From Armatimonadota bacterium (GTDB lineage: Bacteria; Sysuimicrobiota; Sysuimicrobiia; Sysuimicrobiales; Humicultoraceae), in NCBI GenBank assembly GCA_031459715.1, contig JAVKIA010000009.1, positions 1 to 64,000 on the forward strand: a stretch of 64,000 nt of DNA. Direction: 5' to 3'. The notes beneath the pieces are model-generated. The model was given only the letters and a program-made list of their open reading frames with translations. It was not told the DNA's origin and did no database searches. The translations under genes were made by a program, and so were the position numbers. Below, piece by piece: positions 1 through 64,000 of this stretch. Each line of letters begins with the position of its first letter. Position 1 is the stretch's first letter.

Positions 1-168
1 GTAGGGCTTGTAGGGGTCGAGTTTGTTCGGCCGCGGGGCGCGGGGGCCGTAGCGCGGCGGCCCGGTCTGGAGGAGCCATTTGTGCACCCTCTTACGGTCA
101 AACCCGGTGAGCTCCGCGATGTCGGTGATCGACAGGCCTTGCCGGCGCATCTCGCGAATCTCGTCCAC
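1..168 (-). CDS. istA: IS21 transposase IstA, N-terminal 56 residues (partial)
   Basis: The frame reads VDEIREMRRQGLSITDIAEL and then TGFDRKRVHKWL, the N-terminal helix-turn-helix of IS21-type IstA that binds the element's end repeats. The catalytic DDE domain would lie beyond the window edge. I chose the GTG at 168 because GAGGTGAGG sits just upstream. An in-frame GTG at 195 is an alternative, but its purine-rich tract abuts the codon. A stop codon in the terminal-repeat region limits the frame upstream. Orientation is inward from the TGT end, as expected for istA. Confidence 0.7.
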   Translation of the reverse strand, partial: MDEIREMRRQGLSITDIAELTGFDRKRVHKWLLQTGPPRYGPRAPRPNKLDPYKPY

Positions 169-286
169 GTCCTCACCTCGCAGCAGTCGGGCCACCTCCT
201 CCTCGCTACGGATTTGGTGACCATGATTCTGTTGAGGTGGGGACTTTTACCTCGGCGTTATGGGGAGTTTAGCACCGGCGCTGACA
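1..286 (-). mobile_element. IS21-family insertion sequence, one end (partial)
   Basis: The element runs off the left edge of the window. Read on the minus strand it starts at 286 with TGTCAGCGCCGG, the 5'-TGT start typical of IS21-family ends. Two related blocks follow, AAACTCCCC (270-262) and AAAAGTCCCC (248-239), as in the repeated internal motifs of IS21-type ends. The istA reading frame begins about 118 bases in. The other end, istB and any target duplication lie outside the window, so completeness cannot be judged. Confidence 0.75.
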
Positions 287-488
287 GTCCCGGGCCCAAG
301 AGCTCTCTGCCACAGCCGCCGCCCCGCAGAAAACGCCTCCACAACCATCGTTCCGTTTTCCCGTTTCCGTACAAGACCGATACGGTCCCCGCTGCGGGAG
401 ACGTGAAGGGAAGCAAGGCGCGAGGCCTCGCGGGGATGACCTGCAATACAGCCCCGTCACGCAACCTGAGAAGGATAAGGCCATGCGG

Positions 489-749
489 GAGGTCCCACGA
501 AGGGTGCGGCAGACCCGTCTGTGGGTCGCGGTAGGCGGCCATCCAGGTGGCCGCACGCACCACAAGCCCGCGGTAGAGGGACTTGACGAACTCCACCTCG
601 CGGGAGCTGTGGAAGTGGCGCCACAGGCAGAAATGGAAGAAGCGACGCGTCACCTAGGCGTGACCGGCGGAGGTGAGGGCATCGGCCACCAGTGCACCGT
701 CCCGCGGCCAGACTTGGGCGTGGGTGTCGCGGGCGTATCCGGGCCTCAC
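489..749 (-). pseudogene. GH15 glucoamylase-like gene fragment with in-frame amber stop
   Basis: Minus-strand translation gives DTHAQVWPRDGALVADAL, then TSAGHA, a TAG stop, and in the same frame TRRFFHFCLWRHF and YRDPQTGLPHPSWDL. These are core motifs of family GH15 glucan hydrolases: the WPRD active-site loop and the DPxTGLPxPSxDL segment. Both ends are missing. Homology stops abruptly at about 489, after which the frame runs into the IS21 end. The fragment is a dead remnant of a roughly 600-residue enzyme. Bases 287-488 and 750-810 show nothing recognisable. The family call rests on motif memory. Confidence 0.6.
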
Positions 750-810
750 ACAACGCGCTCAGGACACAGGATCAATACTGCGTCCCCGTCCCAGGCTCAT
801 CCCGCCCGAC

Positions 811-2508
811 TCATCCCATCTCGGCCTCCGGGTGGGCGATGCCAGGCCTGGGAGCCACGGCCGCCGCCCGCCGGCGCTCCAGGTCCTGCCGTACAGCCGC
901 GAGCACTCCCTCCCAGGGAATGAGGCGGGAGGCCTGCTCATCCCGTGCCTTCAGCTCCACCCCGCCCTGCCGCAGCGTCCGCCCGCTCACGGTCAGCCGC
1001 AGCGGCAGGCCGATCAGGTCGGCGTCGGTGAACTTCACCCCGGCGCTCCCCTCCCGGTCGTCGTAGAGGACCTCCACCCCGGCCTCTGTCAGTGTGACGT
1101 AGAGCTCATCGGATCGTGCGGCCACCTCCGGCTCCCGTCCGGCCAGGCGCACCAGGTGGACTTCGTAGGGGGCGACGCTTGCGGGCCAGCGCAGTCCTGA
1201 TGAGTCGTGGTGAGCCTCAGCAAGACACTCCAGGAGCCGGCCGATGTCGATCCCACATGACCCCATGACCACGGGGTGACGTTGCCCTTCCGCGTCGACG
1301 TAGTAGGCTCCGAGGGCCTGCGTGAGGTGGGCGCCCGGCGGTCGGATGTGGCCGACCTCCACGCCCTGCACCAGGCGCAGCGCCTGCCCGCAGCGGACGC
1401 AGGGAGCTCCCTCCTGGACCTCCACCAGATCCACCACGGCGTCGGGGAGGAAGTCCCGGCCCACGTTCACGTTGCGCAGGTGGAAACCCTCCCGGTTGGC
1501 CCCCGCGACCAGGTTGGCCGAGGCGGCCACCAGGTCATCCACTACCACCAGTACGGAGCCGCGGGCCAGGCCGACCGGGGAGGCATAGCCGGGCACCGCG
1601 CCGGCGGCGCGGATGGTCTCAGCGGCGGCAGGCCGCAGCCGGCGGGCCCCGATGGCGCGGGCGAGCTTTCCCTCGTCCAGGCTCATGTCCCCCCGGACGA
1701 TCCCCATGACCAGGACCTCGCGCGTCTCCCCCACGCCTTCTCCCGGAACCGTAGCCTGGTAGAGCACCACCTTGGCTGTGCGGCTGGGAGGGACGCCCAG
1801 GACCTGCGCCAGGGCGGCGATGGTCTCGGCGTGCGGCGTGGCCACAGGCTCCGCCGGCCTGGGGGCTTCCGGCTGGGGGATGGGCTTGGCGCAGCGGGCC
1901 GCCCGGCGGGTGGCGGCGTACCCGCAGCGGTCGCAGAGGACCACTGTCTCCTCTCCTATCTCCGTCAGGTAGACGAAGGCACGCCCTCTGCTCTCCCCGG
2001 TCATCTCCCCATTGGCGGCCACGGCAATGACCCCTGGCAGGCCCACGCGGCGGAAGAGGCGGTCGCAGGCCCAGAAGAGCTGTGGATGCTGCCTTTCCAG
2101 CCCCGCCTCGTCGGCATCCAGGGTGGCGGCCTCCACCACGGCCGCCTCCCCGGTGCGCAGCGGCCCGCCGGGCCCGGGGGAGTCACCTCCGGGCCCGGTG
2201 CGGATCCGATAGAGCAGCCGCGGGAGCTGCCGGTAGGAGTGGACCTCGCTTTGCGCCAGGCGGGCCACCGCCTCCTCGAATGGGGCAGGCAGCGGCAGCA
2301 CCACTTCCTGCCCGCCGATGGCCTCCAGCTCCCCTCGGAGAACCTGCTCGATCCTGCGGATGACGCGCACGCCCAGCGGCAGGTAGCCGAAGGTGGCAGC
2401 AGCCAGCGGGCGGACGTACCCCGCCCGCAGCAGCAGGCGGTAGCTTTCCAGTCGCACCTCGGCGGGTGCCGCCCGCAGCGTCTGGCCGAAGAGCCGGGAC
2501 ATGCGCAC
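811..2508 (-). CDS. Degenerate bacterial-type prolyl-tRNA synthetase paralogue keeping the INS (YbaK-like) editing domain
   Basis: 565 residues, collinear with bacterial ProRS. Present: the N-terminal start RMSRLFGQTL, motif 1 (YLPLGVRVIRRIEQV, about 42-56), the INS editing domain (about 222-365, with K246 in TAKVVLY and GANREGFHL), motif 3 with arginine (CGIDIGRLLE, about 418-427), HHDSSGLRWP, and an anticodon-binding-like C-terminus. Missing: the stretch before the TPTHEE loop, where only PAPFEEAV remains, and motif 2, where a glycine/proline-rich string (about 105-120) replaces the catalytic arginine loop. Aminoacylation by this protein is therefore unlikely. It starts 15 bases after the complete proS ends, in the same T-box operon. 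The open frame suggests selection, so I infer trans-editing of mischarged tRNA-Pro (family precedent: free-standing ProXp/YbaK proteins). GTG at 2508 follows GGAGGCGG. Confidence 0.75.
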   Translation of the reverse strand: MRMSRLFGQTLRAAPAEVRLESYRLLLRAGYVRPLAAATFGYLPLGVRVIRRIEQVLRGELEAIGGQEVVLPLPAPFEEAVARLAQSEVHSYRQLPRLLYRIRTGPGGDSPGPGGPLRTGEAAVVEAATLDADEAGLERQHPQLFWACDRLFRRVGLPGVIAVAANGEMTGESRGRAFVYLTEIGEETVVLCDRCGYAATRRAARCAKPIPQPEAPRPAEPVATPHAETIAALAQVLGVPPSRTAKVVLYQATVPGEGVGETREVLVMGIVRGDMSLDEGKLARAIGARRLRPAAAETIRAAGAVPGYASPVGLARGSVLVVVDDLVAASANLVAGANREGFHLRNVNVGRDFLPDAVVDLVEVQEGAPCVRCGQALRLVQGVEVGHIRPPGAHLTQALGAYYVDAEGQRHPVVMGSCGIDIGRLLECLAEAHHDSSGLRWPASVAPYEVHLVRLAGREPEVAARSDELYVTLTEAGVEVLYDDREGSAGVKFTDADLIGLPLRLTVSGRTLRQGGVELKARDEQASRLIPWEGVLAAVRQDLERRRAAAVAPRPGIAHPEAEMG

Positions 2509-2523
2509 CGGCCGCCTCCAGCC

Positions 2524-3957
2524 TCAGTAGGCCCGCGCGTAGTACACCGTGGCCCCAGCCGGCATGCCGCAGACCACGCAGGCCCCCGTCGGCCGGTCGT
2601 CCAGGGGGATGACCCGGGGCGAGGCTCCGGAGCGCTCGCGGAGGGTCTCCTCGCAGGAGGGCATCTCGCACCACCCCACGCGGACGAACCCGCGGCGCGC
2701 TTCGATCAGGGCGGCGACTTCGTCCACCGTCTGAGCATCGGAGATGTGCTCTTGCAGGAAGCGCCGCGCGCGGGCCATCAGCTCGTCCTGAATCTCCCGC
2801 AGGATACGCTCTACGGTGGCGGGCAGTCCATCCAGCGAGACCGCCTCCCTGGCCAGGCCGGTGCGTCGCACCAGCACCACCTGGTTCTGTGCCACATCCC
2901 GCGGTCCGATCTCCACCCGCAGGGGGACGCCGCGCATCTCCCACTCGTTGAACTTCCACCCCGGGGTGTACTGGTCCCGGTCGTCCAGCTTCACCCGGAA
3001 CCGCTCCCCCAGCTGCGCCGCCAGGGCGGCGGCGCGCTCCTGTACCGCCGCCCCGTCCCGTCCCGGGATGGGGACGATGACCACCTGGTAGGGGGCGATC
3101 TGCGGGGGCAGGACCAGGCCCCGGTCGTCGCCGTGGGCCATGATCAGCGCGCCGATGATCCGGGTGGAGATGGCCCAGGAGGTGGTCCAGACGTACTTCT
3201 CCTGGTTGTCCTCATCCAGGAACTTGACATTGAAGGCGCGGCCGAAGTTCTGCCCCAGGAAGTGTGTGGTCCCGGCCTGGATGGCCTGGCCGTCGGGCAT
3301 CAGTGCCTCCAGGGTGTAGGTCCAGTCCGCGCCGGCGAAGCGCTCGCTCGGGGGCTTGCGGCCAACCAGGAGGGGGATGGCCAGGACGTTCTCCACGAAC
3401 TCCTTGTAGATCCCCAGGATGAGGCGGCACTCCGCGTCCGCCTCCTCCGCGGTGCGGTGGGCGGTGTGCCCCTCGTGCCAGAAGAACTCCGCGGTGCGCA
3501 GAAAGAGGCGCGTAGCCTTCTCCCAGCGCACCACGCTGTTCCACTGGACGATGAGCAACGGCAGGTCGCGGTACGACTGAATCCACCTGGCGTACATGGG
3601 CATCATGATGGCTTCAGAGGTCGGGCGCACCGCCAGCCGCTCCGCCAGCGGCTCGTCCCCGCCATGCGTCACCCAGGCCACCTGAGGCGCGAACCCCTTG
3701 ACGTGCGCCGCCTCCTGCCGCAGCAGCGACTCCGGCACCAGCAGGGGGAAAGCGGCGTTCATGTGGCCGGTGGCCTTGAAACGGGCGTCCAGCCAGCGCT
3801 GGATTCCCTCCCAGATGGCGTAGCCGTAGGGGCGGATCACCATCATCCCCCGCACCGGCGAGTAGTCGGCCAGCTCCGCCCGCAGGCAGACAGCCGTGTA
3901 CCAGTCAGAGAAGGCCTCCGCCTTACTTGGGATTTCCTTGACGTACCCGACGGTCAT
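2524..3957 (-). CDS. proS: Proline--tRNA ligase, archaeal/eukaryotic type
   Basis: Charges tRNA-Pro with proline in the cytoplasm. 477 residues, the usual length of the archaeal-type enzyme. Visible: motif 1 region with GMMVIRPYGYAIWE, the RPTSEA loop, motif 2 (VVRWEKATRLFLRTAEFFW), the HTAH segment, motif 3 region (TTSWAISTRIIGALIMAHGD), the anticodon-binding domain (QIAPYQVVIVPI), and a C-terminal zinc-type domain with four cysteines (CEMPSC and CVVCG) ending in YYARAY. It has no INS editing insertion, which is normal for this type and fits the editing-competent paralogue next door. Expression is evidently controlled by the proline T-box leader upstream. Confidence 0.93.
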   Translation of the reverse strand: MTVGYVKEIPSKAEAFSDWYTAVCLRAELADYSPVRGMMVIRPYGYAIWEGIQRWLDARFKATGHMNAAFPLLVPESLLRQEAAHVKGFAPQVAWVTHGGDEPLAERLAVRPTSEAIMMPMYARWIQSYRDLPLLIVQWNSVVRWEKATRLFLRTAEFFWHEGHTAHRTAEEADAECRLILGIYKEFVENVLAIPLLVGRKPPSERFAGADWTYTLEALMPDGQAIQAGTTHFLGQNFGRAFNVKFLDEDNQEKYVWTTSWAISTRIIGALIMAHGDDRGLVLPPQIAPYQVVIVPIPGRDGAAVQERAAALAAQLGERFRVKLDDRDQYTPGWKFNEWEMRGVPLRVEIGPRDVAQNQVVLVRRTGLAREAVSLDGLPATVERILREIQDELMARARRFLQEHISDAQTVDEVAALIEARRGFVRVGWCEMPSCEETLRERSGASPRVIPLDDRPTGACVVCGMPAGATVYYARAY

Positions 3958-3973
3958 GACCCGGTGCTCCTCT

Positions 3974-4011
3974 CAGAAAGACTCACACCCCGCCCGAAGG
4001 GACGGGGTGTG
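3974..4011 (-). terminator. T-box terminator hairpin
   Basis: On the minus strand CACACCCCGTCCC (4011-3999) pairs with the GGGCGGGGTGTG that follows a TTC loop, and a short U-rich tract (TCTTTCT) comes next. This is the off-state structure of the proline T-box. It overlaps the 3' part of the antiterminator, so the two folds exclude each other. Confidence 0.85.
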
Positions 4012-4211
4012 CCCGTGGTACCACCCTGGTTCCGGCAGGGTTCGCCTGCCGGCACTCTCCCCCGCTCACGGTGGGGCGCCGGCGCGGCTGGATAACCGCG
4101 CGCACGGCTCGGAGGATGGGTTCAGCGCCCTGAGCGGACCGGGCTCACACCGTCCCCGGTTCGCTCCGCCGCCAGCGGCGCCTACGCGCCCTCCTCATCG
4201 CCAGCATACCT
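3975..4211 (-). promoter_or_regulatory. T-box riboswitch, proline-specific, upstream of proS
   Basis: The minus-strand leader carries the T-box sequence AGGGTGGTACCACG (4027-4014), directly before a strong terminator hairpin. Upstream lies a stem-I-like domain containing GAACCCA, whose CCC (4120-4118) matches a proline codon and fits as the specifier. The architecture is promoter, stem I with specifier, T-box antiterminator, terminator, proS. Uncharged tRNA-Pro would pair with the specifier and with the T-box bulge and allow readthrough. T-box and terminator are seen directly; the specifier is a reading of the stem-I region. Confidence 0.88.
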
Positions 4212-4217
4212 CTACCT

Positions 4218-4246
4218 TTGTAACAGCACACCAGTTTAAGCGTCAA
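4218..4246 (-). promoter_or_regulatory. Sigma-70-type promoter of the proS operon
   Basis: TTGACG (4246-4241), a 17-base spacer, and TTACAA (4223-4218) place the transcript start near 4210, at the beginning of the T-box leader. The promoter directly follows the end of the amidohydrolase gene at 4261. Confidence 0.65.
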
Positions 4247-4260
4247 TGCCCGGGCCTCCA

Positions 4261-5436
4261 TCAGGAGGTTGGCCCGTCCTCTGCTCGGTTAGCGCGCTCC
4301 AGGGAGTAGAGGTCGCGTGCATTCCCCCCAAGGATCCGCCCGGCCGCCTCCGGGATCTCCTCCTCGGCAAGAAAGCCTTCGGCGGCGATTCGCCGCAGGG
4401 CCCGATCCAGGGCCCGCCTCCCGTGAAGGCCACCCAGCCAGAAGAGTTCAGGAATGGAGAACGCGTCCGAGGCGTACAGCACCTTGGTGAGCGGGGCGTG
4501 GGCCAGGGCGTCCACCAGGGCCTGGGTGGCGCCATGGGCGAGGAAGGGTACGGCCAGGGACAGGTCAACGTAGACGTGGGCATAGACCGAGGCCAGCCAA
4601 GCAGCCTCCGCGACGTATGGATAGCTGTGCAACAAGACGAAACGCACCCTGCGGAAAGCCGGGTACTCAAACACCGGCCGCAGCCAGGCGGGGTTTGCGT
4701 AGACCAGATGCAGGTCGGGATCGCCAAACCCGGCGTGGACCTGGACAGGCAGCTCCAGCGGGGCGATGCGCTCTAGAGCCAGCCAGAGCATGGCATCCAG
4801 GAGGGGCTTGGCCGTGACCCGGTGCGGTCCGCTCCCCGCCTGCGCCCTCTCGGCTTGAAATGCCGCCTCGAGCGCCTCGGGGCTATGGCGCTCCACCGCC
4901 AGGCCGCTGCGGTAGGCGATGATCGTCTTGAAGGCCACCACCCCCTCCCGGGGAGCCTCCTCGATCGCCGCCACGAAGGCATCCTGTAGGGAAGCTAGGG
5001 AAGGAGCGGCCGGCAACAGCTCCTGGAGGAGGGCCTCCAGCCGCAACACCGGTGCCGTCCGGCACGGCAGCAGCGCGGCCAGTGCGCCGGGCGCATAGTG
5101 ATCGCGGGGGCGGAATCCGTAGTCTACCAGCGCAGCGGCCACATTCGCCGCAGCGAAGCATTCCCGCACGAGCTCGGAGAAAGGCATCCGAGATCGCGCT
5201 TCCAGTACCGCTTCCTCATCCGCCGCGCATCCGAAGAACTCCGCCAGATCTCGGATGGCACGCCGATAGAAGACGGTGTGGGCAACGTGGTGCCGGGGGA
5301 CCTCCCCGTCCGGGCTTTCGGTAAAGCAGGCACGATAGGCCTCGACCGTCCGCGGCTGATCCACCAGGAGGGAATGACAGTGGTGGTCGACCAGGGGAAT
5401 TTCAGCGAATGGCAGCACCTCCGTCGTCCCTTTCAT
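4261..5436 (-). CDS. Amidohydrolase family protein, FluG N-terminal-domain type
   Basis: 391 residues. A metal-site motif HCH sits at residues 19-21 (PLVDHHCHSLL). Later come VHAGFGDPDLH, LLHSYPYVAEAAWLAS and VLYASDAFSIPELFWLGG, which match the order of metal and active-site segments in amidohydrolase-2 proteins. In fungal FluG and related proteins this domain is fused to a glutamine-synthetase-like domain. Here the GS-like gene is the immediate upstream neighbour, 22 bases away, so the two probably work on one substrate. The ATG at 5436 is preferred; the longer open frame upstream merely overlaps the GS gene. The substrate is unknown; hydrolysis of a gamma-glutamyl or amide bond is an inference. 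Confidence 0.75.
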   Translation of the reverse strand: MKGTTEVLPFAEIPLVDHHCHSLLVDQPRTVEAYRACFTESPDGEVPRHHVAHTVFYRRAIRDLAEFFGCAADEEAVLEARSRMPFSELVRECFAAANVAAALVDYGFRPRDHYAPGALAALLPCRTAPVLRLEALLQELLPAAPSLASLQDAFVAAIEEAPREGVVAFKTIIAYRSGLAVERHSPEALEAAFQAERAQAGSGPHRVTAKPLLDAMLWLALERIAPLELPVQVHAGFGDPDLHLVYANPAWLRPVFEYPAFRRVRFVLLHSYPYVAEAAWLASVYAHVYVDLSLAVPFLAHGATQALVDALAHAPLTKVLYASDAFSIPELFWLGGLHGRRALDRALRRIAAEGFLAEEEIPEAAGRILGGNARDLYSLERANRAEDGPTS

Positions 5437-5458
5437 GGCCCCAGCGCCGGACGGCGTT

Positions 5459-6799
5459 TCAGTACCGCATGAGGTGCTGGCGGATCTCCTCCTCCACCGA
5501 GACGTCCTTGAGCGCCAGCCACTCCCCTCTCCGCACGGCCAGATAGGAGGTACCCAGCGGTTCGCCCAGGGCCGTCCACAGCACCTGGTCTTGCTGCAGC
5601 GCGGCGATGGCGTCCCCCAGGGAGGCGGGCAGAGGCAGGATGCCCCGGCGGCGGCGCTCTTCGACCGAAAGAGATGCGGGGTCGACCTCGACCGGGTCGC
5701 CGGGATGGCGGCGGCGGCGGATGCCGTCCAGCCCGGCGGCGATGACTGCGCCCAGGGCAAGGTAGGGGTTGGCACTAGCGTCGCACGTCTTAAGTTCAAA
5801 GTTCATGCTCTCCGGTCCACGCCGCGGAGTAATAACCCGCACGGCCGCCTCGCGGTTCTCCTGACCGTAGCAGGTGAACGCGCCGGCCCAGAACTGCGGC
5901 CGGATGCGGCGGTAGGAATTGACGCTGGGAACCGTCAGCGCGCACAGTGCCGGCAGGTGCTCCAGGAGGCCGCCAATGAACCAGTACCCCTCCTCCGAGA
6001 GGGACAGTGGATCGGCCGGATCGTAGAGCGCATTCTGCCCCTGTCGCCAGAGGCTGAGGTGGAGGTGGGCGCCGCTGCCCGCCTTGTCCGCCAGCGGTTT
6101 GGGGGCGAAAGAGGCCACCAGGTGGTGACGGGCGGCCACGCCGCGCACCACCTCCCGAAAGAGAACTTGCCGATCCGCCGCCTGCAGCGCGGGAGCGTGT
6201 CGGATGGTCAGCTCAAACTGGCCGGGCCCGGACTCGGGGTAGAAGAGCTGCGGTTCCAGCCCCATGCGCTGTAGTGTGTCCAGCAGGTTCAGCAGCACGT
6301 CGTGAGCCAGGTCGAAGGCCAGCGTCTGCGCGAAGACCGTGTCATCGAGGGGACGATACTCCTCGGGCATCTGGCGGAACAGGTAGAATTCTGTCTCGAA
6401 GCTCGCCTCCACGCGCAGGCCCGCCGCAGCGGCCTCCTCGCTCATGCGCCGGAGGAACGTGCGGGGGCAGTGTTCCCAGGCCCGCCCCTCCGCGGTATGA
6501 AAGTCTCCCAGGACAACCGCCGCCCCCGGGGCATAGGGCAGGACCGTCAAGGTCTCCATGTCCGGCATCAGCCACACCTCGCCCACCGGGCCCAGCCCCG
6601 ATTCGGGCAGGACAGCGTCGTACATCAGGGGGAGGGCCTGCTGGGCCACCGAGAAACCAACGCCGGAGGCGACGCAGATGTCGAGACGCTCCGCGGGGAC
6701 GGCCTTCGCTCGGATCAGGTTGGCATTATCGCAATACGTAAACCGGACGAAGCGGATTCCCTGCTCCTGTGCCCACGTCGCCCAGGTCTGCTTCCCCAT
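5459..6799 (-). CDS. Glutamine-synthetase-like gamma-glutamyl ligase (PuuA/GlnT/FluG-C type)
   Basis: 446 residues. GS-fold motifs are all present: ESGPGQFELT, GSGAHLHLSL (metal and ATP site), NSYRRIRP, and NREAAVRVI near the C-terminus, with KTCDASANPYLALGA as the C-terminal GS signature. The adenylylation tyrosine loop of housekeeping GlnA is absent. Together with the liv transporter genes, a FluG-type amidohydrolase and a C26 hydrolase, this suggests ATP-dependent gamma-glutamylation of an imported amine or amino compound rather than ammonia assimilation. It starts a few bases after the binding-protein gene ends. The true substrate cannot be read from sequence. Confidence 0.85.
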   Translation of the reverse strand: MGKQTWATWAQEQGIRFVRFTYCDNANLIRAKAVPAERLDICVASGVGFSVAQQALPLMYDAVLPESGLGPVGEVWLMPDMETLTVLPYAPGAAVVLGDFHTAEGRAWEHCPRTFLRRMSEEAAAAGLRVEASFETEFYLFRQMPEEYRPLDDTVFAQTLAFDLAHDVLLNLLDTLQRMGLEPQLFYPESGPGQFELTIRHAPALQAADRQVLFREVVRGVAARHHLVASFAPKPLADKAGSGAHLHLSLWRQGQNALYDPADPLSLSEEGYWFIGGLLEHLPALCALTVPSVNSYRRIRPQFWAGAFTCYGQENREAAVRVITPRRGPESMNFELKTCDASANPYLALGAVIAAGLDGIRRRRHPGDPVEVDPASLSVEERRRRGILPLPASLGDAIAALQQDQVLWTALGEPLGTSYLAVRRGEWLALKDVSVEEEIRQHLMRY

Positions 6800-6802
6800 C
6801 GC

Positions 6803-7948
6803 TCAGGGTGTGGTCTCACCGGCGAACTGGAAGACTCCCTTCACCACCCTGATCACCGTGACGCTTTTCTTGGGCACGTGCCGCCCGCCCTCGAAGCTGA
6901 TGGTCCCGGTCACGCCGCGGAATCCCCGCGTTGCCTCCAGGGCGGCCTTGATGGCCTGGGAATCGGCCTTGCCCGCTCGTTTCACCGCGTCCAGGATGAG
7001 GTTAAAGGTATCGTACCCCAGCGCTGCAAACGCATTCTCCGGCCCGTGCCGGTACGCCTGCGTGTATGCCTTGACGAAGCTGGCCACCACGGGAGCCTTG
7101 CTGGTCAGCGAGACGTGGGTGGTGAAGTGAATGTTGTCGGCCAGCGCCTTGCCCGGGATCTTCACCAGCAGCTCCGTGTCGTAGCCGTCGCCCCCCACAA
7201 TGGGAATCTTGATGCCCGCGGAACGGATCTGGCGTACGACCAGCCCGATATCATCAGGGACGGCTGAGATAAACAAGGCGTCGGGCGCCGGCGAGATGCG
7301 CCGCAGGCGGGTGATCTGTGCGGAGTAGTCCTTGTCGCCACTCTGATAGACGTCCTCGGCAACGACCGCACCGCCGAGTTCCAGCAGCTTCTGCTTGTAG
7401 AACTTGGTCAGGGTGAGGGTGTAGTCGTAGGCCTTGTCGGTCATGATCCAGACGCGCTTGGCCTTCAGCGTGCGCACCGTGTAGATGGCGCCCACGAACG
7501 CCTGAGCGTCATCGGTGAAAGGGGCCATGAAGGCGTAGTCGCCAATCTGGTCTGGCAGGTTGGGCAGGGTTGCCCCCGCGATGACGAAGGGAATCCTGGC
7601 TTTCTGGGCGATGGGCCCGGCGGCCAGGGCAAACGTCGAGTCGTTGAGACCACCCACCACGACGACCTTCTGTACGTTGATCAGGCGGGACATGGCGGTG
7701 GCCACGACGGTCTGGTCCGTCTTGCCGTCCTCCGCGGCCAGGACGATGCGCCTTCCCAGCACGCCGCCCCGCGCGTTCCACTCGCGGACAGCCAACTTCG
7801 CGCCGTTGAGCCCTGGCGCGTCGATGGAGGACATACCTCCTGTCACGTTGTACAGGGCGCCGACCTTGAGGGAGGGTTGCTGGGCGACGACGGGCGGGGC
7901 CAGCGCTGCCAGAACTACCAGAATGGCCAGCGCGGAGATCCTCCTCAT
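6803..7948 (-). CDS. ABC transporter substrate-binding protein, branched-chain amino acid (LivJ/K) type
   Basis: 381 residues with an N-terminal signal peptide (MRRISALAILVVLAALAPP, cleavage near VVAQQ). The mature part begins LKVGALYNVTGGMSSIDAPG, typical of periplasmic binding protein family 6 (type I fold). ATG at 7948 is preceded by AAGGAGGTG, a strong ribosome site, so longer starts are rejected. It lies between the livM permease gene and the GS-like gene in one operon. It probably delivers the operon's substrate to LivHMGF. Ligand unknown; the neighbouring gamma-glutamylation genes argue for an amine or amino-acid-like compound. Confidence 0.88.
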   Translation of the reverse strand: MRRISALAILVVLAALAPPVVAQQPSLKVGALYNVTGGMSSIDAPGLNGAKLAVREWNARGGVLGRRIVLAAEDGKTDQTVVATAMSRLINVQKVVVVGGLNDSTFALAAGPIAQKARIPFVIAGATLPNLPDQIGDYAFMAPFTDDAQAFVGAIYTVRTLKAKRVWIMTDKAYDYTLTLTKFYKQKLLELGGAVVAEDVYQSGDKDYSAQITRLRRISPAPDALFISAVPDDIGLVVRQIRSAGIKIPIVGGDGYDTELLVKIPGKALADNIHFTTHVSLTSKAPVVASFVKAYTQAYRHGPENAFAALGYDTFNLILDAVKRAGKADSQAIKAALEATRGFRGVTGTISFEGGRHVPKKSVTVIRVVKGVFQFAGETTP

Positions 7949-7995
7949 GTTCCGCACCTCCTTTTGACCCACCGGCTGCATTGCCGGGAACAACG

Positions 7996-9021
7996 CTATC
8001 CGTTCGCTCCTCGGGCAGCGCGGACCTGCCGCAGGCGCGGAAGGCGAGGCCAGCGCGCCTCCCAGCCCCCCACCAGCCCGCGTGGCCGGAGCATCATCGT
8101 CAGGATCAACATCACGGCGAGGATCAACTGGCTGAGACCGAACAACGGAGGGAGCGTGATTCCGACCACCTCGATGCCCCCTTCCAGGCTGCGGAGGGCT
8201 TCCGGGATCAGCGTCAACACGATGGCCCCCACCACCGCACCTGTGGTACTTCCCAGGCCTCCCACCACGATCATGACGACCAAGTTGAAAGTCTCCACCA
8301 GCCAGAAGGAGTTCGGCGAGATCACCGTGATCAGGTGCGCCCACAGGCTCCCGGCTGTGCCGGCGAAGAAGGCACCCAGCACGAAACTGATCAGACGGGT
8401 GGCGGCGGCGGGGATGCCCATGGCCGCTGCCGCGCTCTCATCCTCCCGTACGGCCAACATGGCCCGCCCGAAGGCCGACTGGGTGAGACGCCACGACAGG
8501 TAGATGCAGGCTGCGGCAAATCCGTAGGTCCACCATGTGGTGGTGTACGGCGGGATCCCGCTGATACCTACGCCGCCGCGGGTTACCCGTTCCCAGTTCA
8601 CCAGGACGGAGCGCACGATGACCAGAAACCCCAGCGTGGCCACCGCCAGGTAGTGTCCCCGCAGCTGCAGAACCGAGTAGCCGATCAGCGCAGCGCACAG
8701 CGCGGCCAGCACGCCCCCGGCCAGCGTGGCCGGCAGGAGGCCGATCTGCGTCTGCCGCAGCCAGCCGAACAGGTCAGGAAGAATCAACTCTTTCCGGGGG
8801 AGGGGGAGGGTGAGCAGCGCTGCGCTGTAGGCTCCCACGGCCATGAAGGCAATGTGCCCCAGCGAGAACACCCCGGTCATTCCATTGGTGAGGTTCAGGC
8901 TGACGGCCAGGATGATGTTGATGCCGACCACATCCACTAGGCGCAGATAGTAAGGGTTGAGGTAGGTCTGCCCCAGCCAGATGCCTGCCGCGCCCAGGAT
9001 CAGCGCCGGTAGAGCGCGCAC
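7996..9021 (-). CDS. livM: Branched-chain-type amino acid ABC transporter permease LivM
   Basis: 341 residues with about nine hydrophobic segments. Family signatures include NLTNGMTGVFSLGHIAFMAVGAY near the start and the ABC-interaction stretch GRAMLAVREDESAAAAMGI. The GTG at 9021 directly follows the livH stop (9023-9025), with a GGAGGAG tract upstream. An upstream in-frame start at 9060 would overlap livH by nearly 40 bases and is less likely. It forms the inner-membrane channel with LivH. Confidence 0.9.
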   Translation of the reverse strand: MRALPALILGAAGIWLGQTYLNPYYLRLVDVVGINIILAVSLNLTNGMTGVFSLGHIAFMAVGAYSAALLTLPLPRKELILPDLFGWLRQTQIGLLPATLAGGVLAALCAALIGYSVLQLRGHYLAVATLGFLVIVRSVLVNWERVTRGGVGISGIPPYTTTWWTYGFAAACIYLSWRLTQSAFGRAMLAVREDESAAAAMGIPAAATRLISFVLGAFFAGTAGSLWAHLITVISPNSFWLVETFNLVVMIVVGGLGSTTGAVVGAIVLTLIPEALRSLEGGIEVVGITLPPLFGLSQLILAVMLILTMMLRPRGLVGGWEARWPRLPRLRQVRAARGANG

Positions 9022-9022
9022 T

Positions 9023-9922
9023 CTAGACCCCCCGCTCCTCCATCGTGCCGAGCAACCCACGCGGGCGGACCAGAAGGACCAGAATCAACAGCAGGAACAC
9101 GAAGGCATCGCGGTACCCTGACAGGTCCGGGGGCAGGAGCCCGACGAAGAGGATCTCGGCAAACCCCAGAACGAATCCTCCAACCATTGCTCCCGGGACG
9201 CTGCCGATTCCTCCGATCACGGCAGCCACAAACGCCTTGAGCCCGGGGAGGAATCCCATAAACGGATCGATCCGGCCGTACTGGGCCCCCAGCATCGCCC
9301 CGGCCACCGCTGCCAGGGCGGAACCCACGGCAAACGCCAGCATGATGATCCGTGCGGTGTCTACCCCCAGCATCTCGGCGACCAGCAAGTTCTGAGCGCA
9401 GGCCTGCATGGCGATGCCCTCCCGGGTGCGGGTGACGAAAAGGTGAATCCCTGCCATCAGGACCGCTGCCGTGGCCACGGTGAGCACGGTGAGGGTGTTG
9501 AACAGCACGCCGGCCACCGTATGCAGGTCGGTCAACCAGGCGGGGACGGAGAACGTGCGCGGGTGCGCCGTGAAGACCATGATGGCGGTGTTCTCCAGGA
9601 AGATCGAAACCGCCAGCGAGGTAATCAGGGCGGCCACCTCAGGAGCCTGCCGGATGGGACGGTAGGCTCCGCGCTCGATCAGGACGCCTAGGGCCGCCGC
9701 CCCAACCGCCGCGCCGAGCAGGGCCAGCCAGAAGTTGCCGCCGACCGCCGCCACCAGCAGGAGGGCAACATAGGCGCCAGCCATGAACACGTCCCCGTGG
9801 GCGAAGTTGATCAGCCGCAGGATCCCGTAAACGATAGAGAGGCCGATGGCGGTGAGGGCGTAAATGCTGCCCAGGGTCACTCCGTTGACTACCTGCTGCA
9901 GGAGATAAGTGACCAGGGCCAC
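9023..9922 (-). CDS. livH: Branched-chain-type amino acid ABC transporter permease LivH
   Basis: 299 residues, integral membrane. It opens with LLQQVVNGVTLGSIYALTAI and GLSIVYGILRLINFAHGD, the LivH signature, and ends MVGGFVLGFAEILFVG. The GTG start at 9922 lies two bases after the livF stop and is preceded by GGGTAGG. It pairs with LivM to form the translocation pore. Confidence 0.92.
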   Translation of the reverse strand: MALVTYLLQQVVNGVTLGSIYALTAIGLSIVYGILRLINFAHGDVFMAGAYVALLLVAAVGGNFWLALLGAAVGAAALGVLIERGAYRPIRQAPEVAALITSLAVSIFLENTAIMVFTAHPRTFSVPAWLTDLHTVAGVLFNTLTVLTVATAAVLMAGIHLFVTRTREGIAMQACAQNLLVAEMLGVDTARIIMLAFAVGSALAAVAGAMLGAQYGRIDPFMGFLPGLKAFVAAVIGGIGSVPGAMVGGFVLGFAEILFVGLLPPDLSGYRDAFVFLLLILVLLVRPRGLLGTMEERGV

Positions 9923-9924
9923 GA

Positions 9925-10641
9925 CTAGCCTACCCGGGCACCCAGATAGGCCGCCGCCACAGCGGGCGTCGCGGCGAGCTCCGCGGCGGTACCCGTGAGC
10001 ACGATCCGTCCCGTCTCCATGACATAGGCCCGCTCGGCGATATTTAGGGCCATGCGCGCGTTCTGTTCCACGAGCAGAATGGCCCGGCCCGCGGCGCGGA
10101 TCTGCTCGATTACCATGAAGATAGTGCGCACCAGCAGAGGAGCCAGACCAAGCGACGGTTCGTCGAGCAACAGGAGCCGCGGACGGGACATCAGGGCCCG
10201 ACCGATGGCCAGCATCTGCTGCTCCCCCCCGGACAGCGTTCCCGCCGGCTGGCGGCGCCGCTCGGCCAGAATCGGGAAGTAGGCGAAGACCTGCTCCAGG
10301 TCGTCGCGGATGAAACGGTCGCGGCGGGCGTAGGCGCCAAGCCGCAGGTTGTCCATGACACTTAGCAGGGGCAGGAGTTGTCTGCCCTCAGGCACGTGAC
10401 CGATCCCCAGACGCGTGACCTGGTGGGGTGCCAGCCCGAGCAGAGAGTGTCCCCGGAAAATGATCCGGCCGTTCCGGGGGCGCACCACCCCCGAGATCGC
10501 TTTCAGGAGTGTCGTCTTGCCTGCGCCATTGGCGCCCAGAACGGCCACGAGCTCCCCGTCGCCGACATGGAGGGAGACCCCGCGCACCGCCCAAATTCCC
10601 CCGTAGGCAACTTCCAGGTTTTCAACGCTCAGCAACGGCAT
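9925..10641 (-). CDS. livF: ABC transporter ATP-binding protein LivF
   Basis: 238 residues. Walker A GANGAGKTT, Q-loop region GHVPEGRQLLPLLSV, ABC signature LSGGEQQ, Walker B LLLLDEPSLGLAP, and the H-loop replaced by LLVEQNARMAL, as is normal for LivF. The ATG at 10641 (MPLLSVENLEV) overlaps the end of livG by 20 bases; a longer start seven codons upstream is possible. It provides ATP hydrolysis with LivG. Confidence 0.92.
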   Translation of the reverse strand: MPLLSVENLEVAYGGIWAVRGVSLHVGDGELVAVLGANGAGKTTLLKAISGVVRPRNGRIIFRGHSLLGLAPHQVTRLGIGHVPEGRQLLPLLSVMDNLRLGAYARRDRFIRDDLEQVFAYFPILAERRRQPAGTLSGGEQQMLAIGRALMSRPRLLLLDEPSLGLAPLLVRTIFMVIEQIRAAGRAILLVEQNARMALNIAERAYVMETGRIVLTGTAAELAATPAVAAAYLGARVG

Positions 10642-11407
10642 CCACACCCAGGTAGGCCTCAATCACCGCGGGGTGCTCGCGGATGACACCCGGCGAGCCC
10701 TCCGCGATGAGCTGGCCGAAGTTGATGGCCTGCACGCGATCGCACAGCCCCATCACCACGCGCATGTCGTGCTCGATGAGGAAGATGGTCAGCCCCAGGC
10801 GGTCGCGCAGTTGCCGCAACAGGGCCATCACCTCGCCGCTCTCCGCGGCAGTCAGGCCGCCCGCCGGCTCGTCCAGCAGGAGGATCACCGGGTCCAGGGC
10901 CAGGGCCCGCGCGATCTCCACCTTCCGCTGCACGCCCAGGGGCAGGCTGCGGACCTCCAGGTCGGCCACCGCGCCCAAGCCCAGCAGAGCCAGGATCTCC
11001 GCCGTCCGGCTGGCCAGACGCCTCTCCCCCTGGTGAAACGACGGCAGACCCAACAGGGTATCGAGGGCGCTGTAGCGGCGGTGGAGCTGGGCGCCAATGA
11101 GAACGTTCACCTGGACTGTCAGATGCGGGAAAAGTCGAATGTTCTGGAAAGTCCGCGCGATACCCAGGCGAGCCACGTGATCAGCGCGCAGGTTGGTGAT
11201 CTCCCGATTGCGGAAAACGATGCGCCCGGCACTGGGACGCAGGTGGCCGGAAATCAAGTTGAAGATGGTGGTCTTCCCCGCGCCGTTCGGGCCGATCAGT
11301 CCGACGATTTCACCTGGGGCAATTCGCAGCCTGTAGTCTCGCACTGCGACAAGACCGCCGAAGTGTTTCGTGAGTTGCTCGATCTGCAGGAGGGGGGACT
11401 GAGCCAT
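10622..11407 (-). CDS. livG: ABC transporter ATP-binding protein LivG
   Basis: 261 residues. Walker A GPNGAGKTT, Walker B ILLLDEPAGGL and LIEHDMRVVMGLCDR are visible, with the LivG-specific ARTFQNIRLFP. The ABC signature is degenerate: LPLGVQRKVEIARAL replaces the canonical LSGGQ form, as in many LivG proteins. First gene of the operon livG-livF-livH-livM-binding protein-GS-amidohydrolase. The 124-base gap to the divergent hydrolase gene must hold its promoter; TATGAT (11502-11497) is a candidate -10, but no well-spaced -35 is evident. Confidence 0.92.
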   Translation of the reverse strand: MAQSPLLQIEQLTKHFGGLVAVRDYRLRIAPGEIVGLIGPNGAGKTTIFNLISGHLRPSAGRIVFRNREITNLRADHVARLGIARTFQNIRLFPHLTVQVNVLIGAQLHRRYSALDTLLGLPSFHQGERRLASRTAEILALLGLGAVADLEVRSLPLGVQRKVEIARALALDPVILLLDEPAGGLTAAESGEVMALLRQLRDRLGLTIFLIEHDMRVVMGLCDRVQAINFGQLIAEGSPGVIREHPAVIEAYLGVDAVAER

Positions 11408-11531
11408 CGGAGTATTCTTGTTAGGTGGTCGTCACGTCACCTCCTCCCGGAGGCGAACCGCTACGGTCTCGATGAGAGGGCGAAGGGGATTTGTGCATCA
11501 TAGCGTCCTCTCCCAGAACAAGGCGTCAACA

Positions 11532-12245
11532 ATGATAGCTACCCCAAGGATCGGACTGACCTGGTCGTCCGGATCGCGAGGTCTGAACCGCTATCAGGAG
11601 GCCATCACGGCGGCCGGGGGCCGGCCCATCCTGATCACACCCCAGACCGGCGCGGCTGGGGCACGAGACATCGACGGCCTCGTCCTGGCGGGGGGCCCTG
11701 ACGTCCACCCGGAACGCTACGGACAGGCCATCGATCCACGCGCCGCCTCGTCCCTGGAGGTGGTAGTCGAGCGCGATGCTCTCGAGCTGGACCTCATAAG
11801 AGAGGCCCTGGATCGGCAGATACCTGTGCTGGGCATCTGCCGGGGTATCCAGGTGCTAAACGTTGCGCTGGGAGGGACGCTGGTTCAAGATCTCGCGCTC
11901 GCCGGGGTGGACCCGCGCGGGCACGACCAGTCGGGCAGGCTCGAAGACTGGCAGGCTGCGCACCAGGTCCAGGTGAAGCCCGGCTCGCGCCTGCACCGTA
12001 TTCTGCGAAAGACGCAGGTACCTGTGAACTCGTTCCACCACCAGGCCGTGGACCGACCCGCCGCCGGCACGGTGGTAGTGGCCCGGGCGCCGGACGGCGT
12101 CATCGAAGCTCTGGAGGCGTCGGGGCACCAGTTTGTCCTCGGGGTACAGTGGCATCCCGAGCGGATGTGGGATCGTGATGCGGAACAGGCGGCGCTCTTC
12201 CGGGCACTTATTGCGGCCGCGGGTGGCCTGGTTGATCCTGCCTGA
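11532..12245 (+). CDS. Peptidase C26 / gamma-glutamyl-GABA hydrolase (PuuD-like)
   Basis: 237 residues, class I glutamine-amidotransferase fold. The catalytic nucleophile lies in LGICRGIQVLNVALGG and the His-Glu pair in GVQWHPERMWD. NSFHHQAVDRPA is typical of the PuuD/C26 branch. Family role: hydrolysis of gamma-glutamyl amide bonds, releasing glutamate. It is transcribed away from the liv/GS/amidohydrolase operon, so it plausibly removes the gamma-glutamyl group added by the GS-like ligase after substrate conversion. The ATG at 11532 is chosen by homology of the N-terminus (PRIGLTWSSG); the ribosome site is weak (AAGG). Confidence 0.85.
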   Translation: MIATPRIGLTWSSGSRGLNRYQEAITAAGGRPILITPQTGAAGARDIDGLVLAGGPDVHPERYGQAIDPRAASSLEVVVERDALELDLIREALDRQIPVLGICRGIQVLNVALGGTLVQDLALAGVDPRGHDQSGRLEDWQAAHQVQVKPGSRLHRILRKTQVPVNSFHHQAVDRPAAGTVVVARAPDGVIEALEASGHQFVLGVQWHPERMWDRDAEQAALFRALIAAAGGLVDPA

Positions 12246-12319
12246 GATGTGGGGGAGGCGCTTCCTCTGGAGATCATTTTCCCCAAAACACCGGACACTA
12301 CCGAATCGCCAGGCATCTC

Positions 12320-12736
12320 TCAGCGGTCCTCGTGGGCCCTAACTGCAGACAGCTGTTCCAGCAGGCGGTCCGCGGAGGCAAACCCGATGTTCAGCGCCAC
12401 CACCCTGCCGGCGGCGTCCAGGACGGCGGTAGTGGGCACGCTGAAGACGCCGAAGGCGCGGGCGGTCTCCCGGTCCGCCAGGACGTCGACCTCGCGGATC
12501 TGGACGCCGTCGCCCAGGCGCGCCGCCAGCTCCGCCAGCGCGGGGCGCTGGGCCGCCTGACAGGCAGCGCAGTCCGGAGAGGTGAAGGCCAGCACCAGAG
12601 GACGTCCCGGCGGTAGCGGGGACGGGCCGTTGCGGGCCAGGCGGGCGGAGAGCCGGCGCGGCCGCGCCGCCAGCCACAGCCCCGCCAGCCCCAACAGGAG
12701 CAGCACCGAGACCAGGACCACCAATCGCTCGCTCAC
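12320..12736 (-). CDS. Membrane-anchored thioredoxin-like protein
   Basis: 138 residues. An N-terminal transmembrane anchor (ERLVVLVSVLLLLGLAGLWLA) is followed by a thioredoxin fold with the redox pair CAAC (residues 56-59 in TSPDCAACQ) and the cis-proline loop VFSVPTTAVLDAAG. Likely a disulfide reductase facing the outside of the inner membrane. The GTG at 12736 overlaps the stop of the DUF4395 gene by four bases (GTGA), so translation is coupled. DUF4395 proteins commonly neighbour thioredoxin or sulfurtransferase genes, suggesting a shared role in thiol or sulfur handling. Substrate unknown. Confidence 0.8.
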   Translation of the reverse strand: MSERLVVLVSVLLLLGLAGLWLAARPRRLSARLARNGPSPLPPGRPLVLAFTSPDCAACQAAQRPALAELAARLGDGVQIREVDVLADRETARAFGVFSVPTTAVLDAAGRVVALNIGFASADRLLEQLSAVRAHEDR

Positions 12737-13173
12737 GCCGGCCGCTCCCCACGCAGCAGCCCGGCCCTCCGCAGCTGGTAGAACAGGAAGCAGCCAGCGC
12801 AGAAGTTCCACAGGACGTTCACCGCCGCCAGCACGGCCACCACTCCGGCCAGTACCCACCCCAGCGCGGTCACCCCGCCGTAGAGTGCGGCCGATGCCCC
12901 CAGCATCAGGGCTCCGCCCACGGCCTGGGCGAAGCGGTGGGGAGCGGCTTCGTCGGTGACCAGGTGGGGACGGACCAGCCGCAGGGGGAGGACCAGGTAG
13001 CGGTACAGCAGGCGCAACGGCCCGATGGTGGGCCAGGCGGCATTGAAAAGCAGAGCTACCGCCAGGACAGGGACCAGCCAGATGCGGGCGAACAGCCAGG
13101 CCAGGGCCACCACAACGACGATGGTGACCTGGCCGAACTTGATGGCGTTGTGGTCAACCTGTGTACGGGTCAT
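12733..13173 (-). CDS. DUF4395 family membrane protein
   Basis: 146 residues with four hydrophobic segments. DHNAIKFGQ near the start, FNAAWPTIGPLR, RFAQAVGGALM and the cysteine pair in LWNFCAGCFLFYQ are the hallmarks of DUF4395. No catalytic activity is established for the family. It is the first gene of a two-gene operon with the thioredoxin-like protein, and its leader contains a long inverted repeat that could control translation. ATG at 13173 is preceded by GGCGGAGG. Confidence 0.8.
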   Translation of the reverse strand: MTRTQVDHNAIKFGQVTIVVVVALAWLFARIWLVPVLAVALLFNAAWPTIGPLRLLYRYLVLPLRLVRPHLVTDEAAPHRFAQAVGGALMLGASAALYGGVTALGWVLAGVVAVLAAVNVLWNFCAGCFLFYQLRRAGLLRGERPA

Positions 13174-13180
13174 TCCTGCA

Positions 13181-13313
13181 CCTCCGCCGGAGAAGTGATC
13201 GATCCTGGCGGCGGAGACCGTGGCGTCCCTTGCGGAGTGCGATCAGGCGGTCAGGCCTGGGGCAGGGCGAAGGCGCGCCACGGCCTCCGCCCGGGACAGA
13301 TGCACTGACGGGG
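13181..13313 (-). promoter_or_regulatory. Foldable mRNA leader with mutually exclusive helices, upstream of the DUF4395 gene
   Basis: On the minus strand GGCGGAGGCCGTGGCG (13291-13276) can pair over 16 bases, one of them a G-U, with CGCCACGGTCTCCGCC (13225-13210), with 50 bases between. The last seven bases of the second arm, CTCCGCC, are also perfectly complementary to the ribosome-binding region GGCGGAG (13188-13182), so the two helices compete. One fold would free the ribosome site and the other would mask it. TATGCT with a weak -35 places the transcript start near 13313. No known riboswitch class is recognised. Confidence 0.45.
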
Positions 13314-13342
13314 AGCATAAACGACGAACTGCAGGAAAGTCA

Positions 13343-14014
13343 TCACTGCCGGCTGTGCTCGCTTCGCCTGTTGCCTTCCACGGTAGCAGCGGGCACGCCG
13401 CTGTCAAGGGCGCCGCTCACCGCACGGCGCGCCCAGCCCAGCGCTTCCTCCACCAGGCGGTCCGCAGCGGTGCGGTCGGCCGGTGGTGGCGGGGGCAGCG
13501 GGGGCCCGAAGATCACCCGCACCTGAGACCGGCGAGGAAGGTAGCAACCCAGGGGTAGGGCCTGCGCCGTCCCCAGGATGGCCGCCGGGACGGTGGGCAC
13601 ATCGGCCCGCGCCGCCAGGATCCCGGCGCCGGCCTTGGGGGAACCGCCGCCTGGAGAAACCCTGCCCTCAGGGAAGATGGCGACCAGCGCGCCGGCCCGC
13701 AGCGCGCGCACCGCCTCCCTTACCACGGCCAGGTCGATCCGGTCGCGGCGTACCGGGATGGTGCCGTAGGCGCGCATGGCCCATCCCACCAGCGGCATGG
13801 CCAGGAACTCTGCGGCGCCGATAAAGAGAGCCCGCCTGGGCAGCGCCGCGGCCAGCACCACCGGGTCGAGGGCGCTGGGGTGGTTGGCCACCACCAGTGC
13901 TCCGCCCGAGGGAATGCGCGCCGCCCCCTCCACCTGGAAGCCGAATCCCAGACGCAGCAGGATCCGGACGGTGCGGTAGGCCAGGCGGTAGAGCAGGGTC
14001 TGGCGGGGGACCAC
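13343..14014 (-). CDS. plsC: 1-acyl-sn-glycerol-3-phosphate acyltransferase family protein
   Basis: 223 residues. Acyltransferase motifs: NHPSALD (the NHxSxxD block I), YGTIPVRR (block II), FPEGRVSP (block III) and PTVPAAILG (block IV). Probably transfers an acyl chain to lysophosphatidate at the inner membrane. The GTG at 14014 abuts the terC stop codon. The stop of plsC lies 170 bases before the DUF4395 gene, which seems to have its own promoter and leader. Confidence 0.87.
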   Translation of the reverse strand: MVPRQTLLYRLAYRTVRILLRLGFGFQVEGAARIPSGGALVVANHPSALDPVVLAAALPRRALFIGAAEFLAMPLVGWAMRAYGTIPVRRDRIDLAVVREAVRALRAGALVAIFPEGRVSPGGGSPKAGAGILAARADVPTVPAAILGTAQALPLGCYLPRRSQVRVIFGPPLPPPPPADRTAADRLVEEALGWARRAVSGALDSGVPAATVEGNRRSEHSRQ

Positions 14015-14971
14015 CTAGTCGTCGGCGCGAGAGGCCGTCTCGCCGTGGCCGGGTGCCTGCGCCGCGTCGGGGGCGGGGAAGCTCACTCTGGCACTGGCCC
14101 GCCTCACCGCGCGCCCAAGCGCCACCGCCCCGGCCAGCAGCCAGGCCAGCGGCCGCAGCGCGTAGACGAAGAGGAGGTCAATGTAGCCGAGCGCGCGCCG
14201 CAACCAGCGCAGCCGCTGCCCCAGCCGCTGCAGGGTCGGGCTGCGCCCGTAGGTCAGGGTAAGCAGCAGGATGGAGAAGGAGATGAGGAACCGCTGCACG
14301 TCGGTGGGGCGCACGTGGAAGAAGTCTTCGACCACCAGCCCTCCGCCGATGCTCAGCACCAGCAGGTAGGCCGCCGCCTCCAGAACGGGGAAGCGCTCGA
14401 TGAGGTAGACGAAGATACCCGCGGCGAAGCGCATGGTGATAATCCCCAGAGCCACCCCGGTCATCACTACCCAGAACTGGCGGGAGAGGGCCACTGCGGC
14501 CACCACGTTGTCCAGGCTGAAGGCCAGGTCGGCGAGCTCCACCCCCAGGACCACCGACCAGAAGGGGCGGCCGCTTCGACGCACGCTCTCCCCGCGGGCC
14601 CTGGCCTCCGCGGCCCGGGCCTCAGCCGGCGTCTCCCCCAGGTGATCGACGCCCAGCCTGATCAGGTACAACCCGCCCAGCAGCAGCAGCCAGCGGTTTC
14701 GGATCACCCAGGTGGCGACAAAGAGCATCAGCCCCCTCCCCAGGTAGGCGCCCAGCAATCCCACCTTCAGGGCTGCAGGGCGCTGCCCACCCAACAGCCG
14801 GTGTACCGGCCGCTGCAGGAAACGGAGGATCCGCGGCCAGGGGATGGGGGTGTGCCGGGGCAGGTGGGCGACCATGGCCCCCAGCACCGCAGCGTTGTCG
14901 ATGGAAAGGATGCCTTCCAGGTAGATGAGCTGGAGGACGATGAGCAGGACGGCAAGGGGATCGTGCTGCAC
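14015..14971 (-). CDS. TerC family integral membrane protein
   Basis: 318 residues with seven to eight membrane segments. The paired acidic motifs of TerC are visible: YLEGILSIDNAAVLGAM near the N-terminus and ELADLAFSLDNVVAAVALS in the middle. Family members are tied to metal (manganese or tellurite) resistance and metallation of exported proteins. The charged linker at about 110-135 and the C-terminal tail are variable. GTG start at 14971. It lies 40 bases after kimA ends on the same strand and directly before plsC. Confidence 0.85.
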   Translation of the reverse strand: MQHDPLAVLLIVLQLIYLEGILSIDNAAVLGAMVAHLPRHTPIPWPRILRFLQRPVHRLLGGQRPAALKVGLLGAYLGRGLMLFVATWVIRNRWLLLLGGLYLIRLGVDHLGETPAEARAAEARARGESVRRSGRPFWSVVLGVELADLAFSLDNVVAAVALSRQFWVVMTGVALGIITMRFAAGIFVYLIERFPVLEAAAYLLVLSIGGGLVVEDFFHVRPTDVQRFLISFSILLLTLTYGRSPTLQRLGQRLRWLRRALGYIDLLFVYALRPLAWLLAGAVALGRAVRRASARVSFPAPDAAQAPGHGETASRADD

Positions 14972-15011
14972 CCTTTGAGTGTACCCTACCGGAGCACGCT
15001 CCGGGGAGGCG

Positions 15012-17069
15012 TCAGGCGTGGAGCGTGCGGAGGAAGAACAGGCCGATCGCCAGGCTCAGTGCGACCAACACGGTCAGTCCGAAAATCATCTGGAGAACCG
15101 GCAGGCGCAGCACCATCCCCAGGATCAGGCCGCCCCCGACGAGGACCAGCATCCCCAGGGAGAGCAGCAGCCACCTGTCCAGCAGCGTGGGCCGCGCCAC
15201 GAAGCGCTGCTCCACCTGCGGCCTCGCTTCCGAGAGGTAGAAGGGCACATCGGTGAGCACCGTAACCCGCGTGCCGGATCTCCGGCGGAAGAAGAGAGCC
15301 GCCTTGATCAACAGCGCATTCTGATTGTGCAGCAGGAAGTGCCACCAGCGGGCAGGCACGAATTCAGGCAGGACGACGGTGAGCTGCTGATCGAAGCCCA
15401 CCTCCCATTCCAGGTCGTTCAAGTACTGCAGGAAGGGCCCAACGACGGAGCGGTAGGGCGATTCCAGGACCGTCAGCGGAATCCCCATCCCCCAGTGTTC
15501 CCACTTCGCCCGGACCTCCGCGGTTTCTCGCGGGTCCATATCCACCAGGACGGCGGTCACGTCCTTGCTCAGCGACTGCGCATAGCGCAGCGCCGGCAGA
15601 ACGCTTTGATTGATCCCGGAGACGGGGACCACCACCTTGTGCTGCAAGCCGGCCGTGGGCAGGCGCGCCCCCTCCAGCGACAGCTGCCGGGCCACGTCCC
15701 GGTAGTGCAGCCAGACGCTCCGCATGAACCAGATCAGCGCCGGGACCAGGAGCGCGACGATCCAGGCGCCCTGAGCAAACTTGGCCATCACCACAACCAC
15801 CAGGACGATGGCCGTGGCCACCGCCCCGAGGAGGTTGAAGATGATACTGTGAGCCCAACCCCGGCCGCGCTCCCGCCACCACTTCCGGACCATGCCGCTC
15901 TGTGAGAGGGTGAACGAGACGAAGACCCCCACCGCGTACAGCGGGATCAGTTGGTGCGTGCTGGCATCGAAGACGTAGATGAGCAGACCGGAGAGGAATG
16001 CGAGCAGGAGGATGCCGTTGCCGAACACGAGCCGGTCCCCCAGGTTGGCGAACTGCCGGGGGAAGAAGCGGTCACGGGCCAGGATGGAGGCGAGCCGGGG
16101 AAAGTCGGCAAAACTGGTGTTCGCTGCCAGGATCAGAATCGAGGCCGTCGCCGCCTGCGTGAGGTAGTAGCCCAGTCCGCCCCCAAAGACCGCCCGTGCC
16201 AATTGCGACACGACGGTCTCGTGTGCCGTGGGCACAATGCCCAGATGCTGGGACAGGTAGGTGATCCCGAGGAACAGCACGCCCAGGATCGCCCCCATCC
16301 AGATCAGGGTGATTCCGGCGTTGCGCGACTCCGGGGGACGAAACGCCATGACCCCATTGCTGATGGCCTCGACACCGGTCATGGCCGCCGAGCCGGAGGC
16401 GAAGGCGCGCAGGATCAGGAACAGGGTGAGGGGTTGAAACGCTGCAGGCACCGCCGGGGGCAGCCGCGGGGGGAGCGCGGGCGTCCCCCAGGTACGCAAG
16501 ACGCCCAGAACCACCAAGGTCAGCATGATTCCGATGAACAGGTACGTGGGCACGCTGAAGACCGTGCCGGACTCACGCACACCGCGTAGGTTGACCACGG
16601 CAATCAACGCCACCGCAGCCAACGCCAGCGCGACCCGACGGGAGAACAGACCGGGGATTGCAGAGGTGATGGCCGCCACGCCAGCGGAGACACTGACAGA
16701 GACCGTCAGCACGTAGTCGATCATGAGCGCGGCGGCGGCCACAAGCCCGAACCACACTCCCAGGTTGGCGTGCGCCACAATGTACGCGCCGCCGCCGCCG
16801 GGATACGCGTGCACTGTCTGGAAGTAGGAGAAGACCACGATGGCCAGCACGCTGGTAATCGCCAGCGAGACTGGCCAGGCCAGTCGCAGCGCCGACGGTC
16901 CGGCCAGCATCAGGGCCAGCAGGATTTCCTCCGTGGCGTAGGCCGACGAGGAGAGGGCGTCGGAGGAGAATACCGCCAGTCCCTGGATCTTGTTGAGCCG
17001 CTCGTGGACGATCCGACGTGTGGGCAGCGGGGGCCCCAGGAGCACCCGCTTCACCTGGCTCAGTGGCAT
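15012..17069 (-). CDS. KimA-like potassium uptake permease (APC superfamily)
   Basis: 685 residues: about 12 membrane segments followed by a cytoplasmic C-terminal domain of roughly 200 residues. The N-terminus matches Bacillus KimA (YdaO): LNKIQGLAVFSSDALSSSAY, then AYPGGGGAYIVAHANLG and IDYVLTVSVSVSAG. KimA is a K+/H+ symporter inhibited by c-di-AMP. The aspartate and tyrosine in SSDALSSSAY and the DY pair in IDYVLTV fall in the conserved substrate-site segments. It follows hppA by 18 bases, so both share one transcript, and the c-di-AMP receptor DarA is encoded at 55932. A generic amino-acid permease is the alternative. Confidence 0.78.
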   Translation of the reverse strand: MPLSQVKRVLLGPPLPTRRIVHERLNKIQGLAVFSSDALSSSAYATEEILLALMLAGPSALRLAWPVSLAITSVLAIVVFSYFQTVHAYPGGGGAYIVAHANLGVWFGLVAAAALMIDYVLTVSVSVSAGVAAITSAIPGLFSRRVALALAAVALIAVVNLRGVRESGTVFSVPTYLFIGIMLTLVVLGVLRTWGTPALPPRLPPAVPAAFQPLTLFLILRAFASGSAAMTGVEAISNGVMAFRPPESRNAGITLIWMGAILGVLFLGITYLSQHLGIVPTAHETVVSQLARAVFGGGLGYYLTQAATASILILAANTSFADFPRLASILARDRFFPRQFANLGDRLVFGNGILLLAFLSGLLIYVFDASTHQLIPLYAVGVFVSFTLSQSGMVRKWWRERGRGWAHSIIFNLLGAVATAIVLVVVVMAKFAQGAWIVALLVPALIWFMRSVWLHYRDVARQLSLEGARLPTAGLQHKVVVPVSGINQSVLPALRYAQSLSKDVTAVLVDMDPRETAEVRAKWEHWGMGIPLTVLESPYRSVVGPFLQYLNDLEWEVGFDQQLTVVLPEFVPARWWHFLLHNQNALLIKAALFFRRRSGTRVTVLTDVPFYLSEARPQVEQRFVARPTLLDRWLLLSLGMLVLVGGGLILGMVLRLPVLQMIFGLTVLVALSLAIGLFFLRTLHA

Positions 17070-17087
17070 GGCCTCGCCTTTCCCGCC

Positions 17088-19445
17088 TCAGCCCTCCGCC
17101 GTGGGGACGCTGGCCACCGGGGCCTCCCTGGCCTGAAGAGCTGCCCTCCGGCTCAAGAATACTGCCGTAGCGATGGTGAGGACCGCGAGGACGACGACGA
17201 TCCCGCGCGTCGTGGCAGTGAGCGGCTGGATGATGACCGGCGCGATCAGAATCGCCACCAGGTTCATCACCTTGATCAGCGGGTTGAGGGCGGGACCGGC
17301 GGTGTCCTTGAGTGGGTCGCCCACGGTGTCACCGATGACTCCGGCCTTGTGCGCGTCCGACCCCTTCCCGCCGAGGTACCCGCCTTCGATCTTCTTCTTG
17401 GCGTTATCCCAGGCCCCGCCGGTGTTGGCCATGAAGACCGCCAGCAACTGCGCGGTGAGGATGGCTCCGGCCAGGTAGCCCCCCAGGGCGGAAGCACCCA
17501 GCCCGAACCCCACCAGGACCGGGGCGCCGATGGCCAACATGGCCGGGCTCAGCAGCTCCCGCTGTGCTGCGCGCGTTACGATGTCCACACTCCGGGAGTA
17601 GTCGGGGCGGGCCGTGCCGGCCATCAGCCCCGGGATCTCGCGGAACTGCCGCCGGACCTCCTCCACGACCAGGAACGCCGACCGTCCCACGGCGCGAATC
17701 AGGAAGGCCGAGACCAGGAACGGCACTGCTCCCCCGATCAGCAGTCCGATGAAGACCTGGGGGAGATTAACCTGGATGCCGATCCGGCTGACCACCTCAG
17801 TGACCTGCTCCCCGACCTGCCGCAGCTGCTCGGTGGTCACAAAGAGGCGGGCCTCATCCACAAACGAGCGAAACAGCGCGATGGCCGCCACCACCGCAGT
17901 GGCGATGGCGAACCCCTTGGTCAGCGCCTTGGTGGTGTTGCCCACCGCGTCCAGGCGGGCCACGATGCGGCCGGCCAGGGTCTGGCCGCCTCTCTCCACG
18001 CCCGACATCTCGAAGATGCCGTTGGCATTGTCCACGATGGGCCCGTAGGTGTCCATGGCCAGGATGAATCCCGTGGTGGTCAGCAGCCCCAGGCCGGCCA
18101 GCGCGATCCCGTAAGCGGCCAGGGCCACGCTGCCGCCGAAGATGGCCATGGAGCCGAAGATGGTGGCGGCGATGGCCACGATGGCCCAGACGCTGCTCTC
18201 CAGGCCAAAGCCCATGCCCGTCAGCAGCATGGTGGCCGGACCGGTGCGGGTGGCGTAGGCGATCTCGCCCACGGGGGCACGGTCCTCGTGGGTGAAGTAC
18301 TCGGTGAGCCATCCAATGACCACAGCCAGGACGATCCCCATCAGCGTGGCCCAGAAGAAGCGGAAGTCCGGCGCGCCGGTGGTGGGGTCCCGCAGGTAGA
18401 GATAGTTCACCACCAGGAACCCGGCGGCGGACACCAGCGCGGAGATCCAGAAGCCGATATTGATGGGGCGCATGGGGTCGCCCACTGCCTCATCCTTCCC
18501 CCGGACCGACCAGGTTCCCACCAGGGAGGCGAAGACCCCGATGGCGCGCACTACCAGCGGGTAGATGATCAATTTCAACGCGAAGGCGCTGGCCACCGCC
18601 GGTCCCCCGTAGCGGGCCACGAAGGCCGGATCCAGCAGGGTGGCGGCTCCCAGGATGATGGCGGCCACCAGGGTGACCTCGTAACTCTCGAAGACGTCGG
18701 CGGCCATGCCGGCGCAGTCCCCCACGTTGTCCCCCACGTTGTCGGCGATCACGGCGGCATTGCGCGGGTCGTCCTCGGGGATGCCCACCTCGACCTTCCC
18801 CACCAGGTCGGCGCCCACATCTGCGGCCTTGGTGTAGATGCCGCCGCCCACGCGCATGAACGCCGCCACCAGTGACCCGCCAAAACCGAAGCCGACCAGC
18901 ACCCGCATGGCGTTCTCGCGGAAGAGCATGAACATCACAGTGGCGCCCACCAGTCCCAGCCCCACCGTGAACATGCCCGAGATTGTCCCGGCCTGGAAGG
19001 CAATCTCCAGCGCCTCGCGGTAGCTGCGGCGCGCCGCGCTGGCCACCCGCACGTTTCCCTGCACGGCCGAGGTCATCCCTACCCGGCCGGCGCCGTAGGA
19101 GGCCAAGCAGCCCAGCAGGAAGGCCCCGGCTACCCCGATGGCCAGCGTCGGGTTCTCAGCGTAGATGGGGCGGTAGAGGAGATAAAGGCCCGCCGTGAGC
19201 AGGATGATAACGGGCAGCATGGTGCGCAGTTGTCGGTTCAGGTAGGCCAGCGCCCCCTCCTGGATGGCTCCCGCCACCGCCTGCATCGTCGGCGTCCCCG
19301 GATCACGGCGCACCACGCGCGCCCGCAGCCACCCGCCGTAGAGTAGCGCCAGCAGTGCCGCCACCAGCACGGCCCACAGCAGGAGGTTCTCCAGGGGGCC
19401 GAAGTGGGGCAGGGTCAGTGCCCGTTCGCTTACGCCTTCAGTCAT
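17088..19445 (-). CDS. hppA: Membrane-bound K+-independent ion-pumping pyrophosphatase
   Basis: 785 residues with about 16 membrane helices. Catalytic acidic motifs: GGGIYTKAADVGADLVGKVE, then EDDPRNAAVIADNVGDNVGD, and NTGGAWDNAKK with the C-terminal GDTVGDPLKDTAGP. The determinant segment reads GNTTKALTKG. Lysine at this place (rather than alanine) marks the K+-independent class. Proton pumping is most likely, but Na+ versus H+ was not resolved. It couples pyrophosphate hydrolysis to a membrane ion gradient, which could drive the KimA-like symporter encoded just downstream. The ATG at 19445 has GGGAGAGG upstream; the TTG two codons earlier is less suitable. Confidence 0.93.
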   Translation of the reverse strand: MTEGVSERALTLPHFGPLENLLLWAVLVAALLALLYGGWLRARVVRRDPGTPTMQAVAGAIQEGALAYLNRQLRTMLPVIILLTAGLYLLYRPIYAENPTLAIGVAGAFLLGCLASYGAGRVGMTSAVQGNVRVASAARRSYREALEIAFQAGTISGMFTVGLGLVGATVMFMLFRENAMRVLVGFGFGGSLVAAFMRVGGGIYTKAADVGADLVGKVEVGIPEDDPRNAAVIADNVGDNVGDCAGMAADVFESYEVTLVAAIILGAATLLDPAFVARYGGPAVASAFALKLIIYPLVVRAIGVFASLVGTWSVRGKDEAVGDPMRPINIGFWISALVSAAGFLVVNYLYLRDPTTGAPDFRFFWATLMGIVLAVVIGWLTEYFTHEDRAPVGEIAYATRTGPATMLLTGMGFGLESSVWAIVAIAATIFGSMAIFGGSVALAAYGIALAGLGLLTTTGFILAMDTYGPIVDNANGIFEMSGVERGGQTLAGRIVARLDAVGNTTKALTKGFAIATAVVAAIALFRSFVDEARLFVTTEQLRQVGEQVTEVVSRIGIQVNLPQVFIGLLIGGAVPFLVSAFLIRAVGRSAFLVVEEVRRQFREIPGLMAGTARPDYSRSVDIVTRAAQRELLSPAMLAIGAPVLVGFGLGASALGGYLAGAILTAQLLAVFMANTGGAWDNAKKKIEGGYLGGKGSDAHKAGVIGDTVGDPLKDTAGPALNPLIKVMNLVAILIAPVIIQPLTATTRGIVVVLAVLTIATAVFLSRRAALQAREAPVASVPTAEG

Positions 19446-19501
19446 GTGCAACCTCTCCCGAACAGCCTCGTCCGGGCGGACGGGTTTCAGTCAGCGTTCC
19501 T

Positions 19502-19532
19502 AGTGTACACCCGGCCTGCAGCAGCCGGGCAA
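19502..19532 (-). promoter_or_regulatory. Candidate promoter of hppA-kimA
   Basis: TTGCCC (19532-19527) with TGTACA at 17 bases or TACACT (19507-19502) at 19 bases gives a moderate sigma-70 match, about 55 bases before the hppA start. Bases 19510-19532 can also form a GC-rich hairpin. Confidence 0.4.
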
Positions 19533-19589
19533 CCGTGATGGTGGTCACGGACATGAGCTTCGGCAGGAGGCAGGGGACTGCGGGGGGTA

Positions 19590-21134
19590 TCAGCGGAGCG
19601 AGCCGGCCTCCATTGCCTCCTTGGCTTCCGCGGGCGGGCGGGCCCGCCGCCACAGCGGCCGGAGAGCGGGTAGGGCGAAGAGCAGAGCGGCGGCGAGGAA
19701 GAAGCCCAGGGCGATGGGGCGGCCGAGGAAGATGGCCGGGGACCCCCGCCCCATGATCAACGTCTGCCGCAGCGCCTGCTCCGTCATGTCCCCCAGCACC
19801 AGGGCCACCACCAGCGGGGCCAGCGGGTAGCCCAGCTTCTTGAAGAGGTAGCCGGCCACCCCCGATCCCAGCATGATCCACAGGTCCAGGATCTGGTTGT
19901 TGGCGGCGTAGGCGCCGATGCTGGACATGATTACAATCAGCGGGGCCAGGATGCCAAACGGGATGCGGTTGATGGCAGCAAAGGCCGGCACCAGTGTGAG
20001 CACTATGAGCACGCCGATGACGTTGGCGATATACATCGAACCGATCAGTCCCCATACAAACTCCCGCTGCGTCTGGAAGAGCAGCGGCCCGGGGTTCAGC
20101 CCCCAGATGAAGAACCCCGCCAGCATCACTGCGGCGGTGGGCGAACCGGGGATGCCCAGGGTGACCATGGGCAACAGCGCCCCGATGCCCGCAGAGTGCG
20201 CGGCCGTCTCCGGGGCCACCACCCCCTCCACCTCCCCCTTGCCGAAGCGCTCCGGGTGCGGGCTGAACTGGCGGGCCAGGCCGTAGCTCATGAAGGAGGC
20301 CGGTGTGGCCCCGGTCCCGGGCAGGACACCGATCCAGAAGCCCAGGATCGTGCTGCGGACGATGGTGGCGGCGTAGCGCGGAAACTGCCTCCATGTCTCC
20401 ACCAGGTCCCGGAAGCTGAGCCGGGCGCGGATGCCTTCCAGGCGCAGGCCCTCCTCCACGGTGAGGAAGATCTCCCCCAGCCCGAACAGGCCGATGGCGA
20501 TGACCACGAAGTTGACCCCGCTCTGCAGGGAGATCAGGCCGAAGTTCATCCGCGGCTGGCCGGTGACGATGTCGAAGCCGACCGTGCTCAACAGCAGCCC
20601 CAGCAGCGTCATCAGGACGGTTTTCACCGGGTTTCCCCCTCCCAGCCCGGTGAAGGTGGCGAAGGCCAGCAGGAGGACGGCGAAGTTCTCCGGCGGCCCA
20701 AACCGCAGCGCAAGCTCCGCCAGCGGGGGAGCAAAGAACGTGAAGAGGATGATCGACACCAGCGCGCCGATAAACGACGAGGTGAAGGCTGCGGTCAGGG
20801 CGATTCCCGGCTTGCCCTGCTTGGCCAGGGGGTGGCCGTCGAAAGTGGTGGCCACGGACCATGGTTCGCCGGGAATGTTGAAAAGGATGGAGGTGATGGC
20901 GCCGCCGAAGATGGCGCCCCAGTAGACCGAGGCCAGCAGGATGATCGCCGAGGTCGGCTGCAGGGTGAAGGTGAGGGGCAGGAGCAGGGCCACCCCATTG
21001 GTGCCGCCGAGCCCCGGGAGGACACCGATGGCCGTCCCCAGGATCAGCCCCACCACCGCCACGGTCATGTTGAAGGGGGTAAGGGCTACCCCCAGCCCGA
21101 AGAGCAGGTCGTTGAAGACTGACAGCAGCGGCAT
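19590..21134 (-). CDS. tctA: Tripartite tricarboxylate transporter permease TctA
   Basis: 514 residues, large membrane subunit with about 12 helices. The signature GLILGTAIGVLPGLGGTNG lies near the N-terminus and GVLPGTGATPASFMSYGLAR in the second half. SILFNIPGEPWSVATTFDGHP is also family-typical. It imports carboxylates together with TctB and the TctC binding protein. Position downstream of the oxalate oxidoreductase genes suggests a dicarboxylate such as oxalate as cargo (inference). Confidence 0.93.
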   Translation of the reverse strand: MPLLSVFNDLLFGLGVALTPFNMTVAVVGLILGTAIGVLPGLGGTNGVALLLPLTFTLQPTSAIILLASVYWGAIFGGAITSILFNIPGEPWSVATTFDGHPLAKQGKPGIALTAAFTSSFIGALVSIILFTFFAPPLAELALRFGPPENFAVLLLAFATFTGLGGGNPVKTVLMTLLGLLLSTVGFDIVTGQPRMNFGLISLQSGVNFVVIAIGLFGLGEIFLTVEEGLRLEGIRARLSFRDLVETWRQFPRYAATIVRSTILGFWIGVLPGTGATPASFMSYGLARQFSPHPERFGKGEVEGVVAPETAAHSAGIGALLPMVTLGIPGSPTAAVMLAGFFIWGLNPGPLLFQTQREFVWGLIGSMYIANVIGVLIVLTLVPAFAAINRIPFGILAPLIVIMSSIGAYAANNQILDLWIMLGSGVAGYLFKKLGYPLAPLVVALVLGDMTEQALRQTLIMGRGSPAIFLGRPIALGFFLAAALLFALPALRPLWRRARPPAEAKEAMEAGSLR

Positions 21135-21137
21135 GGC

Positions 21138-21617
21138 CTATCGCCCGTAAAGGAAGTATTCTAGAACGACCCCCTTGGGCAGGGGGAGGAGGAACCACTT
21201 CTCGAAGATCAGGAACAGAACCAGCGGCACCAGGACACTGACCGGCAGGATGGTATGCCAGCGGTGCCGTCCCACCAGCCAGGTGTACCCCGCCAGGTAG
21301 AGCGCGCCTCCCAGGTAGATTCCCAGGTAGTCCACCAGGGCCACGACGGCGGCCATGGGCAGGAAGACGGCCAGCAGGGGCTTCCAGGCTCCAGAGGGGA
21401 TGAAGGGCGCGCCGCCCTCCTCGGTCAGAGGCGCGCGCAGGCCCTGCCCCAGCAGGATCACGGCGCAGACAGCAACCCCCACCGCCAGCCAGAAGGGAAA
21501 GAACCCGGCTCCCGGACCCACCGCCGTCCAGCCGATGGGCAGCCGCAGCGCCTGGCGCAGCAAGGCGCCCGCCCCCAGGGAGAGGGCCAGGGCCATCAGT
21601 ATCTCCGCCCGCCGCAT
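21138..21617 (-). CDS. tctB: Tripartite tricarboxylate transporter small permease TctB
   Basis: 159 residues with four hydrophobic helices, the size and layout of TctB. VGPGAGFFPFWLAVGVAV is the typical TctB stretch after the first helix. ATG at 21617 (MRRAEILMALALS) has AGAGGCGAC upstream; the frame is open further up but without a good ribosome site. It ends three bases before tctA starts. Confidence 0.88.
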   Translation of the reverse strand: MRRAEILMALALSLGAGALLRQALRLPIGWTAVGPGAGFFPFWLAVGVAVCAVILLGQGLRAPLTEEGGAPFIPSGAWKPLLAVFLPMAAVVALVDYLGIYLGGALYLAGYTWLVGRHRWHTILPVSVLVPLVLFLIFEKWFLLPLPKGVVLEYFLYGR

Positions 21618-21664
21618 GTCGCCTCTAGTGTGGCGGGGGAGCCTGTAGCCCCCCGCCACTTCTG

Positions 21665-22702
21665 CTAAGGTTTGGGCGCCAGACCGCCCTTGACCATCAG
21701 GTCGATCACCGTCCTGTCCTTCTGCTCCAGCCAGGCCACGTACTGCGGCCCGGTGAGGAACGCCTTGGTGAACGCGCCACGCTCGATGAAGTCCGCCATC
21801 TCCGGGGTGTCCATCAGCCTGGCAAAGACATCGCGGTAGAAAGCGGCGGCCTCAGCGGGCATGTCCTTGGGACCGAAGATGCCGCGCAGCATCTGGTACT
21901 CGATAGGAAAGCCCAGCTCCTTCATGGTGGGGATGTCCCCCCAGGCTGTGTTACCCACCACCGGCTTCCGCAGGGGGACGCGCTCGCTGGCGAAGATGGC
22001 CAGCGGCCGCAACCGCCCGCCTTCCCAGTGGCCGACCATCTCCAGGGGGTTGTTCACGGTGAAGTCCACCTGCTTGCCCACCAGGGCAGCGGCCACCGCT
22101 CCACCGCCGGGGAAGGGCACATAGGTGAAGTCCACGCCCCAGGCCTGCTCCAGCATTACCATGATGATCTCGTCCTCCTGTTTGGATCCTGTGCCGGCCA
22201 TCTTGATGCTCCCCCGGGGCGCCGCCCTGGCCGCGGCGTGGAACTCCGCCACCGTCTTCCAGGGGGAGTCGTTGTGCACCGTAAGGACGAAGTTGTCCAG
22301 CAACAGCCGGGCGATGGGGGTGAGGCTGCGCCAGGTGAAGCGCGTGCCGTCCCGGTTGCGGATAACCTGGGCCACGGGGGTGGCAAAGAGGTTGTCCAGG
22401 GTGATGAGGATGGTGTGCGAGTCCCCCGCCTTGTCCACCAGGAAGAGAAACGCCTGGGCCCCGGCACCCGCCGGCCGGTTCACCGGAATGAAGGGCTGCG
22501 GGGAGAGGCGGTACTTCTCGATGAGCGGGGACATGAAGCGCGCCTGCTGGTCGGCGCCCCCGCCGGTCCCTGCGGGGATGGTGAACTCCACAGGCCGGCG
22601 GGGGGTAAAGGCTGAGGCTCCCGCAACCGGCCCGGGCGGTGCGACCAGCCCCACCAGCAGCACCAGCACCACAGCCAGCCGTAAGGGCAGTTTCCGACTC
22701 AC
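21665..22702 (-). CDS. tctC: Tripartite tricarboxylate transporter substrate-binding protein TctC
   Basis: 345 residues with an N-terminal signal peptide (LPLRLAVVLVLLVGLVAPP). The mature part shows PVEFTIPAGTGGGADQQAR, a variant of the TctC PVTIVVPFAPGG ligand loop, and ends with the usual helical tail. The unusual TGGGADQQ loop may reflect a small dicarboxylate. The second GTG, at 22702, sits eight bases after GGAGG and is preferred over the GTG at 22711. First gene of tctCBA, after the terminator that ends the oxidoreductase genes. Confidence 0.88.
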   Translation of the reverse strand: MSRKLPLRLAVVLVLLVGLVAPPGPVAGASAFTPRRPVEFTIPAGTGGGADQQARFMSPLIEKYRLSPQPFIPVNRPAGAGAQAFLFLVDKAGDSHTILITLDNLFATPVAQVIRNRDGTRFTWRSLTPIARLLLDNFVLTVHNDSPWKTVAEFHAAARAAPRGSIKMAGTGSKQEDEIIMVMLEQAWGVDFTYVPFPGGGAVAAALVGKQVDFTVNNPLEMVGHWEGGRLRPLAIFASERVPLRKPVVGNTAWGDIPTMKELGFPIEYQMLRGIFGPKDMPAEAAAFYRDVFARLMDTPEMADFIERGAFTKAFLTGPQYVAWLEQKDRTVIDLMVKGGLAPKP

Positions 22703-22778
22703 CTTCCTCACCTCCGACGCTGGAGTGATCCTGCTTGCTCCACCCTGCCGGGCGAAAGCCTATTCTTAAGTGCATCAG

Positions 22779-22837
22779 TCAAAAATTGATAAACGCGAAG
22801 CCCGTCTGCTGCAACGGCTCGCGGCGAACGGGCTTCG
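22779..22837 (-). terminator. Rho-independent terminator after the oxalate oxidoreductase genes
   Basis: Minus-strand CGAAGCCCGT (22837-22828) and ACGGGCTTCG (22805-22796) form a perfect 10-base stem, followed by CGTTTATCAATTTTTG. Readthrough into tctCBA is possible because the U tract is interrupted. No convincing promoter was found in the rest of this 163-base gap. Confidence 0.7.
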
Positions 22838-22874
22838 TCACTCACCGGATTCCTCGCCGGCTCAAGCCTGCCTC

Positions 22875-23900
22875 TCAGTCCGGACTCCTCCCGTTGGTGA
22901 TCTCGCTGGCAAAGGGTATGACCCCGGGGATGATCCAGCGCTCCCACATCTCGTCGACCTTGGCCTGGAAGTAGTCGATGTCGTCGTCGGTAAAGTGGGC
23001 GAAGCGCCCCTGCCGCACCAGGTAGTCGCGCACCGGCCGGCGCTTCGACCGTCCCTGGGCGATGCCTTTGGTCCGACCGTACAACTTCAGTTTGTGGTCC
23101 TCCACCTCGTAGAGGGGCCAGATGCCGCACTCCACGGCCAGCTCGCCCAGCTCGTGGGAGAGCATGGGGTCGTAGTCCCATCCCTTGGGGCAGGGGTCCA
23201 GGGAGTGGATGAAGGTGGGGCCGCCGATGGAGAGAGCCTTGCGCACGCGGTTCATCATCTCTACGGCGTAGCTGGCGCAAACGGTGGCCACATAGCGGCA
23301 GGAGGGATGGCCGGCGGCCAGCATCCCGGCCACGTTCTTCTTCCAGCGCTGGTGCAGGATGCGCTTGGCCGTCCCCGGAGGGCTGAAGGTGGTGTGCGCG
23401 CCGTAAGGGGTGAGGCCGGAGAGCTGGATGTCGGTGTTGGCGTAGGACTCGTTGTCGTAGAGGAGGATGAGGAAGTTGTACTCGGTGTGGGTGAGGGCGG
23501 CGGAGATGGCCGACAGACCCATGTCCGCACCCCCCCCATCCCCGCAGAATGCGATGACGTTGATGGGCTCGGTGGGCAGCTTCCCCTTGCGCATCAGTGC
23601 CCGCAGGGCGGCGGCCGTGCCCAGCCCGGCGGAGCCGCTGGACCCAAGCTGCGTGTGCATCCAGGGGACCACCCAGGAGGTGCTGTAGTAGGTGGTGTTG
23701 GCCACGTACATGCACCCCGTGGACCCCAGGACGATGGTCCGCGGTCCGGCCGCCTTGACCATCAGCCTCATCACCAGGGCGGACTCGCAGCCCTGGCACG
23801 TGCGGTGGCCGGAGGTGAAGTACTCCCCCAGCGGCACCTTCTTCACGCCCTTAAAGGGCTCCAGGGTGGGGAGCGGGGTGGTGGCGATGGCCTCGGCCAT
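22875..23900 (-). CDS. Oxalate oxidoreductase (2-oxoacid:ferredoxin oxidoreductase family), beta subunit
   Basis: 341 residues. Thiamine-diphosphate-binding subunit: CQGCESALVMRL supplies cluster cysteines, SSGSAGLGTAAALRAL and FCGDGGGADMGLSAISAAL form the ThDP/Mg site, and YDNESYANTDIQLSGLTPYG is the conserved loop of this family. It also carries VATVCASYAVEM and DPCPKGWDY. Works with the alpha and fused gamma-delta subunits to split its 2-oxoacid and pass two electrons to ferredoxin. Oxalate specificity is assigned from the alpha subunit. The ATG at 23900 follows GGAGGAGTGAGTACC; a GTG three codons upstream is too close to the ribosome site. Confidence 0.85.
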   Translation of the reverse strand: MAEAIATTPLPTLEPFKGVKKVPLGEYFTSGHRTCQGCESALVMRLMVKAAGPRTIVLGSTGCMYVANTTYYSTSWVVPWMHTQLGSSGSAGLGTAAALRALMRKGKLPTEPINVIAFCGDGGGADMGLSAISAALTHTEYNFLILLYDNESYANTDIQLSGLTPYGAHTTFSPPGTAKRILHQRWKKNVAGMLAAGHPSCRYVATVCASYAVEMMNRVRKALSIGGPTFIHSLDPCPKGWDYDPMLSHELGELAVECGIWPLYEVEDHKLKLYGRTKGIAQGRSKRRPVRDYLVRQGRFAHFTDDDIDYFQAKVDEMWERWIIPGVIPFASEITNGRSPD

Positions 23901-23916
23901 GGTACTCACTCCTCCT

Positions 23917-25143
23917 CTACTGCCGGATCCCGATCCAGTAAGTGCTCTCCACCGGCTCGCCGGCAGCGGCGCGGCGGACCAGCTCGGTCATCTCCCGCAC
24001 GTTGGGCACGGTGACCTCGCGACCGCCCAGCCCGCAGATGAAGGCGACTAGCGGCGGGCGGGCCGGCGCGCTGTAGAGGGCGGCGCGAATCTCGTTGGCC
24101 AGCACGCCGCTGCTGTGCGGGGAGCCGAAGGAGTAGTCCCGGTCGATCACCCCCACCGCGCGGAAGCGGGAGAGGGTGGCCGCCAGCTCCTGGGTGGGGA
24201 AGGGACGGAACCAGCGCAGGCGGACGAACCCCACCTGCAGCCCCTGCTGGCGCATCTGCCGCACGGCAACCTTCACCGGCATGGAGAGCGTCCCCATGCC
24301 CACCAGCACCACCTCGGCGTCCTCGGTCTGGTACTCTTCAAAGAACGGGTTGCCATAGGTCCGGCCGAAGATGCGCTCGAAGTCGGTGTAGGCCTCGCGC
24401 AGCACCTGCCGCGCCCGGGTCATGGCTTCGTCGTTGTGCTTGCGCAGCTCCATCAGCCAGTCCTCGTTCACCTGCGGCGCCACGGTGATGGGGTTGTCCG
24501 GGTGCAGCAGCAGGTCGCCTCGGTTGTAGGGAGGGAGGAACTGGCGCACCCAGGACGACGGGGGGACCCTGACGATGGACTGGGAGTGGGTGAGGAAGGC
24601 GCCGTCGCAGCCGATGGCGCAGGGGAGGAAGACCCGCCGGTCCTCCGCCACCCGCCAGGCAATAAGCGCCGTGTCCAGAGCCTCCTGCGCCGTGTCCACC
24701 CAGACCAGCAGCCACCCCAGGTCGCGCACGGCCAGGGCGTCGTTGTGCTCCACCCCAAAGGCCCCGGGGTCGTCCAGCGCCCGGTTGCCCACCATGGCCA
24801 CCAGGGGGATGCGCAAAGCCGGCGTCACGGTGAGCGCCTCGAAGGCGTACATCCAGCCCACACCGCTACTGCCGCAGAAGACCCGTGCTCCGGCCGCAGA
24901 GGCATGCTTGACGATCTCGAACTGCGAGTGCTCGCTTTCGGCGACGATGTACTCGCAGTCCAGTTCTCCGTTGGCCACCAGCCTGGCCACGTACTGCATT
25001 ACCGTGTCGTAGGGCCGGATGGGGTAGGCGGTGATGACGTCCACATCCGCCAGCTTGCAGGCCACGGCGATGGCCTCGCTGCCGCTGATCAGCTCCTCCC
25101 GCTCCGTCTCCGCCGGCTCACTCCGCTGCGCAACCTTGGCCAT
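23917..25143 (-). CDS. Oxalate oxidoreductase, alpha subunit
   Basis: 408 residues, PFOR alpha-like (domains I and II). The usual YPITP motif of pyruvate enzymes reads YPIRP here (R43), and the next loop reads NRALDDPGAFGVEHNDA with R121, D124 and F129. As I recall the Moorella thermoacetica oxalate oxidoreductase structure, its oxalate-binding residues are R31, R109, D112 and F117 of alpha. All four match at a constant offset of 12, which makes an oxalate enzyme much more likely than a pyruvate one. The reaction is oxalate to two CO2 with reduction of ferredoxin. Cytoplasmic. ATG with AGGAGG seven bases upstream. Confidence 0.85.
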   Translation of the reverse strand: MAKVAQRSEPAETEREELISGSEAIAVACKLADVDVITAYPIRPYDTVMQYVARLVANGELDCEYIVAESEHSQFEIVKHASAAGARVFCGSSGVGWMYAFEALTVTPALRIPLVAMVGNRALDDPGAFGVEHNDALAVRDLGWLLVWVDTAQEALDTALIAWRVAEDRRVFLPCAIGCDGAFLTHSQSIVRVPPSSWVRQFLPPYNRGDLLLHPDNPITVAPQVNEDWLMELRKHNDEAMTRARQVLREAYTDFERIFGRTYGNPFFEEYQTEDAEVVLVGMGTLSMPVKVAVRQMRQQGLQVGFVRLRWFRPFPTQELAATLSRFRAVGVIDRDYSFGSPHSSGVLANEIRAALYSAPARPPLVAFICGLGGREVTVPNVREMTELVRRAAAGEPVESTYWIGIRQ

Positions 25144-25146
25144 GGC

Positions 25147-26343
25147 TCAGCCTCCTGTACGCTCCCTGACCGCAGGCCCTCCCACAGCCGCGGCCGCCAT
25201 CTCCCGGATCTGCCGCTCGTACTGCCCGCGCTGCTGGAAGCCGTGGGAGCGCTCCGGCCGGTGCTGGATCTTCTCCCGCACCCAGGCCCGGTACGCCTCC
25301 CGGTCCCGCTTCCAGGCGGCCCACTGGCTGTCATTGTTGGTGAAGGCCGCCTCGTTCACCATGGTGATGCAGTTGTCCACCGGACACACCGCCTCGCACA
25401 CCCCACAGCCGCAGCAGGCCTCCATGTTGGCGTCGTAGTATCCGTCCGGGGTGACGTCGAAGCAGGAGTCGGGACACTGCAACCAGCAGAGCGTGCACTT
25501 GATGCAGGCCTCGAAATCGATCACGGGGCGCATGGTGCGCGTGCTGAACTTCTTGAAGTACGGGTTGCGCGCCGGCCGCCACCCACCCACTGCGCCCGTG
25601 GTCGGGTCGGGGAAGGCCTCCCCGGGGACGATGGCGGGAATGGTCACCCCTTCCCGCAGCTCCCACCACCGGGGCAGCTCGAACTCGTAGGGCCTGCGGC
25701 GGTCACCCACCCCGGGGGCTACGGCCATGACCTCCACGCGCTCGTAGGCCTTGCGGGCCGAGGCCACCTTCTGCTCGCTCTTCCACTCCTGTCGGATGGC
25801 CGCCTCCACCGCCTCCAGGCTCACCAGGTCTGGCAGGAGGCGGGAGACGGCGCCCAGCACCCGCACATCGGTGTGGTCGTCCTTGTACACCCACAGCCCG
25901 GAGAACGACGGCAGGCCGCGGACCAGGGCCAGGTGGTAGGGCTGCTCCCGGGCGTGAGCCATCTGCAGCAGGTCGGCGAAGTCCAGCATGGTGGTCACCA
26001 GGAGATACCCGCCGGGCCTGGTCAGCCTGTTGATGGGCTGCAGCCCGTACCAGGCCCAGGACTCTACCCCCTTGCACAGCGTGTCGTCCAGCGCGACGGT
26101 CAGGTCCACGCTCTTAGGCTCGTACTGGGCCATGCTGGCCTGCAGTTCCTCTTCGTTGTCGGCGACGATGGCAAAGTTCTTGGCGGGGATGCCGTTGCGC
26201 TCGGGGCTGTCGCCGTAGCGGCCGAAGGCGATGCCGATCTTGCCCTGCTTTACCGCGGCCAGGACGATGCCGCGGGTGATGTTCTTGGCCAGGGTCTTCT
26301 GGAAGATCCCGCGGTAGACCACTTCCACCGAATGAGTCGCCAT
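25147..26343 (-). CDS. Oxalate oxidoreductase, fused gamma-delta subunit
   Basis: 398 residues. The N-terminal about 200 residues are the gamma domain (VEVVYRGIFQKTLAKNITRG, with FGRYGDSPERNGIPAKNF). The C-terminal part is a two-cluster ferredoxin domain with CIKCTLCWLQC and CCGCGVCEAVC, each closed by a distal cysteine (PDSC, PVDNC). A gamma-delta fusion is the arrangement of Moorella oxalate oxidoreductase. It carries electrons from the ThDP site to soluble ferredoxin. First structural gene after the FadR-type regulator, 10 bases away, with GGGAGG before the ATG. Confidence 0.85.
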   Translation of the reverse strand: MATHSVEVVYRGIFQKTLAKNITRGIVLAAVKQGKIGIAFGRYGDSPERNGIPAKNFAIVADNEEELQASMAQYEPKSVDLTVALDDTLCKGVESWAWYGLQPINRLTRPGGYLLVTTMLDFADLLQMAHAREQPYHLALVRGLPSFSGLWVYKDDHTDVRVLGAVSRLLPDLVSLEAVEAAIRQEWKSEQKVASARKAYERVEVMAVAPGVGDRRRPYEFELPRWWELREGVTIPAIVPGEAFPDPTTGAVGGWRPARNPYFKKFSTRTMRPVIDFEACIKCTLCWLQCPDSCFDVTPDGYYDANMEACCGCGVCEAVCPVDNCITMVNEAAFTNNDSQWAAWKRDREAYRAWVREKIQHRPERSHGFQQRGQYERQIREMAAAAVGGPAVRERTGG

Positions 26344-26353
26344 CGCTACCTCC

Positions 26354-27070
26354 CTAAGCCTGCAGGCGCTGCAGGATCTGCCCGATCTCCTCCAGGTGCT
26401 GCTCCATGGCCCGCTGCGCCCCTGCCGGATCGCGGCGTCGCAGCGCCGCCAGGATGCGGCGGTGGCCTTCCAGGGAGCGCTGCGGTCGCCCCTGCACCTG
26501 CAGCGAGCGCGCCCGCCCCTCTCGCAGCAGGTCCATCAGCACGTCCATCACCTTCAGAATCACCTGGTTGCGCGCGGCGGTGGCCAGGCGGTAGTGGAAG
26601 GCGGTGTCCTCGTCGATCCCCGGCTCCCCCACCCGCACCTTCGCCGCCTGGCGCCGCAGGATCTCCGCCATCGCCCGGATGTCCTCTTCCGAGGCCCGCT
26701 GTGCCGCCCGGTAGGCCAGCGCGGGCTCGATGATGCGGCGTGCGTCCAGCAGGTCGAAGAGCAGGTCCCTGCGCTGCAGGAGCGCCGACGCCAGGGGGGA
26801 GACCACAGAATCGAGGGTGAGCTCCCGCACCACGGTCCCTTCGCCCTGGCGGGGCACCACCAGGCCGGCCAGCTCCAGCACCCGGATGGCGTCGCGCACC
26901 GAGTCACGGCTGACCCCGAAGGCCTGGGCCAGCTCACGTTCGGGAGGCAGGCGGTCACCGGGGCGCAGGCGCCCCTCCGCGATCTGTGCCTGGATCTGGG
27001 CGGCGACGGCCTCGTAGACGCGTGTGCGGCGCACCGGCTGGAACCGGGGCGCGATGGCAAGCGCCTTCAC
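26354..27070 (-). CDS. FadR-family (GntR superfamily) transcriptional regulator
   Basis: 238 residues. N-terminal winged helix-turn-helix (about 17-85: YEAVAAQIQAQIAEGRLRPG, then RLPPERELAQAFGVSRDSVR), then an all-helical FCD-type ligand domain (about 90-235) with histidines in TAFHYRLA and LEGHRRIL. FCD regulators commonly sense small carboxylates through a metal held by such residues. It heads the oxalate oxidoreductase operon, so oxalate or a related acid is a plausible effector. A dyad of the GntR type lies in its own upstream region. GTG start at 27070. Confidence 0.85.
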   Translation of the reverse strand: MKALAIAPRFQPVRRTRVYEAVAAQIQAQIAEGRLRPGDRLPPERELAQAFGVSRDSVRDAIRVLELAGLVVPRQGEGTVVRELTLDSVVSPLASALLQRRDLLFDLLDARRIIEPALAYRAAQRASEEDIRAMAEILRRQAAKVRVGEPGIDEDTAFHYRLATAARNQVILKVMDVLMDLLREGRARSLQVQGRPQRSLEGHRRILAALRRRDPAGAQRAMEQHLEEIGQILQRLQA

Positions 27071-27093
27071 CTTCCCACTCCGAACTGGGGCAG

Positions 27094-27119
27094 TGGTCGG
27101 TCATCCAATGGCCTGACCA
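27094..27119. promoter_or_regulatory. Candidate FadR-type operator
   Basis: TGGTCGGTCAT (27094-27104) faces ATGGCCTGACCA (27108-27119); the arms read TGGTC and GACCA symmetrically. GntR/FadR-type sites often have TGGT..ACCA symmetry. It lies 24 bases before the regulator's start codon, where binding would block transcription of the whole oxidoreductase operon. TTGACG (27149-27144) upstream is a possible -35, but no good -10 pairs with it. Confidence 0.45.
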
Positions 27120-27221
27120 AACCATCTCATACCCGATCCGCGGCGTCAAGCGGATGTGCTGGCTCACCAGTGGGCAGCGGGCGGAATGGCAGCGACCGCC
27201 GCTTTGGTGACCGCAATGGCC

Positions 27222-27692
27222 TCAGCGCGCGCGCTCCTCCAGGGCGCGGATGGTCTCCTGGAGGAGCCGTCCCCGAAGCTGCGCCCGCTGCTCAGGCCCA
27301 AGGCGCCGCGGGGCGCCGGGAAGGCCGGGACCCGGGCCTGCCGTCCCTCCGGGGCCTGCCCCTCCCCGCTGCCGGACGGCCCGGAGGGCCGCCCGCTGCT
27401 CCGGGGTGAAGCGATCACGGACGGCTCGGGCGAAGGCTGCGGCCGCCTCGGCATCCCCAGGCGGCACCTCCTGCAGGGCGCGGAGCAGCGGCAGGATCGC
27501 CACCGCCTGCTCGCGGGTCAGCCGGGTAGCCGGATCCCGTTCCAGTATCCGGATGGCCAGAACGATGGCCAGCCCCGGGTCGGCAGGGCGCGCCGGGGCC
27601 AGCCGGCTGCGCGCCAGGTAGTAGGCGCCCCCTGCCAGGGCCAGGAGTGCGACGAGGGCCGACGCCGCAATCCACCACCGGTATCTACGCAT
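27222..27692 (-). CDS. Small membrane-anchored hypothetical protein
   Basis: 156 residues. One N-terminal membrane helix (WWIAASALVALLALAGGAYYL), then a helical region rich in Ala/Arg/Glu, with a flexible Gly/Pro stretch (about 110-130). RFTPEQRAALRAVRQ and LGPEQRAQLRGRLL resemble repeated helices of Spy/CpxP-like periplasmic proteins, but I cannot assign a family. It starts 19 bases after the MacB-like permease gene ends, as last gene of the efflux operon, so an accessory role in export or envelope stress is only inferred. Confidence 0.55.
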   Translation of the reverse strand: MRRYRWWIAASALVALLALAGGAYYLARSRLAPARPADPGLAIVLAIRILERDPATRLTREQAVAILPLLRALQEVPPGDAEAAAAFARAVRDRFTPEQRAALRAVRQRGGAGPGGTAGPGPGLPGAPRRLGPEQRAQLRGRLLQETIRALEERAR

Positions 27693-27711
27693 GCCGCTCC
27701 CCCGGCGAGCG

Positions 27712-28923
27712 CTACTCGTAGCGCAGCGCCTCGATGGGGTCCAGCCGTGCCGCCCGCTGCGCCGGGTACAGCCCGAAGAATACCCCCACCGCCACGGCGA
27801 AGGAGAAGGCCAGCAGTACCGCCTGCGGGGGGAGCAGGGTGGCCCAGCCGGCGAACCGCGTCACCAGACGCGAGCCGAGAATGCCTGCCAGGATGCCCAC
27901 CAGGCCGCCGCTTGTGCTCAACAGGACCGACTCCACCAGGAACTGCGCGAGGATGTCCTGCGTCCGCGCGCCCACGGCCTTGCGGATGCCGATCTCCCTG
28001 GTCCGCTCCGTCACCGAGACCAGCATGATGTTCATGATGCCTATTCCTCCCACGATCAGGGAGACGGCGGCGATGCCGCCCAGGAGGAGGGTCATCGTCC
28101 GGGTGACCCCGGTGATGGCCTGCAGCACGTCAGCCTGGCTGCGGATGGTGAAGTCGTCCTCCTGGTCGGGCCCTAGCCGGTGCCGCCTGCGGAGCAGCGC
28201 AGCCACGTCGTTCTGGGCGGCCTCCATCGCCGCGGCGGAGGCCACCTGGATGTAGATGCTGCGCACGTAGTCGACGCCAAAGAGGCGCCGCTGGGCCGTG
28301 GACAGGGGGACGAAGACCACGTCGTCACGGTCGAAGAAGCCCGTGGCCCCCTTGGGCTCCATGAGGCCGATGACCGTGAAGGTGACGCCGCGGATCTTGA
28401 CCTGCTGCCCCACCGGGTCGGCGTCCCCAAAGAGCTGGCGGGCCACCGTCTGGCCCAGCACCGCCACCCTGGCGCGGCGGCGCATGTCCTCCTCGGTGAT
28501 GAACGACCCGGCCACCGGGTGGAAGTTGCGCACGGCAGCAAACTGGGGGGTGACCCCGGAGATCTGCGTGCTGGTGTTCTGCTCGCGAAAAAGCACCTGT
28601 GCCTGGCGGGAGAACTCGGCGCTGACGCCGGCGACGTTGGGCACCTCCGCGGCGATGGCCTCCGCGTCCGCCAGGGTCAGGGTCCGCACCGGTCCCGCCG
28701 TGGCCACGCCGCCAAAGCGCTGCACCCCGGCAAAAACCGTGAGCAGGTTGCTGCCCAGGGCCTCCACCTGCTGCGTGACCGCGTGGCGCGCCCCCTGGCC
28801 GATGGCCACCATGGCCACCACGGAAGCCACGCCGATGATAACCCCCAGCATGGTGAGCAGCGAGCGCAGCGTGTTGGCGGCGATGGACCGCCAGGCGATG
28901 CGGATGCTGACGGCGACGTTCAT
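27712..28923 (-). CDS. MacB-like ABC transporter permease (FtsX domain)
   Basis: 403 residues. One membrane helix near the N-terminus (ANTLRSLLTMLGVIIGVASVV), a large extracytoplasmic domain (about 45-270), then three helices and the FtsX-type core with ERTREIGIRKAVGA and an end of YPAQRAARLDPIEALRYE. This is the type VII (MacB) mechanotransmission fold without the fused ATPase, which is encoded by the next gene upstream. Overlaps that gene by four bases. Probably exports a drug, peptide or lipid-like substrate through the periplasm together with the adaptor and TolC encoded in the same operon. Confidence 0.88.
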   Translation of the reverse strand: MNVAVSIRIAWRSIAANTLRSLLTMLGVIIGVASVVAMVAIGQGARHAVTQQVEALGSNLLTVFAGVQRFGGVATAGPVRTLTLADAEAIAAEVPNVAGVSAEFSRQAQVLFREQNTSTQISGVTPQFAAVRNFHPVAGSFITEEDMRRRARVAVLGQTVARQLFGDADPVGQQVKIRGVTFTVIGLMEPKGATGFFDRDDVVFVPLSTAQRRLFGVDYVRSIYIQVASAAAMEAAQNDVAALLRRRHRLGPDQEDDFTIRSQADVLQAITGVTRTMTLLLGGIAAVSLIVGGIGIMNIMLVSVTERTREIGIRKAVGARTQDILAQFLVESVLLSTSGGLVGILAGILGSRLVTRFAGWATLLPPQAVLLAFSFAVAVGVFFGLYPAQRAARLDPIEALRYE

Positions 28924-29621
28924 GGAGCTGGCCGGCCCCCGCCCCCGCGTACCGGCGTATCCCGCACCACCCGACCATCGCGGAACTGGATCAGCCGGCG
29001 GGCGCAGGAGGCAATCTCCGCGTCGTGGGTGACCAGGACGATGGTCATTCCCTCCCGGGAGAGGCGCTGCACCAGGGTCATGATCTCGCGCGCCGCCGCG
29101 GAGTCCAGGTTCCCGGTAGGCTCATCCGCCAGGATGATGGCCGGGGACATGACCAGAGCACGGGCGAAGGCAACGCGTTGCTGCTCTCCACCTGAGAGCT
29201 GGGTGGGCAGGTGGCGGGCGCGCTCCCGCAGGCCCACCGCCTCCAGGGCAGCCAGGGCACGGGCGCGGCGGTCGGGGACACCGGCGTAGATCATGGGCAA
29301 CTCCACGTTCTCCACCGCCGGCAGGCGCGGCAGCAGGTTGTAGGACTGAAAGACGAACCCCAGCCGCCGGCTGCGCAGGCGCGCCAGCGCCGCATCCGGG
29401 AGCGTGGTCACATCGACCCCTTCCAGCCGGTAGGTCCCTGCAGTGGGCCGGTCCAGGCACCCCATAATGTGCAGGCAGGTGGACTTCCCCGAGCCGCTGG
29501 GCCCCATGATCGCCACAAACTCCCCGGAGGCGATGGTCATGGTCACGCCGCGCAGGGCTCGTACCTCCACCCCGTCCATCCGATAAACCTTCTCCACGTT
29601 CTCCAGCTCGATGAGTACCAC
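28920..29621 (-). CDS. ABC transporter ATP-binding protein, MacB/LolD type
   Basis: 233 residues. Walker A GPSGSGKST, signature QLSGGEQQR, Walker B AIILADEPTGNLDS, H-loop VTHDAEIA; FVFQSYNLLPRLPAVENVELP is typical of the LolD/MacB branch. Drives the FtsX-type permease encoded downstream with a four-base overlap. Seven bases separate it from the adaptor gene upstream. Confidence 0.92.
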   Translation of the reverse strand: MVLIELENVEKVYRMDGVEVRALRGVTMTIASGEFVAIMGPSGSGKSTCLHIMGCLDRPTAGTYRLEGVDVTTLPDAALARLRSRRLGFVFQSYNLLPRLPAVENVELPMIYAGVPDRRARALAALEAVGLRERARHLPTQLSGGEQQRVAFARALVMSPAIILADEPTGNLDSAAAREIMTLVQRLSREGMTIVLVTHDAEIASCARRLIQFRDGRVVRDTPVRGGGGRPAP

Positions 29622-29627
29622 CGACGC

Positions 29628-31118
29628 TTAGTTCCGCCCCGGTGCCGTGCGCCGCGGAAACTGCGGCTGAAAGGGGCTGATCGGCTGCGGCGCGGTGCTC
29701 CTGCCGGGGGCGGCCGCGGGGCCCAGGTAGATCACCTGCCCCTCCCGCAGGCCGCGGATGATCTCCACGAAGCGCCCATTGGTCGCGCCCGTCTCCACGG
29801 GAACGGGAACCAAAGCCTCGCCGTCCACGACGAGGACCTGCCTGCGGTCGGTGCCGCGGACCGCCTCGGTGGGGACCAGCAGGACGCCCTTACGCTCGCT
29901 GATGAGGAACTCCGCGTCTACCGACATCCCCAGCCGTAGCGCGGGGTCGGGGTCCTGCAGCGTCACCACCACATTGAACTGGATGACGTTCTGCACCACA
30001 GTGGACTGAGGGGCGATGCGCTCCACGCGCCCGGCGAAAGTCCGCTCGGGCAGGGCGTCGGCGGTGATACGCACGGCCATCCCCGGCCGGATCTGGGCCA
30101 CGTCCGCCTCGTCCACAGGCACGTGGGCCTGGATGACCCGGAGGTCTGCGATGGTCAGCACGAGGGTGCCCCCCGTCAGTCCGCCGATCACCGACTGCCC
30201 CCGCTGCACGGCCAGCACGGCGATGATGCCGGAGATGGGCGCGGTGATCTGCGTCTCCCGCAGCCGGTCACGGGCCTGAGCCCACTGGGCGCTGCTGCTG
30301 CGCACCGCCGCTTCGGCTGCGGCCACGTCCGCGGCCAGCGCGTCCTCCTGCAGCCGCGCTGCCGCGGCGGCGGCCAGGGTGGCTTCAGCCTCGCGCACCT
30401 GCGCCCGGGCTACGGCGATATCCTCCGCCCGGTTCCCCGCCTCCAGCGCCTGTAGCCGCGCCCGGGCCGCGCGCACCTGTGCCTCGGCCACGGCGGAGTG
30501 GTTCTGCGCCTGGTCCAACTCGACGCGGGGGACGAAACCGGCGGCGTAGAGCTGTTGCGTCCGCTCCAGGTTCTGCCGCGCCAGGTCCAGGGCTAGCTCC
30601 GCCTGCCGCAGCGCCTCGCCCGCTTGCGCCACCTCCTCGGGGCGGGAGCCAGCCAGAACCTGGGCCAGGCGGGCCTGCGCCGTGGCCAGGGCCTTCTCGG
30701 CCTGGGCCACCCTGGCGGCGTTCTGCGCCCGGGCGGCGGCCAGGCTGCGGCGGGACTGGTCCAGCCGCGCCCGGGCCACGGCCAGTTGCGCCGTGGCCGC
30801 CGCGTAGGCGGCGCGAGCGTCCTCGTCTTCAATCACCGCCAGCAGCTGCCCGCGGTTCACGTGGTCCCCCTCCTGGACACGTAACTCCGCCACCGTGCCC
30901 GTGGCCCGCGAGCGCACCTCCACCTGGGCGTAGGGCTGCAGGGTGCCGGTCCCGGAGACGCTGACCACCAGGTCGCCGCGCACAACCACCGCCGTGCGCC
31001 GCCCCTGCGCCGGGGCCCGCGCCCCCGTTCGCCCGCGCACCACCCAGGCGGCGGTGGCCAGGAGGGCGACTACCACCACGACGACGGCGACCCGTCTCAC
31101 CGGCATTCCTGTCTTCAC
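29628..31118 (-). CDS. Periplasmic adaptor (membrane fusion) protein for the MacB-type exporter
   Basis: 496 residues. N-terminal membrane anchor (VRRVAVVVVVVALLATAAWVV), split biotinyl-lipoyl domain (GTVAELRVQEGDHVNRGQLL and ITAPISGIIAVLAVQRGQSV), a long alpha-helical hairpin (about 90-290, Ala/Gln/Arg-rich), then beta-barrel and membrane-proximal domains. The long hairpin suits contact with a TolC-type protein. The ATG overlaps the RND gene's stop. Its position before the ABC genes makes it the MacA-like partner, though it could also serve the RND pump. Confidence 0.88.
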   Translation of the reverse strand: MKTGMPVRRVAVVVVVVALLATAAWVVRGRTGARAPAQGRRTAVVVRGDLVVSVSGTGTLQPYAQVEVRSRATGTVAELRVQEGDHVNRGQLLAVIEDEDARAAYAAATAQLAVARARLDQSRRSLAAARAQNAARVAQAEKALATAQARLAQVLAGSRPEEVAQAGEALRQAELALDLARQNLERTQQLYAAGFVPRVELDQAQNHSAVAEAQVRAARARLQALEAGNRAEDIAVARAQVREAEATLAAAAAARLQEDALAADVAAAEAAVRSSSAQWAQARDRLRETQITAPISGIIAVLAVQRGQSVIGGLTGGTLVLTIADLRVIQAHVPVDEADVAQIRPGMAVRITADALPERTFAGRVERIAPQSTVVQNVIQFNVVVTLQDPDPALRLGMSVDAEFLISERKGVLLVPTEAVRGTDRRQVLVVDGEALVPVPVETGATNGRFVEIIRGLREGQVIYLGPAAAPGRSTAPQPISPFQPQFPRRTAPGRN

Positions 31119-34100
31119 CAGAGTGGACGCGCCGTCCGCACCGCGGGTTTAGCGATGGTCGCCCCCGCGGCAGGGTCGGAGGCGGCGTCGCTGGCGGCGC
31201 CGGAGACGGGGAGGGGGCGGCGTGCCGGCGCCCTCTCCTGGCGGCGGGCGCGGCGCTGCCGCAATCCGGCGCGGAACTCCTCCACGCTCACGTACAGCGT
31301 GGGAATGAGGACCAGTGTCACCAGAGTAGACAGCAGCAGGCCGCCTAGAACGCTGCGCGCCAGGGGCGCCTGCAGCTCCCCTCCCTCCCCCAGGCCCAGG
31401 GCCACGGGGAGGAGCCCCAGGACCGTGGTCGCCGTGGTCATCAGCACCGGTCGCAGGCGCACTCCCGCTGCGTCCACTACGGCCTGGTACAGCGGAAGCC
31501 CCTCCTCGCGGTGCCGGGTAAGGATGAAGGTCACCAGGATGATGGCGTTGTTCACCACGATCCCCACCAGGACGATCAGCCCGGTGAGCGACTGAATGTT
31601 CAACGTCGTCTCCGTGAGGAACAACGCCAGCAACGAGCCGGTCAGGGCGAAGGGCACCGCACCCATGATCAGCAGCGGGGAGAGCAGCTGCTCGAACTGC
31701 ACCGCCATGACGGCATAGACCAGGCCCACGGCCACCAGGAAGCCGGCGACCAGCTGCCGGTTGGCCCGCTGCTGTTCCTCGAACTCCTCACCGAAGGTGA
31801 CGGCGAATCCCGGCGGCAGGTCCAGGCGGGCGATCCGCGAGCGCACATCCTGCATCACGCTACCGAAGTCCCGCCCGCTGATCCCCGCGGTCACCGTGGT
31901 CACCCGCTCGCGGTTCTTGCGGAAGATGGACGCGGGCGCCACCTCCCGCTCCAGGACGGCCACCTGACTGAGACGGACCTGCTCCCCTCCCGGCGTAACC
32001 AGGGGGAGGGCGAGCACGTCCTGCGGGGTGCGCCGGTCGCCCTCCCGCAGCCGCACCACCACGTCCTGCTCCCGCCCACCCTGGCGGAAGATGGTGACCA
32101 CATCGCCGCCCACCCCCACCTGAAGGGCGGCGACCACCTGCTGCGGCGTGAGCCCGAAGGCGGCGGCACGCTCCACATCGATGCGCACCGCAAGCTCGGG
32201 AATCAGCTCCTCCCGGGCCACGCTGGCGTCGGTGACGCCCGGGATCTCCTCGAGCATCTGGCGGACCCGCTGCCCCAGCCGCAACCCCTGGCCCAGATCG
32301 AACCCGCGGATCTCCACGGCGATGGGATCGGACTGCCCGAAGCGCAGCACTGAGAGACTCCCGGCGCTGGCGCGGACAAACACCCGCCCGCCGGGCACCC
32401 GCAGCCGCTGCCGCAGGACGGCCGCCACTTCCTCCGTCGACCGTGCGCGCTCGCCCCGATCCTTCAACCGGAAGCGCAGAAACCCGCGGTTGGATCTCCC
32501 GCCGAAGGCGGCGGAGCCGGCGGTCAGGGTGACGTCTCGAATCTCCGCAGCAACCTCCCGGGCAGCCCGCTCCAGCCCGGCCATCGCCTCTGCCGTGGTC
32601 GGCAGAGGCGTCCCCACGGGCAGCTCCACGCTGACGAAGATCTCGCCTTCGTCTGCCTGGGGCACCACCTCACGGCCGATGAACTGGTAGAGGGCTAGGC
32701 CCAGGGCAAAGACCAACAGGCTCACCAGGTAGACCGTCGCCCGGTGGCGCAGGGCCCGCTGCAGTAACGACCGGTAGGCGGCGACAAGCGAGGCGGTCCA
32801 GTGCCGCTCCCCGCCGCCCTTTAGCGCCGGAAGAAAGGAAGCCAGCACGGGGGTAAGGGTGGCGGAGACGGCCAGGGCGCACAGTAGCGCGAAGATGACC
32901 ACGGCGGAGAACTGGTAGAAGAGTTGAGTGGTCAGCGCCTCCCCCCGGAGGAAGATGATGGGGAGGAAGACGACGATGGTGGTCAGGGTGGAGGCGACGA
33001 CCGCCGGGAGGACCTCCTGGGTGCCCTGCAGGGCGGCCTCCCGTCCGGTGTACCCCATCTCCCGGTGGCGGAAGATGTTCTCCAGGACCACGATGGACGA
33101 GTCTACCAGCATGCCCACGCCCAGGGCCAGGGCGCCCAGGGTCATCAGGTTGAGGGAGTAGCCCGAAAAGAGCATCACGGCAAAGGTGGCTACCACGGAG
33201 ATAGGCACCGCCGCGGCGATGACCAGGACGCTACGCGGGTCCCGCAGGAAGAGGAAGAGGACGGCCACCACCAGGGTGCCCCCCACCAGCAGGGCCTGCT
33301 GCACCGAGGCAATGCTGCGCCGAATGAAGCGGGCGTTATCGCCCACCAGCAACAGCGTGGCTCCAGACAGAGAGGAGTTGATCTGCCGCACCTCCTGCAG
33401 TACGCCGTTAGAGACGGCCACGGTGTTCACGCCGGGCTGGCGCTGGATCTGCAGGAGCACACCCGGCTGGCCATTGATGCGCACCAGTCCCCGCTCCTGC
33501 TCGGTCCCCTGCCGTACGGTAGCCACATCGGCGACCAGGATGGGGGTGCGGCCGCGGGTGCTGACCACGGTGCGCCGGATCTGCTCCAGGGTGCGGAACT
33601 GGCTCAGGGCGCGCAGGCCCAGTTCCCGGGCGCCTTCCACCACCTGGCCGGCCGGCGCCGCCAGGTTGGCCGCCGCCAGCGCCCCGGCCACGTCGCGCGC
33701 CGAGACGCCCAGCGCCCGCATCCGCCCCTGGTCCAGCTCCACCAGGATCTGCCGCCGCACCCCGCCCTGCACGTCGGCCAGGGCCACCCCGGGCACGCGC
33801 TCCAGGCGAAAGAGAATCTGCTCCTCGGCCAGCTGGCGCAGCGCTGCGGTGCTCTGGCTGTCCCGCGCCACCAGCCCCAGCTGCATGATGGGGAACTGTG
33901 AGGGGTCGAACTTGAAGATGACCGGAGTCTCTGCGCCCTCGGGCCGGCGGCGGCGGACGCGCTCCAGCGCCGCACGGATGTCGTTGGCCGCCACATCCAG
34001 GTCCATGCCGAAGGGCAGGGTGACGGTCACCCGGGAGCTGCCCTCGCTGGAGGTAGAGAGGACGTCCCGCACGCCGGCCACCGTGCTCACCGCCTCCTCC

Positions 34101-34300
34101 ACCACGCGGGTGACCAAATTCTCCACCTCCTCTGGCCCCGCGCCAGGATAACTCGTGGATACCGTGAGCCGGCCGAAGGAGACCTCGGGCAGCAGGTCGA
34201 TAGGCAGGCCGGCCAGCGCGCTGAGCCCCACCAGCACCACCGCGCTGAAGATGATGAGCGTGCCGATGGGCCGGGCGATGGCCAGGCGGGAGAGGTTCAC
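31115..34300 (-). CDS. RND efflux transporter, inner-membrane pump (AcrB/HAE family)
   Basis: 1061 residues, 12 membrane helices in two repeats with two large periplasmic loops. N-terminal LAIARPIGTLIIFSAVVLVG, then LPEVSFGRLTVSTSYPGAGP. TM4 carries ALGVGMLVDSSIVVLENIFR with the proton-relay aspartate. Near the end ALTGSLLALFLTE and GIVVNNAIILV are typical of hydrophobe/amphiphile (HAE) pumps rather than metal pumps. GTG start overlapping the adaptor's stop. Exports hydrophobic compounds from membrane or periplasm using the proton gradient. Confidence 0.92.
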   Translation of the reverse strand: MNLSRLAIARPIGTLIIFSAVVLVGLSALAGLPIDLLPEVSFGRLTVSTSYPGAGPEEVENLVTRVVEEAVSTVAGVRDVLSTSSEGSSRVTVTLPFGMDLDVAANDIRAALERVRRRRPEGAETPVIFKFDPSQFPIMQLGLVARDSQSTAALRQLAEEQILFRLERVPGVALADVQGGVRRQILVELDQGRMRALGVSARDVAGALAAANLAAPAGQVVEGARELGLRALSQFRTLEQIRRTVVSTRGRTPILVADVATVRQGTEQERGLVRINGQPGVLLQIQRQPGVNTVAVSNGVLQEVRQINSSLSGATLLLVGDNARFIRRSIASVQQALLVGGTLVVAVLFLFLRDPRSVLVIAAAVPISVVATFAVMLFSGYSLNLMTLGALALGVGMLVDSSIVVLENIFRHREMGYTGREAALQGTQEVLPAVVASTLTTIVVFLPIIFLRGEALTTQLFYQFSAVVIFALLCALAVSATLTPVLASFLPALKGGGERHWTASLVAAYRSLLQRALRHRATVYLVSLLVFALGLALYQFIGREVVPQADEGEIFVSVELPVGTPLPTTAEAMAGLERAAREVAAEIRDVTLTAGSAAFGGRSNRGFLRFRLKDRGERARSTEEVAAVLRQRLRVPGGRVFVRASAGSLSVLRFGQSDPIAVEIRGFDLGQGLRLGQRVRQMLEEIPGVTDASVAREELIPELAVRIDVERAAAFGLTPQQVVAALQVGVGGDVVTIFRQGGREQDVVVRLREGDRRTPQDVLALPLVTPGGEQVRLSQVAVLEREVAPASIFRKNRERVTTVTAGISGRDFGSVMQDVRSRIARLDLPPGFAVTFGEEFEEQQRANRQLVAGFLVAVGLVYAVMAVQFEQLLSPLLIMGAVPFALTGSLLALFLTETTLNIQSLTGLIVLVGIVVNNAIILVTFILTRHREEGLPLYQAVVDAAGVRLRPVLMTTATTVLGLLPVALGLGEGGELQAPLARSVLGGLLLSTLVTLVLIPTLYVSVEEFRAGLRQRRARRQERAPARRPLPVSGAASDAASDPAAGATIAKPAVRTARPLW

Positions 34301-35655
34301 GGCCGCTTCCTCCCGGACTCAGCAACGAGGACGGGCGCGCCGTCGCGCAGGGTGTGCTGGCCGGCGACCACCACCAGCTCCCCCGCTGCCAGACCGCGGC
34401 TGACTTCCACCCGCACGCCGTCACTGATCCCGGTCTGCACTTGGCGGGCGCGCGCCACCCCCTCTGCCACCACAAAGAGGCGCTTCACACCTTCCTGCTC
34501 CAGCACCGCGTCCACGGGCACCGTGACCACGTCGGTCCGGGCCACCAGCTCCAGCTCCACCCGTGCGGTCATCCCGGGGCGCAGCAGCCGTCCGGGATTG
34601 GGGACCTCGATGCGTACCTCCGCCGTGCGCGTCGAGGTGGCCAGCACCGGGCTGATGGAGACCACGAGGCCGGAGAAGATCCTCCCAGGAAGGGCATCGA
34701 TGCGCGCCGCCGCCCTCATACCCGGGCGGATGAATGCCGTCTCCCGCTCCGCCACCGGGATGGTGACCAGCACGGGATCCACATCCACCAGCTGGAGGAG
34801 CGACGTCGCCGGCGTCACCGTGGCTCCCGGGTCAACCATGCGGCGGCTGACCACGCCGGTCGCCGGCGCACGAACCGTACTCTCCCCTAGCAGGGACTCC
34901 GCCTGGTGCAGGGCCACCTCCCCCTGGGCCAGCTGGCTCTGCGCCTGGCGCAGGGCGACTTCCGCCTGGCGTACCTGCCGCCGCGCCACTTCCACCTCCT
35001 CCGGCCGCGGTCCGCCGCGCAGCATACGGAGCTGCTCCTCGGCGCTGCGCAGACGCGTCTCCTGCAGCACCACCTCCAGGCGGGCCGCCTCCACAGCCTG
35101 GCCGGCGACGAATCCCTGCGCGTAGAGCTCCTGGGCGCGACCGAGCTGCTGGCGACTGTACTCCAGGCTGGCGCCGGCCTGCCGCACCTGCTCCTCCGCC
35201 TGGCGGATCTGCTCCGGGGGCGCCCCGGCCAGGAGCTGGGCCAGGCGCGCCTCCTGGGTGGCCAGGGTGACCCGGGCCTGCTCCACCTGGAGACGCTGCG
35301 TGCGCACCGCAGCTAGGGCCTGCTCTACCTGGAAGCGCAGCTCCTTGGGGTCCAGGCGGACGACGACCTGCCCGCGGCGGACCAGGTCCCCCTCGCGTAC
35401 GGCCACCTCCGCCACCACCCCGCCGATGCGGGAGAAGACCTCCACGCGGGCACGCGCCGCCACCTCGCCGACGTAGACAGCGCGCATGGTGATCGTGCCG
35501 CGCGCTGCGGGAACAGCCTGGACCACCGTGGTCCGGGCCCGCGGCGTGGCGTTGTTCACGGCCTGCACCTGCCGCGCCCGGATGACCTCTACGGCGCGCC
35601 AGCCAGCCAGCGCGAGGAGCCCCGCGGCCAGGAGGATACCCACGACCCTTCGCAT
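34297..35655 (-). CDS. RND efflux periplasmic adaptor protein
   Basis: 452 residues. N-terminal anchor (RRVVGILLAAGLLALAGW), lipoyl halves (GGVVAEVAVREGDLVRRGQV and VRAPATGVVSRRMVDPGATV), a helical hairpin of about 130 residues, beta-barrel (ARIDALPGRIFSGLVVSISP) and membrane-proximal domains. The ATG at 35655 is preceded by GAGGTAGGGG. Tightly coupled to the RND pump gene, it bridges that pump to the TolC-type channel encoded just upstream. Confidence 0.9.
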   Translation of the reverse strand: MRRVVGILLAAGLLALAGWRAVEVIRARQVQAVNNATPRARTTVVQAVPAARGTITMRAVYVGEVAARARVEVFSRIGGVVAEVAVREGDLVRRGQVVVRLDPKELRFQVEQALAAVRTQRLQVEQARVTLATQEARLAQLLAGAPPEQIRQAEEQVRQAGASLEYSRQQLGRAQELYAQGFVAGQAVEAARLEVVLQETRLRSAEEQLRMLRGGPRPEEVEVARRQVRQAEVALRQAQSQLAQGEVALHQAESLLGESTVRAPATGVVSRRMVDPGATVTPATSLLQLVDVDPVLVTIPVAERETAFIRPGMRAAARIDALPGRIFSGLVVSISPVLATSTRTAEVRIEVPNPGRLLRPGMTARVELELVARTDVVTVPVDAVLEQEGVKRLFVVAEGVARARQVQTGISDGVRVEVSRGLAAGELVVVAGQHTLRDGAPVLVAESGRKRP

Positions 35656-35685
35656 ACCCCTACCTCGCTCCCGCTCCAACAGAGG

Positions 35686-36975
35686 TCATGGGAGGACGGG
35701 GAGCGCCACCGCCCGCCGCAGCGCCGCTGTGGTGGTCCAGCGATCCGCCGCAGCCTGCGCCAGAGCCACCTCAGCCGCCGCCAGATCCGTCTGCGCGGTG
35801 ACCACCTCGACGATGGTGCCCACACCCGCCGCATACCGCCCCTGGGCCACGTTGAACGCCTCCCGTGCCGCCGTAGCGGAGCGCCGGGCCGCTTCCAGCT
35901 TCGCCGCCGCCGTGGCCACCTGCAGCCGGGCCAGGAGCGCCTCCTGCCAGACCTGGAAGCGGACGCTCTCCAGCCGCGCCCGGCTGGTCTCCAGGCCGGC
36001 GCGCGCCGCCTCGATCTGCGCCGCGCGCCGTCCGCCGTCGTGCAGCGGCACCGCCACACCCACCCCCACCGACCATGCGCCGGCCGCACCCGTTCCGCTG
36101 CCCGCGGTGCTCACCAGGACGTAGCGGCCGTCCAGGGTGACGGTAACTCCCCCCTGCATCATGGCGATGGCCAGGGCTGCCTCCGCAGCGCGTACCTCCG
36201 CCTCCGCGCGCTGCACCTCGGGGCGCTGCAGCGCCCGCTGCGCTGCCTCTGTCTCGGAGACCTCCAGGGGCGGCGGCTCCCCCGGGGCGGTGACGGTGAC
36301 CGGGGATCCACCGTCCAGCCCCATCACCGTGCGCAGCGCCGACCGGCTGATCTCGGCCTGACCGCGGGCACTCACCTCGTCAAATTCGGAAGCGGCCAGG
36401 GCCGACTCCGCCCGGACCACATCCGCACGGGCCACCCTGCCCGCCCGAAAGTTGGCCTGCGCCGCCTGCAGCTGCGTGCGCGCCTGCCTCACCGCCTGCT
36501 CCCGGAGCGCGACCACCTGCTGCGCCACGATTACCGCCATGTAAGCCTGCACCGTCTGCAGGGCCACCTCTGCCAGCGCGGCGGCCAGCGCCTGGCGGGC
36601 GGCCTCAAGCTGCGCCTGGGCCTGACGGACCTGGACCTGGCGGACTCCTCCGTCGTAAAGAAGGTAGGTCACGCCCGTGCTCACCTGACCCGATGTGCTC
36701 ACGCTTCCGCCCGCACCGCCGAGACTGCCGCCGGCGCTCAGGCTCAGCGTGGGGGCCAGGCCGGCCTGCGCCGCGCGCACCTGGGCCTCTGCGGCCTTCA
36801 CCGCGGCACGGTTGGCCGCCACCTGCGGGTTGTGCTCCAGGGCGAAGGCCACCGCCTGGGGCAGAGTGAAGACCACCTGCCCGGCGGCGGGCGGCGCCAG
36901 GTGCAGGAGGAGGACGATACCGAGGGCGGCCACGCATCCGCCCCGCCCGCGCCTGCCCGGCGGTACTCTCTTCAT
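35686..36975 (-). CDS. TolC-family outer-membrane efflux protein
   Basis: 429 residues with signal peptide (GGCVAALGIVLLLHLAPPAAG). Two repeats of the outer-membrane efflux protein domain: FTLPQAVAFALEHNPQVAAN followed by long Ala/Gln-rich helices, and the second repeat with QIEAARAGLETSRAR. Forms the trimeric exit duct for the RND pump and probably the MacAB-like system. Its ATG overlaps the apgM stop by four bases (ATGA). Presence of TolC implies an outer membrane. Confidence 0.9.
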   Translation of the reverse strand: MKRVPPGRRGRGGCVAALGIVLLLHLAPPAAGQVVFTLPQAVAFALEHNPQVAANRAAVKAAEAQVRAAQAGLAPTLSLSAGGSLGGAGGSVSTSGQVSTGVTYLLYDGGVRQVQVRQAQAQLEAARQALAAALAEVALQTVQAYMAVIVAQQVVALREQAVRQARTQLQAAQANFRAGRVARADVVRAESALAASEFDEVSARGQAEISRSALRTVMGLDGGSPVTVTAPGEPPPLEVSETEAAQRALQRPEVQRAEAEVRAAEAALAIAMMQGGVTVTLDGRYVLVSTAGSGTGAAGAWSVGVGVAVPLHDGGRRAAQIEAARAGLETSRARLESVRFQVWQEALLARLQVATAAAKLEAARRSATAAREAFNVAQGRYAAGVGTIVEVVTAQTDLAAAEVALAQAAADRWTTTAALRRAVALPVLP

Positions 36976-38267
36976 CCCCTGGGGTCCCCTGGTGTGGCCT
37001 TCGCCCGGCCGCCCGGTCCCGCCGCCAGTTCGACGAGCAGGGGCAGCACCTGGGTTCCCTGCAGGGTCCCCAGGGATCCCCGGGCCGCCTCCGCCTCGGT
37101 GAACCGGGCCCTGCCGTCGCTGCCGCTGCCAGCCACCAGCAGCGGCACCGCATCGTCGCTGTGCCCGCGGATCTCGCAGGGTGTGGCGTGGTCTGCGGTC
37201 ACCGCCCACAGCCATTCCCCTGGAGCGGATGCCAGCAACGGCCCGAAGAACTGGGCGTCGATTTCCTCGATGCTGGCCCGCTTGCGCTCCCAGTCGCCGT
37301 CGTGTCCGGGTTCGTCCGGCCCCTTCAGGTGCAGGTAGAGCCCGTCGTAGGCCGCGATGGACTCAAGCGCCCTGGCCGCCCACGCCCGGTAGTCCACACC
37401 CGGGGCGATCTCCACGATGTCCATCCCCAGGTACCGGGCAATCCCGCGCTCCACCGGCATCTCCACCAGGCAGGCCAGGCGCGCCCCGAAGCGCTGCGCC
37501 AGCGGTGGCACCGCCGGCAGATGATCGCCAGCATCGCGCAGGAGAATGCCGTTGGCCGGCAGCAAGCCCGCGGCCTGGCGGCGCGCGTTCACCTCGTGCT
37601 CCTCCAGAACCGCCCGCGCCTTGCGCGTGAACTCGTTGACCAGCTCCGCCGCCACCCAGGCTTCGGGGCTGTCGTCCAGGGCACGGCACTCCTCCACCTC
37701 GGTGCCGACCACCGCCCTGGCCACGCCCAATCCCCCCGCTCGCGCGTACGCCGGATCGGTGTTGGTGATGCGGGCGGAGAGCTTCCCTTCCCGGGGGTAG
37801 AAGACAACCACGCAGCGGTGGCCCACAGTGGCCCCCAGGACGAACGATGCGGCCCCCGCCGCCAGTCGCACCTGGCTGTTCACCGCCTGGGCAAGCTGCT
37901 GTGCCTCTTCCGAGGTGAGGTTGCGACCCACGCGGCGGTCGACGATGCGCTGCCCGGCGCCCAGGGTGGCGAAGTTGCCGCGCAGCGCCAGGTCGCCGTC
38001 ATGGAAGAGCAGCCCCGCACCCAGGGCCTCCAGCGGACCGCGCCCCGTGTGGTAGGCCCGCGGGTCGTATCCCAGCATGGCCAACACCGCCACGTCCGAT
38101 TCGGGGGCGATGCCCGGCCCGACGGTCTGCACCAGACCCAGCCGGCCTTCCCGGGCCAGTTGGTCCAGGTGGGGCGTGCGCGCGGCCGCCAGCGGCGTCT
38201 GCCCGTCCATCGCGGCGATGGGGCGGTCACCCACCCCGTCCAGGATGACGTAGAGGATCTTCTTCAC
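36972..38267 (-). CDS. apgM: 2,3-bisphosphoglycerate-independent phosphoglycerate mutase, archaeal type
   Basis: 431 residues, alkaline-phosphatase superfamily. Metal site and catalytic motifs: ILDGVGDRP near the start, the nucleophile serine in GIAPESDVAVLAMLGYDP, GRGPLEALGAG, RGNFATL, LHLKGPDEPGHDGD, and TADHATPCEIRGHSDD near the C-terminus. Interconverts 3- and 2-phosphoglycerate in glycolysis and gluconeogenesis. Start is the GTG at 38267 with GGAGG six bases before. It is translationally coupled to the efflux operon downstream, an odd partner for a glycolytic gene. Confidence 0.92.
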   Translation of the reverse strand: MKKILYVILDGVGDRPIAAMDGQTPLAAARTPHLDQLAREGRLGLVQTVGPGIAPESDVAVLAMLGYDPRAYHTGRGPLEALGAGLLFHDGDLALRGNFATLGAGQRIVDRRVGRNLTSEEAQQLAQAVNSQVRLAAGAASFVLGATVGHRCVVVFYPREGKLSARITNTDPAYARAGGLGVARAVVGTEVEECRALDDSPEAWVAAELVNEFTRKARAVLEEHEVNARRQAAGLLPANGILLRDAGDHLPAVPPLAQRFGARLACLVEMPVERGIARYLGMDIVEIAPGVDYRAWAARALESIAAYDGLYLHLKGPDEPGHDGDWERKRASIEEIDAQFFGPLLASAPGEWLWAVTADHATPCEIRGHSDDAVPLLVAGSGSDGRARFTEAEAARGSLGTLQGTQVLPLLVELAAGPGGRAKATPGDPRG

Positions 38268-38293
38268 ACCAGGCCTCCAGGAAGCTCCATTCC

Positions 38294-38323
38294 AGGGTAC
38301 TGGACGCAGCCGGCCGGCCACAA
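38294..38323 (-). promoter_or_regulatory. Candidate promoter of the apgM-efflux operon
   Basis: TTGTGG (38323-38318), an 18-base spacer, and TACCCT (38299-38294), about 25 bases before the apgM start. Moderate match to sigma-70. The 127-base gap to dapF shows no other feature. Confidence 0.4.
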
Positions 38324-38394
38324 CAGAAAGACGACTGCCTCCCTGCACGGCCCTCGTCGGACACGTCGCGGCCGCACGCCCCCGGGCCTCTACC

Positions 38395-39267
38395 TTAGCG
38401 GGCGCGGCGCAGCCGCCGCAGGAGGCCGCCGGCGAACGTCCCGGCGCAGACTTCCTCCGCCGGGCCGGTGAGGTGCACCGTCCAGTCGGGGCTTATCCGC
38501 ACGGCGAGCCTCCCCCCCGGCATGGTCACGGCGACCCGCCGCCCGGCATGGCCCAGGCGCGCTGCCGCCGCGGCGGCAGCGGCAGCGCTCGTCCCGGAGG
38601 CCTGCGTCTCCCCGGCTCCCCGCTCCCAGATCAGGATCTCCAGACGGTCGCGGGCTGCGACCCTGGCCAGTTGCACATTCGTCCGCTGCGGGAAGGCGGG
38701 ATGGGTCTCCAGCCGGGGACCCAGGTGGCGCAGCCGGGCCACCTCCAGCCGATCCAAGAAGACGACGCAGTGCGGGTTGCCCAGGGAGACCGCGGTCACC
38801 CGAATCGACTCACCGTCTACCACCAGCGGCTCGTCCAGCACCTCGCGCGGCGGACCGGCCACAGGCACGGCGGTGCTCTGGAAGGAGGCTCGCCCCAGTT
38901 CCACGGTGATGGCGCCGACCTGCCCGGCGCGCAGCCGCAGGGTGGTGCGGGCGATGCCGCCTGGCGTCTCGATGGTAAAGGTGCGCCGCCGGGTGTACCC
39001 GTGATCGTATAGGAAGCGAGAGAGGATGCGCAGCCCGTTGCCGCTCTTCTCCGCCTCGCTGCCATCAGGGTTGAAGATGCGCACGCCGAAGGCGGCGCGG
39101 CGCGAGGGCACCAGGGCCAGGATCCCGTCGGCGCCTACGCCGGTGTGCCGCTGGCAGATCGCCCGCACCGCTCCGGGGCTGAGGCGAAAGGAGAGCGCCC
39201 GCGGGTCCACCACCAGGTAGTCGTTGCCCAGGCCGTGCCCCTTGACGAACCAGTCGCGTCCCCGCAT
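38395..39267 (-). CDS. DapF-like epimerase homologue with both catalytic cysteines replaced by serine
   Basis: 290 residues, full-length DapF fold with both halves. Substrate-binding motifs are kept: GHGLGNDYLVVD, NPDGSEAEKSGNGLR, SLGNPHCVVF and ERGAGETQASGTSAAAA. In diaminopimelate epimerase the two proton-transfer residues are the cysteines of MCGNG and of ACGTG. Here they are S75 (KSGNG) and S224 (ASGTS). The enzyme may be a slow epimerase, act on another amino acid, or have a different role. It lies 19 bases after ddl on the same strand, pointing to cell-wall amino-acid metabolism. Confidence 0.8.
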   Translation of the reverse strand: MRGRDWFVKGHGLGNDYLVVDPRALSFRLSPGAVRAICQRHTGVGADGILALVPSRRAAFGVRIFNPDGSEAEKSGNGLRILSRFLYDHGYTRRRTFTIETPGGIARTTLRLRAGQVGAITVELGRASFQSTAVPVAGPPREVLDEPLVVDGESIRVTAVSLGNPHCVVFLDRLEVARLRHLGPRLETHPAFPQRTNVQLARVAARDRLEILIWERGAGETQASGTSAAAAAAAAARLGHAGRRVAVTMPGGRLAVRISPDWTVHLTGPAEEVCAGTFAGGLLRRLRRAR

Positions 39268-39286
39268 CTCTGCGCGCCGGGCCTGG

Positions 39287-40333
39287 CTACCCCCGCCGCC
39301 GTAAGGCGCAGGCGATCAGCCGGTCCAGGAGGGCGTGAAATTCGATGCCGGCGGTGCGGGCTGCCAGGGGAAGCAGGCTGACGGCGGTCATCCCAGGGAT
39401 GGTGTTGACCTCCAGCACGAGCACCCGCCCGTCGCGGACGAACATGTCCACCCGGGACATGTCCCGGCAGCCCAGTACCTGGTGAGCCCGCACTGCCAGC
39501 TCCTGCGCCCGCTCCCCCACCGCCAGCGGCAGCCGCGCCGGGCAGATCTCCTCGCTGGCTCCGGGCGTGTACTTGGCCTCGTAGGTGAAGAACTCCCGCC
39601 GCGGGACGATCTCCACCAGAGGGAGGGCCTGCGCCTGCCCGGTGGCGGGGTCCTCCAGCACCGCGCCGGTGATCTCCGTGCCCCGGATATACTCCTCGAC
39701 CAGCACCACGTCCCCGTACGCCAGCGCCGCCTCGCAGGCAGGGCGTAACCCCTCCGGATCCCGCACGACGGCCACCCCGATGCTGGAGCCCAGGGCGTTG
39801 GGCTTGACCACGCAGGGGTAGCCCAGCGTCTTCGACACCTCGCCCGCGATGTGGGTCCACTCCCGAGCCATGCCCGCCCGGGTAACCACCACGGTAGCGG
39901 GTACGGGGATGTGGTTGAAGGCGAAGAGCTGCCGGCTGCGCAGCTTGTCCATGGCCAGGGCGCTGGCCAGGACGCCGGAGCCGGTGTAGGGGAGGCCGGC
40001 GAGCTCCAGCAGCCCCTGCACCGTGCCGTCCTCGCCGTAGGGGCCGTGCATGGCCACCAGCACCACATCCAGGGGACCGTCCTGCAGGACCCGGTCGATG
40101 CCGATGGCGCCGGAGCGGACGGCCAGCCTGCCGCCCTGCGGCGCCTCTCCCCCGGACAGCACCGGCGGCGGCCCGCCTCCCAGCGCCCACCGGCCGTCCG
40201 GCAGCACCTCCACGGGCACCGCCTGGTACCGGGCGGGATCCAGGGCTGCGAGGATCTGCCGCCCGGTGTGCAGGGAGACCTCGCGCTCCGGGGACGGACC
40301 ACCCATGAGTACGGCCACACGCAACCGGCTCAC
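39287..40333 (-). CDS. ddl: D-alanine--D-alanine ligase
   Basis: 348 residues, ATP-grasp. MGGPSPEREVSLHTG at the start, MHGPYGEDGTVQG, GSGVLASALAMDK, PCVVKPNALGSSIGV, LVEEYIRGTEITGAVL, SRVDMFVRDGRVLVLEVNT and PGMT are the expected motifs in order. It makes the D-Ala-D-Ala end of the peptidoglycan stem peptide in the cytoplasm. GTG at 40333 has AGGAGA upstream; longer starts lack a ribosome site. Confidence 0.95.
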   Translation of the reverse strand: MSRLRVAVLMGGPSPEREVSLHTGRQILAALDPARYQAVPVEVLPDGRWALGGGPPPVLSGGEAPQGGRLAVRSGAIGIDRVLQDGPLDVVLVAMHGPYGEDGTVQGLLELAGLPYTGSGVLASALAMDKLRSRQLFAFNHIPVPATVVVTRAGMAREWTHIAGEVSKTLGYPCVVKPNALGSSIGVAVVRDPEGLRPACEAALAYGDVVLVEEYIRGTEITGAVLEDPATGQAQALPLVEIVPRREFFTYEAKYTPGASEEICPARLPLAVGERAQELAVRAHQVLGCRDMSRVDMFVRDGRVLVLEVNTIPGMTAVSLLPLAARTAGIEFHALLDRLIACALRRRG

Positions 40334-40401
40334 CGGGAATTCTCCTGACGCTGCGGGAGGCGGCGGGAGGAGAGCAGGTCCGCCATGATACACTCAACCA
40401 G

Positions 40402-40434
40402 GCCCGTCCGCGGGCGGCTGGATAGCGGACGGGC
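40402..40434. repeat. Perfect 10-base inverted repeat between ddl and the HAD gene
   Basis: GCCCGTCCGC (40402-40411) and GCGGACGGGC (40425-40434) with 13 bases between, inside the 130-base divergent intergenic region. It could be an operator or a leader hairpin. TATCAT on the minus strand, near 40388, is a possible -10 for ddl, which would put this repeat at or upstream of the -35 region. Confidence 0.5.
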
Positions 40435-40463
40435 GCGCATCAGCATACGACAAACACACCGGC

Positions 40464-41255
40464 ATGAGCATTCGTCCGCACCCGTCGCCTCTCCTGCAGG
40501 GGGCGATCTTCGACCTCTTCGGCACCCTGGTCCGGCCGCTACGACCGCATCTCTCCGCGGTCGGCCCCAACAGCAGCGATGTCTTCGAGGAGGCCAACAC
40601 CGCCGGCCTCCTGCGCTGGGCCCAGGCCCGCGGGCTGCCTGTGCCGGCGGAAGCGGCGGAGGTGGTGCACGAGGCCCGGCAGTGGATGTGGACGGAGACG
40701 GCGGCCACCGGGCGGCAATTGCTCAACCGCCAGGCCATGGCGCGCGCGGCGCAGCGGCTGGGCTGGCCTCAGGACCCTGCGTTCCTGGAAGAGGCCTCCT
40801 GGGTCTTCTTCCAGCCGGAGATCGCCATGATCGCCCCCTACCCCGACGCGGCAGATGTGCTGGCGGCACTGCGCGACATGGGGCTGCGCCTGGCCGTGGT
40901 CTCCAACGCGTCCGACCACCGTCTGGTGGAGGCGGTGCTGGCGCGCACCGGGCTGGCGCAGTACCTCGACCCTGTCGTCTCGTCGGCGGGCTACGGGCGG
41001 ATCAAGCCGGACCCCGGGATATTCCGCGCCGTCCTGAACACCTGGAGGCTGGCCCCGCAGCAGTGCGTCATGGTGGGAGACACCCTGGACGCGGATGTGG
41101 GCGGGGCGCAGGCGCTGGGGATGCGCGCCATCCTGGTGACCATGGACCCGAACCCGCACAACGTCCCGCTGGCAGAGACCATCGCTCCCGACGCCGTCGC
41201 TGCCTCCTTGAGGGAGGCGGCGGACATCATCCGCCGCTGGATGGCTCCCCGCTAA
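40464..41255 (+). CDS. HAD-superfamily hydrolase
   Basis: 263 residues. Motif I FDLFGTLV (nucleophile aspartate), motif II VVSNASD, motif III lysine in YGRIKPDPGIF, motif IV GDTLDADVGGAQALGM. The alpha-helical cap between motifs I and II places it in subfamily I. Likely a phosphatase (phosphoglycolate phosphatase-like or a house-cleaning nucleotidase); the exact substrate cannot be read. Divergent from ddl and one of the few plus-strand genes here. Confidence 0.82.
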   Translation: MSIRPHPSPLLQGAIFDLFGTLVRPLRPHLSAVGPNSSDVFEEANTAGLLRWAQARGLPVPAEAAEVVHEARQWMWTETAATGRQLLNRQAMARAAQRLGWPQDPAFLEEASWVFFQPEIAMIAPYPDAADVLAALRDMGLRLAVVSNASDHRLVEAVLARTGLAQYLDPVVSSAGYGRIKPDPGIFRAVLNTWRLAPQQCVMVGDTLDADVGGAQALGMRAILVTMDPNPHNVPLAETIAPDAVAASLREAADIIRRWMAPR

Positions 41256-41391
41256 AGTTCGCGGCCATTGATTCTCTGTGTGCTTCACCCAGTTTCCCTC
41301 AACTTCAACCTCGTGCGGCGGGTGAGCGGACGGGCCGGGCCGCCGAAAGACTCCGGCACTGCCACTGCCGCCTGGTGAAAGCCAGACGGAG

Positions 41392-41415
41392 GCCGGAGGG
41401 ATCATCCTTCGGCCC
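41392..41415. terminator. Hairpin between convergent genes
   Basis: GGCCGGAGGGAT and ATCCTTCGGCC form an 11-base stem with one bulge and a very tight loop, in the 189-base gap between the convergent HAD and propeller genes. No U tract follows on either strand, so intrinsic termination is uncertain. The rest of the gap shows nothing recognisable. Confidence 0.35.
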
Positions 41416-41444
41416 CCGCGGCTTCTAGCGTTTCAACGCGCCGG

Positions 41445-42506
41445 CTATTCCAGGGCTCGCACCGCTATGGCACGGATATCCCCATCCAGGGGAATCAGGC
41501 CCAGAAGCCTTCCTGTCGCCGCGTTCATGATAGCGATCCCTGGCGTCTTTCCGCCCCCGGGAGCGCCTCGTACGCTGAAGAAGACGAGTCGGCCGTCCGG
41601 GGAGAACTCCAGCCGCTGCGCCTTCTCCGGTGTTGGGTAGGTCGTAATGATCCGATAGGTCCGGGCGTCCAGCACGGCTACCTTGTCGTCTCCGCGCCCG
41701 ATAATCCACAATGCGGTGCCATCCTGGCTCTGCACCAGCGGTTGCGGGTCATTGAGAGGCAGGACAGCCCGATGCAGCACGCTCCCCGCGGTGTCGAGCA
41801 CCATCAGCTGGTTGTTCTCTCCGCCGTTGGTGGCGTGGAAGCCCACTGTGCCGAAAAACCGCCGTCCGTCCTGGGCCAGCTCGACGGCACAGCCCTCCAG
41901 CCCGGTCTCCAAGTTCTTCAGGATCCGCCCGGACTCAACCTCAAGGAGGGTGAAGGAGCCGGGGGCCCGCTGCCCAGCCACGACCCGTCCGCGGTGACGG
42001 ATGAGGGCCGTGCGCCCGTCCCGGGAGAAGGCGACGCAGTGTGGCGCCGCCCCACCGGAGGCGATCCGGCGTCCCGGGCGGAAACTGCCGCCGTCTACGA
42101 GAACTTCGGAGATCTCGTCCACCCCGTTGTTGGCCACCCACACGCGCCGCCCGTCGGGTGACGCCGTGACCGCGTGCGCCGCCGGTCCCGCCGGCAGCGC
42201 GGCGACGATCTTCCGGGCCGCGGCGTCGATCACCAGAAGATTGCGGGTGTTGGCGGCCGCCCGCACGTTGGTGACGTATGCGTACCGACCGTCGCGGCTG
42301 AAGGCGATCCAGTGCGGCCGACTTGTATCCGGCTTGCCATCGTCGTCGACCTGGATCGTCGCCAGGATGCGGTACGTGCGGCCGTCCAGCACGTAAAGCT
42401 CGTCCAGCGCCTCGTTGCCCACCCAGACCTCAAACGCCGCAGGCTGGGCCATGGAGATGCCTGCGACCGCGAGCACCATCGCGAGTACTGCCACAATCCA
42501 CCGCAT
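41445..42506 (-). CDS. YVTN-type beta-propeller repeat protein, secreted
   Basis: 353 residues with signal peptide (MRWIVAVLAMVLAVAGISMAQ). Repeats of the form SRDGRYAYVTN, SPDGRRVWVANNGVDEI, SRDGRTALIRH and SPDGRLVFFSV mark a seven-bladed propeller of the YVTN/lactonase-like class. WVGNEALDELYVLDGRTYRI opens the first blade. Role unknown; such proteins bind ligands, or act as lactonases or periplasmic scaffolds. It ends the run after the broken BTAD regulator and the 60-residue protein, which may have controlled it. ATG at 42506 with GGAGG upstream. Confidence 0.75.
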   Translation of the reverse strand: MRWIVAVLAMVLAVAGISMAQPAAFEVWVGNEALDELYVLDGRTYRILATIQVDDDGKPDTSRPHWIAFSRDGRYAYVTNVRAAANTRNLLVIDAAARKIVAALPAGPAAHAVTASPDGRRVWVANNGVDEISEVLVDGGSFRPGRRIASGGAAPHCVAFSRDGRTALIRHRGRVVAGQRAPGSFTLLEVESGRILKNLETGLEGCAVELAQDGRRFFGTVGFHATNGGENNQLMVLDTAGSVLHRAVLPLNDPQPLVQSQDGTALWIIGRGDDKVAVLDARTYRIITTYPTPEKAQRLEFSPDGRLVFFSVRGAPGGGKTPGIAIMNAATGRLLGLIPLDGDIRAIAVRALE

Positions 42507-42529
42507 CTGCCTCACCTCCGCGCAGCGAC

Positions 42530-42712
42530 TCACCGGGTGTCATCCAGCTCCCGCAGGTGCCGCTGCAGGAACTCCAGGAGCTTCGCCGGGTCGCGGAAGG
42601 CGATCCGCTCGCCGGTCTCGACGTGCTGGGCTTCCCCCCACCAGCGCCGGCGTTCTGAGGGATCCACCCTGAGCCGGACGACAAACGACGCGGACTGAAC
42701 CTCTCCTGCCAT
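42530..42712 (-). CDS. Small conserved protein of unknown function
   Basis: 60 residues, soluble. FVVRLRVDPSERRRWWGEAQ, then HVETGERIAFRDPAKLLEFL. The pattern of a beta-hairpin with a conserved Trp, a HVxTGE turn and a terminal helix resembles small proteins that I recall next to BTAD-type regulators in Chloroflexi and relatives. No catalytic residues are evident. ATG at 42712 has GGAGG upstream. It lies between the regulator pseudogene and the propeller gene. Confidence 0.6.
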   Translation of the reverse strand: MAGEVQSASFVVRLRVDPSERRRWWGEAQHVETGERIAFRDPAKLLEFLQRHLRELDDTR

Positions 42713-42784
42713 GGCCGCCTCCGCCGGAGTCCACCCGGTCGGGGAGAACATTAGGAAACGGCGGTGAAATTGGGGTGAAATACC

Positions 42785-45700
42785 TCAGGCGGGGGTCAGA
42801 GCGCGGGCCTGTTCGTAGAGGGCGAGGGTCTCGGGCTGTGGTGTAACGCCCAGCTCCTCACGGAGAGCCTGCTCACAGGTCAGGTACGCGCGGATTGCCG
42901 CCTGCCGATCGCCCCGGGCGAGCGCGTACTGCATCAGGTGGCGGTACGCAGGTTCACGCAGGCGGTCCAGGGCCAGGACCCGTTGGATCGCGTCTAGCGC
43001 CCGGCGGTAATCCCGCCGTCGAGCGTGCAGATCGGCCAGGGTCTCCAGGACCGCGATCTGGATCTCCCGGCGGCGCTCGCGCTCCGCGGCCGGCCAGTCC
43101 GCGTATCGCTCCTCTTCCAGGAGATCACCGCGATACAGTGCGGCGGCCTCCTCGAGAGCGGTCACCGCCTCTGCGAGACGTCCGGTCGCCTCATGGCCCC
43201 GGGCCTCTGCGCGCAGCCGGTCGAACTCGTCGACGTCGATCCAGCAGCGCCCGGCCGCCTCGAACCGGAAGCCGGATCCGTTGCGCACAATGAAGCTCGA
43301 ACGACTGCCCTCGAGGAGCGGTTCCAGGGTCTGACGGAGCGTCTTCACGGCCCCTTTGAGGCTGACTTCGCCCGCCCGCGGGTCGGCTTCCGGCCACAGG
43401 GCTTCGATGATCTCGTCACGGGAGACGAACCGGCTGCGGTGGAGAAGCAGGAACTCCAGCAGGGCTTTCACCTTGTGAGTCTTCCACGCGGCCTCGGGGA
43501 TCGGGCTGCCGTTCCTCAGGATTTCGAATCTGCCCAGGAGTGAGATTCGAAGGGTAACCGGTTCCGGTGGGCGCAATCTGGCCACGGCCTGTTCGCAGAG
43601 CGTCCGCACCTGCCGGTCCTTGCGTGTGAGCTGAAGCAGGGGCCGCCGCGCCCGCGGGTCGCCGATCACCCCGAGGAGGCCGATGGCCCTGGTCCGCAGC
43701 GGCGAGTCGGCGAGCGCCTGCACCAGCGCATCCACCGCATTTGACCCCAGCGCGACCAGCAGGTCCTCCACGGCCTGCGGCTCGACACCTCGCTTGAGTG
43801 CCGTGAGCAGCAATGGTGCCGGTCCAGGCTGCCTCCGCCGCCAGGAACGGGATCAGGTCATCCTTCGCCTGGGCCGCTTGTGTCACGGCGATCCGGAGGA
43901 GGTCGTCTGGCGCTGACGCGGTCAGTTGAGCCTCCCAGAGCGCAACCCGCGCCAGCCCCGGGAGCGTCCCCCAGTCGGAGAAGGCATCACGGACGGCGGG
44001 GAGCAGCGCCGCTGCGCGTGCAGCCTCTCCCCGCGCGTACAACAAACTGATCTGCTCCAGTCGAATTTCGGGAAGGAGCTTCCCAAAACGGCAGCGCTCT
44101 GCGCTTGTGGATGCCGCGGCTAGCAGGCTCTCCGCTTCCGCCGGATTCCCCTGCGCACGCGCCGCGCGGGCGAGACCGAGCAGCGCCACGATACGGGGTT
44201 CCTGCGTTTCGCCTTCGCGCCACAACGCCAGCGTTCGCTGGTACCATCGAGCGGCTTCGGAGGGATCCTGGGCCAGCAGGGCCAGGCCGCCCGCGTGATT
44301 CGTGAGCTGCAGGTCGGTCTGGCGCTCACCCGTGCGGGCGTGTGAGGTTTGCGCCCGCTGCAGGGCATCCCGCGCCGCTGCCAGATCGCGACGTCCGAGT
44401 TCGACGGCAACCATGTCGGCCAGAATCCAGGTTTCGTACGTCTGAGAGCCAACGGCTGTGGCCTCATCCAGCGCCGCCCGATAGAGCTCGACCGAACGAG
44501 TGAACTCCAGGCGCGCCAGAGCGAGAGCCGCGCGGAAGTACTTCTCGCGCAGTCCCTTCCCGGGTTGAGGGACTGGGGCGGCGCGCTCGATGGCGGGGAG
44601 GAGATTTTCCGCTTCACCCAGCCGTCCCAGGTGCAGCAAGCTGTCGGCCAGGACGACCAGCAGGGCGATCTTCCAGCGTGGTTCGACATCAGCGGCCAAA
44701 GAGGCCAGGGCCTCTTGGCATGTGCGTGCCGCTTCTTCAAACCGGTCCATGTGCAGCAGCATGACGGCGATCCCGTGCATGGAAAACGCCCACAGGTTGG
44801 GATCACGTCCTCTCGCTGCCGCAGCGGCACGCTGCGCGAGGGCAAGGCCTCCAGGGTAGTCGCCGACGTACCGGCACGCGCTGGCCCCACAGCGCGTCAT
44901 CCACGGGTATTGCTGCTGAACGTCCTCAGGCAGCCGCAGCACCAGGTCGCGAAACGCATAGGCCAGACGGGAGGTGAGCCGGTCGCCATGCAGCGGCTTC
45001 ATCACGCGCTCGGCCTCTCCCAGCGCTCCCGCCGCAAAGTAGTGACGAACGGCGAGGTCGGGGATGCCTTCTGCTTCAAGCCGTTGCGCCGCTGTATAGT
45101 GCAGTGCCGAGACCGCTTGCGATCCCTCTTCGTCGCTCAGACGCTGCCGGAGGAACTCAGCAAACAACTGGTGGAAGCGGTACCGTGGACCCGCGTCGTC
45201 GAGCCGGTAGAGGAAGAGGTTGCTGCGTTCCACTTCCGCCAGCATCGCCCGCGCCTCGACCTCCGGCACCAGCGCCTGGCATACGGACGGCCAGAGCTCG
45301 GTGAGGATCGACACGCGCAGGACGAAGCCTCGGGTCACCGGCTCGAGCGTGTCCAGCACGGTGGCGGCCAGGTAATCGTAGATCTCTCGCGGAGTACCGT
45401 GCACATCGGCCCGGCCCTGGGCCTTGGTCCTCAGGGCAATCAGCTGCAGGGCGGCCGGCCATCCCTCGGTGCGCTCGGTGAGGCCGCCGGCGAGGAGATC
45501 GTCGATGTGGAGGCCGTGGCTGGTGCGGAAGAACGTTGCTGTCTCGTCCCGTGAGAACTTGAGGTGGCTGTAGTCGACCGTTGTGGCCTGGCCCTGTACC
45601 AGGAGGCGCGGGAGGACTTCCAGGCGCGGCCAGGTCCGCGTGGCGATCACAAAGTGAACGGGTGGCGGAAGGTTACCGAGGAGGTCATCCACCAGGCGCA

Positions 45701-46190
45701 CGACCTCCGGATTGTGCTCGACGGTATGGAAGTCGTCAAGGACGATCACAGTTTCAGGCAGCGTGTCCAGCGCGCCCAGCAGAGCACGGCGCAGTTCTGC
45801 CACCTCCGGTCCCGTCGTCAGCATGCCTTGCACCCGGGCACCGGGGTCCGGCACCACGGCGCAGAGAGCCGCGATCAAGCCGGCACTGAACAGGTTGGGA
45901 TCTGCGTCGGACTCATCGAGGGTGAGCCAGGCGGCGGGCACGCCGGCCTCGGGGAGGGCAGAAAGCAGCAGGCTCGTCTTCCCGTATCCGGCCTCCGCGC
46001 ACAAAAGCAGCAGCCGGCGCGCTGTCCCCTCGCGCACCATCGTCAGGAGCCGCTCGCGCTTCAGGAGCGGGACGCCGATTCGACGCGGGGTGATCTTTGT
46101 GCTGGGAATGTGTGATAGGCCAGTCGTGTTGGACGATCCCCGCGCCGCTACTTGACCCGGCTAGATACGCATTCGCAGCGGGGGCCGCAT
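42785..46190 (-). pseudogene. MalT-like ATPase / BTAD transcriptional regulator, disrupted by an amber codon and a frameshift
   Basis: Two minus-strand frames together encode one regulator of about 1130 residues. The upstream part has the family N-terminus (PSTKITPRRIGVPLLKRERL), Walker A AEAGYGKTSLLL, Walker B VIVLDDFHTVE and TPR-like helices. The downstream part has HEAT-like helices, an OmpR-type winged helix (LRISLLGRFEILRNGSPIPE) and a BTAD domain. The only ATG with a good ribosome site (46190, after GGGAGGTG) is followed at codon 10 by TAG (46163-46161). Near 43820-43835 the frame changes by +1: AAWTGT continues as LLLTALKRGVEP in the other frame. Reinitiation at 46040 could still give a shortened ATPase part. 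Homopolymer error is not obvious at either site. Confidence 0.7.
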
Positions 46191-46262
46191 GACGCACCTC
46201 CCAGGTTCGGCTGTCGGTTTGGGAGAGTAGTACATGTTCAAGTAGGCAATCCTTTCACGGCA

Positions 46263-46706
46263 TTATCTAGGCCCGGGGAGCGCTCCCAGCACCTCCAGGC
46301 ACGCCGCCAGCTGCTCTGCCGGCACTAGCAGGTGGTCGCGGTAGAAGGAGCGCAGCGGACGCACGGCCACCCCCCGCTGCTGCAGCAGGTTGGCCAGCGC
46401 CGCCAGGTCGGCAGCCGCCGCCGCATGCCCGGAGTCGGGCCCCCCAACGCCCGAGGCCACACCCAGGGAGACGAGGCGGTAGCCTTCCTCGGTGACCGCT
46501 CCGGGAAAGCGCGCCGCCACCCGCTGCCACTCCTGTGCGCGGGCAACCAGGACGATGCCGTTCTGGGTCCACTCCACGAAGAAGGGCAGGTGAAGGCCCC
46601 CCAGAGCCCCGCGGACGCTGGGCTCCAGGGACCGGGGGATGGTCACCAGGACATACAGGGCCGGATCGGCCACCCCCGGCCTGCCAGGTGCTGCCCGCGG
46701 CTCCAT
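46263..46706 (-). CDS. ACT-like domain protein (tentative)
   Basis: 147 residues. Two beta-alpha-beta-like halves: ALYVLVTIPRSLEPSVRGAL, and YRLVSLGVASGVGG leading to LLQQRGVAVRPLRSFYRDHL and LVPAEQLAACLEVLGAL. The second half resembles the C-terminal ACT domains of aspartokinases, where such modules bind amino acids. There is no catalytic domain, so it would be a free-standing sensor. A good promoter places the transcript start only a few bases before the ATG, so the message may be leaderless. It follows phoU on the same strand but has its own promoter. The family call is uncertain. Confidence 0.5.
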   Translation of the reverse strand: MEPRAAPGRPGVADPALYVLVTIPRSLEPSVRGALGGLHLPFFVEWTQNGIVLVARAQEWQRVAARFPGAVTEEGYRLVSLGVASGVGGPDSGHAAAAADLAALANLLQQRGVAVRPLRSFYRDHLLVPAEQLAACLEVLGALPGPR

Positions 46707-46716
46707 ATCTGAGATG

Positions 46717-46745
46717 CTATCATCCCCGCGCCCGGGGGGTGTCAA
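46717..46745 (-). promoter_or_regulatory. Sigma-70 promoter of the ACT-like gene
   Basis: Perfect TTGACA (46745-46740), a 17-base spacer, and TGATAG (46722-46717). The expected start site, near 46710, is about four bases from the ATG at 46706, and no ribosome site is visible. Confidence 0.6.
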
Positions 46746-46785
46746 GACTAGCGGTCTCCCCACGCCGGCATGCTGGCGGTGTGAC

Positions 46786-47442
46786 TCAGACGTTTAGCTC
46801 TCGGAGCTCGCCCGTGACCATGTAGACCACGCGCTCGCAGACGTTGGTGACGTGGTCCGCGGCGCGTTCCAGGTGGCGGGCCACGATCAACAGCTCCAGC
46901 GCCCGGGGGATCAGGTTGGGGTCGCGGATCATGATGTCCAGCAGGTCCTTGAAGACCTGGGAGCGCAGTGCGTCTACCTCGTCATCCCTGGCCGCCGTCC
47001 GCACTGCCAGATCGGCATTACGGGTGCCAAAAGCCTCCAGGGCATGGTTTAGCATCTCCTGGACGATCTGCTGCATCCTGGGGATATCCACCAGGGGCTT
47101 GACCGGCGGCTCATTCCCCAGACGCCGCGTCGCCCGGCAGACCCCCTCGGCGTGGTCCGCCATCCGTTCCAGATCCAGGGTGATGGCGAAGACCGAGGCG
47201 ATGGTGCGCAGGTCCCCGGCCATGGGCTGCTGAGTGGCCAGCAGGTGCATGCACCGCTGCTCCAGCTCCAGGTGCATGGCGTCGAGGCGGTCGTCCTCGG
47301 CGATCACCTGCTCGGCCAGGGTTACGTCCCGGGCCTGCAGCGCCTCCACGGCACGGCGGATAGCCTGCCCGGCCAGTACACCCAGCCGGATGACGTCCTC
47401 CTGCAGCCGCTGCAGCTCGCGCTCAAATGCCTCCCGCGTCAC
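46786..47442 (-). CDS. phoU: Phosphate transport system regulatory protein PhoU
   Basis: 218 residues, all-helical with two PhoU repeats. Each repeat carries a metal-binding E/D signature: ITLDLERMADHAEGVCR and IVARHLERAADHVTNVCERV. The N-terminus (AFERELQRLQEDVIRLG) is typical. Represses phosphate signalling and modulates Pst transport. Last gene of pstSCAB-phoU. The GTG at 47442 is chosen by homology, with GAGGT upstream; the longer frame overlaps pstB. Confidence 0.95.
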   Translation of the reverse strand: MTREAFERELQRLQEDVIRLGVLAGQAIRRAVEALQARDVTLAEQVIAEDDRLDAMHLELEQRCMHLLATQQPMAGDLRTIASVFAITLDLERMADHAEGVCRATRRLGNEPPVKPLVDIPRMQQIVQEMLNHALEAFGTRNADLAVRTAARDDEVDALRSQVFKDLLDIMIRDPNLIPRALELLIVARHLERAADHVTNVCERVVYMVTGELRELNV

Positions 47443-47476
47443 CCCGGATCTACCTCGCGCAGCCTTGCGCTGGCAG

Positions 47477-48295
47477 CTACCCAAACCGCCCGGTGATGTA
47501 CTCCTCAGTGCGCCGGTCCCTGGGAGTGGTGAAGATCTGCTGGGTGGCGCCGAACTCGACCAGCTCCCCGTCCAGAAAAAACCCGGTGAAGTCCGAGACG
47601 CGGGCGGCCTGCTGCATGTTGTGGGTGACAATGACGATGGTAATGCTCTTCGTCAGCTGACGTGCCAGCTCCTCGATGCGCAGCGTGCTGGCGGGGTCCA
47701 GGGCCGAGGCCGGCTCGTCCATCACCAGGACCTCGGGCGAGACGGCCAGCGCCCGGGCGATGCACAGGCGCTGCTGCTGGCCGCCGGAGAGGCTGGTGCC
47801 GGGCCGATGCAGGCGGTCCTTTACCTCGTCCCACAGCGCAGCGGCGCGCAGGCTGCGTTCCACGATCTGGTCCAGCCGCCGCCGGTTCCGTTCGCCGACC
47901 AGCCACCAGCCCGCAGCCACGTTCTCGTAGATGCTCATGGTGGGAAAGGGATTCGGCTTCTGGAAGACCATGCCGATCCTGCGACGGACGAGCACTGCGT
48001 CCACGCCCGGGGCGTAGACGTCCTGGCCGTCCAGCAGCACCTGGCCGGCCACCCGGGCCCCGGGGACCAGTTCGTGCATGCGGTTGAGACAGCGCAGGAA
48101 GGTGGACTTGCCACAGCCCGAGGGGCCAATGATGGCCGTGACCTTCCGCTGGGGAATCTGCAGGCTGATGCCGCGGAGGGCGTGGAGGCGGTCGAACCAG
48201 GCGTGCAGCTCGCGCACCTGAATGCCGCCGGCGTGCTCCATCACCGCCGCGGCCACGGGCACCGAAAGCCCTTCCACTGCCGTAAGGCTGTCCAT
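47477..48295 (-). CDS. pstB: Phosphate ABC transporter ATP-binding protein PstB
   Basis: 272 residues. Walker [10 protein letters not shown], then [19 protein letters not shown] typical of Pst[18 protein letters not shown], signature [16 protein letters not shown], Walker [15 protein letters not shown]-loop [18 protein letters not shown]. Drives high-affinity phosphate import. Confidence 0.96.
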
Positions 48296-48307
48296 GACAT
48301 TCCCTTT

Positions 48308-49159
48308 CTACCTAAGTCTCAGCTGCCGGCCGGCCGCGGTGCGCGCGGCGACGTTGACCAGCAGGACCATGGTCACCAGGACCAGAGCCCCCGCCCAGGC
48401 CTGGCGGTGCCAATCGTCAAAGGGCGAGATGGCGTAGGCGAAGATCTGGATGGGCAGCGCGGCCATGGGCTTGAGCGGGTCCCAGTTCCAGAATCGGTTC
48501 CCGAACGCTGTGAAAAGCAGCGGGGCTGTCTCTCCGGCGATGCGCGCCAGACCGACCATGATCCCGGTGATGATGCCAGCGGCGGCGGTGGGGAGGACCA
48601 CCTGCAGGGTTGTCCTCCACTGAGGAATCCCCAGCGCCAGAGAAGCCTCGCGCACGCTTGACGGCACCAGACGCACGACCTCCTCCGTCGTCCGCAGCAC
48701 GATGGGGATGAGCATTACCCCCAGAGCCACCCCGCCAGCCAGCGCGCTGAAGTGACCAAGCGGCAGAACCAACAGGATGTAGGCGAACAGACCCATGATG
48801 ATGCTGGGCGTTCCGTTCAGCACGTCGGCGGCAAAGCGGGCCAGGTGGGTCAGCCGGATGTGGGGATACTCGGCAAGGAAGACCCCGCCCAGGACCCCCA
48901 GGGGGACCCCCAGAACCGCGGCCAGGGATAGCAGGTAGACCGTCCCCGCGATGGCGTTGGCCATGCCCCCGCCGCGTTCGCCAGCCGGCCCGGGCAGCGA
49001 GGTGAAGAACTCCAGGTTGACGGCCCCAAGGCCCGCGCGCGTCAGGAAGACCAGGATCAAGAAGAGTGGCGCGAGCACCAGAGCGGCACAGAGCGCGGCG
49101 AGCGCCGCCATCACCCTGTTCGTCCATGTTCGCCGCAAATAGCCTCGATCCACGGTCAC
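48308..49159 (-). CDS. pstA: Phosphate ABC transporter permease PstA
   Basis: 283 residues, six membrane helices. FLAEYPHIRLTHLARFAADV and LNGTPSIIMGLFAYILLVLP precede the ABC-docking stretch REASLALGIPQWRTTLQVVL, and RIAGETAPLLFTAFGN is family-specific. The GTG at 49159 overlaps the pstC stop (GTGA); the open frame further upstream is a shadow of pstC. Confidence 0.93.
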   Translation of the reverse strand: MTVDRGYLRRTWTNRVMAALAALCAALVLAPLFLILVFLTRAGLGAVNLEFFTSLPGPAGERGGGMANAIAGTVYLLSLAAVLGVPLGVLGGVFLAEYPHIRLTHLARFAADVLNGTPSIIMGLFAYILLVLPLGHFSALAGGVALGVMLIPIVLRTTEEVVRLVPSSVREASLALGIPQWRTTLQVVLPTAAAGIITGIMVGLARIAGETAPLLFTAFGNRFWNWDPLKPMAALPIQIFAYAISPFDDWHRQAWAGALVLVTMVLLVNVAARTAAGRQLRLR

Positions 49160-50112
49160 TCTCCCAGCACCGCGTCCCTGGCCGCCCGTCCCACCAGGAG
49201 GCGGGCCGCCGCGTTGACGACCACCGTCACGATGAAGAGGGCCACCGCGGTGTAGATCAACGCCGCCACGTACAGGTCGGAGGTCGCCTCCGTGAACTCG
49301 TTGGCGATCACCGCGGGGATGGTGTAAGCGGGAGCCAGCAGCGACGCCTTGATCTGGGGTACGTTGCCTATCACCATGGTCACCGCCATAGTCTCGCCCA
49401 AAGCCCGAGCCAGGGCCAGGAACACCGCCCCCATGATCCCCGAGCGCGCGTAGGGCAGCACCGCCCGCCGGGTCGTCTCCCACCGGGTGGCCCCCAGGGC
49501 CAGCGCCGCCTCCCGCTGGGTGGTGGGGACGGCCCGCATCACCGACGTGCCCACGGCCACGATGAATGGCACGACCATGATGGCCAGGATCAGGCCGGCG
49601 GCCAGCATGCCGATGCCCAGCGGCGGACCGTCAAACAGCGGGAGGAACCCCAGGGCACCTTTCACCAGCGGGGTCAGCACGGAGCGCACCCAGGGAACCA
49701 GGATGAAGATCCCCCAGAGCCCAAAGACGACGCTGGGAACCGCCGCCAGCAGCTCCACCAGGAAGCCTACGGGCACGCGCAGCCATCCCGGAGCCAGTTC
49801 CGAGAGGAAGATGGCCACTCCCAGACCCAGAGGCACGGCCATCGACAGCCCCAAGGTCGAGGAGACCAGCGTGCCGTAGATGAACGGGAGGGCGCCGAAC
49901 TCGTGGGTGACCGGATCCCAGGTCGACCCGGCAAAGAATGTCAGGCCGAATCGCTGGACCGCCGGCCACGCGCCTGCGAGGAGCGCCAGGAGGAGGCCAC
50001 CCAACAGCAGCGGTACGGCCAGCGCCGCTGCTGCCAATACCACCCCGAAGAGCCGGTCGCCGCGGTGTGCGGCGACCGGCCCGGAGGCAGGGGCGGCGAC
50101 CACCGATGCCAT
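49156..50112 (-). CDS. pstC: Phosphate ABC transporter permease PstC
   Basis: 318 residues, six membrane helices. LTFFAGSTWDPVTHEFGALP in the first periplasmic segment, ELLAAVPSVVFGLWGIFILVP, docking motif REAALALGATRWETTRRAVL, and ARALGETMAVTMVIGN. Forms the channel with PstA. Eight bases after pstS. Confidence 0.94.
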   Translation of the reverse strand: MASVVAAPASGPVAAHRGDRLFGVVLAAAALAVPLLLGGLLLALLAGAWPAVQRFGLTFFAGSTWDPVTHEFGALPFIYGTLVSSTLGLSMAVPLGLGVAIFLSELAPGWLRVPVGFLVELLAAVPSVVFGLWGIFILVPWVRSVLTPLVKGALGFLPLFDGPPLGIGMLAAGLILAIMVVPFIVAVGTSVMRAVPTTQREAALALGATRWETTRRAVLPYARSGIMGAVFLALARALGETMAVTMVIGNVPQIKASLLAPAYTIPAVIANEFTEATSDLYVAALIYTAVALFIVTVVVNAAARLLVGRAARDAVLGE

Positions 50113-50119
50113 GCGGAGC

Positions 50120-51193
50120 CTACAGCAGCGACTTGCCGCCGGCGGTGACGCTCTTCAGGGTCCCTTCGATCCGCGCGACCAGGCTCTTGGGCAAGGGAGC
50201 GTAGAGCAGGGTCGGGGCGTACTTCTGCCCCTCGTGAGTCGCCCACCAGAGGAACTCCACCAGCGCCTTCCCCCTGACCGGGTCAGGCTGCTCGCCGTAG
50301 ATCAGGATCCAGGTGAAGCCGGCGATGGGATAGGCGTCCCGTCCGGCCGGATGGGTGAAGAACACCCGGTAGTCCGCCGGGATCAATGGCAGCGCCCCCT
50401 CCATGGCTTTGGTGGTGGTAGAGAGGGAGGGGCGGATGAACCGTCCTGCCCTGTTGCGCACGTTCCCGAAGGTCATCCTGTTGGTCAGGGCGTAGGCCAG
50501 TTCCACGTAGCCCAGGGTGTAGGGGGTCTGGCGCACCAGGCCGGCGACTCCCTCGTTGCCCTTTCCCCCCAGCCCGGTAGGCCAGTTCACGGAGGTCCCC
50601 TCGCCCACCCTGGCCTTCCACTCCGGGCTTACCTTGCTCAGGTAGTTCACCCAGATGGCCGTGGTCCCCGAGCCGTCTGAGCGGTGCACCACAACCACCT
50701 CGGCCGCGGGAAGCTTCACCCCGGGGTTGGCCCGGGCCAGGCGCGGGTCGTTCCAGCGGGTGATCTTCCCCAGGAAGATGTCCGCCAGGACCTCAGGGGT
50801 AAAGTTCAGCCCCTGCCCCACGCCGGGGATGTTGTACACAGGCACCACCGCGCCGGCCACCATGGGGATGTGCAACACCCGACCGCCCGCCTGGGCGATC
50901 TGCTCGTCGGTCATGGGGCCGTCACTGGCGCCGAAGTCCACGGTCTTGGCGATGAACTGCCGGATACCGCCGCCGGAACCGATGGACTGATAGTTGATCT
51001 GCACGCCGCGCTCAGCCGCGTAGAGCTGGGACCACTTGGAGTACAGCGGGAACGGAAAGGTGGCCCCCGCACCGTTGAGGGTGATGGGCTGTGCGCCCGC
51101 GGGCAGGGCGGGCAGGACTGTGCCGGCGACCGCCACCGCCACCATCAGGGCGCGGGCCCAGCGCCTCGTCGTCTCTCCGGAAATCCAACGCAT
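50120..51193 (-). CDS. pstS: Phosphate-binding periplasmic protein PstS
   Basis: 357 residues with signal peptide (ARALMVAVAVAGTVLPALP, cleavage near AGA). Ligand-loop motifs: NGAGATFPFPLYSKW, QSIGSGGGIRQF, DFGASDGPM and VHRSDGSGTTAIWVNYL. Captures phosphate for PstCAB. Of two ATGs, the one at 51193 is eight bases from GGAGGAG and is preferred; 51199 is too close. First gene of the operon, directly behind a run of Pho-box repeats. Confidence 0.95.
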   Translation of the reverse strand: MRWISGETTRRWARALMVAVAVAGTVLPALPAGAQPITLNGAGATFPFPLYSKWSQLYAAERGVQINYQSIGSGGGIRQFIAKTVDFGASDGPMTDEQIAQAGGRVLHIPMVAGAVVPVYNIPGVGQGLNFTPEVLADIFLGKITRWNDPRLARANPGVKLPAAEVVVVHRSDGSGTTAIWVNYLSKVSPEWKARVGEGTSVNWPTGLGGKGNEGVAGLVRQTPYTLGYVELAYALTNRMTFGNVRNRAGRFIRPSLSTTTKAMEGALPLIPADYRVFFTHPAGRDAYPIAGFTWILIYGEQPDPVRGKALVEFLWWATHEGQKYAPTLLYAPLPKSLVARIEGTLKSVTAGGKSLL

Positions 51194-51250
51194 CACCATC
51201 TCTCCTCCTGACCTGATCTCTTGCTGTCACTCCGAAGGTAGCGCCCCAGC

Positions 51251-51300
51251 GTCAAAGGGAAGGCCAAGCCCGGTTGAAATCCAGGTCAAGGAGAGGTGAA
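51251..51300 (-). promoter_or_regulatory. Pho box: five direct repeats with 11-base spacing upstream of pstS
   Basis: Minus-strand hexamers TTCACC (51300), TTGACC (51289), TTCAAC (51278), TTGGCC (51267) and TTTGAC (51256), numbered by first base, are each exactly 11 bases apart. This is the geometry of PhoB/PhoP-type tandem binding sites. TACCTT about 20 bases beyond is a possible -10 for pstS. The box begins 10 bases after the stop codon of the DUF47-winged-helix gene, its probable reader. Confidence 0.75.
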
Positions 51301-51309
51301 GCCTGGAGA

Positions 51310-52248
51310 CTACCCGCGCAGGTCGAGGCGGTAGCCGATGCCGCGGACGGCCACGATGCGGACGCCGCCCTTTGCTTCCACTTTCTTCCGCAACCAGCCG
51401 ATATGCGTGTCCAGGGTGCGGGTGTCGCCGAAGTAGTCCTCGCCCCAGACCTGGTGCATCAGGCGCTCCCGGCGGACCACCTTCCCCTGATGGCGTAGCA
51501 GCAGGTGGAGTAGCTCGAACTCCTTGGCAGAGAGGGGGACCACCTGGTCGGCCACCCGCACCTCGTGCCGCTCCACGTCCAGCACCAGCTCTCCCAGCCG
51601 CAGGTGCTCCTCCCCGCCGGCCCGCACCAGGATCGTCTCCAGGACGTTGGCCACATCCTCATAGCGGTCCGTGCAGGCCTCCAGGGTCTCGCAGATATCC
51701 TTCCACTTGATGATGTCCTTGGGAGCGAACCGCCCGTTGAACAGGGTCTCGATAGCCTCCCGCAGCAGGTCGTCCACCCGGTTCTCTCCACGGTGCAGCG
51801 CACGGGTATGCGGAAAGACGTTCTGCATGCGTCGCAGCTGCCCCACCGCGGCACGCAGTTCTGCGGCCGAAGCCAGGATCTGCTGGGCCATCTCCACCGC
51901 CACGGGGAGGATGCGCCGCAGGCGGTGGAGAGCCACGCGTGCGGCCGCGGCCTCGATCCCGTCCAGGACATCGTCCAGGTAGCCGGTGAGGGCCTGCAGC
52001 GAGGAGGGCTCCACGGGGAGGGCGCGGGGCACCAGCAGGGCGTCGAAGAGGTCGCGGGCGATGGCGTCGCCCTTATGCTCCAGGTCGCGGATCTCCGCCC
52101 ACGCCTGTGGCAAAGGGAGGCGGCCCTGCAGGCCCGACAGGAGCAGGCGCGCAGCGTCCTCAATCGCCCGGGTCATCTCCTCCAGGAGGCCGAACTCCCG
52201 GGCCAGCGTGCCCTCCGCCGTGCTGCGCTGCTCAGAGACTTGCTCCAT
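51310..52248 (-). CDS. DUF47 (PhoU-like) domain fused to a PhoB/OmpR-type DNA-binding domain
   Basis: 312 residues. Residues 1-210 are the all-helical DUF47/Pit-accessory (PhoU-related) fold: EIRDLEHKGDAIARDLFDAL, YLDDVLDGIEA, and KWKDICETLEACTDRYEDVA. Residues 213-310 are a complete Trans_reg_C winged helix: LGELVLDVERHEVRVADQVV, then LSAKEFELLHLLLRHQGKVV, WGEDYFGDTRTLDTHIGWLR and IVAVRGIGYRL. There is no receiver domain, no phospho-acceptor site and no kinase gene in the window. I infer a one-component phosphate regulator that senses Pst/PhoU state or metal-phosphate directly and binds the Pho box next door. It is transcribed toward pstS. Confidence 0.88.
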   Translation of the reverse strand: MEQVSEQRSTAEGTLAREFGLLEEMTRAIEDAARLLLSGLQGRLPLPQAWAEIRDLEHKGDAIARDLFDALLVPRALPVEPSSLQALTGYLDDVLDGIEAAAARVALHRLRRILPVAVEMAQQILASAAELRAAVGQLRRMQNVFPHTRALHRGENRVDDLLREAIETLFNGRFAPKDIIKWKDICETLEACTDRYEDVANVLETILVRAGGEEHLRLGELVLDVERHEVRVADQVVPLSAKEFELLHLLLRHQGKVVRRERLMHQVWGEDYFGDTRTLDTHIGWLRKKVEAKGGVRIVAVRGIGYRLDLRG

Positions 52249-52359
52249 CGCCCTCCTCGCCCCCGCCAGCAGGAACTTCGGCGCGCGCCAGAACCGGCCC
52301 TGCGTCCGTGTGGCTCACCCCGCGCCGGCCGTCTCACGCGGCAGTTCAAGGACGTGCTC

Positions 52360-53532
52360 CTAGGCGTCCAGGGCGCGGGTGAAGTCGTCCACCAGGTCGT
52401 CCAGGTCCTCCAGCCCCACCGAGACCCGGATCAGCCCCTCCCGGATACCGGCCCGCGCCCGATCCGCAGCGGGGATGCCCACGCTGGTTGTAGAAGCGGG
52501 GTGCGTCACCAGAGTCTCCACCGAGCCCAGGCTCACCGCCAGCACCGCGGTGCGCAGCGCCTCCACCATGCGGGCGCCGGCGGAGGCGCCCCCACGCACC
52601 TCGAAACTGAGCATGCCGCCGAAGCCGCGCATTTGCCCCCGGGCCACGGCGTGCCCGGGGTGCTCGGGCAGGCCGGGATAGTGCACCCGCTCCACCCGTG
52701 GGTGCCGCGCCAGCATCCGGGCCAGGCCCAGGGCATTCTGGTTGTGCCGCTCCATGCGCAGCCCCAGCGTCCGCAGCCCGCGCAGCACCAGCCAGGCGGC
52801 GAAGGGGTCGAGCACGGGGCCGAAGATGCGGAAGCGCGGCCGCAGCGCCTGCAGCAGGTCACGGCCACCGACGATGATCCCCGCGGTAACGTCGCCGTGC
52901 CCGCCCAGGTACTTGGTCATGCTGTGCACCACCAGGTCGGCGCCCAGGGACAGAGGGTTCTGGTTGTACGGCGTGGCGAAGGTGTTGTCGGCCACCAGCA
53001 GCGCCCCGTGGGCGTGAGCCAGGCGGGCCACCTGGGCGATGTCGGTGATCTCCAGCAGCGGGTTATTGGGCGACTCCACGTAGAGGACCTTCGTCTCCGG
53101 GCGCAGCGCCTCCGCGTAGGCCGCAAGGTCGACGCGGTCGATGAGGGTGACGCCGATCCCGTAGGCGGGTAGCACCTGAGCGAACAGCTCGTAAGAGGCC
53201 TGGTAAACGGCCCGCGGGGCCACCAGGTGGTCACCCCCGCGCAACAGGCCCAGGATGACGGTGCTGATGGCCCCCATCCCCGAACCGGTGGCGATGGCCA
53301 TCTCCCCGCCCTCCAGGAGGGCCACCCGGGCCTCCAGCTCGGCGGTGGTGGGGTTACCCCAGCGGGTGTAGTACCAACCCTCGCCGCGGTCGACGCCCAG
53401 CGCCGCCCCCTCCTCCACCGTGTCGTAGCGGAAGGTGGTGGTCTCGAAGATGGGCGGGCTAACCGCCTTCAGCGGAAACCTCGCCGCCCTCCCGTGAATC
53501 GCCTTTGTGTTGAACCCCCAGCGCTCCCACAT
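52360..53532 (-). CDS. Cystathionine gamma-synthase / methionine gamma-lyase family PLP enzyme
   Basis: 390 residues, fold-type I. FNTKAIHGRAARFPLKAVSP opens the protein, YTRWGNPTTAELEARVALLE and ATGSGMGAISTVILGLL form the cofactor pocket, VESPNNPLLEITDI and VADNTFATPYNQNPLSLGAD precede the PLP lysine in VVHSMTKYLGGHGD. The C-terminus has SLGSVETLVTHPASTTS, with a serine- and threonine-rich end as in this family. Acts in transsulfuration or methionine breakdown; sequence alone does not choose between synthase and lyase. ATG at 53532 with GGAGGAAAG upstream. Confidence 0.87.
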   Translation of the reverse strand: MWERWGFNTKAIHGRAARFPLKAVSPPIFETTTFRYDTVEEGAALGVDRGEGWYYTRWGNPTTAELEARVALLEGGEMAIATGSGMGAISTVILGLLRGGDHLVAPRAVYQASYELFAQVLPAYGIGVTLIDRVDLAAYAEALRPETKVLYVESPNNPLLEITDIAQVARLAHAHGALLVADNTFATPYNQNPLSLGADLVVHSMTKYLGGHGDVTAGIIVGGRDLLQALRPRFRIFGPVLDPFAAWLVLRGLRTLGLRMERHNQNALGLARMLARHPRVERVHYPGLPEHPGHAVARGQMRGFGGMLSFEVRGGASAGARMVEALRTAVLAVSLGSVETLVTHPASTTSVGIPAADRARAGIREGLIRVSVGLEDLDDLVDDFTRALDA

Positions 53533-53581
53533 GCTTTCCTCCTCCGCCTGCGCCCGCCTCGGTTGGGCCAGGCACAGGTGG

Positions 53582-53609
53582 ATTATAGAGGGCGAGATGG
53601 TAGAGTCGG
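53582..53609 (-). promoter_or_regulatory. Candidate promoter of the gamma-family PLP enzyme gene
   Basis: Perfect TATAAT (53587-53582) with CCGACT (53609-53604) at 16 bases, about 45 bases before the start codon. On the plus strand the overlapping TATAGA (53584-53589) could serve the divergent nfo gene, whose -35 is poor. Confidence 0.5.
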
Positions 53610-53614
53610 GACGG

Positions 53615-54559
53615 ATGAGATTCGGCGCCCACGTCAGCATCGCCGGGAACCTCCACCTGGCTGTGGACCGGGCCGTTGCCGTCGGCTGCGAGTGCCTGCA
53701 GATCTTCGTGGGCAATCCGCGGCAGTGGCGGCCCGTGCGCTATGCCGATGAGGTGGTGGCTCTCTTCCGGGAGAAGCGCGCCCGCGCCGGCCTCGACCCC
53801 CTGGTCGCCCACTCCGCCTACCTGATCAACCTGGCCAGTCCCGACCGTACCGTCCACTCCCGCTCGGTGGCCTCCCTCGCCTGCAGCGTCGAGGGCATTA
53901 CTCTCCTGGGGGGGATGGGCGTGATCACCCACATCGGCAGCCGGATGGGGCACTCCCTGCGGGCGGCGAGGTCACGGGTGGTGGCGGCGTTGGAGGCGGT
54001 GCTGCAGCGCACCGCCGGCTCGCTGGTCCTCCTGGAGAACTCGGCCGGCGCGGGTGAGGCCATCGGAGGGACCTTCGAGGAGCTGGCGGAGATCCTGGAC
54101 GCACTGGTCTGGCACCCCCGCGTGGGAGTGTGTCTGGACACTGCGCACCTCTTCGCTGCGGGGTGGGATATCCGCACCCCTGAAGGGGTGGCGCGCACAC
54201 TGCGGGCCTTCGACCGCACCGTGGGCCTGCGGCACCTGCGCGCCCTCCACCTTAACGACTCCCGGGCAGGGCTGGGGACGCGTCTGGATCGCCACGCGCA
54301 CATCGGGGCCGGCCGGATCGGTACCATGGGGCTGCGGGCCCTCATCCACCACCCGGCGGTGCACCACCTGCCGGGGTTCATCGAGACCCCCGGCTTCGAC
54401 CGGCAGGACGCCGACCGCCGGAACCTGGAGGCCCTGAAGCGGCTGCGCCGGCTGGGCCCCCCATTGCGCGGCCTGAAAAGTCCAGGAAGCATTCAAGATG
54501 ACGCAGGAGTTTGGCGGGGGACGGGCAAGGGCTGGACGAGCAACCAGTGCCTCAGGTAA
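53615..54559 (+). CDS. nfo: Deoxyribonuclease IV (AP endonuclease, Nfo family)
   Basis: 314 residues, TIM barrel with zinc ligands. FGAHVSIAGNLHLAVDRAV, FVGNPRQW, VAHSAYLINLASPD, VLLENSAGAGEAIGGTFEEL, VCLDTAHLFAAGWDIR, LHLNDSRAGLGTRLDRHAHIG and FIETPG are the Nfo signatures. Cuts DNA 5' to abasic sites in base-excision repair, and may act with endonuclease Q encoded at 59851. Start taken at 53615 by homology; an in-frame ATG at 53597 is possible. The C-terminal tail (about 30 residues beyond the barrel) is unusual and may be readthrough into decayed sequence. Confidence 0.9.
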   Translation: MRFGAHVSIAGNLHLAVDRAVAVGCECLQIFVGNPRQWRPVRYADEVVALFREKRARAGLDPLVAHSAYLINLASPDRTVHSRSVASLACSVEGITLLGGMGVITHIGSRMGHSLRAARSRVVAALEAVLQRTAGSLVLLENSAGAGEAIGGTFEELAEILDALVWHPRVGVCLDTAHLFAAGWDIRTPEGVARTLRAFDRTVGLRHLRALHLNDSRAGLGTRLDRHAHIGAGRIGTMGLRALIHHPAVHHLPGFIETPGFDRQDADRRNLEALKRLRRLGPPLRGLKSPGSIQDDAGVWRGTGKGWTSNQCLR

Positions 54560-54646
54560 GCGTAAGGAAGCGGAGACGCCCAAGGCGGACCTGCACCCGC
54601 GCGCGGGCGCGCACGAACAGGGAGGCGTACCCGGAGAGGATGTAGG

Positions 54647-54887
54647 TCACGGCCGCCGCGGCGTCGCGGACGGATCTTTCGGCGGCTGGAGCAGTGCGCG
54701 GTTCTCGATGATGTGGCAGAAGCGGGCCCTGGCCGCGAGTTTCTCCGGAGGGATGGCGGCCGCCGCTTGGCCAGGCGTCTGAGGTCGCTGGCGAACAGGC
54801 GCAGCCCCCGAATCCGCGACTCGATCTCCCGCACCTTGATGTCGATCAGCTGCAGGACGTACGGGCAAACGTCGGACGGAGCGCGAC
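54647..54887 (-). pseudogene. MerR-family regulator, C-terminal remnant with frameshift
   Basis: In one frame CPYVLQLIDIKVREIESRIR and GLRLFASDLRRLAK match the coiled-coil effector region of MerR-type regulators. Near 54765 homology jumps to another frame with AAAAIPPEKLAARARFCHII, the C-terminal CxxIE-type end. The DNA-binding N-terminal half is absent and holB abuts the truncated edge. The stretch 54560-54646 shows nothing recognisable. A dead fragment. Confidence 0.6.
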
Positions 54888-55922
54888 CTATGTGGGGGTT
54901 TCCGCCGGGGCGATCTTGAAGAACAGACTCTCCAGCAGGATACGCGGGTGGACGTTACGCTCCAGGGAGTCCCGCGCCGCCTCCACGGCGGCGATGCGCC
55001 GGCCCAGGTCCTCCCAGGAGAGCAGTCCCGCCCAGCGGGCGACCTCCGTCCGCCGGTCCAGGTTGACCAGCAGGTCCGGATCCTGCGACTCCTTCCACAC
55101 CGCCAGGTCGCGGTACCAGAGGGCGGCGATCTCCAGCAGCTCCCCCAGGGCCTCCCGCTCCCGGGCCAGCTCCTCCGCGGCATCCAGACGGGCCGGCAGA
55201 GTGGAGTCCTCCACCTGCACCAGGCGGTCCAGCAGGCGGTCGCGCCGGCCCAGCGCCTCCGGGGAGCGGGCCCAGGCCAGCGCCCGCCCCATGCGCCCCG
55301 CCGCCAGGGAGGCCAGCAGCCGCGCCCGCTCCGGTGGGGTGGCGTAACGCTCCAGCAGCGTATGCGCAATCTGCGCCGTGGGGACCAGCGCGCAGCGGAC
55401 GGTCTGGCAGCGGGAGGTGATGGTGGCGGGCAGAGGCACCGTGGTCTCCGCGATGAGGATGAGGACCACATCCGGCGGCGGCTCCTCCAGCACCTTCAGC
55501 AGGCTGTTGGCCGCGCCGGGGCTGAGCAGCTCCGCATCGGCGATGATGTAGACCTTGACCCGCCCCTCGTAGGGCGGGTAGGAGGCGTCCCGCTGCAGGG
55601 CTCGGATCTGGTCGATGGGGATCTCCCGACCCCGGTACTCCCGTCCCACCGCCACCAGGAACTGCGCCGCGGCGATGTCCAGCATGCGCACGTCGGGGTG
55701 GTTGCCCGCGGCAATCCGCCGACAGGTGCGACAGGCTCCGCAGGCATCGTCCTCCATCGGCTGCTGGCAGTTCAAGAACTGGGCAAAGGCCAGCGCCAGG
55801 GTCCGCCGCCCCGTCCCCGCCGGGCCGAGGAACAGGTAGGCGTGCGCCCGACGATCCGCGCGCACTGCGGAGCGGAGTAGAAGAACAGCGTGCCGCTGGC
55901 CGACGACCTCGCGGAAGGGCAT
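54888..55922 (-). CDS. holB: DNA polymerase III delta-prime subunit
   Basis: 344 residues, clamp-loader AAA+ fold. FREVVGQRHAVLLLRSAVRA opens the protein, zinc-module cysteines lie in DDACGACRTCRRIAAGNHPD, then GRVKVYIIADAELLSPGAAN and SLLKVLEEPPPDVVLILI with sensor TSRCQTVRC. The P-loop reads GPAGTGRRT with arginine for lysine, consistent with a delta-prime subunit that need not hydrolyse ATP. Part of the sliding-clamp loader in replication. Last gene of the R3H-ATPase/tmk/darA/holB operon. Confidence 0.92.
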   Translation of the reverse strand: MPFREVVGQRHAVLLLRSAVRADRRAHAYLFLGPAGTGRRTLALAFAQFLNCQQPMEDDACGACRTCRRIAAGNHPDVRMLDIAAAQFLVAVGREYRGREIPIDQIRALQRDASYPPYEGRVKVYIIADAELLSPGAANSLLKVLEEPPPDVVLILIAETTVPLPATITSRCQTVRCALVPTAQIAHTLLERYATPPERARLLASLAAGRMGRALAWARSPEALGRRDRLLDRLVQVEDSTLPARLDAAEELAREREALGELLEIAALWYRDLAVWKESQDPDLLVNLDRRTEVARWAGLLSWEDLGRRIAAVEAARDSLERNVHPRILLESLFFKIAPAETPT

Positions 55923-55931
55923 ATGGGGGAT

Positions 55932-56282
55932 CTAAATGCGCTCCATCCTGTCCACGCCCAGGACGAAGACGATGGCCCCGCCCACCTCCACCTTCACCGG
56001 ATAGGTGACGTAGGAGTCCACGGGCTCCACCACCGGAGGCATGGGGCTCAGCAACTGTTCCCGGCGGTGGCAGACCTTCTGGATGATCCCCAGCACCTCA
56101 TCCACCTGCTCGTCCTGGACGCCGATCAGGATGGTACTGTTCCCCTCACGGAGGAATCCGCCCGTGCTGGCCAGCATCGTCCCCTGGAACTGGGCGGCGG
56201 TGAGGGCCTCCATCAGCCTCCCCCCGTCCTTCTCCTGCACCACGGCCAGGACAAGTTTGATCGCCCCGCCCCCTCCCGGCAT
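55932..56282 (-). CDS. darA: Cyclic-di-AMP receptor DarA (PII-like, YaaQ/PstA family)
   Basis: 116 residues. IKLVLAVVQEKDGGRLMEAL, LASTGGFLREGNSTILIGV and DSYVTYPVKVEVGGAIVFVL match Bacillus YaaQ closely, including the TGGFL loop that holds the nucleotide. It is a trimeric cytoplasmic signalling protein. Lies between tmk and holB, the same neighbourhood as in Firmicutes. With the KimA-like permease at 15012 it suggests c-di-AMP controls potassium in this organism. The Gly-rich first residues suggest the true start could be a few codons later. Confidence 0.92.
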   Translation of the reverse strand: MPGGGGAIKLVLAVVQEKDGGRLMEALTAAQFQGTMLASTGGFLREGNSTILIGVQDEQVDEVLGIIQKVCHRREQLLSPMPPVVEPVDSYVTYPVKVEVGGAIVFVLGVDRMERI

Positions 56283-56292
56283 GCGCCGCAGA

Positions 56293-56937
56293 CTATCTCC
56301 GTCCGCCCAGCAGCTCCCGGACCGCCTGCACCACCGCCTGGTGCACGCGCTCCACGTCGTCCTGCGCGTCGACGACGACGAACCGCTTCGGCGATTCGCG
56401 CGCCAGCTCCAGGAATCCTGCCCGCACCCGCTGGTGGAAGGCCAGGGCCTCCCGCTCCAGCCGGTCGCCGCCCCGGGTGCCTTCCCGGGCCGCGGTCCAC
56501 GCGCGGTGCAAGCCCACCTCCGGGTCGATGTCCAGAAGCACGGTCAGATCGGGCAGCAGCCCCCCGGTAGCCGCCTCGTTCACCGCGCGCACCAGACCCA
56601 GGTCCAGGCCCCGGCCGTACCCCTGGTAGGCCAGGGAGGCGTCCACGTAGCGTTCGGAGAGCACGGTGGTGCCCCCATCCAGCGCCGGCCGTACCACCTG
56701 GCGCACCAACTGCGCCCGGGCGGCGGCGAAGAGCAGCATCTCTGTCTCCGCGGCCATCTCGGCGTGGTTGGTGTCCAGCAGGATCTGGCGGATGCGCTCG
56801 CCGATCGGGGTGCCGCCGGGCTCGCGGGTGGAGAGGACGTCCACCCCGGCTCCCCGCAGGTAGGCCTCCAGGAGGCGGCCCTGTGTGCTCTTGCCGGCCC
56901 CATCCGGGCCCTCCAGGGTGATGAAGAAGCCGCGCAC
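56293..56937 (-). CDS. tmk: Thymidylate kinase
   Basis: 214 residues. P-loop EGPDGAGKST, then TREPGGTPIGERIRQILLD, the DR-like segment SERYVDASLAYQGYGRGL, LLDIDPEVGLHRA and a short lid with arginines (REGTRGGDRLE). Converts dTMP to dTDP. The GTG at 56937 lies 13 bases after the upstream gene. Confidence 0.95.
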   Translation of the reverse strand: MRGFFITLEGPDGAGKSTQGRLLEAYLRGAGVDVLSTREPGGTPIGERIRQILLDTNHAEMAAETEMLLFAAARAQLVRQVVRPALDGGTTVLSERYVDASLAYQGYGRGLDLGLVRAVNEAATGGLLPDLTVLLDIDPEVGLHRAWTAAREGTRGGDRLEREALAFHQRVRAGFLELARESPKRFVVVDAQDDVERVHQAVVQAVRELLGGRR

Positions 56938-56950
56938 GGAAGGCGCCGGG

Positions 56951-58492
56951 CTACTTGGGGAAGATGACCACGCGGCGCAGTGGTTCCTCGCCGCGGCTCT
57001 CCGAGGCCAGACCGTAGCGCTGGATGAGCTGGTGCTGCAGCCGCCGCACGTAGGAGTTCTGCGGGGAGAGCTCCACCGGCTGCGCCGACTCGAAGACCTC
57101 GGCGATGGCCTCCTCCACCTCGCGCAGGGCGGCGGTCTCCTCGCCCATGTACTCCTCGACGTCAAACACCTCCCGCAGGAAGGCCTGGATCTGGGAGACG
57201 GTGTTGCTCTTGATCACGTGCAGGGGGATGCCCCGGGCCTGGGCGTCGGCCAGCTTCTTGGGGCGGCGCTTCTCCTGGGACCGGATGGACAGCACCATAT
57301 CGGCGTCGGCCAGAGTGTCGGTGATGTAGGCGGGCACCCGCAACTCGCGGATGGCCCGCTCCAGGCGGTTGCGGCTCACGGCAAAGGGGTAGATGCGCAG
57401 CACCCGCCCCCCCGGGCGTGTCCCGTCCGTTGCAGGCGCCAGGGGGCCCGCCGGCGCCCACGTCTCCGCCCGAAGCGTCGGCCGGGTGATCTCCACCTCT
57501 CCCCCCTCGGTGCGCACGCGCAGCTCGGGGCGGGGAGGGGCGCCGCGCAGGAAGCGGTCCACCACCGCAGCCACGTCGTGGTGCACGGCCAGACGGTCCT
57601 TCTCCTGGATCTCGATGATTACGTCAAAGGTGGGCGGAGCCTTGCGCTCCAGCACCGTCTTCTGCGTCCCCCGCCGCCGCGCTTCCTCGTCCGAGAGGGT
57701 GACCGCCTGGATGCCCCCGATCAGGTCGGCCAGGGTAGGGTTCTGCAGCAGGTTGTCCAGGGTGTTGCCGTGGGCGGTGGCGATGAGCTGGACACCGCGC
57801 TCGGCAATGGTCCGCGCCGCCAGCGCCTCCGCCTCGGTGCCGATCTCATCGATGACGATCACTTCCGGCATGTGGTTCTCCACGGCCTCGATCATCACCG
57901 CGTGCTGCAGGGAGGGCTCCGGCACCTGCATGCGCCGCGCCCCGCCGATCCCCGGGTGGGGGATGTCCCCGTCCCCGGCGATCTCGTTGCTGGTGTCCAC
58001 GATGACCACGCGCTTCTTGAACTCGTCGGCCAGGACGCGTGCCGCCTCCCGCAGCAGGGTGGTCTTGCCCACCCCGGGCCGCCCCAGCAGGAGGATGGAC
58101 TTGCCCTGCTCGATCACGTCGCGGACGATGTCCACGGTGCCGAAAACGGCCCGCCCCACCCGGCAGGTCAGGCCGATGATCTCCCCCTGGCGGTTGCGGA
58201 TGGCGGAGATGCGGTGCAGGGTACGCTCGATCCCGGCCCGGTTGTCCTTACCGAAGGCGCCCACCCGGCTGGTCACGTGCCTGATCTCCTCACGGGTGGT
58301 GGGGGTGCCGCTCAAGTAGACCACCGCCCCGGGGAAGCGCGCCTCGGGCAACCGCCCCAGGTCCAGCACTACCTCCAGGAGCTGGTCCAGGTCCGCCTGC
58401 TGCTCCAGGGCCGCGCGGATGGCCGGCGGCAGGACCTCCAGCAGGGCCTCCAGGTCGTCGGTAATCTGAATCTGGCCTCGCCCCAAGGGCAC
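56951..58492 (-). CDS. R3H-domain AAA+ ATPase (Ycf45 / SpoIIIAA-like)
   Basis: 513 residues. The N-terminal ATPase domain has [20 protein letters not shown], Walker [19 protein letters not shown], Walker [19 protein letters not shown] and [15 protein letters not shown]. The C-terminal part carries [20 protein letters not shown] and an R3H-type end ([20 protein letters not shown]), which binds single-stranded nucleic acid. Such proteins occur in cyanobacteria, plastids (Ycf45) and clostridia; their role is not settled. First gene of the operon with tmk, darA and holB, so a link with DNA replication is plausible. GTG start with GGAGG upstream. Confidence 0.87.
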
Positions 58493-58638
58493 CTCCGCCT
58501 CCCGTCAGGCGAAACGCCAAGGGAGGGGCCGCCGGGGCTCCCTCCCCTGAAGCGCTGCTCTCGCCGATTGTCTGCCCGCCGTGCTTCCTCTCGTCGCTGC
58601 GTTCAACAGGACCTCACGTGGAGGACCTCCACGGTCCG

Positions 58639-58666
58639 ATTATAGGCCCTTCAGGCCGGACGGCAA
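58639..58666 (-). promoter_or_regulatory. Promoter of the R3H-ATPase/tmk/darA/holB operon
   Basis: TTGCCG (58666-58661), a 16-base spacer and a perfect TATAAT (58644-58639). The leader to the start at 58492 is about 140 bases and contains GGGGAGGG...CCCTCCC, a strong hairpin, plus a GTGGAGGTCCTCCAC palindrome. The -35 lies within a GACGGCTTTGCCGTC hairpin just after the rlmI stop, which may also act as that gene's terminator. Confidence 0.7.
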
Positions 58667-58676
58667 AGCCGTCGGC

Positions 58677-59843
58677 TCAGGCCACCTCCAGGATGAGGCA
58701 CTTCAGGTAGCGGGTCTCCGGCATCCCCGGGTGGACGGGATGGTCGCGGGCCTGCCCGCGCGCCTCCAGCAGGCGGAGCCGCCGGCGAGCGTCAAAGGCC
58801 GCCTCTGCCACCAGCGCGCACAGCAGTTCCTCGCTCACGTGGGCGGAGCAGGAGCAGGAGACCAGGACGCCGCCGGGGCGGAGGATCTTGAGGGCCCGCA
58901 GGTTGATCTCCTTGTAGGCGGCCGCGGCCCGGGGGAGGGCACGCTTGCTGGGGGCGAAGGCAGGGGGGTCGAGGATCACCATGTCGAAGCGCGGCCCCTG
59001 CTTGGCCAGGGCGCGCAGCACGTCGAAGGCGTTTCCCGTCTGAAAGGCGCAGCGATCACCCAGGCCGTTCCACCGGGCGTGCTCGGCGGCTGCGGCCACG
59101 GCCTCCGCCGAGCTGTCCACCCCCAGCACCGTGGCCCCGGCACGGGCGGCGTGCAGGGCGAACCCGCCCGTGTAACAGAAGGCATCCAGGACCTCGCCGC
59201 GGGCGTAGGTCTCTATGGCCTGCCGGTTCTCCCGCTGATCCAGGTAGAAGCCGGTCTTCTGCCCCCCCGCCACGTCCACGCGAAAGCGCAGGCCCGCCTC
59301 CTCGATGTCCACCAGCAGCAGTCCTTCGCCGGCCAGGAATCCCGCCTCCCGCGGCAGGCCTTCCAGGCGGCGCACCGGCGCGTCGTTTCGCCCGTAGATC
59401 GCCGCCGGCTGCACCAGCTCCTGGAGCAGGCGGACGAGTCGTGCCTGCTGACGGGCCATGCCCACAGTCAGCACCTGCATGACCAGAACGTCGCCGTAGC
59501 GGTCGACGATCAGCCCCGGCAGGCCGTCTCCTTCGCTGGAGACCAGACGGAAAGCTGTGGTCCCGGCCACCACGCGGCGCCGCAGCGCCAGGGCCTCCTT
59601 CAGGCGGCGGCGGAAGAAGGCGTCGTCGATCGCCTCCCGCTGCCGGGTGAGCAGGCGAACGGCGATGGTGGAGCGGGGGTTGAAGTAGCCGCGCCCGAGG
59701 AAGGTGCGGTCGGCGGCGCGCACGTCGACGACCTCCCCGGGCTGCACCGCCCCCTCCAGGGAGCGGATCTCGCCGCTGTAGATCCAGAGGTGCCCCCCGG
59801 CCAGGCGCGCTTCCCGACCGGGGTGGAGGGTGACGGTGGCCAC
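58677..59843 (-). CDS. rlmI: Class I SAM-dependent rRNA methyltransferase, RlmI/RlmK family
   Basis: 388 residues. N-terminal PUA domain (GREARLAGGHLWIYSGEI), then RFRVDVAGGQKTGFYLDQRE and SAM motif I VLDAFCYTGGFALHAARAGA, motif II VLGVDSSAEAV and catalytic motif ILDPPAFAPSK. Predicted to methylate a cytosine C5 in 23S rRNA; the Escherichia coli enzyme modifies m5C1962. GTG at 59843 lacks a strong ribosome site but starts the PUA domain correctly; it lies seven bases after the endonuclease Q gene. Confidence 0.88.
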   Translation of the reverse strand: MATVTLHPGREARLAGGHLWIYSGEIRSLEGAVQPGEVVDVRAADRTFLGRGYFNPRSTIAVRLLTRQREAIDDAFFRRRLKEALALRRRVVAGTTAFRLVSSEGDGLPGLIVDRYGDVLVMQVLTVGMARQQARLVRLLQELVQPAAIYGRNDAPVRRLEGLPREAGFLAGEGLLLVDIEEAGLRFRVDVAGGQKTGFYLDQRENRQAIETYARGEVLDAFCYTGGFALHAARAGATVLGVDSSAEAVAAAAEHARWNGLGDRCAFQTGNAFDVLRALAKQGPRFDMVILDPPAFAPSKRALPRAAAAYKEINLRALKILRPGGVLVSCSCSAHVSEELLCALVAEAAFDARRRLRLLEARGQARDHPVHPGMPETRYLKCLILEVA

Positions 59844-59850
59844 GCCGCGG

Positions 59851-61119
59851 CTAGAAGAGGCGCATCTGGGAACCCGCCGGCTCCCGGGAGGGGAGGGGTT
59901 CCTCCGCGGCCGGGGAGGGCGCTTCCTCGAAGATCTGGATCTCGCCAAAGACGCCGTCGTAGCCGGGGACGATGCGCACCTGCCCCTCCCGCACACGGCG
60001 CAGCCCTTCCACGACCCGGGGTGAGGCGACGCGGGCCAGCTCCTCGGGGGGCACGTCCAGCAGGACGCGAAACTCCCCGCCGAACTCCCGGCACAGATGC
60101 AGGTACTCCTCGCGCACGGCGGCGGTGCCCACCTGCGTGCCGCGAGCTGCCGCAATGATCTCCTCAAGGGGAATCAGGCTGCGGTAGGGGACCGCCCCCT
60201 CGGGGACGTAGCCCTCCTCGCGGTCCGCCAGCAGTTCTACCCGGTGCATCACGCCCACGGTAAGGGGACGGCGGCAGACCGGGCAGATCCCCTGCAGCGC
60301 CTTGGTCTCCCGGGGAGCGAGGCGCTGGTTGCAGCTGCGGTGGCCGTCGAAGTGGTACTTGCCCTCCTGGGGGAAGAACTCGATGGTGTAGAGGAAACGG
60401 CTCACGTCCCGCTCCCGCAGAATGCGCACCAGCTCGTGGTAGTCCAGGACGTCCATCTCAAAGACGTTGGCCTCCCGCCCCAGCTTCGCCGGCGAATGGG
60501 CGTCGGAGTTGCTCACCAGCAGTACCCGGTCCAGCTCGGAGAGGCGCCAGTTCATGGGCGGGTCACTGGACAGCCCGGTCTCCACGGCGACGATATGCCT
60601 GCTCTGGTCGCGGAAGCACTCCTCCAGGGCGTCGAACCCCGAGTTGGAACCGTAGAGGGAGAACCAGGGGGTCCACGCGTGCGCCGGGATGACCAGGCAG
60701 TCGGGGGAAAGCTCGGTCACGTACTCCACCAGCTTGTCGCAGGGGAGGGAGAGAGTGGGTCGGCCGTCGGCCATCAGGTTGCCGAAGCGCCCCAGCACGG
60801 CGTTCAGTCGCTCCACCACCTCAAAGGAAGGCGCCAGGATCAGGTTGTGGATCTTGCGCAGGCGCCCGCCCTGCGGGTAGATGTTCGAGACTTCCACGGT
60901 GAGGAGGAAGTGCACGCCATCGTAGGTGTAGAGGCCGCGGCCCGTGGGCTTCAGCTTGGCCCGCATCTCCCGAAACCACACCGGGTGGGTGAAGTCCCCG
61001 GTTCCCACCAGGGTGATGCCCTTGAGCCTGCACCAGCGGGCCAGGTTCTCCACGTCCATGTCCCGGCTGGTGGCGCGGCTGTACTTGGAGTGGAGGTGGA
61101 GGTCGGCGATGACCCGCAT
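59851..61119 (-). CDS. Endonuclease Q family protein (PHP domain) with C-terminal clamp-binding-like motif
   Basis: 422 residues. PHP metal motifs: ADLHLHSKYSRATS, VGTGDFTHPVWFREM, VIPAHAWTPWFSLYGS, ETGLSSDPPMNWRLSELDR, SNSDAHSPAKLGREAN. A cysteine cluster follows (CNQR, CPVCRRP), as in endonuclease Q, which nicks DNA 5' of deaminated bases (uracil, hypoxanthine) and abasic sites. The protein ends with QMRLF, close to the bacterial beta-clamp pentapeptide QL(S/D)LF. With nfo nearby, this suggests hydrolytic base-damage repair suited to a thermophile. Confidence 0.85.
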   Translation of the reverse strand: MRVIADLHLHSKYSRATSRDMDVENLARWCRLKGITLVGTGDFTHPVWFREMRAKLKPTGRGLYTYDGVHFLLTVEVSNIYPQGGRLRKIHNLILAPSFEVVERLNAVLGRFGNLMADGRPTLSLPCDKLVEYVTELSPDCLVIPAHAWTPWFSLYGSNSGFDALEECFRDQSRHIVAVETGLSSDPPMNWRLSELDRVLLVSNSDAHSPAKLGREANVFEMDVLDYHELVRILRERDVSRFLYTIEFFPQEGKYHFDGHRSCNQRLAPRETKALQGICPVCRRPLTVGVMHRVELLADREEGYVPEGAVPYRSLIPLEEIIAAARGTQVGTAAVREEYLHLCREFGGEFRVLLDVPPEELARVASPRVVEGLRRVREGQVRIVPGYDGVFGEIQIFEEAPSPAAEEPLPSREPAGSQMRLF

Positions 61120-61151
61120 GGGGAGGTCTTAGACGGCTGCCGGGTCTGCTC

Positions 61152-62414
61152 CTACCCCGGCACCCGTCCCTCGCCGCCCGCTGCCAGGAGGCCGCGGACC
61201 AGGGCGCGCAGGACCAGCGGGGCCAGCGGCAGCTCCCGCCACGACTGCAGGACCCGCCGGCTGAGCGGGCCGAGGAGGCGCGACTGGTACTGGGTGTCCC
61301 CGTGCTCTTCGACCACGTGCCGTAGCCAGGGGTCGCGCGCCAGGGCGCGCACCAGGCGGGAGAGGTCTTCATCCGGCAAGGCGTTGAGCAGGCGGCGCAC
61401 CACGGCGGTAAAGGCCAGCTCCCGCCCGAAACGCCGCCTCCACGCCCGCTCGTACCTGCGCTGGGCGGCGCCGTCGCCTCCCAGCAGCTCACGCGCCGCC
61501 TCCCCGGCCAGCCGTCCCGCCACCAGGGCGAAGTAGATGCCCCCGCCGGAGGTGGCCTTGACGTGCCCGGCCGCGTCGCCGGCCAGAAGCAGTCCCGGAG
61601 CGTAGGAGGGTGTGGGTCGGCCCAGCAGCGGGATACGGCCCGCCAGCCTGCGGACGGTGCGCGCTCCGCGCACGCGGCGGGAGACGACGGGGTGGTCGGC
61701 CAGCAGCCGCTCCAGGTAGTAGACGGGTGGCCGGGCCGTCATTCGGGGGTCTACGCACAGGCCCACGCGACCGCTCCCTTCCCCCGTGGGCATGATCCAG
61801 GCGAAGAACCCCGGTGCCCACTCCCGGCCGAAGTAGAGCTCGGGGGCATCAGCGGCTTCCAGATGCAGACCTTCCATTTCGTACTGCAGCCCGTGGACGA
61901 CCAGGCGGTGCCGCGACAGCCCCAGCGTCTGGGGCAGTAGCGCGCGCGCTCCCTCCGCGTCCACCACCAGGGGGGCGCGGAAGGCCAGTGGGCGCCCACG
62001 CCGCTCAACTTCTACCCTCACCAGGCTGTTCTCGCGGGTGCCGCGCCGCGCCCTCGCCTCCAGGATGACCTCCGCCCCGGCGGCCTGGGCCTGGGCCACC
62101 AGCCAGCGGTCAAAGCGGTCGCGGTCCACCACGTGGGAGTCGACCACCGCCCGCCGGACTGTGGCAGCCGTCCCGTCGGGGGCATAGAGCGTGGCCGCAC
62201 GCAGCGAGGTGCGCACCAGTGACAGAGGCAGGTCGAATTCCCGGAAGGCGTGCACCGAAAGCTTGCCGCTGCAGTGGGGGGGCGCGCCGACGGCGCTGTG
62301 CTCCTCCAGGAGCAGGGTGCGGAGCCCTGCGCGGGCCGTCGTCCAGGCGGCCATCCCTCCCGCCGGCCCGCCGCCAACGACGATCACGTCCCAACGGTGG
62401 GAAGGCGCGCTCAT
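61152..62414 (-). CDS. Geranylgeranyl-reductase-family FAD-dependent oxidoreductase
   Basis: 420 residues. FAD dinucleotide fold VIVVGGGPAGGMAAWTTARA, LLLEEHSAVGAPPHCSGKLS with the family-typical CSG, a middle motif VDAEGARA, EWAPGFFAWIMPTGEGSGRV and GLLLAGDAAGHVKATSGGGI. These flavoproteins reduce isoprenoid double bonds, as in menaquinone or chlorophyll side chains and archaeal lipids. The substrate cannot be read here; quinone side-chain reduction is plausible for a bacterium. Overlaps the broken exporter gene upstream by four bases. Confidence 0.82.
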   Translation of the reverse strand: MSAPSHRWDVIVVGGGPAGGMAAWTTARAGLRTLLLEEHSAVGAPPHCSGKLSVHAFREFDLPLSLVRTSLRAATLYAPDGTAATVRRAVVDSHVVDRDRFDRWLVAQAQAAGAEVILEARARRGTRENSLVRVEVERRGRPLAFRAPLVVDAEGARALLPQTLGLSRHRLVVHGLQYEMEGLHLEAADAPELYFGREWAPGFFAWIMPTGEGSGRVGLCVDPRMTARPPVYYLERLLADHPVVSRRVRGARTVRRLAGRIPLLGRPTPSYAPGLLLAGDAAGHVKATSGGGIYFALVAGRLAGEAARELLGGDGAAQRRYERAWRRRFGRELAFTAVVRRLLNALPDEDLSRLVRALARDPWLRHVVEEHGDTQYQSRLLGPLSRRVLQSWRELPLAPLVLRALVRGLLAAGGEGRVPG

Positions 62415-63284
62415 TCGAAGCTGAACCGCCAGATCCCGAAACTGAAGAACGCACCGGCAAAGCCGGCCAGGGCACCCACCTTGGGCAGGACCTCCCTGAA
62501 TCCGTATCCCCGTACCAGCACATCCTGGTAGGCTCCCAGAGCCCAGGCGTGGAGGGCGACCAGCCCCGCGGTGCGGATTGCCGTGGCCGCTGCGGCCAGG
62601 CTCACCGCAACCAGCCCGACCGGTGAAGAGCCCAGGCTCATGCCGAACAGCAGCCTGGCCGCTCCCAGCATGATGGCAATCTGGAGCAGGTTGATGAGGT
62701 AGTACGCCACCAGTTTGCCGGCCAGCAGAGTCGCCCGCGCTATCGGGGCGGCGAGCAGGCGCCGGAAGGTGCCCTCTCGCTTCTCCCGGAGAAACGAGGA
62801 GCCAAGCAGGCTGACGACGCAGAAGATCCCGAAGATGGTATAGCCGGGCACGTTCTGCTGGAAGGTATCCGGGAACTTCACCACCCGCATTCCCACCGGC
62901 GCTCTTCGCTCCACCGTAAAGAGCAGGTCGATCCTCTTTGGCATCACAGCGGCGTAGGTGCTCCGCTCCAGCAGCCCCTGCAGGGTTCCCAGGACGGGAT
63001 CCACGAACCGGCTGGAAGTGGAAGGGTCCCCTCCCAGATCGTCTCCACCTGGAAGGCCCTCATCTGGTCCGGCTGGCGGAGGATGCTGGCCGCCAGGCTC
63101 CCGCGGTCCTGGTTCACGGCCAGGAGCCGAATGGGGCGGTCTCCATCGGAGCGGAAGAGGCCGGCCAGGGCGAAGCTCATCACCACGATGAACATGAGGG
63201 GAAAAAGATCAGGGCCACAGCCCCCGGGTCCTTGAAGAATATCTTGAGGTCCTTCCAGGTAAGCGCCAGGATCTGTTGCGGCAC
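62411..63284 (-). pseudogene. ABC-2 type transporter permease, broken by two single-base deletions
   Basis: Three consecutive minus-strand frames make one ABC-2 permease. It starts at GTG 63284 (QQILALTWKDLKIFFKDPGA). It shifts near 63208 at TTTTTCCCC into MFIVVMSFALAGLFRSDGD, then near 63028, at a GGGG run, into DPVLGTLQGLLERSTYAA. The last part has six hydrophobic helices (YTIFGIFCVVSLLGSS, REKREGTFRRLLAAP). Each shift equals one missing base at a homopolymer, so sequencing error must be excluded. The truncated ATPase gene next to it supports real decay. Confidence 0.7.
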
Positions 63285-63298
63285 GTCGCCCTACCTCA

Positions 63299-63403
63299 CT
63301 AATCCCGCAAACGCCTTCCCGTCAGGTGCAGGAAGACGCTCTCCAGGTTGGACTCAAGCGCCTCCAGGGAGAGGATGAGGTACCGTTCGAGCTGCACCCG
63401 CAT
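63299..63403 (-). pseudogene. ABC transporter ATP-binding protein, C-terminal remnant
   Basis: The last residues read LEALESNLESVFLHLTGRRL before RD and a stop, the standard C-terminus of ABC-2-linked ATPases (SLExVFLxLTGxxLR). No Walker A, signature or Walker B is found upstream, so at least 250 residues are gone. It directly precedes the broken permease. The stretch 63404-63545 shows nothing recognisable. Confidence 0.55.
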
Positions 63404-63545
63404 GCCACACCCTCCATGGCGCGGGCCGGCCGCAACCGTCAACCACTCCGGCCCCGCGGCCCTCATTATCGGGCGCCTGGAATATGTCAGCAAGGTGGGA
63501 AGCCTCGGACCCGCCCGCTGGAAATGACCCTGATGTCCTGGTACC

Positions 63546-64000
63546 GTGAACACGAAGATGTTCTACGGACGTCATGTGGTGCTGATCCTCCCGGCGCTGC
63601 TGGCCGCTCTGGAACTTGCCGCCGGCGGCGCTGAGCCTCTGTTCAAGAAGGGCACGCTGACGCTGCTAGTCCCGGGGAAGCGGGTGGTCCTGCAGGTGGA
63701 GGTGGCCGACACCCCCGCCGCCCGGGCGCAGGGGCTGATGTTCCGCCGCAGCCTGCCGGAGAGCGCGGGGATGCTCTTCGTCTTCGAGACGGAGGGCCGC
63801 TGGGGCTTCTGGATGAAGAACACCTTGATCCCTCTCTCGGTCGCCTTCATCGACCGCCACTGGAAGATCGTGGACATACAGGACATGGCCGTCGCTCCTG
63901 ATCCCCGGGCGGGACCGTTTACCATCTACGAGGCGCGGGCGCCCGCGCGCTACGCCCTGGAGGTGCGACAGGGACTCTTCCTCAAGCATGGCGTCACCGT
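63546..64000 (+). CDS. DUF192 family secreted protein (3' end outside window)
   Basis: 151 residues visible. A hydrophobic signal-like segment (VVLILPALLAALELAAG), then VEVADTPAARAQGLMFRRSL, GMLFVFETEGRWGFWMKNTL, IPLSVAFIDRHWKIVDIQDM and YALEVRQGLFLKHGV, the DUF192 core in order. Function of the family is unsettled; the fold is a small beta barrel. GTG at 63546 or ATG at 63558 may start it. The frame is open to the window end, probably within a few codons of the natural stop. Confidence 0.85.
   Translation, partial: MNTKMFYGRHVVLILPALLAALELAAGGAEPLFKKGTLTLLVPGKRVVLQVEVADTPAARAQGLMFRRSLPESAGMLFVFETEGRWGFWMKNTLIPLSVAFIDRHWKIVDIQDMAVAPDPRAGPFTIYEARAPARYALEVRQGLFLKHGVT

Follow-up and report, generated by a model that had tools for sequence, protein, structure and literature searches.

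The 64,000-nucleotide stretch of DNA analysed here, called the window below, carries on its minus strand an open reading frame at 51310–52248 that starts with ATG and runs through 312 codons without interruption, encoding a fusion of a DUF47 (PitR) domain with a PhoB-type winged helix. The amino-terminal part is a six-helix DUF47/PhoU_div domain (residues 19–208; 51625–52194, minus strand), matched by Pfam PF01865 at 57.7 bits against a cut-off of 24.4; it is followed by an OmpR/PhoB-type winged helix (residues 213–310; 51319–51612, minus strand) with the recognition helix RTLDTHIGWLRKKVE, in which PF00486 (Trans_reg_C) is matched at residues 235–308 with 92.2 bits against a cut-off of 26.2. 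Neither a receiver domain (PF00072) with its phospho-acceptor aspartate nor, at E 0.001, a PhoU domain (PF01895) is matched in the protein by Pfam. From Pfam and AlphaFold2 together, sensory and DNA-binding domains lie in one chain without phosphotransfer domains, as is characteristic of a one-component regulator. The initial annotation, made from the sequence letters, had described a full DUF47 domain and a full PhoB-type winged helix in one 312-residue frame without a receiver, and the domain matches and the uninterrupted frame agree with that description.

An AlphaFold2 model, computed from an alignment of the window's sequence with those of its relatives, reached a mean pLDDT of 93.9 and a pTM of 0.86. 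Six long helices are predicted, the last of which (176–209) leads nearly directly into the winged helix at residue 215. The nearest solved fold to the DUF47 part is that of the DUF47 protein 3l39 (E 1.3e-9, TM 0.88 over the target), and the winged-helix part lies nearest to the DNA-binding domains of PhoB, PhoP, YycF, and RegX3, including the DNA complexes of PhoB (1gxp) and PhoP (5ed4); in sequence, its closest solved relative is RegX3 (2oqr, 4e-22). Among the best structural matches listed, none covers both domains. Acidic E/DxxxD motifs (E57-D61, D92-D96, E155-D159, and E190-D194-D198) are invariant in 19 full-length fusions. The 23 stand-alone DUF47 proteins compared show no variation at these positions either; their residues 193–200 were chosen by the search motif, and the other motif positions were not. 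The fusions invariably have R65 and H152, which are specific to them: the corresponding residues are histidine and asparagine, respectively, in 23 of 23 free DUF47 proteins, and the metal or ligand site may have been retuned.

The host of the window belongs to Candidatus Sysuimicrobiota, formerly CSP1-3/ANGP1, a poorly known and mostly uncultured phylum of soil and hot springs, and the fusion was found in 20 of the 43 genomes of this phylum examined; 19 copies are full length and one is cut at a contig end. Segetimicrobium (ANGP1) genomes are among the named carriers. Because these genomes are metagenome-assembled, the joining of two adjacent genes by an assembly or annotation error had to be considered, and the initial annotation had itself named domains in different frames as one of the findings that would overturn it. 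However, 18 other genomes carry the whole fusion in a single frame, with 58–67% full-length identity to the window copy, and the 19 full-length members span four families and two sequence collections, so that an artefact or frame error is ruled out for the family and is of negligible probability overall. The main text of the phylum-defining paper makes no mention of PhoU, pst, or two-component systems (PMC11604079).

Outside the phylum, a scan of 84,980 species genomes was run with a bias towards two peptide motifs, and among the matches listed approximately 70 DUF47 loci of other phyla showed no such fusion. None was found either in 43 genomes from two phyla other than Sysuimicrobiota or on plasmids at over 80% of the query; rare cases may occur elsewhere. 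The scanned loci contained a different type of fused protein, a PhoU-DUF47 double fusion of about 450 residues that is found mostly in Methylomirabilota (L087 17014–18372, minus strand; L093 10935–12293, minus strand; L095 465–2120, plus strand; L126 and L128, both 8236–9591, plus strand; L138 2299–3687, plus strand). The L138 copy is labelled Deltaproteobacteria, the L087 copy is matched by PF01895 twice and by PF01865 once (Pfam), and pstS lies about 3 kb from the L126 copy.

Downstream of the fusion in the window, and likewise on the minus strand, NCBIfam identifies pstS (50120–51199; TIGR00975, 388.8 bits against a cut-off of 205), pstC (49156–50112; TIGR02138, 287.9 bits), pstA (48308–49159; TIGR00974, 282.8 bits), pstB (47477–48295; TIGR00972, 381.8 bits), and a classical two-repeat phoU (46786–47442; TIGR02135, 215.4 bits; PF01895 matched twice; GTG start picked by alignment). 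No cognate histidine kinase is present at this pst locus, and no RNA element was detected by Rfam in the 64-kb window. A separate PitR–PitA pair is encoded elsewhere in the same genome (G000:C4, L073 6449–8068); unlike a typical PitR, the fusion is not a single-domain protein and adjoins pst rather than pitA. Beside phoU lies a gene for a MalT-like ATPase/TPR regulator (43265–46040, minus strand), which may be frameshifted, since a weak Trans_reg_C match at 43265–43480 is in a different frame from the main open reading frame at 43416–46040.

Among the 19 full-length fusion loci, 16 adjoin pst genes or phoU, in line with the co-occurrence with pstS for which the initial annotation had proposed a check. 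The commonest context places the fusion directly upstream of pstS; it precedes mgsA-pstS in most loci of genus g13, stands before phoU alone in L054, follows pstCAB in L056, and in L049 is separated from pstS by about 2 kb. Three fusions (L053, L055, and L057) lie away from pst, two of them without a nearby box. In L045 (1255–2358) and L051 (10467–11690), a second, divergent pstS is found directly upstream of the fusion, and in another genome a decayed remnant of the fusion, with a partial DUF47 domain and no winged helix, is preserved between PitR–PitA genes and phoU (L059 1027–1281, G003:C166). A methylglyoxal synthase gene, mgsA, identified by NCBIfam above its cut-off, directly follows the fusion in L043 (10508–10993), L047 (8460–8936), L052 (5681–6295), and L053 (just after the fusion). 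Pho-box repeats precede mgsA and, in g13, again pstS, each gap having its box. Methylglyoxal synthase releases phosphate and is inhibited by phosphate; its gene therefore fits a phosphate-starvation regulon, within which it could possibly provide a phosphate-releasing bypass.

In the window, 10 bases separate the fusion's stop codon from TTCACC (51300–51295, minus strand), the first unit of a putative Pho-box-like operator of four 11-bp direct repeats (TTCACCtctcc, TTGACCtggat, TTCAACcgggc, and TTGGCCttccc; 51257–51300, minus strand), which a fifth, weaker unit, TTTGAC, may extend to 51246. The distance of 10 bases to a Pho box followed by pstSCAB-phoU had been read correctly from the letters and agrees with the NCBIfam assignments; the box is indeed present in the gap between the fusion and pstS, but its limits are better set to 51257–51300, possibly to 51246, than to the 51251–51300 first proposed for a binding assay. 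With a leave-one-out position weight matrix built from the boxes of other loci, this operator scores highest in the 64 kb (28.6 vs 13.1 for the next, unrelated site), and in most other loci the top match of the matrix lies next to pst genes or the fusion. In a single-pattern scan of the 2.76-Mb genome, the strict three-unit box has one match, beside the fusion; across the phylum, a looser three-unit pattern has 29 matches, and its reversed form has none. Boxes in PhoBR loci are mostly TTAAC repeats; in the boxes of fusion loci the third base is C or G, with A in 3 of 49 hand-picked units, and the pst box of genus g13 is an intermediate or hybrid form with TTAAC, TTAAC, and TTSACC before pstS.

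A -10-like hexamer, TACCTT, is located at 51235–51240 (minus strand) in phase with the repeats, as assigned by a TANNNT phase rule across promoters. In fusion and PhoBR promoters, the TANNNT hexamer lies 15, 26–27, or 36–38 bp from the last repeat unit; wherever a promoter of either type offers just one candidate, the phase is 3–5 modulo 11. Since the boxes were initially chosen by visual inspection and the loci have common ancestry, the case is supported by the way in which position, phase, and varying unit number agree, and not by a p-value. PhoB-type domains bind head to tail on 11-bp direct repeats and activate promoters without a -35 element, a pattern that the window promoter, as read from its sequence, appears to fit.

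The pst loci examined carry one regulator or the other, the fusion or a PhoB–PhoR pair, and none of them carries both. Relatives without the fusion (L075–L077, L192, and L193) have the pair at the same place by pst; their PhoB consists of a receiver (PF00072) and a winged helix, and their kinase is of the PAS-HisKA-HATPase type, its best NCBIfam match being the phosphate kinase PnpS, just under the cut-off. Genus g20 has both systems, and in the two genomes checked (G025 and G034; L259 and L260) the pst locus carries PhoBR and the fusion is located elsewhere. Of the genomes at least 90% complete, 15 have the fusion only, 10 PhoBR only, 2 both, and 2 neither (Fisher p = 3e-4, a descriptive value because the genomes are related). 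The check for absence of phoR and phoB from fusion carriers, also proposed at the outset, favours the initial proposal: the 15 fusion-only genomes lack PhoBR, and 2 have both.

The window genome itself, which is 97% complete, yielded no PhoB-clade response regulator in PhoB/PhoR profile searches and trees; in a tree of full response regulators, the PhoB clade forms one branch (100/99) without a member from this genome. An ordinary PhoBR elsewhere in the genome was also considered and rejected, as the profile searches and trees found only a WalRK-type, PhoR-like pair (C31). The regulator of that pair belongs to a second, WalR-like clade that coexists with PhoBR in PhoBR genomes; by its phylogenetic placement, C31 is a different, phylum-wide WalRK-type system. 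The initial annotation had proposed a switch that bypasses PhoR and PhoB, which is consistent with the missing PhoB-clade orthologue and with the alternation of fusion and PhoBR at pst loci; the operator, placed before pstS and helically phased with the -10 hexamer as in PhoBR promoters, lends it further support. The fusion's winged helix is not clearly closest to PhoB: a tree test of its origin from the local PhoB clade was compatible with such an origin without demonstrating it (p-AU 0.44), and a weak grouping with C26-type regulators was obtained (79/78).

Another OmpR-family regulator, from the C26 or C31 pair, could instead bind the pst box, with the fusion acting as an accessory that modulates or competes. 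Three complete regulators of the OmpR family, with their histidine kinases, are indeed encoded in the genome, and the C31 kinase shares the HAMP-PAS-HisKA arrangement of PhoR and scores 285.8 bits against it. Furthermore, TTCAC repeats with 11-bp spacing precede other OmpR-family response-regulator genes in relatives (G005:C1:1625794, G019:C32:109761, G038:C6:71385, and G042:C77:9357), so that the operator type is shared and not exclusive to the fusion; at those sites, the repeats suggest autoregulation through a related operator. However, none of the three regulators is near pst, it is the fusion that alternates with PhoBR at the pst locus, the strict box stands beside the fusion and nowhere else in the genome, and the C31 regulator is not a PhoB replacement because its clade occurs alongside PhoBR in relatives. 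Binding of the box by one of these regulators is accordingly held to be unlikely.

The fused architecture is conserved, linked to pst, and exchanged for PhoBR; together with the operator, the promoter geometry, and the lack of a PhoB orthologue, this leads to the main reading, to which a probability of about 0.7 is given: the fusion is a one-component activator of pst that has replaced PhoB–PhoR in much of Sysuimicrobiota. From its position, conservation, and domain family, the winged helix would bind head to tail on the 11-bp direct repeats of the fusion–pstS gap, and the DNA-bound protein would recruit RNA polymerase and activate pstSCAB-phoU at low phosphate. The DUF47/PitR domain would stand in for the receiver by dimerising the protein and, when phosphate is plentiful, would turn DNA binding off through a metal–phosphate site, contact with PhoU–Pst, or both; in the simplest combined model, the activator is released or misoriented when DUF47 is in its phosphate-replete state.

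The sign of the regulation could also be the opposite, with a phosphate-bound DUF47 domain causing the protein to bind and block the pst promoter. In terms of design, nothing would be simpler than a single-chain repressor; nevertheless, the boxes take up the place of the -35 element, keep phase with the -10 hexamer, and share the geometry of the relatives' PhoBR promoters, at which PhoB is an activator. Activation is therefore the most likely mode, since repeats so placed resemble those of PhoB-activated promoters, and repression is considered improbable, marginally more so than the binding of the box by another regulator.

The signal read by the DUF47 domain might likewise be something other than phosphate, such as a metal, pH, a nucleotide, or transporter state, making the protein a general regulator of transport state. 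Metal binding is a property of DUF47 and PhoU domains, and the acidic motifs do not vary; moreover, three fusions lie apart from pst, and R65 and H152 set the fusions apart from all 23 free DUF47 domains compared. Against this, the commonest neighbours are pstSCAB and phoU, along with the phosphate-sensitive mgsA, and a non-phosphate signal is judged the least probable of these functional alternatives. Points against the activator reading are the three fusions away from pst, the hybrid pst box of g13, the winged helix that is not clearly closest to PhoB, and the retention of phoU, for which a fully direct sensor has no obvious use; with phoU still in the operon, the signal may pass through Pst–PhoU to the DUF47 domain instead of being sensed directly. 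The stronger proposition, that a PhoU/PitR-type domain is a complete phosphate sensor driving DNA binding directly, and that a kinase-free, receiver-free Pho switch displaced PhoBR with the promoter geometry kept, is offered tentatively, at somewhat below even odds.

Several known systems share parts of this design. PhoB, PhoP, and RegX3 have a comparable winged helix, 11-bp direct-repeat operators (putative for the fusion), the pst target, and the promoter geometry, whereas the fusion lacks the receiver, the phosphorylation site, and a kinase at the locus. PhoU (PF01895) has a helical-bundle fold related to the DUF47 part and a role in phosphate biology, but it is a separate protein, still encoded downstream at 46786–47442, and PF01895 is not matched in the fusion. 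In mycobacteria, PhoU together with phosphate moves SenX3 towards its phosphatase activity (PMC12301784). PitR of S. aureus, a stand-alone DUF47 protein that acts on PhoPR and so reduces pst expression when the medium is rich in phosphate (PMC13170248), resembles the fusion in its fold, acidic E/DxxxD motifs, and phosphate context; it differs as a single-domain protein that is paired with PitA and acts via a kinase, whereas the fused domain is joined to a DNA-binding domain and located at pst. The nearest conceptual precedent is provided by the archaeal SpoVT/AbrB-PhoU transcription regulators, for instance TK2245 (PMC7325993), in which a PhoU-family domain is also fused to a DNA-binding domain; these, however, are archaeal proteins with AbrB-type DNA-binding and classical PhoU domains in place of a winged helix and DUF47, and with no documented exchange for PhoBR. 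A 2026 survey of DUF47 was limited explicitly to single-domain proteins, so that fused forms fall outside it (PMC13170248). In the open-access literature searched, no description was found of DUF47 joined to a DNA-binding domain, and the claim that no regulator of such architecture had been described held to that extent. The fusion is best described as a putative one-component regulator assembled from two already known phosphate-signalling parts.

The two-protein sensor-kinase system of the PhoBR type is among the best-studied bacterial signalling pathways, and the manner in which PhoU or PitR reports phosphate status to PhoR has been disputed for decades. Recent work is split between transport flux and intracellular phosphate as the quantity that is read (PMC12301784, PMC13170248). 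A soluble fusion wires a PitR-type domain straight to a PhoB-type DNA-binding domain, whereby the kinase and the transporter drop out of the assay; if its DNA affinity shifts with phosphate or metal in vitro, the sensing step will have been isolated. The fusion looks like a natural one-protein stand-in for a two-protein sensor-kinase system, and, if the reading is true, a classic two-component pathway would here have been converted in nature to a one-component one, with both states kept in sister genera.
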